This document shows positions 1 to 39,419 of a stretch of 39,419 nucleotides of DNA, piece after piece; the stretch's first letter is position 1; each line of letters opens with the position of its first letter. Position numbers and translations under genes: made by a program. Source of the stretch: Prochlorococcus sp. AG-402-O21. Its GTDB lineage: Bacteria > Cyanobacteriota > Cyanobacteriia > PCC-6307 > Cyanobiaceae. Below the pieces are notes generated by a model that saw only the letters and a program-made list of their open reading frames with translations, was not told the DNA's origin and made no database searches. Location of the stretch: NCBI GenBank assembly GCA_003216375.1, contig QCIZ01000012.1, forward strand, positions 1 through 39,419. The letters are read 5' to 3'.

Positions 1-247
1 TAAAATCATTATCTTTTTGTAGTTGATCAGCTATTTGTTGTGCAATATTACGAGGAGGTTGTTTTATTTCTTTTGCGAGTGCTAAAGCACAATTTATTTG
101 AAAATCTCCAAATTCTGGCTTGGATGCGGGGACTAAATTAGAACCTGTGAGTATTGAAGAAGTTTTTGAACTTCGATCCTCTTTTGGGAATACTTTAATG
201 AAAGCTCTATTCAAGGCTTCTTCTAATCTGGTGGATATTTCAAGCAT
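1..247 (-). CDS. argS: Arginyl-tRNA synthetase, N-terminal fragment (cut by window edge)
   Basis: The reverse strand from the ATG at 247 stays open to the left edge, giving 82 residues of an incomplete protein. The translation contains PEFGDFQINCALALAK followed by PPRNIAQQIADQL. This is the pattern of the additional N-terminal domain (Add-1) of class I arginyl-tRNA synthetases, which contacts the D-loop of tRNA-Arg. The enzyme charges tRNA-Arg with arginine using ATP. The catalytic Rossmann domain with its HIGH and KMSKS motifs lies outside the window, so activity cannot be judged. The gene is read away from nadC, 67 bases downstream of the nadC stop, on the same strand. The family call is fairly secure because the motif spacing is characteristic, although only the first domain is visible. 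Confidence 0.85.
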   Translation of the reverse strand, partial: MLEISTRLEEALNRAFIKVFPKEDRSSKTSSILTGSNLVPASKPEFGDFQINCALALAKEIKQPPRNIAQQIADQLQKDNDF

Positions 248-314
248 GATATTTATGGTTAGGTAGATACGTTTAAGATTTTTTGGATAATGTCAGAAAA
301 CTGTTTTTCATTTT

Positions 315-1178
315 TTAGTCAAAGCGCATACTGAAATCTATCCATTTGCTTTTAGTGATTGGTGCACTAGTTGAGATTAGATCAATACCTGTAAAAATAT
401 AGTCTGACAAATTATTTGGGTTGATTCCAGAAACTTCAATCACAATATTTTGTGAGACGTATTTGGAATTAATGTTTTTTGAAAGTTGACGTAATTCTGG
501 CACTAATTTCGTTATGGTTTGAATAGACATTTCATCAAGTAAAACACCATCAGCGCCTGCCTCTACAGCTTCTTTTGCTTGGGTAGGAGTCTCTGCTTCG
601 ACTATTATTTTTTTTGTCCATGGAATAGTATTTTTTAAAATTTTGATACTCTCGCTAATCCCCTTAGACCACTCAATGTGATTCTCTTTCAACATAGCAG
701 CATCATCTAATCCAAGTCTATGATTGATTCCACCACCACAATGAAAAGCATATTTCTCGAATATTCTTAGGCCCGGATTGGTTTTACGGGTGTCTGCTAA
801 CTTCACATTGGATCCTGATAGTTTAGAAACCAGTAAAGCTGTCGATGTGGCAATTCCAGAAAGATGCATGGCTACATTTAAAGTTACTCGCTCTCCTGCC
901 ACTAAGGAAGAGGATGACCCTTTTAATTCTAGGAGTCTTTGATTCTTTTCAAACTTCTGACCATCCTCTATTAGAAGTTGAATATCAACTTGAGGATCAA
1001 TCTTTCTAAATATTAGTTTGACTAGATCTCCACCACAAAAAGTTCCATCCTCTTTTGCAACCCAATGAGCTGATGCACTTCGGTCGTTGAGGACAAATCT
1101 TGTGAGATCTCCATCACCGAGATCTTCCTCAATCCAGGTGTCTAATATTTTATGTAGCTTTGGTGAGCGAAGATCCAC
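315..1178 (-). CDS. nadC: Nicotinate-nucleotide pyrophosphorylase (quinolinate phosphoribosyltransferase)
   Basis: A 287-residue protein of normal family length. It converts quinolinate and PRPP to nicotinate mononucleotide, CO2 and pyrophosphate, the third step of de novo NAD synthesis in the cytoplasm. Visible motifs in order are EDLGDGDLT (18-26), ERVTLN (96-101), TRKTNPGLR (130-138), CGGGINHR (147-154) and KENH (164-167). The arginines, lysines and histidine in these segments form the PRPP and quinolinate site in the family. Near the C-terminus the usual SGG phosphate-binding turn reads SGIN (250-253), a small deviation. The start is GTG. There is no in-frame ATG between it and the upstream stop, and this start places the N-terminus as in homologues. 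argS follows 67 bases downstream on the same strand. Confidence 0.95.
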   Translation of the reverse strand: MDLRSPKLHKILDTWIEEDLGDGDLTRFVLNDRSASAHWVAKEDGTFCGGDLVKLIFRKIDPQVDIQLLIEDGQKFEKNQRLLELKGSSSSLVAGERVTLNVAMHLSGIATSTALLVSKLSGSNVKLADTRKTNPGLRIFEKYAFHCGGGINHRLGLDDAAMLKENHIEWSKGISESIKILKNTIPWTKKIIVEAETPTQAKEAVEAGADGVLLDEMSIQTITKLVPELRQLSKNINSKYVSQNIVIEVSGINPNNLSDYIFTGIDLISTSAPITKSKWIDFSMRFD

Positions 1179-1322
1179 AATACAAAAAATACATTTATTA
1201 CTATACCAATGCTAAAACCATTTATAAAAATATTTATTTCTATTTTTTTAATTTCTTAAGCTAATCTTTGTCTTAAATATTTTTAAGAAAATAGAAACTT
1301 TTTAATATTTTCTCTTTGTTAT

Positions 1323-1466
1323 ATGTTATCCATATGCTTTAATAAACTTAATCTTTGCTCCTTGGATCAAGTGGATGTTGTTCATAGTGTAAATATTATG
1401 GTTGCATTCTTGATCGGAGGAGTTTGTTATTACTTATATTATATTTTTACAATCGACAATAAGTAG
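1323..1466 (+). CDS. Possible 47-residue single-span membrane peptide
   Basis: An ATG-initiated frame of 47 codons, ending in TAG, lies in the gap between nadC and mnmE and on the opposite strand to both. The C-terminal half, from about residue 25, is a hydrophobic run (MVAFLIGGVCYYLYYIFTI) ending in the polar tail DNK. That is the look of a one-span membrane peptide. The second in-frame ATG, at codon 26, would give only 22 residues. Single-span peptides of this kind are common in picocyanobacterial photosystem and high-light-inducible proteins, but I recognise no family here and see no convincing Shine-Dalgarno. It may be chance in AT-rich DNA, where aromatic and aliphatic codons are over-represented. 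Confidence 0.35.
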   Translation: MLSICFNKLNLCSLDQVDVVHSVNIMVAFLIGGVCYYLYYIFTIDNK

Positions 1467-1484
1467 TAGATAGAAATTACTTGA

Positions 1485-2879
1485 TTATTGACCAATACAG
1501 AATTTTGAAAATATATTATCAAGTAAGCTTTCTGTTAAATCTTCTCCTGTTAGTTCTCCTAAATAGTTAATAGCTTGTCTTAAGTCTATGGTCCAGAAAT
1601 CCCATGGGAGCTTTTCATTGAAAACTTTATTGATATTTTCCAGCGATTCCATTGTTGCTTTTGCCAGATCAAGTTGTCTTTCATTTAGAGCAATATCCAA
1701 TCCATGCGTTTGAGAAGAACCACATTTTTTTAGGAGGTAATTAATTAGATTATCTTCTCCATTTCCGGTTTTTGCACTTATAATTACTAGATTTTCTTTT
1801 TCTAATACATATTTTGGAACTTTTTTAAAAGATTGATTACTTTTTAAATCAGATTTATTTCCAACAATCAAGAGAGGAATATTTATGGGTAATTGTTTTA
1901 GTATTGATTCATCTTCGCTAGTCCATCCGTTTGAATAATCAAAGATTAATATGATGAGGTCAGCATGAATTAAAGTTTTTCTTGTTCTAGATATACCAAT
2001 TTTTTCGATGATATTTTTAGTCTCTCTTAGGCCAGCTGTATCAATAAAAGTTACTGGTATTCCCTCTAAGACAATCTCACTTTCCAAAAGATCTCTAGTA
2101 GTTCCAGGTAGGTCAGTCACAATAGCTTTTTCTTGCTTGGAAAGCCTATTCAATAAGGAGCTTTTCCCTACATTAGGCTTCCCAGTTAGTGCAACTTTTA
2201 AGCCAGAGCGAACCCAAGATCCTCTTTTTGCATTATCTATTAGATCGTTGATTTCTTTTTTGATTGCGATGATTTCATTTTTTACATGTTGTTCATCTAG
2301 AATTGGAAGATCTTCTTCAAAATCTATTCTTGCTTCAATTTCCGTTAGTTGCTCAATCAATCGTTTCCTGATTGATTGAATCGTAGTTTGAATATTTCCT
2401 TCAATTCCATTAATCGCAAGTTCTGCGGCTTTTCGACTTCTGGCTGACACCAGTTCACTAATTGATTCTGCTTGAGTAAGGCTAAGACGACCGTTAAGCA
2501 CTGCTCTTTGACTAAACTCACCTGGTTCTGCTCTTCGAACGCTTGGGATATCCAGTATTCTTTCAAGGATCTTTTGGACTGCAATGATTCCACCATGGCA
2601 ATGTATTTCTACTACATCCTCTCCCGTAAAACTTCGTGGCCCTTTCATTATTAGTATTAATACTTCATCGATATACATTGTTTGATCTGCCTCGGTTACG
2701 TATCCGTAAAGCACTTTGTGAGTGCTCCAATCATGCGTTCCTGGAATATGAACAATAGTTTTAGTTATCTCAATTGCTGAGGAGCCAGAGATCCTAATGA
2801 CAGCGATACTTCCTTGGCCGGGTGAAACGGCCGTCGCAATTGCAGCAATAGTATCTTCAGTAGGGGAAAACGAATTCAT
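1485..2879 (-). CDS. mnmE: tRNA modification GTPase MnmE (TrmE)
   Basis: A 464-residue, full-length MnmE. With MnmG it installs the carboxymethylaminomethyl group at wobble uridine 34 of several tRNAs, using a tetrahydrofolate-derived one-carbon unit and GTP hydrolysis. The N-terminal folate-binding domain carries TIAAIATAVSPGQGSIAVIRISG. A central helical domain is split by a GTPase domain with GKPNVGKSS (232-240), the switch segment DLPGTTRD, DTAG (279-282) and NKSD (340-343). The C-terminus is FCIGQ. The catalytic-region cysteine is present, but the usual final lysine of the CIGK ending is glutamine. The start is the ATG at 2879. The divergent DUF2062 gene begins fewer than 80 bases away. 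Confidence 0.96.
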   Translation of the reverse strand: MNSFSPTEDTIAAIATAVSPGQGSIAVIRISGSSAIEITKTIVHIPGTHDWSTHKVLYGYVTEADQTMYIDEVLILIMKGPRSFTGEDVVEIHCHGGIIAVQKILERILDIPSVRRAEPGEFSQRAVLNGRLSLTQAESISELVSARSRKAAELAINGIEGNIQTTIQSIRKRLIEQLTEIEARIDFEEDLPILDEQHVKNEIIAIKKEINDLIDNAKRGSWVRSGLKVALTGKPNVGKSSLLNRLSKQEKAIVTDLPGTTRDLLESEIVLEGIPVTFIDTAGLRETKNIIEKIGISRTRKTLIHADLIILIFDYSNGWTSEDESILKQLPINIPLLIVGNKSDLKSNQSFKKVPKYVLEKENLVIISAKTGNGEDNLINYLLKKCGSSQTHGLDIALNERQLDLAKATMESLENINKVFNEKLPWDFWTIDLRQAINYLGELTGEDLTESLLDNIFSKFCIGQ

Positions 2880-2952
2880 TAATCAATAATCACGCAATCT
2901 TCACTAAGATCAAATGTATGTTTCTTTTTTGGACGAAGATTTTTTTAAAAAT

Positions 2953-3408
2953 ATGAAAAAAATCTTTCTAAATCTAATACAAAGAATTCGTAATTTTATC
3001 TCTTGGCTCTGGAATCAGGAAGGTTCTCCTTCTAAGAGAGCATTAGGGTTGGGAGTGGGGATATTTAGTGGTTGCTTTCCATTCTTTGGTTTACAAACCT
3101 TGATGGGTGTGTTTTTAGCAAAAATCTTAAAAGGAAATAGTATCTTGGCGGCTGTTGGAACCTGGATTAGCAACCCATTTACTTATGTGCCTCTTTATTA
3201 TTTTAATTATAAACTAGGTTCTTTAATGCTTAATAAAGACAAAATAATTGTAGATTTTAGCCATATAACTACTAATGAGTTGTGGTATCAAGGTTGGTAT
3301 TTGAGTTCTCGACTGATATTAGGCTCGATATGTATGGGACTGCTGACTGGAGTAGTTGGTGGACTTGGTTTATATTTTTTACTCAAAAAACTTTCTAAAA
3401 AAATTTAA
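2953..3408 (+). CDS. DUF2062 family membrane protein
   Basis: A small membrane protein of 151 residues from the ATG at 2953, or 164 from an ATG at 2914. I prefer the internal start because the first 13 residues of the longer version (acidic and aromatic) do not resemble the family and MKKIFLNLIQRI is a typical basic N-terminus. The core from about residue 27 (numbered from 2953), GLGVGIFSGCFPFFGLQT, followed by TWISNPFTYVPLYYFNYKLG, is diagnostic of DUF2062. A second hydrophobic block near the C-terminus (GSICMGLLTGVVGGLGLYF) makes two or three membrane spans. The biochemical role of the family is not known to me. The gene converges on the (p)ppGpp synthetase gene with a 56-base gap in which I see no strong terminator. 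Confidence 0.85.
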   Translation: MKKIFLNLIQRIRNFISWLWNQEGSPSKRALGLGVGIFSGCFPFFGLQTLMGVFLAKILKGNSILAAVGTWISNPFTYVPLYYFNYKLGSLMLNKDKIIVDFSHITTNELWYQGWYLSSRLILGSICMGLLTGVVGGLGLYFLLKKLSKKI

Positions 3409-3464
3409 ATTTTTAGACATTAGATATTATTTATTTTCAATAGTCTTTCTGATTATTTAAAATG

Positions 3465-5801
3465 CTAATTAATTCCTGTTCTAGCGATATCTAAGACATC
3501 AACCATTGAACGTATTTGATTGATAGTAATTTCTAATTGATTAACACTTTCAAGTTCAACTCTTAGGTCTATACATGCAGGTTTGCCATGAGATGTCTTA
3601 ACTCTTGCATCGATTACATTAATACCTCTATCAGAAAGCCTCATTAATATATCTTTAAGCACTCCGACCCTATCAATAACTTCAATTCTTAATTGAATAG
3701 GAAATTTCTCTTCTTTGATATATGTATTGCTATTCCACTTAATCGATAATCTTCGATTGATAGGTACTGACTGAATATTGACACAATTAGTTCGATGTAT
3801 CGTGATCCCATGGTTGCCAAGTGCAACTGTTCCAACTATTGATTCTCCTGGTAAAGGGCTGCAACACCCCCCTAGTCGATAGTCAAGCCCTTCCAGACCA
3901 ACTATTGGCGAATATTTTGTTTGAGATATTTTTGATTTATTTGAAGCTGGATTTGCTTGTGACCCAACTTGGATCGCTAGCTCAATATCACTTAATTCAG
4001 CGTCAGGTGGCTGGTTTTGTATTTTTATCTCTTCTTTAAATTTATTAATTACTTGATGTAGGGTTAATGCTCCAAATCCAAGTGAAGCTAATAAATCTTC
4101 CGTAGACTTTAGATTACATCTCTCAGCAACTTTTGTTATTGCTTCACCTTTCAGTAAATTATCAATTCCTTTACGACCAAATTCTTGTTCTAGTAGTTCC
4201 TTCCCTCTTAATATTGTTTCTTGACGATGACTTTTCTTATACCATTGTCTAATGCGATTTCTAGCTGTGGGGGTGGCTACATAATTTAACCAATCTAAAC
4301 TTGGATGAGAGCTCTTATGAGTGAGGATCTCAACGAAATCCCCATTTTCAAGGGGTGTTGATAGCACGCAAAGACGATCATTAATTCTTGCACCATTGCA
4401 ATGATTCCCTACTTCAGAGTGAATACGGTAAGCAAAATCGATTGCAGTTGAACCATTACGTAGTCCCAAAACATCTCCTTTTGGAGTAAAAACAAATACT
4501 TCTTCATCAAATAAGTCCTCTTTTATTGATGCAAGATAGTCATTGTGATCATTAACCCCATCTTCTTGTTGCCATTCAACTAATTGGCGTAACCAATTGA
4601 ATTTCTCTGAATCAGGCTTAGCAGGAGATCCTCCTTCTTTATACTTCCAGTGAGCTGCGATTCCAAATTCTGAAACCCTATGCATTTCAGGAGTCCTGAT
4701 TTGCACCTCAATAGGCCTATGTCTGCCTATTACAGCTGTATGAAGAGACTGGTAGCCATTTGGTTTTGGGAGGCCTATATAGTCTTTAAACCGACCAGGT
4801 ATTGGCCTGAATGTGTCATGGACAACAGCAAGAGCTCGATAGCATGTCTCGACATCTGAGACAAGAATTCTAAGAGCAGCAACATCAAAAATTTCATGGA
4901 ATTCTTTTTGTTGTCTTTGCATTTTGCTCCATATTCCGTATAAATGCTTTGGTCTTCCACTAACTTCGCATTGGCTAAGCCCTGCTGAGTTCAAGCGATC
5001 TCTTAGCAATTGAACAGTTATATTTAATCTCTCTTCTCTTTCACTACGTTTACTAGCAATTTGTTGCTGGATTTCTCGAAAGGAATCTGGCTCTAAAAGT
5101 TTAAATGCTAGGTCCTCTAGTTCCCATTTGAAGCGTCCTATTCCTAAACGGTTTGCGAGTGGAGCATAAATTTCTCTCGTTTCTTTTGCTATTCGAGTTT
5201 GCTTCTCTTTGTCTAAGAAACTAATAGTTCTCATATTGTGAAGCCTATCTGCAAGCTTCACAAGTACAACACGAATATCGCTAGCCATAGCTAGAAACAT
5301 TTTGCGGAGGTTTTCTGCTTGAGCTTCTGTTCGATTATTAAAATGAATTCCGCCTAATTTAGTAACACCTTCAACTAGATATCTAACTTCATTGCCAAAA
5401 TAACCCTCAAGTTGTTCGGGTGTTATTTCTGTATCTTCGACGACGTCATGTAAAAAACCTGCTGCAATCACACTAGCGCTTGCACCTATCTCTCTTAGTA
5501 AGTCAGCTACTGCAACTGGATGTGTTATGTAAGGTTCACCACTTTTTCTGTATTGCCCTTTATGCAATTGAAATGCAAGATCAAATGCAGCAACTAAAAG
5601 TGCTTCAGAATCTCTTGGGCAGCTTGCTCCTATCCCCGGCGGAATATTTTCAATGCAATTTTTTAACCACTCTGGCAAAATAATTTCATAATCATCAATA
5701 TTTTTGATCTGATGAGTTCTAAGTTGCGGTTGGCCATCAAAAAAATCATCACAGACGTTATGTGCCTGGTTTGAATTGTGTGCAGAGGTGACTTTAGGCA
5801 T
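3465..5801 (-). CDS. spoT: Bifunctional (p)ppGpp synthetase/hydrolase (Rel/SpoT)
   Basis: A long Rel protein of 778 residues from the ATG at 5801. A GTG two codons upstream (5807) is an alternative start. It makes and degrades the stringent alarmone (p)ppGpp. The N-terminal HD hydrolase is intact, with ITHPVAVADLL and HDVVEDTE (near residue 118). The synthetase domain is also intact, with GRPKHLYGIWSKM and RFKDYIGLPKPNGYQSLHT. The regulatory half has a TGS domain (VFVFTPKGDVLGLRNGSTAIDFAY), a conserved CCSPLPGESIVG segment near 660, and a C-terminal ACT domain (IDRVGVLKDILMRLSDRGINV). Both activities are therefore predicted. The divergent ABC gene begins 55 bases away, so the two promoters must share a very short region. 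Confidence 0.95.
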   Translation of the reverse strand: MPKVTSAHNSNQAHNVCDDFFDGQPQLRTHQIKNIDDYEIILPEWLKNCIENIPPGIGASCPRDSEALLVAAFDLAFQLHKGQYRKSGEPYITHPVAVADLLREIGASASVIAAGFLHDVVEDTEITPEQLEGYFGNEVRYLVEGVTKLGGIHFNNRTEAQAENLRKMFLAMASDIRVVLVKLADRLHNMRTISFLDKEKQTRIAKETREIYAPLANRLGIGRFKWELEDLAFKLLEPDSFREIQQQIASKRSEREERLNITVQLLRDRLNSAGLSQCEVSGRPKHLYGIWSKMQRQQKEFHEIFDVAALRILVSDVETCYRALAVVHDTFRPIPGRFKDYIGLPKPNGYQSLHTAVIGRHRPIEVQIRTPEMHRVSEFGIAAHWKYKEGGSPAKPDSEKFNWLRQLVEWQQEDGVNDHNDYLASIKEDLFDEEVFVFTPKGDVLGLRNGSTAIDFAYRIHSEVGNHCNGARINDRLCVLSTPLENGDFVEILTHKSSHPSLDWLNYVATPTARNRIRQWYKKSHRQETILRGKELLEQEFGRKGIDNLLKGEAITKVAERCNLKSTEDLLASLGFGALTLHQVINKFKEEIKIQNQPPDAELSDIELAIQVGSQANPASNKSKISQTKYSPIVGLEGLDYRLGGCCSPLPGESIVGTVALGNHGITIHRTNCVNIQSVPINRRLSIKWNSNTYIKEEKFPIQLRIEVIDRVGVLKDILMRLSDRGINVIDARVKTSHGKPACIDLRVELESVNQLEITINQIRSMVDVLDIARTGIN

Positions 5802-5856
5802 CAGCACCGGAGCTTAATTTATTTTATTCAAACTCAACATTTCTTGCTACCTTTTT

Positions 5857-7461
5857 ATGAATAATTCATCAAAAGAAGTTCTAAAGATAAATAAACTAAA
5901 TGCTATTTATCCAAATAGTACAACTTCCGTGTTGAGAGATTTAAATCTGAATATTAATCGTGGCGATAGGCTCGCATTAGTTGGTAGTTCGGGATGTGGT
6001 AAAAGTACTGTTGCTAAGGCTGTAATGCAGCTTCTTCCTAAAGGATGCTTTTGTGATGGTGAGATTGTTCTAAATGGAAAAAATGTATTAGATCTAGACA
6101 ATGTTGCTTTGCAAGCTATTCGAGGGAAAGAGGTTGGATTGATATTTCAGGATCCAATGTCACGTTTAAATCCTTTAATGACTGTTGGTGATCATTTGGT
6201 TGATACTTTTAAAGCTCATTACAACTCTGAACCAATTTACAACTTAGTAAAAAAAGCTAAAAACTTATTAGAAAAAGTTGGAATAGATCCTTTAAGATTT
6301 AATTCTTTTCCGCATGAATTTAGTGGAGGGATGCGACAACGTGTAGCAATTGCTTTGGCAATTTGTTTAAGACCTCCTTTGATAATTGCTGATGAACCTA
6401 CAACTAGCTTGGATACAATAGTTGCTGATCAGATCATGAGTGAATTAAGTTTACTTTGTGATGAGATTGGGACTGCTTTACTATTAATTAGTCATGATTT
6501 ATCTATGGTATATAAATGGTGCAATAAAATTGCAATACTTGATTATGGGCAAATCGTCGAATCTGGTAATATTAAAGATATTGTTGGTAATCCAAAAACT
6601 GAAATTGCTCAAAGATTAGTTAATTCAGGAAGAATTTTAGAGGGTTCTGAGAGAGAAATAATGAATAAAAGTACTGTATTATTAAGAGCGAATAGATTAC
6701 GTTGCTGGCATAATTTAGGCTTTTGGCCCTTTAATTCTTTTTGGTTGAAAGCTGTTAATGAAGTTACCTTTTCTCTGTATGAAGGCGAAACTCTTGGTAT
6801 CGTAGGGCCATCGGGATGTGGCAAGAGCACTCTATGTAGAGCGTTGACTGGTCTATTGCCTACGAGAGGTGGAAGTGTTTTTTTCCTTGGAGAGAATATT
6901 TCAACTATCAATAGGAAATCTTTAAAACAATTACGTAAGTATATTCAAATTATTTTTCAAGATCCTTCAGCTTCTTTGAATCCTAAGATGTCAGTAATGG
7001 ATGCAATTATAGATCCAATCCTTATCCATAAATTGTCAAGTAGATCTCATGCTAGGGAAAAAGCTCGTAATCTTTTACAACTAGTAGGCTTAACGCCTGC
7101 AGCAATGTATGAACAACGCTTACCTTCACAACTTTCAGGAGGACAACAGCAAAGAGTTGTTATCGCAAGAGCACTGGCACTTGCCCCAAAAATACTTATC
7201 TGTGATGAAAGTGTCAGTATGTTAGATGCAGAAATTCAAGCAGAAGTTTTGGAGTTGCTACGCTCGCTGCAAGAAAGATTAAAACTGTCCATACTATTCA
7301 TAACTCATGACTTAGCAGTTGCGGCAGGCTTTTGTCACAGAGTATTAGTGTTTGATAAGGGAAAAATTATCGAAGAGAATTCTGGTAAGAATTTGTTAAA
7401 TCATCCTCAAAAATACTTAACAAAAAAGATGGTTAAGGCATGTCCAAGACTTCCGAAATAA
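5857..7461 (+). CDS. Fused double-ATPase ABC transporter subunit (Opp/Dpp/nickel type)
   Basis: 534 residues containing two complete ABC ATPase domains in one chain, like YejF or a DppD-DppF fusion. Domain 1 has Walker A GSSGCGKST (43-51), a Q-loop at FQDP, signature FSGGMRQR (155-162) and Walker B LIIADEP (175-181), followed by an HD switch. Domain 2 has GPSGCGKST (317-325), LSGGQQQR (426-433) and ILICDESVS (447-455), followed by a THD switch near 484. All catalytic elements are present in both halves. Such proteins energise import of oligopeptides, nickel or related ligands, but no permease or binding-protein gene is adjacent, so the substrate is unknown. Its last 29 bases overlap the 3' end of the convergent pseudouridine synthase gene. 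Confidence 0.9.
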   Translation: MNNSSKEVLKINKLNAIYPNSTTSVLRDLNLNINRGDRLALVGSSGCGKSTVAKAVMQLLPKGCFCDGEIVLNGKNVLDLDNVALQAIRGKEVGLIFQDPMSRLNPLMTVGDHLVDTFKAHYNSEPIYNLVKKAKNLLEKVGIDPLRFNSFPHEFSGGMRQRVAIALAICLRPPLIIADEPTTSLDTIVADQIMSELSLLCDEIGTALLLISHDLSMVYKWCNKIAILDYGQIVESGNIKDIVGNPKTEIAQRLVNSGRILEGSEREIMNKSTVLLRANRLRCWHNLGFWPFNSFWLKAVNEVTFSLYEGETLGIVGPSGCGKSTLCRALTGLLPTRGGSVFFLGENISTINRKSLKQLRKYIQIIFQDPSASLNPKMSVMDAIIDPILIHKLSSRSHAREKARNLLQLVGLTPAAMYEQRLPSQLSGGQQQRVVIARALALAPKILICDESVSMLDAEIQAEVLELLRSLQERLKLSILFITHDLAVAAGFCHRVLVFDKGKIIEENSGKNLLNHPQKYLTKKMVKACPRLPK

Positions 7462-8425
7462 TATGATTTTTAGGTTGTAATACTTTTAAAAGTCTTTCAA
7501 AATCTTTAGGTAATGGAGCTGTGAATTTCATTTTCTCTAATGTTATGGGGTGTATTAAACCCAATTCAACTGCATGTAATGCTTGGCCACTAAGTTTAAT
7601 AGGCAATTTTTTACACCTACTGTAAGTTTGGTCTCCAATAATAGGGTGACCTATATGTGCACTATGAACACGAATTTGATGCGTCCTACCTGTATCAAGT
7701 TTGAATTTAAGTAGAGAAAAACTTCCTAGATTTTCAATTAATTTCCAATGTGTACAAGCATATCTACCAGATTCTTCATCAACTACAGCATATTTTTTTC
7801 TATCTTTTGGATGGCGGCCAATACACCCGACAATCATACCTTCATTGTCTTTAACAGCTCCATGAACAACAGCAATATAATTTCTTGAAGCTACTCTTTT
7901 TTGTATTTGAATTTGTAGTTTAACTAAGGCTTCTTGAGTCTTTGCTACGACGATGCATCCAGTTGTGTCTTTATCTAAGCGATGAACTATTCCAGGCCTC
8001 AATTTACCTCCGATGCCAGGTAAGTCTGGGCAATGATTGATTAATCCATTGACTAAAGTTCCTGACTTGTTCCCTGGCGCAGGATGCACTGCTATTCCTG
8101 CTGTTTTATTAATGACTATTAAATGATTATCTTCATATAAGATATCTAAATCAATTTCTTCCGGTTTTAAGTAAGGAAGAGGTTCAGGCGGCGGGACCCA
8201 AAGTTGAATTATGTCACCTGGCCTGACGGGAGTTTTTGCTTTTCCCGTTTTACCGTTTACTTTTGCGAAACCTGCTTCAATGAATTTTTGAATATGAGCT
8301 CTGCTTTGTTCAGCTCGTTGACTTACCAGCCATCTGTCAAGGCGCATAGGCAAAGGTTTCTTATATTCACCCTCAAATATTTCACCTGGTCCCTGCCCAA
8401 ATTGATGCCTGATTTCTTTATCCAT
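7433..8425 (-). CDS. rluD: RluA/RluD-family 23S rRNA pseudouridine synthase
   Basis: 330 residues. An N-terminal S4 RNA-binding domain (MRLDRWLVSQRAEQSRAHIQ, then VNGKTGKAKTPVRPGD) precedes the RluA catalytic domain. The catalytic motif is HRLDKDTTG, with the essential aspartate at residue 151. The nearby DNHLIVINKTAGIAVHP and GRTHQIRVH segments are standard for the family. The enzyme isomerises specific uridines to pseudouridine; RluD itself acts on helix 69 of 23S rRNA. The S4 domain plus the length favour RluD over RluA, but the exact target cannot be read from sequence. The gene shares one base with the stop of rbgA (TAATG) and so is probably translationally coupled to it. Its 3' end overlaps the convergent ABC gene. 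Confidence 0.88.
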   Translation of the reverse strand: MDKEIRHQFGQGPGEIFEGEYKKPLPMRLDRWLVSQRAEQSRAHIQKFIEAGFAKVNGKTGKAKTPVRPGDIIQLWVPPPEPLPYLKPEEIDLDILYEDNHLIVINKTAGIAVHPAPGNKSGTLVNGLINHCPDLPGIGGKLRPGIVHRLDKDTTGCIVVAKTQEALVKLQIQIQKRVASRNYIAVVHGAVKDNEGMIVGCIGRHPKDRKKYAVVDEESGRYACTHWKLIENLGSFSLLKFKLDTGRTHQIRVHSAHIGHPIIGDQTYSRCKKLPIKLSGQALHAVELGLIHPITLEKMKFTAPLPKDFERLLKVLQPKNHIISEVLDMP

Positions 8426-9288
8426 TAGGGGAGTTCAAGAGAGATATTACCCAATAGATTTTTGCGAAAATCATCAAGTAATCTTTGAGACATTCTTCTA
8501 GTATCTCCCGAAGTGTGACGTTCTGCTGCTAAAAGTAGCCATGAAGATTTGTCTTTAATAGTTTCATTGACAAATACTCCATATCTTTTTTGAAGACACA
8601 TTGACTTGATTCCCGCTTCTTGGGAATTTTCTAACGTTTCAAGAAGTTTCATAAAGTTAATTGCTACCTGTTCTGTATCGTATGCGGCTTGACCAATATC
8701 ATCACAAATAGCCAGTTTTAATGCGGCATTTTGATCTTCGAATTTAGGTGGTAGAACTCCAGGAGCATCCAACAGATCAAGATCTTGTCCCAATCTTACC
8801 CATCTCAAACTTCTCGTGACTCCAGGTTTTCTAGAGCTGGACACAACCTTTTTTTTAACTAGTCTGTTAATGAGAGCAGATTTACCTACATTTGGGAAAC
8901 CAAGAGTTAGCACTCTAATTGCACGATTCTTCATCCCTCGGTCAATACGCCTTTGATTCAATTCTTGCCCAGCACGAATGGCGGCCTGTTTTATTTGGAG
9001 AACGCCTGTTCCAGCTTTTGCATCACACCACCACGGGACTTTTCCCTCTGATCTTAATTTTTTATCCCATGCTTTATAAGCATCGACATTGATCATGTCT
9101 TTTCTATTGAGAACTAATATTTGCTTCTTTCCTTTTAACCATTTTTGGAGATATGGATGAGAAGTAGCAAGGGGTATTCTTGCATCGCGCACTTCGAAAA
9201 CTAGATCAACTTTATTCAGATTCTCTTTTAATTGTTTTTCTGCTTTAGCAATGTGCCCTGGATACCACTGTATAAGTTGCTTGTTCAC
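8425..9288 (-). CDS. rbgA: Ribosome biogenesis GTPase YlqF/RbgA
   Basis: 287 residues with the circularly permuted GTPase order that defines this family. The G4 motif NRKD (61-64) comes first, then G1 GFPNVGKS (130-137), then G3 DAPG (174-177). The N-terminus (IQWYPGHIAKAEKQL) is also characteristic. RbgA acts in late maturation of the 50S subunit and its GTPase is stimulated by the ribosome. The start is GTG; no upstream in-frame ATG is visible. The stop overlaps the ATG of the downstream pseudouridine synthase by one base, pairing a 50S assembly factor with a 23S rRNA modification enzyme in a two-gene operon. Upstream lies the 478-base gap shared with pgk. Confidence 0.92.
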   Translation of the reverse strand: MNKQLIQWYPGHIAKAEKQLKENLNKVDLVFEVRDARIPLATSHPYLQKWLKGKKQILVLNRKDMINVDAYKAWDKKLRSEGKVPWWCDAKAGTGVLQIKQAAIRAGQELNQRRIDRGMKNRAIRVLTLGFPNVGKSALINRLVKKKVVSSSRKPGVTRSLRWVRLGQDLDLLDAPGVLPPKFEDQNAALKLAICDDIGQAAYDTEQVAINFMKLLETLENSQEAGIKSMCLQKRYGVFVNETIKDKSSWLLLAAERHTSGDTRRMSQRLLDDFRKNLLGNISLELP

Positions 9289-9766
9289 GGAATTTTAAAA
9301 ATAACTTGGTTAAAATTGATTAATCTAAAAATTGTAAAAGTTGATTTTTGATTTATTTTGGAAGCAAATTTTTTTAAATTCTAAACTAAATTTATCATCT
9401 AAAAAGATTAAATAAGTTGATTATCGTAATTTGATTATTCATAATATCCTGACGAGAGTTCAATTTTATTGATAAATGTAGATTGATAGAATCACAATAT
9501 TTAATAACTACCGATGAATCACTATTGGTCATAGTGTAAGTTCAAAAAAAATTAGATTTCTACCTTTACATTTTAAGTGTATATTTTCTTGTAATTGCAG
9601 GTATTTTAGGGGTAATTAATTATTTTAACTATAAATTTTTAATATCTTAAATTCGTTTTTAGGTTCTCAAGGGGTTAGGTAGATTTTTTCTGTGTCTTAG
9701 TAATTACCCATTAGGTGCCTTTGAAGAGCTATGGTCACTCAGTTTCCTATCTGAATCCTATACATT
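9289..9766. other. 478-base AT-rich divergent intergenic region (rbgA / pgk)
   Basis: This is the longest gene-free stretch in the window. It separates the divergent rbgA and pgk genes and is visibly richer in A and T than the coding DNA. I see no tRNA fold, no strong GC hairpin and no long repeat. A 45-codon reverse-strand frame (9395-9532) was judged unlikely to be real. The region presumably carries the pgk promoter and leader and the rbgA promoter, but no -35/-10 pair stands out enough to annotate. The last 100 bases before pgk are less AT-rich and may be transcribed leader. Confidence 0.6.
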
Positions 9767-10972
9767 ATGTCTAAGCGTTCCCTGTCAAGTCTCGGCGCTG
9801 AAGACTTATGCGGCAAACGTGTTTTTGTGAGAGTTGATTTTAATGTCCCATTAGGAGATGAGGGGCAAATAACTGATGACACAAGAATTCGTGCTGCTTT
9901 ACCAACTATCAATGACCTTCTTGAGAAGAGTGCAAAAGTCATTCTCTCTGCTCATTTTGGGAGGCCCAAAGGAAAGGTTAATGAAACAATGCGTTTGACT
10001 GCTGTTGCGCAAAGACTCAGTGAATTGCTTGGTAAAACAGTTGTAAAAACTGAAAGTTGTATAGGAGCAGAAGCTAAGTCAAAAGTAGATGCTATGTCTA
10101 ATGGCGATGTTGTCCTTTTGGAAAATGTTCGATTTATTGCTGGGGAAGAAAAAAATGATACTGAATTTGCAAAAGAATTAGCTTCTTTGGCAGAAGTTTA
10201 TGTTAACGATGCTTTTGGAGCTGCCCACCGTGCACATGCCTCTACTGAGGGGGTTACAAAGTTCTTAAGTCCCTGTGTTGCAGGCTATTTAATGGAAAAA
10301 GAGCTGCAGTACCTTCAAGGAGCCATAGATCAACCTAAAAGACCATTAGCAGCAATAGTTGGGGGTTCAAAAGTAAGTAGTAAGATCGGTGTCTTGGAAT
10401 CTTTGATTGATAAATGTGACAAGATAATTGTTGGTGGAGGGATGATATTTACCTTTTATAAGGCTAGAGGATTATCGGTGGGTAATAGTCTTGTAGAGGA
10501 AGATAAGCTTGAATTAGCTAGTGCTTTGGAGAAGAAAGCAAAAGATAAAGGAGTTGAGTTTCTTTTGCCAAGCGATGTTGTGTTGGCTGATAATTTTTCT
10601 CCTGATGCAAATAGTAAAATTTCAAAAGTAGATTCTATTAGCGAAGGTTGGATGGGATTGGATATTGGTTCAGAATCAGTTGAACTTTTTCAGAATGCTT
10701 TGAAAGATTGCAAAACTGTTATTTGGAATGGACCGATGGGTGTCTTTGAATTTGAGAAATTTGCAAATGGAACAAATGCAATAGCAAATACTTTGGCTGA
10801 ATTAAGTGCTCAAGGATGCTGCACGATTATTGGAGGTGGAGATTCAGTGGCAGCAGTTGAGAAAGCAGGTTTAGCTAAAAATATGTCTCATATCTCTACT
10901 GGGGGTGGAGCAAGCCTTGAACTTTTGGAAGGTAAGGTTCTTCCTGGAGTTTCTGCTCTAGATGATGCTTGA
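9767..10972 (+). CDS. pgk: Phosphoglycerate kinase
   Basis: 401 residues, the normal length. The enzyme interconverts 3-phosphoglycerate plus ATP and 1,3-bisphosphoglycerate plus ADP. In a cyanobacterium it serves both the Calvin cycle and glycolysis. The family motifs are clear: [12 protein letters not shown] at about 19-30, [21 protein letters not shown] in the hinge region, the nucleotide-site segment [11 protein letters not shown], and the C-terminal [14 protein letters not shown] with [14 protein letters not shown]. The start is an ATG at 9767 preceded by the long divergent leader region. A strong intrinsic terminator begins 27 bases after the stop, so pgk is probably transcribed alone. 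Confidence 0.98.
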
Positions 10973-10998
10973 TAATTTCAAATAAATTTTCTAATTGT

Positions 10999-11035
10999 TA
11001 AAAGTAGGTTTTATAAACCTACTTTTATTTTTTTT
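10999..11035. terminator. Intrinsic terminator after pgk, overlapping the convergent gene's stop
   Basis: A perfect 13-bp stem (10999-11011 with 11015-11027) has a 3-base loop and is followed on plus by eight T residues (11028-11035). It ends pgk transcription. The right arm and loop also encode, on the minus strand, the final residues KVGL and the stop codon of the convergent secreted protein, so the hairpin is part of that coding sequence. Confidence 0.9.
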
Positions 11036-11730
11036 GTAATTGAATAAATCCCCTCTGGATGAGTAATTATAGCTGAAATAGTTTGAGTACCAGGGTCTAA
11101 TGGTGCTTGAATATATTTAAATAGCCCACCTGATTGACTAGGTTTAATCCCAAAAAAATCATTTGATATATTCATTTTCTCATTATTTTTAAGTACAATC
11201 ATTCCACTAGCGGTTAATGAATTATCAAGGGGTCCTTCAATGATCAAATTTATTTCATATCGTTCACCAGTAAGAACTTTATCAGGAGAAATTATTTCTA
11301 CAATCAATGGAGAATTTTGACTATTAAGAATTGATTCTTCATCTATAACTTGATAACTTTTAATTTTGTTTTTGTAAGTTTCTATTTTAACGGTTTGTAT
11401 CGTATGTAGATTATAAATTTTTTCTCCAATTGTTCTTGTGGATTTAATTTTTATATCTAGAAGTGATTTGCTTGGATCATTTCTAATCATTTTAATTGAC
11501 CATTTTGAATCTTTGTATTTGTTTCTAAAAGCTAAAGACTGTTTATTAAATTTATTGAATGATTGTTTTGAAAATAGTTCTTTCAGTAAATCATCATTTC
11601 TCTCGTTGAGAATTTCCTCTAATTGATTGCTTAATAACTGATTATTTAAATTCTTACTTAAAGCAGAATTGATCAAGAACGGATATAGCAATAAAAAACC
11701 TATTAATTTGTTTGCTAGTGGATTTCTCAC
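11011..11730 (-). CDS. Putative secreted protein of unknown function
   Basis: 239 residues that I do not recognise. The first 26 look like a signal peptide: a basic start (MRNPLANK), a hydrophobic core (LIGFLLLYPFLI) and a likely signal peptidase site after SALS. The mature N-terminal part (about 30-120) is rich in Asn and Lys and contains LLKELFSKQS and FRNKYKDSKWSIK. This faintly resembles small cone-shaped NTF2-like folds, but I cannot assert it. The C-terminal 100 residues are beta-rich, with repeated hydrophobic/polar alternation (LIVEIISPDKVLTGERYEINLIIEG), suggestive of an Ig-like beta sandwich. The start is GTG with an AAGG-type ribosome site close upstream. The stop lies inside the pgk terminator hairpin. 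An envelope or periplasmic location is inferred. Confidence 0.75.
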   Translation of the reverse strand: MRNPLANKLIGFLLLYPFLINSALSKNLNNQLLSNQLEEILNERNDDLLKELFSKQSFNKFNKQSLAFRNKYKDSKWSIKMIRNDPSKSLLDIKIKSTRTIGEKIYNLHTIQTVKIETYKNKIKSYQVIDEESILNSQNSPLIVEIISPDKVLTGERYEINLIIEGPLDNSLTASGMIVLKNNEKMNISNDFFGIKPSQSGGLFKYIQAPLDPGTQTISAIITHPEGIYSITKKIKVGL

Positions 11731-11785
11731 GACTACCTTTTTTACTCAATATAACTTAGCCTCAAAAGATAAAGTGATTTAATTT

Positions 11786-12844
11786 ATGCCTCGCCTTTTA
11801 ATTGCTGCAAGCGGGACGGGTGGGCACATTTATCCTGCATTATCATTCGCTGATTCACTTTCAAATTCTTGGGAAATAGAGTGGCTAGGAGTACCAAATA
11901 GGCTTGAGGTTGAACTGGTTCCAAAAAAATACAATTTAATAAAGCTAAAAGTTGGAGGATTACAAGGAAACATTTTTCGGAAAATGTTTGATTTATTTAA
12001 ATTACTCTTCGCTTCTATTCAAGTCTCTATACTGTTACGACAAAAAAAAATTAACGTTATTTTCACCACTGGTGGCTACATATCTGCACCTAGTATTCTT
12101 GGCGCAAAAATAGCTGGCATCCCGGTTTTATTGCATGAATCTAATGCTATCCCTGGCAAAGTAACTAGGCTCATGGGGAGATTTTGTGATCATGTGGCTT
12201 TAGGGATCCCATCAGCATCTGATTATTTACCAGGATGTAGAACAAGTTTTACTGGAACACCTGTAAGGTCAGAATTTTTATTAGAACAGTCTCTACCAAG
12301 TTGGGTCCCTTCAGGAGAGGGGGTATTGATTGTGATCATGGGAGGTAGTCAGGGAGCAATAAAAATGAATGAGATGGTAAGGAATGTCTTGCCTTGTTTG
12401 ATTGAGCAGGGTTGTAGAGTTGTTCACTTGACCGGTAAGAAAGATTGTTTTTATAGAAATCTAGATAAAGATACAAGCCACCCTAATTTAGTGGTAAGAC
12501 ACTTCAGTGATGAAATGCCTGCATTGCTTCAACATGCTGACCTTGCAATAAGTAGAGCAGGATCTGGTGCAATTTGTGAATTAATGGTAACTAAAACGCC
12601 TTCAATTTTAATACCTTTCCCAAATGCTGCCGATCAACATCAAGAGTTTAATGCTGCTTATATGGCTAGGTATGGAGGTGCTGTAATAGTTAATCAGCAT
12701 GATCCAGAAAAAAATATATTAAAGAACATTATATCTAATTTGATAGATTCTAATTCTCTTAGTCAAATGAAATCAAATATGAATAATTACAATTGCATCA
12801 ATTCTGAAAATAAGATATTTGATATTATAAATTTGATTAGTTAA
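11786..12844 (+). CDS. murG: UDP-GlcNAc:lipid-I N-acetylglucosaminyltransferase
   Basis: 352 residues, a normal MurG. It adds N-acetylglucosamine from UDP-GlcNAc to lipid I at the inner face of the plasma membrane, making lipid II, the last cytoplasmic peptidoglycan precursor. Visible motifs are the N-terminal glycine loop GTGGHIYPA (10-18), the conserved HESNAIPGK segment, GGSQGA in the second Rossmann domain, and SRAGSGAICEL followed by PFPNAADQHQ around the UDP-GlcNAc site. The start is ATG. The gene is not within a division-cell wall cluster here. Its last 8 bases overlap the stop region of the convergent aminotransferase gene. Confidence 0.96.
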   Translation: MPRLLIAASGTGGHIYPALSFADSLSNSWEIEWLGVPNRLEVELVPKKYNLIKLKVGGLQGNIFRKMFDLFKLLFASIQVSILLRQKKINVIFTTGGYISAPSILGAKIAGIPVLLHESNAIPGKVTRLMGRFCDHVALGIPSASDYLPGCRTSFTGTPVRSEFLLEQSLPSWVPSGEGVLIVIMGGSQGAIKMNEMVRNVLPCLIEQGCRVVHLTGKKDCFYRNLDKDTSHPNLVVRHFSDEMPALLQHADLAISRAGSGAICELMVTKTPSILIPFPNAADQHQEFNAAYMARYGGAVIVNQHDPEKNILKNIISNLIDSNSLSQMKSNMNNYNCINSENKIFDIINLIS

Positions 12845-13919
12845 TGTAACCTTTTAATGTATTAATAATTTGAATATTTTGCTTTCTTTTTTGGAGACTT
12901 ATTCTGATCCAATTTTCACCTAGATTTATAAATGATCTACAGTCTCTAACTAAAATTCCTCTTTTTTTTAAATTCTCAATAAGATTTAATGTTGAACTAT
13001 CACTTTTGATTAATTGAAAGTTTGTAGTTGATGGTAGAGGTTTAATAGTAGAGAAATCTGATAAACTTTTATTTAACCACTTCCCTTCTTTCTCTATCCA
13101 TGTATGGATTTTATTTAACCTTTTTTTATGTAGTTTAGAATCTTTCATGATCAAATTAGTTGCATTTATAGCTAGAGTATTTACTGGCCAAGGATCTCTT
13201 ATCTCTTTCCATTTTGACAATCTATCTGAGTTTGCAATTGCGTATCCAATCCTTAATCCAGCAATGCCAAGGAACTTAGTTAAACTCCTTATCACTACAA
13301 GGTTTTTATAGCTTTTAGTTAAATCTATTATTGATTGATTTTCACCTCCAGGTGTAATAGAAATAAATGCCTCGTCGCAAATTACAAGTTTATAATTATC
13401 TAATAATCTTTTTATTGAAGAACGACTCCATAATTGTCCGGTTGGATTGTGTGGATTTGTAATCCATAAGACATTGGTTTTTGGTTCAATTGGAAATGGT
13501 TGAGGTTTTCTTGTAGTCCAAGATAAGGGTAAGGTGTTGTAAATATAATGCGCATTCCAGCATTTTAAAGCTCTTTGATAGTCCCCAAAGCCAGGAGATG
13601 GTAAAGAGCTTATTCCATTTAAACTTGCATCTCTTGCGGCCCAAGTGAATAATTCAGAGGCTCCATTACCAGGTAAAATCATTGAAGGATCAACATTATG
13701 CCATTCTGAAATAGCATTTTTTAATTCAAAATAACTTCTATCTGGATAAAATCTAATAGAACCATTTTTTATACTATTAATAAGATAATTATTTAATTTT
13801 TTAGGTAATTTGAAAGGGACTAATGATGCACTTGCATCGATTATATTATCTTTAGATAAACCTAATTTTCTGGCTTCTTTTTCAATATTACCTCCATGAT
13901 TATCGAAGTCTACTTTCAT
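12837..13919 (-). CDS. CobD/CobC-like PLP enzyme (threonine-phosphate decarboxylase or class I aminotransferase)
   Basis: 360 residues of fold-type I PLP enzyme. The N-terminal HGGN (8-11) is the hallmark of the cobalamin-pathway CobD/CobC group, which decarboxylates L-threonine O-3-phosphate to the aminopropanol linker of vitamin B12. Other motifs are PGNGASELF (84-92), NPHNPTG (155-161), DEAF (181-184) and the PLP-lysine segment SLTKFLGIAGLRIGY with the lysine at about 215. Histidinol-phosphate aminotransferase is a close relative, but its N-terminus lacks HGGN. Picocyanobacteria make pseudocobalamin, which fits, although other pathway genes are absent from the window. The gene follows pyrD on the same strand after 63 bases and overlaps murG tail to tail by 8 bases. 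Confidence 0.8.
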   Translation of the reverse strand: MKVDFDNHGGNIEKEARKLGLSKDNIIDASASLVPFKLPKKLNNYLINSIKNGSIRFYPDRSYFELKNAISEWHNVDPSMILPGNGASELFTWAARDASLNGISSLPSPGFGDYQRALKCWNAHYIYNTLPLSWTTRKPQPFPIEPKTNVLWITNPHNPTGQLWSRSSIKRLLDNYKLVICDEAFISITPGGENQSIIDLTKSYKNLVVIRSLTKFLGIAGLRIGYAIANSDRLSKWKEIRDPWPVNTLAINATNLIMKDSKLHKKRLNKIHTWIEKEGKWLNKSLSDFSTIKPLPSTTNFQLIKSDSSTLNLIENLKKRGILVRDCRSFINLGENWIRISLQKRKQNIQIINTLKGYIN

Positions 13920-13982
13920 TAAATTTAAGATAACATTATTCTAAGTTTAAAAGATAGTTATACTCATTTATTGGTTTTATTT

Positions 13983-15140
13983 TTATTTCCATGGCTCTTC
14001 TGAACCGATGACCTCTTTAATGTTTCGGAATCCGTGTTTTTCCATTTGCAAGGTTAATCCATCTAAAATGTCAGGAACTAAATTTGGTCCCTCAAATATC
14101 CAACCAGTATAAACTTGAACCAATGATGCTCCAGCTGCAATTCTTTCCCATGCGGTTCTTGCTGAACTAATTCCACCTACGCCAATCAGAGGTAAATCAT
14201 TATTCGTACCACTTCTTAGCCTTCTAATAACTTCTAGCCCTCTTTTTTGTAAAGGTAGTCCACTCAAACCTCCTTTCTCTTGTCCAAGAGTATTTCCTGT
14301 TTTGATTTTTAGGTTTTTCAAATCAAATCGATTTAAGCTTGTATTAATTGCAATGATTCCGTCTATCCCATTTTCCATTGCAACTCTTAATATCTCATCA
14401 ATTTCTTCATTTGAAAGATCAGGGGCAATTTTTACAAGTAAAGGAGGACAATTGGATATATCTTTAAGTGTTCTTATTAATTTTTTGATTTGTTGTGTTC
14501 CTTGTAATGAACGAAGGCCTGGGGTATTGGGCGAACTAACATTGATTACTGCATAGTCTGATAAAGGAGCTAATAGTCTTAGAGATAAAGCATAGTCTTT
14601 ATGAGCTTCATCGAGAGGGGTGATTTTTGACTTTCCTAAATTTATTCCTAGGACACAAGGCCTATTGCCTGGAGCAGGGATTTGTTGTTTTTCTAGGGTT
14701 TTTAAAAATTTTTCAGCTCCTTCATTATTAAATCCCATTCGATTCAATGCAGCTTTCTCTTGTGCAATTCTGAAAAGTCTGGGTTTTGGATTGCCTTTTT
14801 GGGCATGCCAAGTAATAGTTCCTAATTCGGCGAAACCAAATCCAAAATAATTCCAAAGACCTGCTCCTACTCCATTCTTATCAAAGCCAGCGGCAAGCCC
14901 TAAAGGGTTTTTAAAGTGAGAGCCAAAAACAATTTGATTTAAGCTCGAGCTGTTTCTTTGAAAATCATTTGATGCTTTTAAAAGGATATTAGAAATTATT
15001 GGAAAATTTCTATTTAGTGATGCGAATTTAATTGCATTAAGAGCAGAATTTGTAAGAATTTCTGCATCAATACCCTCATCTTGAGATAGAAGCTGGCCAA
15101 GCAGAATATTGTATAAGTCTTTTTTTTTATTATTTGACAA
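13983..15140 (-). CDS. pyrD: Dihydroorotate dehydrogenase (quinone), class 2
   Basis: 385 residues. This membrane-associated flavoenzyme oxidises dihydroorotate to orotate in pyrimidine synthesis and passes electrons to quinone. Class 2 features are the N-terminal helical extension before the barrel, [10 protein letters not shown] near 77, the [10 protein letters not shown] strand, the catalytic-serine region [16 protein letters not shown], and the FMN phosphate-binding segment [21 protein letters not shown] near the C-terminus. The start is TTG. No in-frame ATG exists before the conserved core, and the start overlaps the end of rnhA by 11 bases, which suggests translational coupling. It belongs to the rnhA-pyrD-(CobD-like) run on the minus strand. 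Confidence 0.94.
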
Positions 15141-15612
15141 AATCTTTTAGTTGTATTTTGCGACCTTTTGAAAAAGCTACAGCAATTGCGTCGACTCTAT
15201 CATTATCCTTCTCTCCACTATGACCTTTGACATATTGAAGTTTGATTTTTGGTAGCTCAGGGTTGTCAAGAGCTTTCCATAGATCTTGATTCAGAACTGG
15301 CTTACCAGATGCAGTTTTCCAGCCTTTCTTTTTCCAATTTGACATCCATTTTTCCATCCCATCAATTAAATATTTGCTATCAGTTTTAATAGTTATTGAA
15401 GGGGAAAATTTTATTTTTTTAAATTTTTCTAGAACAAATAATGCAGCCTGTAATTCCATACGATTATTTGTTGTTTCTGGGTTGAAACCTCCGAATTCAA
15501 CTTCACTCCCATCTTGGAATCTAATTAATGCTCCCCAGCCGCCTGGGCCAGGATTACCACTACATGCACCATCCGTTGCTGCAGCAATCGCAAATTTTTC
15601 TTCTTTAGACAT
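15130..15612 (-). CDS. rnhA: Ribonuclease HI
   Basis: 160 residues. It degrades the RNA strand of RNA-DNA hybrids such as R-loops and lagging-strand primers. The catalytic carboxylates are all visible: D14 in [14 protein letters not shown]53 in [10 protein letters not shown]78 in TDSKYLIDG, and D141 in NDRVDAIA. The accessory histidine is at H131 in KGHSG. The start ATG at 15612 is the only one before the first catalytic motif. It sits directly against the T-tract of the rplL terminator, so the mRNA has essentially no room for a normal leader unless transcription reads through. It overlaps pyrD by 11 bases. Confidence 0.96.
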
Positions 15613-15640
15613 AAAAAAACCGGTCTAAATAGACCGGTTT
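15613..15640 (-). terminator. Intrinsic terminator after rplL, abutting the rnhA start codon
   Basis: A perfect 10-bp stem (15617-15626 with 15631-15640) has a 4-base loop. Read on the minus strand it is GC-rich at its core (ACCGGTC) and is followed by seven Ts (15619 down to 15613, partly paired). It closes the secE-to-rplL ribosomal operon. The base after the T-tract is the first base of the rnhA ATG. Confidence 0.88.
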
Positions 15641-15679
15641 CATATAAGCAGAAAATAGGTGTTTTTCCAGTAAAGATAC

Positions 15680-16075
15680 TTATTTCAAAGTTACTTTTCC
15701 GCCAACAGCCTCAATTGCTTTTTTTAGAGCCTCAGCATCTTCTTTCGTTGCTCCTTCTTTTATTGTTTTTGGAGCAGCTTCAACTAAGGCTTTTGCTTCG
15801 CCAAGGCCTAAACCTGTGGCATTTCTAACTTCTTTAAGGACTTTGATTTTAGATGAAGCATCAAAGCTTTCTAAAACTACCTCAAATTCAGTTTTTTCTT
15901 CGGCAGCATCAGCACCATCGCCACCAGCAGCAGCTCCGGGAGCTGCCATGACAACGCCAGCAGATGCGGCAGCAGATACACCAAAAGCTTCTTCTATTTG
16001 CTTAACAAGCTCTGAAGCTTCAAGCAAAGATAGGCTTTTTAATGAATCTAAGATTTCATCGGTTTTTGCAGACAT
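15680..16075 (-). CDS. rplL: 50S ribosomal protein L7/L12
   Basis: 131 residues. L7/L12 forms the multimeric stalk that recruits and stimulates translation GTPases. The N-terminal dimerisation and L10-binding helix ([24 protein letters not shown]) is followed by an alanine/glycine-rich flexible hinge (about 36-58). The globular C-terminal domain carries [27 protein letters not shown], which is highly conserved. The gene follows rplJ by 51 bases, the classic L10-L7/L12 pair. Several copies of L7/L12 are needed per L10, which is usually achieved by stronger translation of rplL. A terminator lies 39 bases past the stop. Confidence 0.98.
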
Positions 16076-16126
16076 GGTTTAAATCAGCAACTTAGTAAGT
16101 AGAAAACAAATTGTTAAACAGGAGTA

Positions 16127-16654
16127 TCAGCTCTCGCCGCTCTCAGAATGTTGTTTAAGAGATCTTGCAAGTCCAGATGGGACCTCATTTATACCAATAG
16201 CGATTTTGCTTGTTATGGAATTCATTGCACCTGCAATTTGTGCCATAAGTGCTTCCTTGCTAGGAAGTTTTGCAATCGCCTTGATCTCATCTTGAGATAA
16301 AAGTTTGCCTTCGAAAAGACCTCCTTTAGTCTCAGACTTTTGAGTTTCCTTTTGAAATGCTTGTACAGCTTTAACAGCACTCCCAACATCTCCTTTGATT
16401 AAGACAAAGGCGTTAGTTCCAGTAAGCAATGACTCCAAACCAGTCCAGGAATCTTTTCCTTTTATGGCTTGACGCATCAAGGTATTTTTAGTGACCTTGC
16501 AGACGCCATCGCTTTTATGCAATCTTGAGCGCAAGTCAGACATCTCTTTTGTGGATAAGCCCTTGTAATCAAGCACTAAAGCCATTTCGGAGTTGTCTAG
16601 TAGACCCTCTAATGTTTCGACGATCTGTTTTTTGCTTTCCAGCGTGCGGCCCAT
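16127..16654 (-). CDS. rplJ: 50S ribosomal protein L10
   Basis: 175 residues. L10 anchors the L7/L12 dimers to 23S rRNA at the base of the stalk and is the autogenous repressor of its own operon in many bacteria. The family start [21 protein letters not shown] is present, followed by [21 protein letters not shown] and [12 protein letters not shown] in the rRNA-binding domain. The C-terminal helix that carries L7/L12 is at about 130-165. The start is the ATG at 16654. A strong RNA stem ends five bases before it, and no ordinary Shine-Dalgarno is visible. The 223-base gap to rplA holds an L10-type leader, so feedback control by L10 is likely. Confidence 0.98.
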
Positions 16655-16659
16655 AATAA

Positions 16660-16738
16660 TTGGATCGAATCGGGGGAAGAACTGGACATGCGGCCATATT
16701 CCACTTGAGGAATCGAGGCCGCTAACGATTCAATCCAA
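16660..16738 (-). promoter_or_regulatory. Nested stem-loop immediately upstream of rplJ
   Basis: On the minus-strand RNA a 13-bp outer helix forms between 16738-16726 and 16672-16660, perfect except for one G-U pair (16666 with 16732). Inside it is a 6-bp GC-rich helix (16722-16717 with 16695-16690). That in turn encloses a 5-bp helix (16713-16709 with 16702-16698) with a 6-base loop. The outer helix ends five bases before the rplJ ATG, placing the initiation region next to a stable structure. The complementarity is seen directly. A role in translational control or attenuation is inferred. Confidence 0.7.
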
Positions 16739-16739
16739 A

Positions 16740-16860
16740 AAGATAAAACCCTGCGTATGCCTCGGCGGGATTTATAGATTCTATTAAACCAAAAGTTTAA
16801 TAGCTTCAGACCTGCTGTCTTTGGCTGGGCGCATGCCCTTGTGGTTATACCACTAACTTA
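16740..16860 (-). promoter_or_regulatory. Ribosomal protein L10 leader (autoregulatory)
   Basis: The leader upstream of rplJ has hallmarks of the L10 leader family. These are a 5-bp hairpin (16841-16853), a GGGC/GCCC hairpin (16827-16838), a perfect 9-bp hairpin with a 5-base loop (16781-16803), and the conserved core read on the minus strand as AAATCCCGCCGAGGCATA (core hairpin about 16749-16769). The core matches the segment I know from Bacillus-type L10 leaders. In that family the L10(L12) complex binds here and represses its own operon. The match is from memory, not a covariance-model search. Confidence 0.75.
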
Positions 16861-16877
16861 ATTTACAACAATGCGGG

Positions 16878-17585
16878 TCACTTTTCTTTCTGCAAGTCTT
16901 GTAATTCGTTGATATCTACTTCTACTGATGGTCCCATGGTAGATGTAATAAAAAAGCTTCTCCAGAATTTTCCTTTTGCTCCGCTTGGTTTGTTTTTTTC
17001 GATTGTTAATTGCAATGTCTTCAAATTTTCAAGGAGAGCTTCTTCCGAAAAACTTGCTTTACCAAATCGGACATGAACAATTCCAGCTTTATCTGCTCTA
17101 AATTCAAGTTTTCCTGCTTTAAATTCTTTAATAGCCCCTGCTAAATCAGTTGTAACTGTCCCAGCCTTTGGATTAGGCATAAGTCCTCTAGGCCCAAGTA
17201 CTCTTCCAAGTTTTGCGACTTTGGGCATCATATCCGGAGTGGAAATTAGCAGGTCGAAGTTCATTTCCCCTTTGTTGATTGAATCAACTAGATCTTCTTC
17301 TCCAGCCAAATCTGCGCCTGCTTTAGTCGCTTCAGATACTTTTTCACCACGCGTAACTACTGCTATTCGTATTTTCTGTCCAGTACCACTTGGTAGGGCA
17401 ACTGTCGTCCTGAGTTGTTGATCAGTATATTTTGGGTCAATACCTAGCCTTATATGAGCTTCAATAGTCTCATCGAATTTTGCATTTGCATTCTCCTTGA
17501 CTAGCTTTATGGCTTCAATTGGAGAATATGAACGCTCTTCCACTTTGGAAAGTAACGTTGTCATTCTTTTAGAAAAGTTTTTCAT
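16878..17585 (-). CDS. rplA: 50S ribosomal protein L1
   Basis: 235 residues. L1 forms the mobile stalk by the E site that helps release deacylated tRNA, and it is a translational repressor of the L11-L1 operon in many bacteria. Conserved segments include [20 protein letters not shown] near the start, the second-domain block [21 protein letters not shown] (the family signature), and the C-terminal [11 protein letters not shown]. The start is the ATG at 17585, right after a short asymmetric hairpin that could be an L1 target. It lies 70 bases after rplK and 223 before rplJ. Confidence 0.97.
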
Positions 17586-17655
17586 AATAAATTGGGGTCC
17601 ATTCGACTTTTAGTCTCCCCCTTTAAAGAGAACGTGTGATGATTTTACGATTTAA

Positions 17656-18081
17656 TTAGTCCTTTATGGAAACCCCCATATTTTTGGCTGTTCCCTCAAT
17701 AACTTTCATCGCTGATTCGATGCTGCTGCAGTTGAGATCTGGAAGTTTTGTCTTGGCAATTTCTTCAAGTTGACTTTTGCTAATCGAACCAGCATCTCCT
17801 TTCGCTGACTCTCCAGACCCTTTTGCAATACCTGCTGCTTTAGTTATCAACACAGAAGCAGGTGGAGTTTTTGTTATGAAAGTAAAACTTCTATCTTCGA
17901 AAACGGATATTTCTACAGGAATAACAAAGCCAGCTTTGTCTTGGGTGCGCGAATTGTATTCTTTACAAAACGCCATTATGTTCACCCCATGTTGACCTAG
18001 CGCAGGCCCAACGGGAGGGGCTGGGTTGGCTTTGCCAGCCTGTAAGGCCAACTTGATCAGGGCTACTACTTTCTTTGCCAT
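17656..18081 (-). CDS. rplK: 50S ribosomal protein L11
   Basis: 141 residues. L11 binds the GTPase-associated centre of 23S rRNA, the thiostrepton site, and helps activate Rel on stalled ribosomes. The N-terminal domain shows [24 protein letters not shown] with the conserved proline-rich stretch. The C-terminal rRNA-binding domain has [14 protein letters not shown] and ends in [10 protein letters not shown]. The start is the ATG at 18081. It follows nusG by 103 bases and precedes rplA by 70. A stringent-response factor (Rel) is encoded elsewhere in the window, but not in this operon. Confidence 0.97.
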
Positions 18082-18184
18082 CGGCTGAAAATTGAACTAA
18101 TACGGTAAATCTGAAACTAATCAGATAAATTATCTAATAAACTTAACTCCTAGACTGACCAGACAGCAAAGGGAAATTGAAAAA

Positions 18185-18853
18185 TCAATTTTGTTTGCTT
18201 ATTTGAGAAAATTCAAGTTCTACAGGAGTTTCTCTTCCGAAAATTGATAAAAGCGCCTTAAGTTTGTTTCTTTCTCCTGAAACTTCGATTACTTCTCCTT
18301 GGAAATCTTTAAAAGGACCTGAAGTTACAACAATCTGATCGCCTTCTTCTACATCCAACTTTACAACAGCTTTTTTCTCAGCTGCGCGTTTGAAAATTCT
18401 ATTAACCTCTTGTCTGCTAAGAGGGCGAGGTTTTATATGCCCTCTTGTTTTACCAGTAGCTCTTCGGTCTTCTGCACCAACAAAATTAATTACATTGGGA
18501 GTACTTCTTACTGCCATCATTGTGTCTTCATCTAAAACCATACGAACCAACACATATCCAGGGAACACCTTTTCTTCTGTGGTCTGCCTACTACCATCTT
18601 TTTTTAGCTTGACTGCAGGTGTTTGAGGGATTTCTATCTCTATGATTCTGTCACTAACACCAAGAGTAATAGCCCTTTGTTCAAGTGTCGCTTTTACCTT
18701 TTTTTCGCAACTGGAGGCAACTTGAATAGCGTACCAACGTGCAATATTTGTTTTTATTGCTTGGTTTCCAAAATGTGATTGATCATCCTCAATTGTCTCT
18801 GATTTATTAATTATTTGTGAATCTTTAGTAGGGGTGGTTTCAATATCTGACAC
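18185..18853 (-). CDS. nusG: Transcription termination/antitermination factor NusG
   Basis: 222 residues. NusG binds the RNA polymerase clamp to increase processivity and links polymerase to Rho or to ribosomal protein S10. The first 35 or so residues are a polar, acidic, presumably disordered extension typical of cyanobacterial NusG. The NGN domain begins at ARWYAIQVASSCEKKVKATLEQR and includes VFPGYVLVRMVLDEDT and the segment NVINFVG. The C-terminal KOW domain is EEGDQIVVTSGPFKDFQGEV. The start is GTG, with no in-frame ATG before the core. It lies 41 bases after secE. Confidence 0.96.
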   Translation of the reverse strand: MSDIETTPTKDSQIINKSETIEDDQSHFGNQAIKTNIARWYAIQVASSCEKKVKATLEQRAITLGVSDRIIEIEIPQTPAVKLKKDGSRQTTEEKVFPGYVLVRMVLDEDTMMAVRSTPNVINFVGAEDRRATGKTRGHIKPRPLSRQEVNRIFKRAAEKKAVVKLDVEEGDQIVVTSGPFKDFQGEVIEVSGERNKLKALLSIFGRETPVELEFSQISKQN

Positions 18854-18894
18854 TGGAAAAAATTGTGAGAGGTTTAAAATTTAGATTAGTGAAC

Positions 18895-19137
18895 TCAGCG
18901 GAATATCTGAGTAGAGGCCCATCCATAAAAACGGCTTACAGCGGCAATAGATACTGCTGATAAAGTGACCATTAAAATCACAGCAATAGATTCGCTGAAA
19001 AGTTGTTGGCGTGAAGGCCATACAACAAGTTTCATTTCATCAATTGTAGAGGATAAAAAACTTTTTTTTAAGGCAGTCTTTTCCTGTTTTGCAGGGATTA
19101 CCTTTTCTTGATCCTCTTGAGAGGTTGGACTTGTCAA
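18895..19137 (-). CDS. secE: Preprotein translocase subunit SecE
   Basis: 80 residues, a single-span SecE of the short bacterial type. SecE clamps the two halves of SecY in the thylakoid and plasma membranes. After a polar N-terminal region comes the conserved amphipathic segment STIDEMKLVVWPSRQQLFSES (residues 30-50), with the invariant VVWPSR, then one membrane helix (IAVILMVTLSAVSIAAV). The called start is TTG. No upstream in-frame ATG exists before a stop, and the next ATG (EMKLVVW) would remove part of the conserved helix. It lies 41 bases before nusG in the classic secE-nusG-rplK order. Confidence 0.93.
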   Translation of the reverse strand: MTSPTSQEDQEKVIPAKQEKTALKKSFLSSTIDEMKLVVWPSRQQLFSESIAVILMVTLSAVSIAAVSRFYGWASTQIFR

Positions 19138-19209
19138 TTTGGGAAGATTAAAAGGAGGGCGCTTTTAAAAATAATGGCTATAAACCTAGACTAACTTATG
19201 TTTGATGGA

Positions 19210-21975
19210 TTAGTTATCTATTAAAAAAAGAAGTTTTTTATCCTCATCATCTTTTGTCTCTACCCTTATTGATCTGGCATCTTCAAAAGCCTCTTCTAAA
19301 ATTTGTGTTGCCAGTGGGTTTTCTAATCTTCTTCGAATTACTCTTCTTAACGGTCTGGCCCCATATTCAGGTTCATAACCTTCATCAGCAAGAGTTTTAA
19401 TAGTGTTTTCGTCAACATAAAGATCTAAACCTTGGTACTTGAGAAGCTTCTTTAGTTCTTCAAGTTGAAGGCGCACTATTTGTTCTAAACTTTCAGGCTT
19501 TAGTGGACTAAATCTTATTACTTCATCAATGCGGTTCAAAAACTCTGGTCGAAAATGGTTTGTTAGAGCTTCGTTGATTTTTTGATCTAATTCTTGTGCA
19601 AGAATATTTTTATTTGCATTCTCTCTTTGAACCTTAAGTGAATTGTTTAAGATTGCTTTGCTAGCAAGATTGCTGGTCATAACAATAACTGTATTTCTAA
19701 AATCTATTGTTCGACCTTGAGAATCGGTGAGTCTTCCATCATCTAACACCTGTAAAAGGATGTTAAAAACTTCTGGATGAGCTTTTTCTATCTCATCAAG
19801 GAGTAAAACGGCATAAGGTCTTTTTCTAATGGCCTCTGTTAATTGCCCACCTTCTTCGTAACCAACGTATCCAGGCGGTGCACCTAAGAGTCTTGAAACA
19901 GCATTTCTCTCCATATATTCACTCATGTCCAGTCTCAATAAAGCGTCCTCTTCATCAAACAAAGAACTTGCTAATGATTTAGCAAGTTCAGTTTTCCCAA
20001 CACCTGTAGGGCCCAGAAAAAGAAAGGATCCTATAGGCCTTCTTATGTCCTGCATACCAGCTCTTGCTCTACGAATTGCTGCTGAGACTGCTTGAACAGC
20101 ATTTAATTGACCAATAACTTTTTTTTCTAAGTCTTGTTCTAAATTTAAAAGCTTTTGTCGTTCACCTGATAAAACTTTGCTAACAGGAATTCCTGTCCAT
20201 CTTGAGACAACATCAGCTATATCTTCTGGGTCAACTTGGTCTGTTATCAATGAATCGCCATATTCATTATCTTCTTGAATAGAAGCTTCTATTTCTTTTA
20301 TTCTTTCTTTGATTTGAAAAAGTTGTTCATATTTAAGTCTTTCTACCTCTTCAATATCACCAGAGATTTCAGCCTCTCTTATTAAATTTTTGAATTCTTC
20401 AGCTCTTATTTTTAGTTCTTGTAATTCAGCTGATTTCTCAAGCTGATCTTGCCATTTTTGTTTGATCTGAGCCAGCTCATAGAGTAGTAATTCTTTCTGT
20501 TTTTCAAGATTATTTATGGTATCTAATGTCGTTTCTTTGGTTGCATTTTGGATTGAAGACTCTAAATGATTAACCTGAGATTCTTTTTCTTCAATGATTT
20601 TTGGTTTTGATGCAGATTCGATTTTTACTTGAGCTGAAGCCTCATCAATTAAGTCAATAGCTTTATCAGGTAGGCATCTATCACTTATATATCTATGAGA
20701 TAGTCGATTTGCTGTAATTAGTGCTTCATCAGTAATGGTCACTCCGTGATGAAACTCGTAATTTTTTTTAAGTCCTTTTAGGATTTCTAGGCTTAAATCC
20801 AAGCTAGGCTCTTTGATTGATACTTGTTGAAATCGTCTGTCAAGTGCCAGATCTTTTTCGATCGTACGTCTATAATTATCGGGGGTAGTAGCACCAATGC
20901 AACGTAAGTCCCCACTTGCTAATAATGGTTTTAATAGACTGCCAGCATCAGTATTTGACCTGTCTTTACTTACAATTGAGTGTAATTCGTCTATAAATAG
21001 AATTACTCCTTTTTCGCTATTGCTGATTTCACTTAACAATGATCTAAATCGTTCTTCAAATTGCCCTCGGAATTTAGCTCCAGCTATTAATGCACCTATG
21101 TCAAGTGAAATTAGTCTTAAACCTTGAAGAGAATCAGGAAGTTCGTTGGCTATTATTTTTTGAGCTAATAATTCTGCAACTGCTGTTTTCCCAACGCCTG
21201 GAGCGCCAATTAGTACTGGATTATTTTTACCTCTTCGAGATAAAACTTTTGTAATTGCTTTGATTTCCGACTCTCTGCCGATCACAGGGTCTAACTTTCC
21301 ATCTTCAGCTTCGGCTGTAAGGTCTTTGCAGTATAAATCCAATGCACTAGGGGTTTCATTAAGCTTTAAAGGTTCTTGTTTTGATTTGATCTCTTCCTTG
21401 CTTATAGGACTAAGTAGCTCGGAGTTAGAATCTTTTGAAGTGTTTTTGGTAGATGCAGAAGATCTTGAATCTTTTTGTGCTTTAGTTTCTTTTTGTTGCG
21501 TTGTGGTTCTTGTTTTTTGTTTAAATGATTTAGGTGCTGGTAGTCGTCTCAATTCCGCTTCAAGAATTTCACTAGGGAGACCTGCTTGATAAAAAAGATC
21601 TTCTCCTAAGCGATTGTCTCTACCAATTGCGATAAGAATATGAGATATTTCTATTTGGTTAGATCCCCATCGAGAGCGAAAATCGTCAGCTGTTTCAAGA
21701 AGTATTTCTAAATCTTCTCCAATAAATAATTCTGATTGGCTGTTTATTGGAAGTTCAGCGATAAAGTTTTCTAAAACTTCATTTAATTCTTCATGATTTA
21801 CAGGTAGGGAATTTATATATTTTTGAAATTTTTTATTTCTAAAAAGGACTTGAATAAGATGTTCAACATCTAAATTTTGATGACGCCACCTTTTGGCTGA
21901 TTGTTCAGCTAATAATAAAAGACTCCAAGCTTCGTCGCTAAAAGAATCTGGTTCTGTAGTTAGACTTCCATTCAT
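19210..21975 (-). CDS. clpB2: ClpB-type AAA+ chaperone (ClpB2 group)
   Basis: 921 residues with the full double-ring ClpB architecture. There is an N-terminal repeat domain (1-145), a first AAA+ module with GAPGVGKTA (257-265) and FIDELHSI, a coiled-coil middle domain (about 450-570), and a second AAA+ module with GPTGVGKTE (655-663) and LLLDEIEKAHPEV. ClpB threads aggregated proteins through its pore together with DnaK/DnaJ. Cyanobacteria carry a heat-inducible ClpB1 and a second copy often needed constitutively; the divergent N-domain here suits the second type. A Ser/Lys/Thr/Gln-rich linker of about 55 residues (150-205) separates the N-domain from AAA1. It lies upstream of secE on the same strand, 72 bases away, and is divergent from eno. 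Confidence 0.9.
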   Translation of the reverse strand: MNGSLTTEPDSFSDEAWSLLLLAEQSAKRWRHQNLDVEHLIQVLFRNKKFQKYINSLPVNHEELNEVLENFIAELPINSQSELFIGEDLEILLETADDFRSRWGSNQIEISHILIAIGRDNRLGEDLFYQAGLPSEILEAELRRLPAPKSFKQKTRTTTQQKETKAQKDSRSSASTKNTSKDSNSELLSPISKEEIKSKQEPLKLNETPSALDLYCKDLTAEAEDGKLDPVIGRESEIKAITKVLSRRGKNNPVLIGAPGVGKTAVAELLAQKIIANELPDSLQGLRLISLDIGALIAGAKFRGQFEERFRSLLSEISNSEKGVILFIDELHSIVSKDRSNTDAGSLLKPLLASGDLRCIGATTPDNYRRTIEKDLALDRRFQQVSIKEPSLDLSLEILKGLKKNYEFHHGVTITDEALITANRLSHRYISDRCLPDKAIDLIDEASAQVKIESASKPKIIEEKESQVNHLESSIQNATKETTLDTINNLEKQKELLLYELAQIKQKWQDQLEKSAELQELKIRAEEFKNLIREAEISGDIEEVERLKYEQLFQIKERIKEIEASIQEDNEYGDSLITDQVDPEDIADVVSRWTGIPVSKVLSGERQKLLNLEQDLEKKVIGQLNAVQAVSAAIRRARAGMQDIRRPIGSFLFLGPTGVGKTELAKSLASSLFDEEDALLRLDMSEYMERNAVSRLLGAPPGYVGYEEGGQLTEAIRKRPYAVLLLDEIEKAHPEVFNILLQVLDDGRLTDSQGRTIDFRNTVIVMTSNLASKAILNNSLKVQRENANKNILAQELDQKINEALTNHFRPEFLNRIDEVIRFSPLKPESLEQIVRLQLEELKKLLKYQGLDLYVDENTIKTLADEGYEPEYGARPLRRVIRRRLENPLATQILEEAFEDARSIRVETKDDEDKKLLFLIDN

Positions 21976-22099
21976 TTTCGATCAATTTTTAATCAAAGTG
22001 GTCATTTGCCTTCTGAATGTTGATTGAGACCTTTTTATCGATATGTTTATTTCTTGTTAAGACAAATTTGATTGATTAGGTCTTGGAAAGCAAGCTAGA

Positions 22100-22128
22100 T
22101 TAGCAATTCAGGAACATATAGGAATAAT
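22100..22128 (+). promoter_or_regulatory. Candidate sigma-70-type promoter for eno
   Basis: TTAGCA (22100-22105) and AATAAT (22123-22128) are separated by 17 bases, in the divergent gap 35 bases before the enolase GTG start. The spacing is ideal, but both boxes are imperfect matches to TTGACA and TATAAT. In AT-rich DNA such pairs arise by chance, so this is only a candidate. Confidence 0.3.
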
Positions 22129-22132
22129 GTAG

Positions 22133-23464
<1,332 letters not shown>

Positions 23465-23470
23465 TTTCCA

Positions 23471-25150
23471 CTATTTTAAGCTTTTTCTTCCTTGGAAATT
23501 ATCTAAACGACTATCGCTTCTCATCTTGAATTTTAATTTAATCCAGCTTAGAGCTATTGGAAATCCAACAGCTACTGGTACGAGAAATAAAAAAGGTCTA
23601 TTGGTTGAAGCTAGTAAAGCTGAGGATATTGCAAGTGAACCGAGAAGAACAGAATTACCTAATGATTGCTGAGCATTAATCATTCTTCTGAGTTGTCTGT
23701 CTGATTCACCCATGCGTACTTGAAGTTGCAAGTCGCCTTGTTCTAGTCTCTCTAGATTTTCATCCAAGCGCTTTGGCAACCCAACAGCTTTACTTCCTAT
23801 TTCAGTAACTTGTCTTCCTAATTCATTAAATAAGTCATTAGAGTCTGGATTTTTTGAAGTCATTAGAGGGAGAAGAAATGGTTTCGCTATTGCTATTAAG
23901 TTGAATTCTGGATCTAAATATCTTCCAACCCCTTCAAAAGTTGATAATGCTCTAAAAACAAAAATCAACTCAATTGGTATTCTAAATGGTTTCCCATAAG
24001 CTAGTTCAGATATATCCCCAGAGAGTTTTTCTATAATTTTAGAATCAAATGGAGGAGTGAGAGCTTCATTTAACATTATCCTTATTAACCTCCTAACGGG
24101 ACCTATCTCGACATCTTTTTCTATTAACCCAGCGATTTGAAGTTCTTTTACTAGTCTATTAACGTCCCTGAGAGCTGCGGCTTTGATCATTGAATTTAGC
24201 CTGCCTCTAATACGCTCAGAGACAAAACCCATCATCCCAAAATCATAGTAAATTAGAGAACCATTCTTAGAAACAGCTAGATTGCCGGGATGAGGATCAG
24301 CATGAAAAAAACCATAATTAACTAATTGTTTTAAATAACTTGTAGCTCCAATCTTTGCTATTAAAGAAGTATCAATGTCATTGCTTTTTAGAGATTTAAC
24401 ATCATTTATCTTTATTCCAGGTAAATACTCCAAGCATAAAACCTTACTCGTGCTTAAATCCCAAAATACACTGGGGATTAAAATATCTGAATCATCTATA
24501 AATTGTTGTTTAAATCTTGCAGCATATTGCGCTTCAATTCGAAAATCTAGTTCTCTTAATAATACTCTTTTGGACTCTTTGGCAATACCTACCCAGTCAT
24601 TACCCCGACTTAGAGACTTTATTCTTTGTACAACTTTTGCAACTTGATTCATTACATCTAAGTCAAGCCTGAAAAACTTTTCTATGTCTGGTCTTTGGAC
24701 TTTAAAAATAATATTTTTTTCATTAATTAATATTGCTTTATGAACTTGAGCAAGTGATGCTGAGCCAATAGGAATTTGATCAATACTTATAATTTTTTTA
24801 TATGAATTCCCAAGTTGCTTTTTTAATATTTCTTGCACTTTTTCAAACGCAAAAGGTGGAACTCTGTCTTGTAAAGAAGTAAGTTCATTAACCCATGCAG
24901 ATGGAATAACATCAGCTCTTGCAGATAAAAGTTGGCCTAATTTAATAAATGCTGATCCTAGATGAACTAATTCTTTCGTAAGCCATTTTGCTCTTAGAGT
25001 ATTTCGCTTTTCTCTTCTTTTAACAGTATATCCTTTTAAATAAGTCCATTTTTTAGAATCAAACCATAAATAGAAAAGTAAACCTAATAATATTGTCCAA
25101 ATCTTAAAGGCTCTACCAAATCTTTGAAGTTGACTAGCTAGAAATAACAA
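23471..25150 (-). CDS. UbiB/ABC1 (AarF) family atypical kinase
   Basis: 559 residues of the ABC1/UbiB/ADCK family, membrane-anchored kinase-like ATPases linked to isoprenoid quinone metabolism. Cyanobacteria have several paralogues, and their plastid relatives act on plastoquinone and tocopherol. Visible motifs are the family-specific GSAFIKLGQLLSARADVIP (KxGQ motif), the alanine-rich nucleotide loop PIGSASLAQVHKA, the catalytic ADPHPGNLAV and the metal-binding DFGMMG. Hydrophobic segments occur at the N-terminus (IWTILLGLLFYLWF) and near the C-terminus (VLLGSLAISSALLA, FLFLVPVAVGFPIAL). The start is TTG, two bases after the stop of the 101-residue gene and preceded by GAGGA, so coupling is likely. 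No in-frame ATG precedes the core. Confidence 0.88.
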   Translation of the reverse strand: MLFLASQLQRFGRAFKIWTILLGLLFYLWFDSKKWTYLKGYTVKRREKRNTLRAKWLTKELVHLGSAFIKLGQLLSARADVIPSAWVNELTSLQDRVPPFAFEKVQEILKKQLGNSYKKIISIDQIPIGSASLAQVHKAILINEKNIIFKVQRPDIEKFFRLDLDVMNQVAKVVQRIKSLSRGNDWVGIAKESKRVLLRELDFRIEAQYAARFKQQFIDDSDILIPSVFWDLSTSKVLCLEYLPGIKINDVKSLKSNDIDTSLIAKIGATSYLKQLVNYGFFHADPHPGNLAVSKNGSLIYYDFGMMGFVSERIRGRLNSMIKAAALRDVNRLVKELQIAGLIEKDVEIGPVRRLIRIMLNEALTPPFDSKIIEKLSGDISELAYGKPFRIPIELIFVFRALSTFEGVGRYLDPEFNLIAIAKPFLLPLMTSKNPDSNDLFNELGRQVTEIGSKAVGLPKRLDENLERLEQGDLQLQVRMGESDRQLRRMINAQQSLGNSVLLGSLAISSALLASTNRPFLFLVPVAVGFPIALSWIKLKFKMRSDSRLDNFQGRKSLK

Positions 25151-25152
25151 TT

Positions 25153-25458
25153 TTAATCCTCAATATATTTATTGATATCGATAACCTTTGATCTGAGATC
25201 ATCTATTTGTTTTTGAATTACATCTTCTTTACTTAATTGTTCCTTAGAACTTTTCTCTTTTGATGCATTAGTCTTTTTCCCTAGACGTTCAGATTCTTCA
25301 ATAACCTCTTCTTTAAAGCTAGACCATTCATTTTGGAGCTTATGAGGTAATTCTTCAGCAATTTCAGTGAATTCTTGAGCAGAATTGATCACTTTCTCAG
25401 TTATCCGAGCTGCTATTCGGTTCATAGCTGCTTTTAGCAGTATTTCTGAGTCACTCAA
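25153..25458 (-). CDS. Conserved-looking small helical protein, function unknown
   Basis: 101 residues that I do not recognise. The protein is highly charged with amphipathic heptad-like stretches (AMNRIAARITEKVINSAQEF, then LQNEWSSFKEEVIEESERLG). A Lys/Ser-rich middle (KKTNASKEKSSKEQLSKED) precedes a C-terminal helix (IQKQIDDLRSKVIDINKYI). It has no membrane span, signal peptide or cysteine. The called start is TTG; an internal ATG at residue 12 is the alternative. Its stop is two bases before the UbiB-family start, so the two are almost certainly co-translated. A membrane-surface or partner role for the kinase is inference only. Confidence 0.75.
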   Translation of the reverse strand: MSDSEILLKAAMNRIAARITEKVINSAQEFTEIAEELPHKLQNEWSSFKEEVIEESERLGKKTNASKEKSSKEQLSKEDVIQKQIDDLRSKVIDINKYIED

Positions 25459-25727
25459 TGATCTAATTCATCAGCTTTCACTTTAGAAGATCCAGGGTTT
25501 TTTGTGTCTTCAGATTGAAACTGGATATATGCAGATTTGCTCTTAATCAATTAAATCTATTTAGAAGATTGTTTGTTATCGCTCAACCTAGAATATTTTC
25601 ATTAGAGTTGAAGAATACAAACATTTGATTTGATTTGGGCTAAAAGTCTAATCTATTAACCCAAGTGATCTCAAAACATCCTTTTCTCTTCTTGAAAGAG
25701 AGCAAAACCTAACTAAGAGATTTTCCA

Positions 25728-26684
25728 TTGGAAACCATTGAAACTGATGTTGTCATAGTTGGTGGTGGGCCTGCTGGTTGCAGTTGTGCGCTTTACACTT
25801 CCCGAGCAGACTTAAGAACAGTAATTCTTGATAAAAATCCTGATGTAGGTGCCCTAGCAATAACACATCAAATTGCCAATTATCCAGGTGTTTCGAGTGA
25901 AATGAGTGGTGAGGCTTTGTTGAAATTGATGAGAGATCAAGCTACTCAGTATGGGGCTGATTATCGCAGGGCTCAAGTTTTTGGTATTGATGCTGGTGGT
26001 GACTGGAAAACTATTTATACCCCTGAGGGGACTTTTAAAGCAAAGGCACTTGTCGTCGCTAGTGGTGCAATGGGAAGGCCAGCATCATTTAAAGGTGAGG
26101 CTGAGTTTTTGGGTAGAGGAGTAAGTTATTGCGCCACTTGTGATGGGGCTTTTTATAGAGATCGTGAAGTCGCAGTTGTTGGTATTAATAAAGAGGCAAT
26201 TGAAGAAGCAAATGTTCTTACAAAATTTGCTTCCAAAGTTCATTGGATAACATCCAATGATCCAAAATCAGATGATCATCATGCGCAAGATCTATTATTA
26301 AAACCAAATGTTAACCATTGGAGTAAGACGAGGTTAATGCAGATTGAAGGTAATGATTCAGGAGTAACAGGTATTAAGGTTAAGAACCGTTCAATTGATA
26401 CTCATCAAGATATAGCTCTTGAGGGTGTTTTTGTCTATATGAGCGGTTCAAAGCCTATTACAGACTTTCTTGGTGAACAGGTTGCTTTTAAGGAGGATGG
26501 TGGAGTCTTGGTGGATGACTTTATGTCCACAACAGTCGAAGGGGTTTGGGCAATTGGCGATATCAGAAATACTCCATTTAAACAAGCTGTTGTTGCAGCA
26601 TCAGATGGATGTATAGCCGCTATGGCAATAGATAGATATTTAAATAGTCGGAAATCAATTCGCGTCGATTGGGTTCATGCTTGA
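25728..26684 (+). CDS. trxB: Thioredoxin-reductase-like flavoprotein lacking NADPH motifs (DTR/DDOR-like)
   Basis: 318 residues with the low-Mr thioredoxin reductase layout. The N-terminal FAD loop is VVIVGGGPAG (8-17), the redox pair is CATC (135-138), and the C-terminal FAD segment is VWAIGDIRN. The central domain is abnormal for a TrxB. At the position of the NADPH dinucleotide loop GGGxxA it reads VGINKEAIEEA (151-161), and the downstream HRRxxFRA phosphate-binding motif is replaced by ITSNDPKSDD. Cyanobacterial enzymes of this type (deeply rooted TrxR, diflavin-linked disulfide oxidoreductase) are reported not to use NADPH, one of them carrying a second flavin. The short tail ends in an aromatic segment (DWVHA). 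The start is TTG: an in-frame stop precedes it and no ATG gives the FAD loop. The stop is 20 bases from the convergent sbtB. Confidence 0.88.
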   Translation: METIETDVVIVGGGPAGCSCALYTSRADLRTVILDKNPDVGALAITHQIANYPGVSSEMSGEALLKLMRDQATQYGADYRRAQVFGIDAGGDWKTIYTPEGTFKAKALVVASGAMGRPASFKGEAEFLGRGVSYCATCDGAFYRDREVAVVGINKEAIEEANVLTKFASKVHWITSNDPKSDDHHAQDLLLKPNVNHWSKTRLMQIEGNDSGVTGIKVKNRSIDTHQDIALEGVFVYMSGSKPITDFLGEQVAFKEDGGVLVDDFMSTTVEGVWAIGDIRNTPFKQAVVAASDGCIAAMAIDRYLNSRKSIRVDWVHA

Positions 26685-26704
26685 TTCGCGCAATTGATAA
26701 GTTT

Positions 26705-26986
26705 TCAAAGAGGAATTGCTTCAGAAACATAGGCAACACCACCGTAGTAGCTAAGCACAGTTTTTATATTATCTCTTATCTTGTCGATTACCTCTTGCTC
26801 ACAAAAAATAATCACGTGTGCATTTGATCCAAATCCAGTGAATTCCATGTCTTCGGTGACAATTCTTTCTGGACCTCTTCCAGTAGCATGTTTCATAACC
26901 GTATAACCAGGAACGTCAGCTTTTTCTAATGCTGATAGAACATCATCTAGTTCTCTTTCACTAAAAATCAAGTCAAGTCTTTTCAT
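26705..26986 (-). CDS. sbtB: SbtB-like PII-family regulator of bicarbonate uptake
   Basis: 93 residues with a PII-like ferredoxin fold. The first strand is MKRLDLIFSERELDDVLSAL, followed by a helix and PGYTVMKHATGRGPERI, which aligns with the GYTV-x-GGKGSRN segment of SbtB. The ending YYGGVAYVSEAIPL matches the final strand. SbtB proteins form trimers that bind adenine nucleotides including cAMP and control the bicarbonate transporter SbtA. The assignment is reinforced by the gene lying 9 bases downstream of sbtA. The protein stops at the final beta strand and lacks the C-terminal CGPxGC redox loop seen in beta-cyanobacterial SbtB. The start is ATG. Confidence 0.88.
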   Translation of the reverse strand: MKRLDLIFSERELDDVLSALEKADVPGYTVMKHATGRGPERIVTEDMEFTGFGSNAHVIIFCEQEVIDKIRDNIKTVLSYYGGVAYVSEAIPL

Positions 26987-26995
26987 GAAAATGAG

Positions 26996-27991
26996 TTATC
27001 CAATTGATGGGATCATTGTGTTTACTAAGCCCATATATACTGGTATCCCTATGATTATGTTGAAAGGAAAGGTTAATCCAAGAGTGGTCGAAATGTAATA
27101 ACTAGGTCGTGCTTCAGGAACAGTCATTCTCATTGCTGTTGGTACAGCTAAGTATGAAGCACTAGCGCAGAGAACTACAAATAACAGAGCATTGCCTGGA
27201 TCTAAATTTAGAAATCTAGCTACTATTGATCCGAAAATCGCATTAACTATAGGCATGAATATTGAAAACAAAATGAGAAAGGCACCAGTCTTGTTTAGAC
27301 GAGCAAGACGTTGAGCAGCCACAATACCCATGTCAAGAAGGAAAAAGCATTCTGCGCCATAGAACAATTCAGCTGTGAAGGGTTCCATTTTTTTTATGTC
27401 AGATGGGTCAATCGCGGATGTTAAAAAACCTATTAAAAGGCTTCCGAGCAATAAATAGACAGAACCATTTAACATCGACTCATGCAAAATTGATCCCCAT
27501 TTCATTTTTCTTTTGATGGGCCTATCTTTGGGGGCTCCAAATTTGACTAAGAGAAGACCAATTATTATTGCTGGAGACTCCATTAGTGCTAAAGCTGCAA
27601 CCATAAAACCATCAAAGGGTATATTTTGACTTTCTAGAAAACTTTCAGCAGTAATAAATGTCACTGCACTTATTGATCCATATGCTGCTGATATTGCTGC
27701 TGCATTAAAAACATCGAATTTAAATCTCAGTACAAAAAAGCAAATAAGTGGGATTAGTAGTGACATTAATATTGCTGCTATCACAGTTGGAAGAACTGGA
27801 TAACCAAAGCCACTTTTTTGAAGCTCAATTCCGCCTCTGAATCCTATTGCAAGTAAAAGATATAAAGAAAATAATTTTGGTAGGGGCGCAGGAATCTCAA
27901 AATCAGACTTTAATGCATATGCAATTGCCCCCAAAAAGAAAAATAGTATTGGGGGACTTAGAGCATTTTGAATGAATAGGTTTTGTCCCAT
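26996..27991 (-). CDS. sbtA: SbtA-type sodium-dependent bicarbonate transporter
   Basis: 331 residues, strongly hydrophobic, with about ten predicted membrane spans and an inverted-repeat look. The family segments PILFFFLGAIAYALKSDFEIP and YLLLAIGFRGGIELQKSG near the N-terminus are characteristic of SbtA. SbtA is a sodium/bicarbonate symporter in the plasma membrane that raises cytosolic bicarbonate for carboxysomes. The protein is somewhat shorter than the beta-cyanobacterial SbtA I know (about 370 residues), mainly in the cytoplasmic loop around PKDRPIKRKMKWGS. The start is the ATG at 27991. It follows the bicA-like gene by 46 bases and precedes sbtB by 9, giving an apparent three-gene carbon-uptake operon. 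Confidence 0.9.
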   Translation of the reverse strand: MGQNLFIQNALSPPILFFFLGAIAYALKSDFEIPAPLPKLFSLYLLLAIGFRGGIELQKSGFGYPVLPTVIAAILMSLLIPLICFFVLRFKFDVFNAAAISAAYGSISAVTFITAESFLESQNIPFDGFMVAALALMESPAIIIGLLLVKFGAPKDRPIKRKMKWGSILHESMLNGSVYLLLGSLLIGFLTSAIDPSDIKKMEPFTAELFYGAECFFLLDMGIVAAQRLARLNKTGAFLILFSIFMPIVNAIFGSIVARFLNLDPGNALLFVVLCASASYLAVPTAMRMTVPEARPSYYISTTLGLTFPFNIIIGIPVYMGLVNTMIPSIG

Positions 27992-28037
27992 TTCTTGTTA
28001 GTTCTTAAAGCAATCAATTAGATGAAAATATTTATTA

Positions 28038-29705
28038 TCAGCTATTTAGGCTGTCAATTGCAGCTGTGAGCGCTTCTTTTCTTGTACCAATTACATCGAC
28101 TCCAAATTTAGCAAGTCTGTCTTTTACTCTTCCAGTTGCACCAGCTACATATGCTTTCCTTGAGTTGTTTAGCGCTTCCTGAACCATATCTTCTATTGCT
28201 AGGGTTGCAGTTACTCCAAGCCTAGGAACATCAGTTATGTCAAGTATTAGAACTTTATAGTTTCTTATAAGCATCATTCTTTCAGTAATTCCTTTTGCTG
28301 CTCCAAAACTAAGAGGCCCTTTCAATCTAAATAGCATTACTTCTCCAGCACAACGATCTAATAGTGCTTTTTCATCTGAGGGGAGTTGTGCATTTGCTGC
28401 AGTGTTATTGGACGTTGAATCCAATGGGTTGTCAGCTTCCATCCCCTCCAATTGTGTCTCTGTAATGGAATCTATCGTGAGCATATTTGCTATGAATACA
28501 CCAACTAGTACAGCCCATATCAAGTCCCAGAAAACTGTCATCAAGAGGACTCCATACATCACACTTGCGGTTTTAAGTGAAAGTCTATGAGCTCTTAATA
28601 AAAATCCCCAATCAATAATGTCTAAGCCAACTTTTATTAGAATCCCCGCAAGAAGTGCTGTAGGTATCTGAGCGGCTAGGGGACCAGCACCAACTAGAAC
28701 TAATAGCAATACAACTGAATGAACCATCCCTGAAATTGGTGTGGAACCTCCAGATTTGACATTTATTACTGTCCTCATGGTTGCTCCTGCTCCAGGCAAA
28801 CCTGTAAAAATTCCAGCTACTGCATTCCCAATACCTTGTCCAATTAGTTCTCTATCAGAATTGTGCCTGGTTTGAGAAATATTATCGGCGACAAGAGATG
28901 TAAGAAGAGAGTCAATAGCGCCAAGAACAGCAAGGACTAGTCCGGCTTTAAGAATTATTGGGAAGAAATTGTCAAAGCTTGGATCTGGGAGACTTAAAGA
29001 AAGACCACCCTCTGGTATTGCGCCTATTCGATCTATCGAACTATCGCCAAAAAGAAGAATTGATAAAGGAGTTACTATTAATAATGCTAAAAGAGGAGAC
29101 GGGACCCATTGACTGATTTTGCGTGGAGTCAGAAACACTATCGCAAGTGTCATTACTGCAACTGCTATTGCAGCCCCATTGGGTTCGAAATTGTTAACTA
29201 AAGTTGAAAGAGACTCTAATACTCCTCCTCGAGTAGATATCCCAAGCAAAGGACCTATTTGAAGAGTAATTATGATTACTCCTATTCCAGACATAAAGCC
29301 TGAAACGACTGAGTATGGAACAAGTGTGATGTATTTACCCAGCCTTAGTAGGCCAAATAAAATTTGAAATAATCCTCCAATAACAACTGCAGCCATTACT
29401 AAAGGAAGAATTTCGCCAGCAGACAAATCTCTAGGTACTCCTACAGCAGCCAGGCTCGCAACTACTCCAGCAACTGTTACGCTCATCGGCCCAGTAGGAC
29501 CACTTACCTGAGCAGGAGTTCCTCCAAACAACGCAGCGAGGAATCCAACTACGACTGCTCCATAAAGGCCATAAATAGCGCCTCCAGGGCCAAGTGCCGC
29601 ATTTCCAAACGCTAAAGCTAGTGGTAGGGCTACAACCGCGGCAGTCAAGCCGCCTAATACATCACCTCTAATATTTTTTAGGTGAAAGCCATTAATTAAC
29701 GCCAA
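28038..29705 (-). CDS. SulP-family anion transporter, BicA-like bicarbonate permease with STAS domain
   Basis: 555 residues. Roughly residues 1-420 form the SulP membrane domain (12-14 spans) with NIRGDVLGGLTAAVVALPLALAFG, the substrate-site loop SGPTGPM (68-74) and the segment SLLTSLVADNISQTRHNSDRELIGQG. These closely resemble BicA, a low-affinity high-flux sodium/bicarbonate symporter. The C-terminal 108 residues are a STAS domain (LDITDVPRLGVTATLA). Sulfate or another anion is possible, since SulP substrates cannot be read with certainty, but the location directly upstream of sbtA-sbtB argues for bicarbonate. The start is TTG with an excellent AAGGAGA ribosome site 5 bases upstream. No in-frame ATG precedes the conserved N-terminus. 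Confidence 0.87.
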   Translation of the reverse strand: MALINGFHLKNIRGDVLGGLTAAVVALPLALAFGNAALGPGGAIYGLYGAVVVGFLAALFGGTPAQVSGPTGPMSVTVAGVVASLAAVGVPRDLSAGEILPLVMAAVVIGGLFQILFGLLRLGKYITLVPYSVVSGFMSGIGVIIITLQIGPLLGISTRGGVLESLSTLVNNFEPNGAAIAVAVMTLAIVFLTPRKISQWVPSPLLALLIVTPLSILLFGDSSIDRIGAIPEGGLSLSLPDPSFDNFFPIILKAGLVLAVLGAIDSLLTSLVADNISQTRHNSDRELIGQGIGNAVAGIFTGLPGAGATMRTVINVKSGGSTPISGMVHSVVLLLVLVGAGPLAAQIPTALLAGILIKVGLDIIDWGFLLRAHRLSLKTASVMYGVLLMTVFWDLIWAVLVGVFIANMLTIDSITETQLEGMEADNPLDSTSNNTAANAQLPSDEKALLDRCAGEVMLFRLKGPLSFGAAKGITERMMLIRNYKVLILDITDVPRLGVTATLAIEDMVQEALNNSRKAYVAGATGRVKDRLAKFGVDVIGTRKEALTAAIDSLNS

Positions 29706-29848
29706 TCGACTCTCCTTACTTGATTTGACTTGAACAAGCCTATCTCTTCAAGGTTCCATTAAGTTTTGGGATCTCTACTTTTAAATACTTATATTGAAAA
29801 AGAATCATTGAAAAAATTGATTTTTTCTAAGAATGCAGCGTGATTTCG

Positions 29849-30784
29849 ATGGCATTAGATGATTTTAAGGATTATTTCAAGATCCTTGGTGTTAGTAGAA
29901 ATGCTACCGATAAAGAAATCAAAAGTGCTTTCAGGAAACTTGCTAGAAAATTTCATCCTGATTTACATCCACATGATGAGAGGGCAGAGTCAGAGTTCAA
30001 AGAAATAAATGAAGCTTATGAGATTCTTTCAGATGAGGATAAAAAAAAGTCTTATGAACAATTTCTAAATTATTGGTACAAAAATAGAGATGGAAAGTCG
30101 AGAGATTTTTCTAGTGAAAATAATGACCAGCGATTTGATGAATATCTAAACTTTGATGATTTTTTGAGTGATTTAATTGGAAGATTTAGTGAGGTTGGTA
30201 AAGAAATTTATTCAAATATATCTTCAGATAATAGTGCTCAATCATTAAATCTTGATGCTGAATTTGATTTGCAGATTAGTTTTCAAGAGGCTTTGAATGG
30301 AACAAAAAAGAATCTTTTAGTGAATGATGAACGTATCGAGGTGAAAATTCCAAAAGGAACTGAAACAGGATCAAAAATACGTATTGAAAATAAAGGTAAT
30401 ATACAGTCCGGGAAAGGGAAAAGAGGAGATTTATTGATTGAAGTCAGTATTAAGTCTCATCCAATTTGGAAAGTGAAAGGTTTAGATGTGTATGCAGATT
30501 TACCTATTTCTTTAGATGAATTGGCTTTGGGAGCAAATATTTCGGTTGCATCTCCCCAAGGAATCACATATTTATCAATACCTTCTGGAAGTTTACCTGA
30601 GAAAAAATTGAGATTAAAAGGTCAAGGATTACACAACTTAGATACCCAAGGAGATTTGTTTTTTACTCTAAAATTGAAGTTCCCTAAAAATTGGTCAGAC
30701 AAGGAGTTGAGACTTCTTGAAAAGCTTAGATCTGTTCGAATAGATGAACCTCGTTCGACTTGGTTCGATCAGGCTAGGACTTAA
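29849..30784 (+). CDS. DnaJ/CbpA-type J-domain co-chaperone
   Basis: 311 residues from the ATG at 29849. A GTG at 29840 would add three residues. The J-domain (about 4-68) has the HPD tripeptide at 36-38, which stimulates DnaK ATPase. There is no cysteine-rich zinc-finger domain. Instead an acidic/aromatic linker (DQRFDEYLNFDDFLSDLIGRF) leads to two C-terminal beta-sandwich client-binding domains (VEVKIPKGTETGSKIRIENKG and YLSIPSGSLPEKKLRLKGQGL). This is the CbpA layout (type II). The gene heads the plus-strand run toward hemB, 49 bases away, and is divergent from the bicA-like gene. Confidence 0.9.
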   Translation: MALDDFKDYFKILGVSRNATDKEIKSAFRKLARKFHPDLHPHDERAESEFKEINEAYEILSDEDKKKSYEQFLNYWYKNRDGKSRDFSSENNDQRFDEYLNFDDFLSDLIGRFSEVGKEIYSNISSDNSAQSLNLDAEFDLQISFQEALNGTKKNLLVNDERIEVKIPKGTETGSKIRIENKGNIQSGKGKRGDLLIEVSIKSHPIWKVKGLDVYADLPISLDELALGANISVASPQGITYLSIPSGSLPEKKLRLKGQGLHNLDTQGDLFFTLKLKFPKNWSDKELRLLEKLRSVRIDEPRSTWFDQART

Positions 30785-30794
30785 AGGAAGTAAA

Positions 30795-30824
30795 ATGTAG
30801 TTATCTCTCATGTAGTTATCTCTA
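30795..30824 (+). repeat. 15-base tandem duplication between dnaJ-like and hemB
   Basis: Two adjacent 15-base units, ATGTAGTTATCTCTC (30795-30809) and ATGTAGTTATCTCTA (30810-30824), differ only in the last base. They lie directly upstream of the hemB start. Each unit contains ATG followed at once by TAG. It is probably a recent slippage or duplication event; an effect on hemB translation is possible but unproven. Confidence 0.85.
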
Positions 30825-30833
30825 TTGGTCAAT

Positions 30834-31832
30834 ATGGATCTTACTTATCGGCCCCGTCGTCTTCGTAGAACAAACTCTTTAAGAGATATGGTTAGAGAGC
30901 ATAGTGTCTCTGCCTCTGACTTTATTTACCCTCTTTTTGTTCATGAAGGTTCAGATATTCAAGAAATAGCAGCGATGCCAGGTGCATTTCGCTGGTCAAT
31001 GGATAGTTTGGTTGATGAAGTTAAACGTGCTTGGAATCTAGGTATTAGATGTGTCGTTCTATTTCCAAAAGTTCCAGAAGAGCTGAAAACAGAAGATGGA
31101 GCTGAATGTTTTAATGAAAAAGGTTTAATACCAAGGGCTATTGAAAGATTGAAAATAGAGATACCTGAAATGTCCATCATGACTGATGTCGCTTTAGATC
31201 CTTATTCTTGTGATGGTCATGATGGAATAGTTAGTAATCAAGGAATAATTTTGAATGATGAAACCGTTGATTATTTATGTAAACAAGCAGTGGTCCAAGC
31301 ACAATCAGGAGCAGATTTAATTGGGCCTAGTGACATGATGGATGGAAGAGTAGGAGCTATAAGAGAAGCCTTAGATGATGAAGGTTTTGAACATGTAGGA
31401 ATTATTAGTTATACCGCAAAATATTCATCTGCCTATTACGGGCCTTTTAGAGAAGCTTTAGATTCTGCCCCTAGATCATTATCAAATAAGCCTATACCGA
31501 AAAATAAAAATACCTATCAGATGGATCCAGCGAATGCTAGAGAAGCCATAACAGAAGCTCAACTTGATGAACAAGAGGGATCGGACATCCTAATGGTTAA
31601 ACCTGGCTTGGCTTACTTAGATATTATTTATCGTTTAAGGGAAGAATCAGAATTACCAATCGCTGCATATAACGTTAGTGGAGAGTATTCAATGGTTAAA
31701 GCTGCTGCTCAAAGAGGTTGGATTGATGAAAAGGCAATAGTTTTAGAAACTTTATTGAGTTTTAAAAGAGCTGGAGCAAATCTGATACTTACGTATCATG
31801 CGTGTGATGCCGCAGGATGGTTAAAAGAATAA
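30834..31832 (+). CDS. hemB: Porphobilinogen synthase (delta-aminolevulinic acid dehydratase)
   Basis: 332 residues from the ATG at 30834. A TTG three codons upstream is less likely. The enzyme condenses two 5-aminolevulinate molecules to porphobilinogen, feeding chlorophyll, haem, bilin and cobalamin synthesis. The two active-site lysines are in ISYTAKYSSAYYGPFREAL (near 196) and ILMVKPGLAYLDI (near 256). The metal-site loop reads DVALDPYSCDGHDG (118-131), aspartate-rich as in magnesium-type enzymes and without the three-cysteine zinc site. It is preceded by a 15-base tandem duplication and followed by a VOC-family gene. Confidence 0.97.
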   Translation: MDLTYRPRRLRRTNSLRDMVREHSVSASDFIYPLFVHEGSDIQEIAAMPGAFRWSMDSLVDEVKRAWNLGIRCVVLFPKVPEELKTEDGAECFNEKGLIPRAIERLKIEIPEMSIMTDVALDPYSCDGHDGIVSNQGIILNDETVDYLCKQAVVQAQSGADLIGPSDMMDGRVGAIREALDDEGFEHVGIISYTAKYSSAYYGPFREALDSAPRSLSNKPIPKNKNTYQMDPANAREAITEAQLDEQEGSDILMVKPGLAYLDIIYRLREESELPIAAYNVSGEYSMVKAAAQRGWIDEKAIVLETLLSFKRAGANLILTYHACDAAGWLKE

Positions 31833-31882
31833 TAGAGTTAATTAAGAAAATTATTAAAAATTTCAATTTTCAATCAAAAGTA

Positions 31883-32287
31883 ATGCTAGAAAAACACTCT
31901 GACTTAAATAATGAAAGAGTTCATCGGCTCGGCCATGTAGCTATAAGAGTGGATGATGTTGATAGGGCCAAAAGTTTTTATTTGAGCTTGGGGATGAAGC
32001 TTGTTTGGGATGATCCTGATTGGTGTTACTTAGAGACAGGAGAGCACAAAGATGGCCTAGCTTTGCTCGGCCCGAGCTATAAAGCGGCTGGTCCACATTT
32101 TGCATTTCACTTCACTAAAAAGGATGAAATAGAAAGAATTCATTCTTCTCTAAAAAATCAAGGTGTACAGGTTGGCGCTTTGCATGATCATCGAGATGGA
32201 ACATCTTCTTTTTACTTGAAAGATACAGAAGGTAATTGGTTGGAAATGCTTTATCACCCATCAACAGGAATTCCAACAAATCAATAG
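31883..32287 (+). CDS. VOC-superfamily protein, glyoxalase I-like
   Basis: 134 residues from the ATG at 31883. An ATG at 31817 would extend it to 156 residues but overlap hemB by 16 bases and add a lysine-rich tail unlike the family. The fold signature is clear: LGHVAIRVDDVDRAKSFYLSLGMKLVWD begins the first beta-alpha-beta-beta-beta module, and the second ends in SFYLKDTEGNWLEMLYHP. The histidine near the start and the glutamate in WLEML are typical metal ligands. Lactoylglutathione lyase is the usual annotation, which would detoxify methylglyoxal with glutathione. However, the VOC superfamily also includes dioxygenases and resistance proteins, and specificity is not readable here. It lies 15 bases before mutS2. 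Confidence 0.82.
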   Translation: MLEKHSDLNNERVHRLGHVAIRVDDVDRAKSFYLSLGMKLVWDDPDWCYLETGEHKDGLALLGPSYKAAGPHFAFHFTKKDEIERIHSSLKNQGVQVGALHDHRDGTSSFYLKDTEGNWLEMLYHPSTGIPTNQ

Positions 32288-32302
32288 AATTTAGGTAGAC
32301 GA

Positions 32303-34717
32303 ATGGAATTTACAATAAATCAAGATGATTCTGCAAAAACACAAATAATTCTAGAGTCTTTGGAGTTACTTGAATGGCCAACTGTTTGTAACCATTTGTC
32401 TTCATTCGCGGTTACCCAACAAGGTCGTAATAAATGTAAAAGCTTTGATTTGCCATTAGATATATCTCTTAGCCAAGAGCTATTGTCCCAAACGTTAGAA
32501 ATTGGATCATTAGATATTTCTCTTGATGGAGGAATATCTTTTGAAGGTGTTCATGATTTGGAAAATATTCTTTTGATATGCTCCAAAGGTGGTGTCGCAA
32601 TAGGTGAGGATTTATTAAAAGTTGCTGATACTTTAAGAGTTGCTAGAAAATTACGAAAACTAATATTTGATCAATTAATACGTCCACGACTTTCTGAATT
32701 ATTCAAAGACGTTGCAACTTTGCCTGATTTGCAAAAACTACTCGAATTTGGTCTGGATGAAGGTGGGCGAATTGCAGATCGTGCTAGTCCAAAACTTTCT
32801 GAATTACGACGCCATAGGAATTCGGTACGTCTTCAAAGAAAAGATATTCTTCAAGATATTATCCGTAAATATGGTGGATTACTTCAAGATAATATTATCT
32901 CAGAGCGGTATGGAAGACCTGTTTTAGCATTTAAAGCTGGGACTTCCGACCAGATTAAGGGAATGGTTCATGATAGTTCCGCTTCAGGAAATACTATCTA
33001 TGTTGAGCCACAAGTTGTCATATCAATAGGGAATCGTTTAGCAAAAATAGATTCTGAAATCTCAGATGAAGAGAGGAGACTTTTAGCTAATTGGAGTAAA
33101 GAGGTTGGATTTAATGCCGATGTAATAGCTCATTTAGGAGAGATTCTTTTACAGATTGAGTTTGCATTGTCACGAGCTCGTTACTCGAAATGGCTTAATG
33201 GGGTACCAGCAATTCTTGATGAGAAGGAAAATACACTATTTGAGATTAAAGATTTTCGTCATCCTTTATTAGTATGGAATGATTTCCATGAGAAAAAAAA
33301 TACAGTAGTTCCAACTACTTTTGATGTTCCGTCTGATTTAAAAGTTGTTGCAATTACAGGTCCTAATACTGGAGGCAAAACAGTTGCGTTAAAAAGTATT
33401 GGTCTAGCAGTTTTAATGGCAAAAGCAGGAATACTTTTACCATGTAATGGCGCACCAAGATTACCCTGGTGTAAAAATATTTTAGCCGATATTGGTGATG
33501 AGCAATCATTACAGCAAAATTTATCTACATTTAGTGGACATATTCTTCGTATAAGTCGAATACTCGATGCTATAGCTTCTTCCCGTGGGACGACTCTTGT
33601 TCTTTTAGATGAAGTTGGAGCAGGAACTGATCCAACTGAAGGTACAGCTTTGGCTATGGCTCTGTTGAAGATAATGGCGGATAGAGCACGACTAACTATT
33701 GCTACTACTCATTTTGGAGAATTAAAAGCACTGAAATATAGTGATTCAAGATTTGAAAATGCTTCAGTTTCTTTTGATAGTGAAACAATAAAACCAACCT
33801 TTCATTTGCAATGGGGCATTCCTGGTAGGAGTAATGCAATTGAGATTTCACAAAGACTTGGTCTTGATTCGGAAGTGATACAACTTGCTCAAGAGTTTAT
33901 CCATCCTGCAAGCGTTGATAATGTTAATCAAGTTATTAAAGGCTTAGAAAAACAACGTGAGAGGCAACAATCAGCAGCTGAAGATGCCGCGGCTTTATTG
34001 GCAAAAACTGAATTATTACATGAAGAATTACTTGATAGTTGGCAGAAACAACGTCAACAAACGGAGAGGTTTAATGAACAAGGAAGGTTCAAACTGGAGT
34101 CATCAATTCGAGAAGGTCAAAAAGAAGTTAGACATTTGATTAAACGTTTGCGCGATCAAAATGCTAGTGGTGAAACAGCAAGAATTGCTGGTAAACGATT
34201 ACGGCAAATGGAGAAGGGATATCGAAGGAATAGGCCGGTTCCGCATGTGCCGGGCTGGGTCCCAAAAATTGGGGACAAAGTTAGATTGTCTTCTATAGGT
34301 AAAGCAGGTGAAATAATTTCTTTCTCAGATGATGGAATGCAATTAACAGTATTGTGTGGGGTATTTCGAAGCAAAGTCAGTTTAACGGAAGTAGAAAGTC
34401 TTGATGGTCAAAAGGCCGAAATAAATCCAAGTGTGCAAGTAAAAACTTCGCAGGTAAGAAAGAATTTTTCTTTAGTACGTACTAAAAAGAATACCTTAGA
34501 TGTAAGGGGGTTACGCGTGCATGAAGCCGAGGGGGTAATTGAAGAAAAATTGAGAAATTGTTCCGGAGCTTTATGGGTTATTCATGGAATTGGTTCTGGA
34601 AAACTAAAAAAAGGTTTGAGGAAATGGTTTGATTCACTTTCATATGTTGAAAAAGTAGCCGATGCTGAACCTCATGATGGAGGCCCTGGATGTAGTGTTG
34701 TGTGGATGGTTGATTGA
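32303..34717 (+). CDS. mutS2: MutS2 family ATPase with Smr domain
   Basis: 804 residues. The MutS core (levers and ATPase) lacks the mismatch-recognition N-terminal domain of MutS. Walker A is ITGPNTGGKT (351-360), Walker B lies in LLDEVGAGTDPTEGTAL (about 435), and TTHFGELK follows. A coiled, glutamine-rich stretch (VIKGLEKQRERQQS onward) leads to a C-terminal Smr endonuclease-type domain starting at LDVRGLRVHEAEG, with the conserved IHGIGSGKL. MutS2 suppresses homologous recombination in some bacteria and splits collided ribosomes in Bacillus; the latter role would suit the neighbouring ribosome GTPase gene obg. The start is ATG. Confidence 0.94.
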   Translation: MEFTINQDDSAKTQIILESLELLEWPTVCNHLSSFAVTQQGRNKCKSFDLPLDISLSQELLSQTLEIGSLDISLDGGISFEGVHDLENILLICSKGGVAIGEDLLKVADTLRVARKLRKLIFDQLIRPRLSELFKDVATLPDLQKLLEFGLDEGGRIADRASPKLSELRRHRNSVRLQRKDILQDIIRKYGGLLQDNIISERYGRPVLAFKAGTSDQIKGMVHDSSASGNTIYVEPQVVISIGNRLAKIDSEISDEERRLLANWSKEVGFNADVIAHLGEILLQIEFALSRARYSKWLNGVPAILDEKENTLFEIKDFRHPLLVWNDFHEKKNTVVPTTFDVPSDLKVVAITGPNTGGKTVALKSIGLAVLMAKAGILLPCNGAPRLPWCKNILADIGDEQSLQQNLSTFSGHILRISRILDAIASSRGTTLVLLDEVGAGTDPTEGTALAMALLKIMADRARLTIATTHFGELKALKYSDSRFENASVSFDSETIKPTFHLQWGIPGRSNAIEISQRLGLDSEVIQLAQEFIHPASVDNVNQVIKGLEKQRERQQSAAEDAAALLAKTELLHEELLDSWQKQRQQTERFNEQGRFKLESSIREGQKEVRHLIKRLRDQNASGETARIAGKRLRQMEKGYRRNRPVPHVPGWVPKIGDKVRLSSIGKAGEIISFSDDGMQLTVLCGVFRSKVSLTEVESLDGQKAEINPSVQVKTSQVRKNFSLVRTKKNTLDVRGLRVHEAEGVIEEKLRNCSGALWVIHGIGSGKLKKGLRKWFDSLSYVEKVADAEPHDGGPGCSVVWMVD

Positions 34718-34816
34718 AATTGAGGTGAAAGTTATAAACAGTGTTTTCAGTTCTTTAATTGAGCAAGGATGAATGTAAGAATTATTATTTATTTAATTGA
34801 TTAGAGATATTTTTAA

Positions 34817-35806
<990 letters not shown>

Positions 35807-35883
35807 TTAATTGTTATGAGTGAATCATACCTACTTGTCTTACAGTTGATTTTTGGTCATAACTAAAGAGAGTTATTAAAATT

Positions 35884-36066
35884 ATGGATTTTTACAGTTG
35901 TTTTGATGGACAAGGAGAAATTATTGCTCGCTGCCAGACTGATCAAGATATTAATGTTCTAAAGAAAATGGGTAGACCAATCGCTGAAGTACGTCAGATG
36001 AAAAATGAGGAGGCAGTTGTTTGTTCTTTAACTGGAAGTCCTTCAGATTTTAATATGGATTATTAA
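35884..36066 (+). CDS. 60-residue protein of unknown function
   Basis: A 60-residue frame with an ATG start and codon use like its neighbours. It is mixed in charge with a slight acidic excess and has three cysteines (in YSCFDG, ARCQTD and VVCSLTG). It reads as a short soluble alpha/beta protein with no membrane span. I do not recognise the family, although small proteins of this kind are conserved across picocyanobacteria as far as I recall. It lies after obg and is closed by a very strong hairpin terminator 10 bases past its stop, which supports it as a real end-of-operon gene. Confidence 0.7.
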   Translation: MDFYSCFDGQGEIIARCQTDQDINVLKKMGRPIAEVRQMKNEEAVVCSLTGSPSDFNMDY

Positions 36067-36074
36067 TAGGATCT

Positions 36075-36122
36075 AATAGAACAAAAAGGGGGAGGCTATA
36101 ACCTCCCCCTTTTTGTTCTATT
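36075..36122. terminator. Strong bidirectional intrinsic terminator
   Basis: A perfect 21-bp stem (36075-36095 with 36102-36122) encloses the 6-base loop CTATAA. The top of the stem is GC-rich (GGGGGAGG/CCTCCCCC), flanked by an A5/T5 block, so it can work on both strands. It sits between the convergent 60-residue gene and the CP12 gene, 9 and 16 bases from their stops. Confidence 0.92.
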
Positions 36123-36137
36123 GATTGTCTTTAAATA

Positions 36138-36356
36138 TTAATCGTCGTATACCAAGCACTCAGGTTCGTCAGGGTTCGCGTCGCAGAAAAGTTCCAGAGC
36201 ATTTGGATCATGCTTGTCTTCAGGATGATGCTCCTTATATTCCTTGAGAGAATTAAGTTCATCTTCTAAATGATGGAGCTTGGATTCATTCCCCTGAGCT
36301 TTTGCTTCTTGGATCTCGGATTCATCCTTTTTAATATGCTCGTCAATAGTTTTCAT
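36138..36356 (-). CDS. cp12: CP12 Calvin-cycle regulator, C-terminal-cysteine-only form
   Basis: 72 residues from the ATG at 36356. An upstream ATG at 36452 would give 104 residues, but its first 32 do not look like CP12. The last 15 residues, CDANPDEPECLVYDD, are the diagnostic GAPDH-binding tail with its redox cysteine pair. The N-terminal half (MKTIDEHIKKDESEIQEAK, then LHHLEDELNSLKEYKEHHPED) is a charged helix with no cysteine, so the N-terminal pair associated with phosphoribulokinase binding is missing. CP12 assembles GAPDH and PRK into an inactive complex in the dark. Such short forms are typical of marine picocyanobacteria, to my knowledge. It is tail-to-tail with the 60-residue gene across a strong terminator. 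Confidence 0.9.
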   Translation of the reverse strand: MKTIDEHIKKDESEIQEAKAQGNESKLHHLEDELNSLKEYKEHHPEDKHDPNALELFCDANPDEPECLVYDD

Positions 36357-36525
36357 AGCGTCTTGTAAGAGCAGGATCGGTTGACTAACACAATAATTAT
36401 GACGGAGGAATATTGCACGTGGTTTGTAAATTTGGTTGGATTTCCTCACCATTCCCTGACTTAAGACCTATAAAAAAAGATCTTTGTGTGGCTTTTCTCT
36501 TTTAATTGACAATTGGTTGATTTAT

Positions 36526-37188
36526 TTAAGCATCAGATACCTTTAGCTTCCTTTGGCTTTCTAAATAATCAAAAACGCTTTTATCTCCAATATCAGCTTC
36601 TGCTGGCAGGTTGAATTTCCTTATTCCCATTGATAGCAATAGCAAGGACGACACAATTAGCGTTGCAAAAGTAAAACTTTCATTGGCTAATTCAGTTAAA
36701 TATCCAATTAAAGCAATTGGAATGAGAATCGTTATCCCTATTGCTTCTATTCTTCTGAAACAAAAAAACTCTTTGAAACCTATCCCAGTTAAAGAAGCAA
36801 AAAGTGGACCGATAAGTAATATCGATTTTGGATTTTCTCTGAGACCATACATTAGATTTGTTACTCCAAAATGATATGAAAGTATCAATAATCCAATACA
36901 ACCTAGTGCCCAGAAAAATATTAGTACTTGATGTAAAGGTCTTAAATATATATGTATCCATTTCAGGCTTAAACCTATACTTATTGACATGCATAATAGC
37001 CAAATCCATATTTGATTAGATCCATTGAAAAACCATTGGGCTATTCCTATTGAAAAGAATAATCCGCAGAACAGAATTGATAATCGGTAAAATAGAACTT
37101 CTTTTTTATCATTAGAAGTAACTATAAAATCTCCATAGACTCCTTTAATAGGATTTGAGGATTTAAAGTAAGAATTTTTTTCTTTCAT
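36526..37188 (-). CDS. DUF2301-like integral membrane protein
   Basis: 220 residues with six or seven hydrophobic spans (LSILFCGLFFSIGIAQWFF, IWIWLLCMSISIGLSL, LIFFWALGCIGLLIL and others). The central motif LFASLTGIGFKEFFCFRRIEA and the N-terminal phrase GVYGDFIVTSNDKKEVLFYRL are what I associate with the cyanobacterial/plastid family DUF2301, whose function is unknown. Both ends are polar, and the C-terminus (FDYLESQRKLKVSDA) is probably cytoplasmic. It starts with ATG 9 bases after the stop of the GST-like gene, so the two form an operon. A link to glutathione or redox chemistry is contextual only. 169 bases separate it from cp12. Confidence 0.78.
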   Translation of the reverse strand: MKEKNSYFKSSNPIKGVYGDFIVTSNDKKEVLFYRLSILFCGLFFSIGIAQWFFNGSNQIWIWLLCMSISIGLSLKWIHIYLRPLHQVLIFFWALGCIGLLILSYHFGVTNLMYGLRENPKSILLIGPLFASLTGIGFKEFFCFRRIEAIGITILIPIALIGYLTELANESFTFATLIVSSLLLLSMGIRKFNLPAEADIGDKSVFDYLESQRKLKVSDA

Positions 37189-37197
37189 AGTTAATAA

Positions 37198-38172
37198 TTA
37201 ATTGTTGATAGTTTTTGTAATATCCTCTCCTTTAGGAATAATACTACTTGGATTTAAAGGAAATAAAGCTCCAAAATAATCTTTTCTCCAAGTGTCAACA
37301 TCACATGTTTTTTTTATATTGTACATATTAAAAATCTTTTTTCTCCATTTAATTATATGTGGGAAAGATTTAATTGGTTTATTACTACATTTAAATAGTG
37401 GGTAATAAATTGCTTCCCACCTAATAAGGGTAGGGAAAAGTCTTATATCAGCAATTGAAAGATTTTTCCCACAAAGCAAAGGACCATTTGATTGAAGATG
37501 TTGTTCTATAATATTTAGAGCTGAGAATAAATTTTTAGAAGCTTTTTCATAAGCTTTTTGATTTCTAGCAAATCCACATTTATAAACTCCATTATTAATA
37601 TTTTCTTGAATTAGATTCTGCCAGTTAATTATTTTTTTTTTATATTTGCTTGGGTTAAGGTTTATTTCTTGATCGTATATAGGCCAGTTATTTAATATTT
37701 CGACAAGCTCAGCGCTTTCATTATTTATAAGTCTTAATTTTGATTCAGGCTCCTTGCCTGGATCAAAAAGCATTGGTACTGTTGCTCTTCTTGATTGATA
37801 GTTTCCGCATTTTTTATAAAGTTCTTGAAGGGTTTTACAACCTTTTATTGGTGGATCTAATCTCCATCTTCCTCCCTCATTGTCTACTTGAGCAATGTGA
37901 AGATTGATTGACTTGTTTAATCCTTTGATTTCGTAAATCATCCATGCTCTATGAGCCCAAGGACAACTTTTGCCAACAATTAAACCTGGCATTTGATTTG
38001 AAGCTCTATTTTTTAAATCTTCCTTGGTCGGGATTTGAATTTTTTTATGAAGATTTATTGGTCTCTTGAAATTTCCATCAGAATCTGAAGGTGCAAGACC
38101 ATTCATTAAAACCTGCCACTCGAAATTCCAAATGTGTCTCGCAGCTTTTACAAATATTGGTGGTATAGCCAT
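37198..38172 (-). CDS. Glutathionyl-hydroquinone reductase-like GST (Xi class)
   Basis: 324 residues. The thioredoxin-fold half carries GKSCPWAHRAWM with the catalytic cysteine at residue 70. The CPWA motif is the mark of glutathionyl-hydroquinone reductases (YqjG/Ecm4, Xi-class GST), which remove glutathione from glutathionylated hydroquinones. The substrate-side segment GGRWRLDP and the glutathione-contact RRATVPMLFD followed by INNESAEL are also standard. The C-terminal helical domain runs from about 165, with a DIRLFPTLIRWEAIY segment. A photosynthetic cell makes many quinones, so quinone repair is a reasonable role, but this is inferred. The start is ATG, 45 bases from the divergent aspA, and the stop is 9 bases before the membrane-protein gene. 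Confidence 0.86.
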   Translation of the reverse strand: MAIPPIFVKAARHIWNFEWQVLMNGLAPSDSDGNFKRPINLHKKIQIPTKEDLKNRASNQMPGLIVGKSCPWAHRAWMIYEIKGLNKSINLHIAQVDNEGGRWRLDPPIKGCKTLQELYKKCGNYQSRRATVPMLFDPGKEPESKLRLINNESAELVEILNNWPIYDQEINLNPSKYKKKIINWQNLIQENINNGVYKCGFARNQKAYEKASKNLFSALNIIEQHLQSNGPLLCGKNLSIADIRLFPTLIRWEAIYYPLFKCSNKPIKSFPHIIKWRKKIFNMYNIKKTCDVDTWRKDYFGALFPLNPSSIIPKGEDITKTINN

Positions 38173-38217
38173 GAATTTCTTTTAAGATTATTTTTATCTA
38201 TGTTTTATTGATTAGTG

Positions 38218-39132
38218 ATGCAGCTACAGGTACTTCTAGTGGCTGGTACCCATGGTAATGAAATAAATGGTATTTGGCTTTTTGATGAATGGAATAAATT
38301 ACCCTTTTTAATAAACACACACGGGATTAAGACTTGTCAGGTAATTGGAAATCCTGAGGCAAAAAAGGCTGGGAAAAGATATATACACCAAGATTTAAAT
38401 CGGAGTTTTCAAGAAGAATCATTTTTATGTCTTAACTCTTCAAATTTTGAAGGAAGTAGAGCAAATGAATTAGTTAATCTTTATGGAGAAGTAGGAGAAA
38501 ACCCTTGTCAAATAGCATTAGATTTTCATACAACGACAGCCTCAATGGGAAGTTGCTTAGTTGTTTATGGACGAAGAGATGCAGATTTAGCTTTGGCCTC
38601 TTTGATTCAAAATAAATTAGGTTTACCAATTTATCTTCACGAATCTGATCAAAAACAAAACGGTTTTTTGGTTGAATGTTGGCCTTGCGGACTGGTTGTC
38701 GAGATTGGACCTATTGGTCAGGGTCTTTTGAATTCAAGAATTATTTCGCAAACAAAACTGATTCTAGAGACATTAATGGAACAGATTAATCAAGTTAAGA
38801 AACTAAATCTCTTTTTCCCTGAAAAGTTAGAAATTCACAGACACGTTAAAAGCATCGATTTTCCAAGAGATGAAGCAGGCAATATTCATGGATATGTGCA
38901 TCCTCTAAGGCAATCAAAAGATTGGCGAGAATTAAAGAAAAACGATGAATTGTTTTGTAAGTTGAATGGTGAAATAATTAGGTTTGAAGAAGATGAACCT
39001 TATGTTCCTGTATTTATAAATGAAGCAGCTTATGTGGAAAAAAATATCGCTATGAGCTTTACCAAAAGAGAATTATGGAATTTAAAAGAAAAATGGAAAC
39101 AAGCACTAATTGATTTAATACATCATAAGTAA
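38218..39132 (+). CDS. aspA: Aspartoacylase-like zinc hydrolase (AstE/AspA family)
   Basis: 304 residues from the ATG at 38218. A GTG directly before it (38215) is possible. Near the N-terminus VAGTHGNEINGIWLF contains the His and Glu zinc ligands, and ALDFHTTTASMG holds the third His ligand. GNPEAKKAGKRYIHQDLNRSF and the VEIGPIGQG segment complete the active site seen in aspartoacylases and succinylglutamate desuccinylases. Aspartoacylase deacetylates N-acetylaspartate, but the substrate in picocyanobacteria is not established to my knowledge. Its last 10 bases overlap a small convergent gene on the minus strand. In some Prochlorococcus genomes I recall psbA lying just beyond; it is not in this window. 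Confidence 0.88.
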   Translation: MQLQVLLVAGTHGNEINGIWLFDEWNKLPFLINTHGIKTCQVIGNPEAKKAGKRYIHQDLNRSFQEESFLCLNSSNFEGSRANELVNLYGEVGENPCQIALDFHTTTASMGSCLVVYGRRDADLALASLIQNKLGLPIYLHESDQKQNGFLVECWPCGLVVEIGPIGQGLLNSRIISQTKLILETLMEQINQVKKLNLFFPEKLEIHRHVKSIDFPRDEAGNIHGYVHPLRQSKDWRELKKNDELFCKLNGEIIRFEEDEPYVPVFINEAAYVEKNIAMSFTKRELWNLKEKWKQALIDLIHHK

Positions 39133-39257
39133 GTTCTTTCGCTCCAATAAACAGTTGCCCCTTGAGCCTCTAATTCATATTTTCTATGACGAGCATCACT
39201 CAGAGGCACTCTCTCCTCAACCCTACGCCCGTTAATCAGCCACTTGATTAGAACCAA
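39123..39257 (-). CDS. 44-residue conserved-looking small protein
   Basis: A minus-strand frame of 44 codons with TTG as the start (39257) and TGA as the stop. The start is supported by GAGG, seven bases upstream, in good Shine-Dalgarno position. No ATG occurs between the upstream stop and the body. The translation includes LIKWLINGRRVEERVP, then SDARHRKYELEAQGATVYWS. This is basic, compact and protein-like, without low complexity, quite unlike chance translation of AT-rich DNA. I do not know its function. The 3' end overlaps aspA by 10 bases. It has no cysteine or membrane span. Confidence 0.65.
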   Translation of the reverse strand: MVLIKWLINGRRVEERVPLSDARHRKYELEAQGATVYWSERTYL

Positions 39258-39419
39258 TTTATGACCTCGAAGGCTAAATCTTAAAAGAATCTTAAGACTT
39301 GTTGAGTGCTTGTTGGACCCGACTTACTGATTCTCTTCATAAATTGTCCTACATATTAGCCACAGAAAGCATCATTCTCCTTTAATATCACGGCTGGCAG
39401 TCTAATTAGCTGCTCTTAA
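39258..39419. other. Right-edge intergenic segment
   Basis: 162 bases without a credible coding frame. They contain the upstream region of the 44-codon gene and probably the promoter or leader of a gene beyond the edge. A short TCTTAA/TTAAGA inverted repeat lies around 39276-39298. I see no tRNA and no clear promoter boxes. Confidence 0.4.

Follow-up and report, generated by a model that had tools for sequence, protein, structure and literature searches.

The window analysed here is the whole 39,419-nucleotide stretch of a contig from Prochlorococcus sp. AG-402-O21, whose genome of 1.76 Mb is 97% complete. The nearest named relatives, at 98-99% protein identity, are Prochlorococcus sp. AG-series genomes (80 of 102 relatives kept). 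The features of interest are listed below.

25728..26684, plus strand: predicted gene for FFTR (ferredoxin-dependent flavin thioredoxin reductase); TTG start, 318 aa, zero internal stops.
25761..25778, plus strand: GGGPAG FAD-binding loop, residues 12-17, from motif reading and alignment.
26130..26141, plus strand: CATC redox disulfide, C135 and C138, numbered as in Gloeobacter FFTR.
26181..26198, plus strand: GINKEA, residues 152-157, the FFTR form GxNxEA replacing the NADPH loop GxGxxA.
26247..26270, plus strand: ITSNDPKS, residues 174-181, at the place of the 2'-phosphate motif HRRxxFRA.
26670..26672, plus strand: W315, the C-terminal tryptophan of DWxH, with a role known from Gloeobacter FFTR.
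26705..26986, minus strand: sbtB, a P-II-like regulator, tail-to-tail with FFTR and lacking a C-terminal cysteine pair.
26996..27991, minus strand: sbtA, a Na+/bicarbonate transporter (Pfam Sbt_1).
28038..29705, minus strand: bicA, a SulP-type transporter with a STAS domain (Pfam Sulfate_transp and STAS).

From this point on, Prochlorococcus-type refers to the 66 loci L003-L068, of which 63 are titled Prochlorococcus and three cyanobacterium, Prochlorococcaceae or Synechococcaceae. The TTG start is credible because the aligned codon is TTG or GTG in all 66 of these loci (TTG in 62, GTG in four, ATG in none); a non-ATG start has perhaps been retained there for weak translation. The product is a TrxB-fold flavoprotein with a degenerate second nucleotide loop. 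As the first-pass annotation had it, the GGGPAG loop (residues 12-17) and the CATC pair (residues 135-138 of the 318-aa frame) are conserved, and VGINKEA (151-157) and ITSNDPKS (174-181) stand where TrxB has GxGxxA and HRRxxFRA. Our alignment comprises 104 rows, namely the window protein, the Gloeobacter enzyme and ORFs from 102 loci (99 rows are distinct, and L001 is the window itself). CATC occurs in 104/104 rows, as do G152, N154 and E156, with A157 in 103. D314, W315 and H317 are also present throughout, W315 being the residue predicted to stack on FAD. GGGPAG is found in 101 rows, the remaining three being gaps from partial genes at contig ends. In the Trx-binding GR/KG motif, G129 and G131 are present in 104/104 rows and position 130 is Arg in 93 and Lys in 11. 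The pair F142-Y143, which may or may not correspond to the published Trx-binding FF, occurs in both the window protein and the Gloeobacter chain.

A phmmer search of the PDB returns Gloeobacter violaceus 5J60/6XTF as the best match (481.9 bits, E 6.9e-144), gapless over residues 1-317 and with 66.9% identity. The next-best matches after FFTR are TrxBs, at 193.8 bits and lower. The protein scores 296.6 bits against NCBIfam TRX_reduct, below the cut-off of 343.45, and both NTR (TrxB) signatures, GxGxxA and HRRxxFRA, are missing from it. Bacterial TrxB and cyanobacterial NTRC share its fold, CxxC and FAD loop but differ from FFTR in having a GGGDSA NADPH loop and no DWxH tail. With the Gloeobacter FFTR, by contrast, it shares C135, C138, W315, GxNxEA and the Trx-binding GRG; the biochemistry is known in Gloeobacter, whereas the ortholog in the window, from a Prochlorococcus host, is known from sequence. 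We take 6GNA, 6GNB and 6GND to be Clostridium FFTR structures. Those enzymes are likewise ferredoxin-dependent, with NADPH use reported absent, but are shorter (288-294 aa) and reach just 100.8-117.7 bits against the window protein; 6GNC is CaFFTR2 (PMC8469568). A closer counterpart is the FFTR of Prochlorococcus marinus SS120 (PrFFTR in the Figure 3 legend of PMC9025218), of the same family and genus and presumably orthologous. The gene thus very probably codes for the iron-free Prochlorococcus thioredoxin reductase FFTR, an enzyme formerly called DTR whose renaming is reported in the accessible part of PMC9025218. It is an ordinary member of that published family, and its explanation is already known; in light of the FFTR/DTR literature, the main point of the first-pass annotation, a thioredoxin-reductase-like protein stripped of its NADPH motif, is correct and already explained.

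The first-pass annotation had likened the protein to DTR and DDOR together and, through DDOR, hinted at a second flavin. DDOR (Gll2934 and Slr0600; structures 5N0J/5ODE and 5JRI/5K0A) does have CxxC and the first FAD loop and, like the window protein, lacks the NADPH motif. The loss of the NADPH motif is upheld, and so is the likeness to DTR, but membership in DDOR is rejected because its structures reach only 61.7 bits (5N0J/5ODE) and 53.0 bits (5JRI/5K0A) by phmmer against the 481.9 bits of FFTR. DDOR differs further in its second FAD and in the Trx-binding GR/KG motif, which the available text of PMC9025218 reports as missing there and which is kept in 104/104 FFTR rows; DDOR itself is reported by the same text as missing from Prochlorococcus. 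Since the DDOR likeness fails, there is no sign of a second flavin in the window protein, and the idea that it is a DDOR with two FADs per subunit, perhaps glutathione-linked, deserves practically no credence.

The NADPH loop can be compared directly with that of NTRC-type proteins, for which we used the NTRC of the window's own genome, where the Trx domain was profile-checked, and ORFs of 11 other genomes. GGGDSA occurs in all 13 of these ORF rows (12 genes, one represented twice), at the place of GxNxEA in FFTR and with Gly at the position of N154. The invariance of GxNxEA against GGGDSA in NTRC implies that the change is non-random and is now a conserved family loop. With the loop altered in this way and the arginines for the 2'-phosphate gone, NADPH is not expected to act, and the earlier caution that an NADPH donor cannot be assumed is borne out by N154 in 104/104 FFTR rows versus GGGDSA in 13/13 NTRC-type rows. 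The motif VxxxHRRDxxRA is reported missing in GvDTR (PMC5627308, from the part available). Gloeobacter FFTR is described, in the available text of PMC12796991, as not using NADPH and as having potentials of -448 mV for FAD and -356 mV for the disulfide; the authors hold that the FAD potential accounts for its ferredoxin preference. An enzyme still using NADPH through an altered pocket would fit the NADPH-type TrxB fold and the 28-36% identity to NTRC and TrxB, but N154 and E156 are fixed in FFTR while NTRC-type ORFs of the same genomes keep GGGDSA; given the altered loop and the published potentials, we reject residual NADPH use as very improbable. An AlphaFold model of the window protein has pLDDT 71.5 and pTM 0.59, with residues 241-268, 278-290 and 312-318 below 50. 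Foldseek places the 6XTF and 5J60 chains at ranks 1-5, with a TM to 6XTF of just 0.49. At such low confidence the model speaks neither for nor against an NADPH pocket.

The electron donor in picocyanobacteria had been called an open question, a view at odds with published texts that assign the role to ferredoxin. According to the accessible part of PMC12796991, Gloeobacter and Prochlorococcus depend on FFTR with ferredoxin as donor, 6XTF is the Gloeobacter FFTR complexed with ferredoxin 1, and the C-terminal tryptophan of each Gloeobacter subunit packs against the FAD bound by the other. The published texts on FFTR, in the portions available, contain no assay of any Prochlorococcus FFTR. From the Gloeobacter biochemistry we infer that ferredoxin is the donor of the window FFTR. 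By homology, and following the cycle proposed for Gloeobacter, two reduced ferredoxins would, one after the other, each pass one electron to FAD. The W315 tail of the partner subunit, acting as a lid, would move off the flavin, and the CATC domain would rotate in and have its disulfide reduced. It would then swing back and pass the dithiol to TrxA, NADPH taking no part. Presumably, FFTR serves through this cycle as a light-linked replacement of FTR.

Gene content is in keeping with such a replacement. Neither the catalytic nor the variable FTR subunit has a match in the window's own genome (97% complete), a Synechococcus elongatus control being positive for both. The sole other TrxB-like match there is NTRC, in a 458-aa open frame that includes a Trx domain, so the genome has a second thioredoxin-reductase-like protein besides FFTR, a point that counts against the main reading; SS120 likewise has a named FFTR and NTRC (PMC9025218, available text). 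The genome also contains a WCGPC thioredoxin in a 108-aa open frame, four matches to the Fer2 domain, of which the best carries CRSGACSSC, and one flavodoxin. Among 400 genomes of the family, FFTR is present in 201, as counted at E <= 1e-100 (short fragments may escape; the partial genes at contig ends in G294, G311 and G036 are counted as positive), and FTR in 200, as judged by the catalytic subunit (the variable subunit was looked for in eleven genomes, the window's own among them). The two are complementary, with FFTR only in 171, FTR only in 170, both in 30 and neither in 29, although such genome counts are not independent events. All but two (G049 and G395) of the 29 genomes with neither system are less than 90% complete, and a recheck of the 29 at E <= 0.001 gives matches in 20 of them, all either of NTRC size or 34-36 residues long. 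Across the phylum, FFTR occurs in 41 of 386 genomes (E <= 1e-100), three of them outside the family.

All 30 genomes with both systems fall in genera g5, g35 and g25. These and g26 will be called Synechococcus-type, a label inferred from family, FTR content and place in the tree; the 161 FFTR genomes outside the four genera are, among the 400, the Prochlorococcus-type. In the available text of PMC9025218, the Prochlorococcus genomes analysed have FFTR and lack FTR and DDOR, and every Synechococcus studied has FTR; PMC2441476, also from partial text, gives ftrC/ftrV as Synechococcus-specific relative to Prochlorococcus. Three near-complete genomes that are not Prochlorococcus-type, G271, G283 and G025 (L154, L153 and L152), carry FFTR without either FTR subunit. 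Since all studied Synechococcus are reported in that text of PMC9025218 to have FTR, these would be further FTR losses, apparently separate from that of Prochlorococcus. G054 (L100/L151/L176), a 98%-complete single contig of 3.0 Mb, has a Prochlorococcus-type FFTR at 79%, the outermost row of that clade; it has no FTR and no flavodoxin (among the matches listed), and the genes that adjoin FFTR in Prochlorococcus are all missing from 18 kb around it.

FFTR ends at 26684 and the 3' end of sbtB lies at 26705, which agrees with the 20 bases previously given as the distance to the bicarbonate genes. Because these genes lie on the minus strand, the arrangement is tail-to-tail and not one of co-transcription. 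The FFTR-sbtB pair is found in 59 of the 66 Prochlorococcus-type loci, and sbtB, sbtA and bicA are all present in 55 of the 61 with 4.5 kb of downstream DNA. In the other seven of the 66 (L028, L029, L040, L041, L042, L045 and L048), FFTR does not adjoin sbtB; in L028 it is followed instead by a ThyX-like and a DnaJ-like ORF, both named from ORF reading. The maintenance of the pair might suggest a role for FFTR in bicarbonate uptake, through thioredoxin-mediated reduction of SbtB, SbtA or BicA, and Synechocystis offers a precedent, as TrxA reduces the SbtB R-loop there (PMC10991534, available text, which reports the R-loop in about half of cyanobacterial SbtBs). However, a cysteine pair in the last 20 residues of SbtB is found in 0/59 Prochlorococcus-type loci (SbtB of 93-94 aa, from the match), so the known TrxA-SbtB route is absent here, and redox control of the neighbouring SbtB is rejected. 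The window proteins also have few cysteines (one each in SbtB and BicA, three in SbtA), and no redox partner is visible in the neighbourhood conserved in 59/66 loci. Furthermore, the other FFTR flank (ABC1 kinase, enolase) is kept in 46/55, indicating that much of the nearness to sbtB is general synteny, and none of 14 distant loci has bicarbonate genes beside FFTR. A functional tie to bicarbonate uptake is accordingly improbable.

A different neighbour appears outside the Prochlorococcus type. In all 40 FFTR genomes of g5, g35, g25 and g26, whose FFTR is 52-66% identical to that of the window, FFTR and a flavodoxin gene stand tail-to-tail, their matches 46-111 bp apart (loci L152-L166 and L177-L201; for instance L153:5972-6478 and 6533-7492, or L160:5743-6702 and 6765-7274). 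An isiC-like alpha/beta-hydrolase gene lies directly upstream of FFTR on the same strand in 39 of the 40. An IsiA-like antenna match occurs in 15 and bicA in eight of these stretches, which were fetched at 4-14 kb. Neighbour families were checked with Pfam and NCBIfam on samples of the 40 loci, the IsiA-like label resting on NCBIfam TIGR03041 (an antenna family; two loci) and on reading. This FFTR-flavodoxin-hydrolase cluster has the make-up of an iron-stress (isi) locus. FFTR identity among 15 paired loci has a median of 66% and a minimum of 56%, which indicates that the pair has been held over a long divergence. The flavodoxin type concerned, at 72-100%, occurs in exactly the 40 paired genomes of the 400 (top of the matches listed). 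Neither the window nor any of the 66 Prochlorococcus-type loci has flavodoxin or hydrolase near FFTR. Among 17 distant cyanobacterial loci, flavodoxin, hydrolase and antenna genes all lie near FFTR in Oscillatoria CS-180 (L072) and Nodosilinea (L080), Acaryochloris (L076) shows the hydrolase and antenna genes without flavodoxin, and the other 14 have no isi genes near FFTR within the stretches examined. According to the available text of PMC2441476, just four marine Synechococcus strains have isiA and isiB, and the two genes sit at separate places. In Trichodesmium, added iron is reported to raise FTR and lower isiB (PMC12090762, available text). No report of FFTR beside flavodoxin was found in open-licence papers, a set without Buey et al. 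2021, and the linkage may be new to the literature. The most divergent FFTRs, L163 and L164 (G169 and G156), are 51-52% identical to that of the window, have A157 replaced by Ser and belong to genomes that retain FTR.

Fur boxes were scored against the E. coli consensus. In the region preceding the hydrolase gene, L153 and L154 reach 14/19 (equalled by 3 and 2 of 200 shuffles) and L165 13/19 (13/200), with L160, L163 and L166 ordinary. Scores upstream of five IsiA-like genes are ordinary, and the best box upstream of the window gene, 11/19, is equalled by 285/300 shuffles. These scans are uninformative. A promoter and terminator scan likewise gave nothing exceeding shuffles.

The window FFTR is 72-73% identical to the Pleurocapsa-type enzyme and 51-64% to the Synechococcus-type (15 loci), which had suggested horizontal transfer. 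The tree, which took in 15 of the 40 flavodoxin-paired loci, supports the two groups themselves at 97/89 and 100/100 and joins Prochlorococcus-type and Synechococcus-type FFTR weakly (84/74), with a long Synechococcus-type stem. Because the clades are joined and the stem is long, fast evolution suffices and transfer need not be invoked; shared descent of the two groups fits the tree, with weak support at the branch that joins them. Viral contigs contain four matching loci at 34-36%, and phage records number 80, all below 60% identity (five of the 80 listed). The FFTR of L081, from a MAG named Aphanocapsa lilacina, adjoins Gloeobacter violaceus in the tree with a branch length of almost nil; the bin is probably misnamed or contaminated.

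The linkage makes flavodoxin plausible as a second, iron-free donor. Any flavodoxin (E <= 1e-20) is found, among the matches listed, in 178 of the 201 FFTR genomes versus 21 of the 170 FTR-only genomes. Synechococcus trxB, isiB and pcbA transcripts all rise under an iron chelator at sea (PMC9723758, whose available text leaves unspecified whether trxB is FFTR). These observations, together with the 40/40 pairing, a flavodoxin type seen nowhere else in the 400 genomes and adjacency in two of the 17 distant loci, favour FFTR with flavodoxin as a main physiological donor under iron shortage. Against this, the two genes are apart in Prochlorococcus (0/66 loci paired) and 15 of the 17 distant loci are without flavodoxin. 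Flavodoxin is also without a match in 23 of the 201 FFTR genomes, five of which are at least 90% complete (G026, G054, G248, G282 and G396), all among the matches listed, which implies that it is not an obligatory partner of FFTR. Gene nearness is no proof of electron transfer; Gloeobacter FFTR has been shown with ferredoxin (PMC12796991, available text), and no flavodoxin-FFTR assay was found in published texts. The flavodoxin-less genomes, and the lack of isi genes at another three distant loci, lower the odds of the flavodoxin readings, and a main role for flavodoxin under iron shortage, while possible, is on balance doubtful.

We tentatively propose, with confidence a little short of even, that FFTR is a long-kept gene of the isi locus with flavodoxin as physiological donor, a backup to FTR in the Synechococcus-type and the standing system where FTR has been lost. 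Electrons would then run from photosystem I through flavodoxin and FFTR to thioredoxin with no iron required beyond photosystem I. In Synechococcus-type cells FFTR would back up the iron-sulfur FTR at low iron; Prochlorococcus, and independently a few Synechococcus-type lineages, would have lost FTR, with FFTR becoming the standing system.

FFTR connects thiol regulation with light in phototrophs that are among the most abundant, and its presence in place of the iron-sulfur FTR has previously been interpreted as a way of saving iron. With the flavodoxin linkage that interpretation becomes concrete and testable in terms of the donor, the regulon and the kind of strain.
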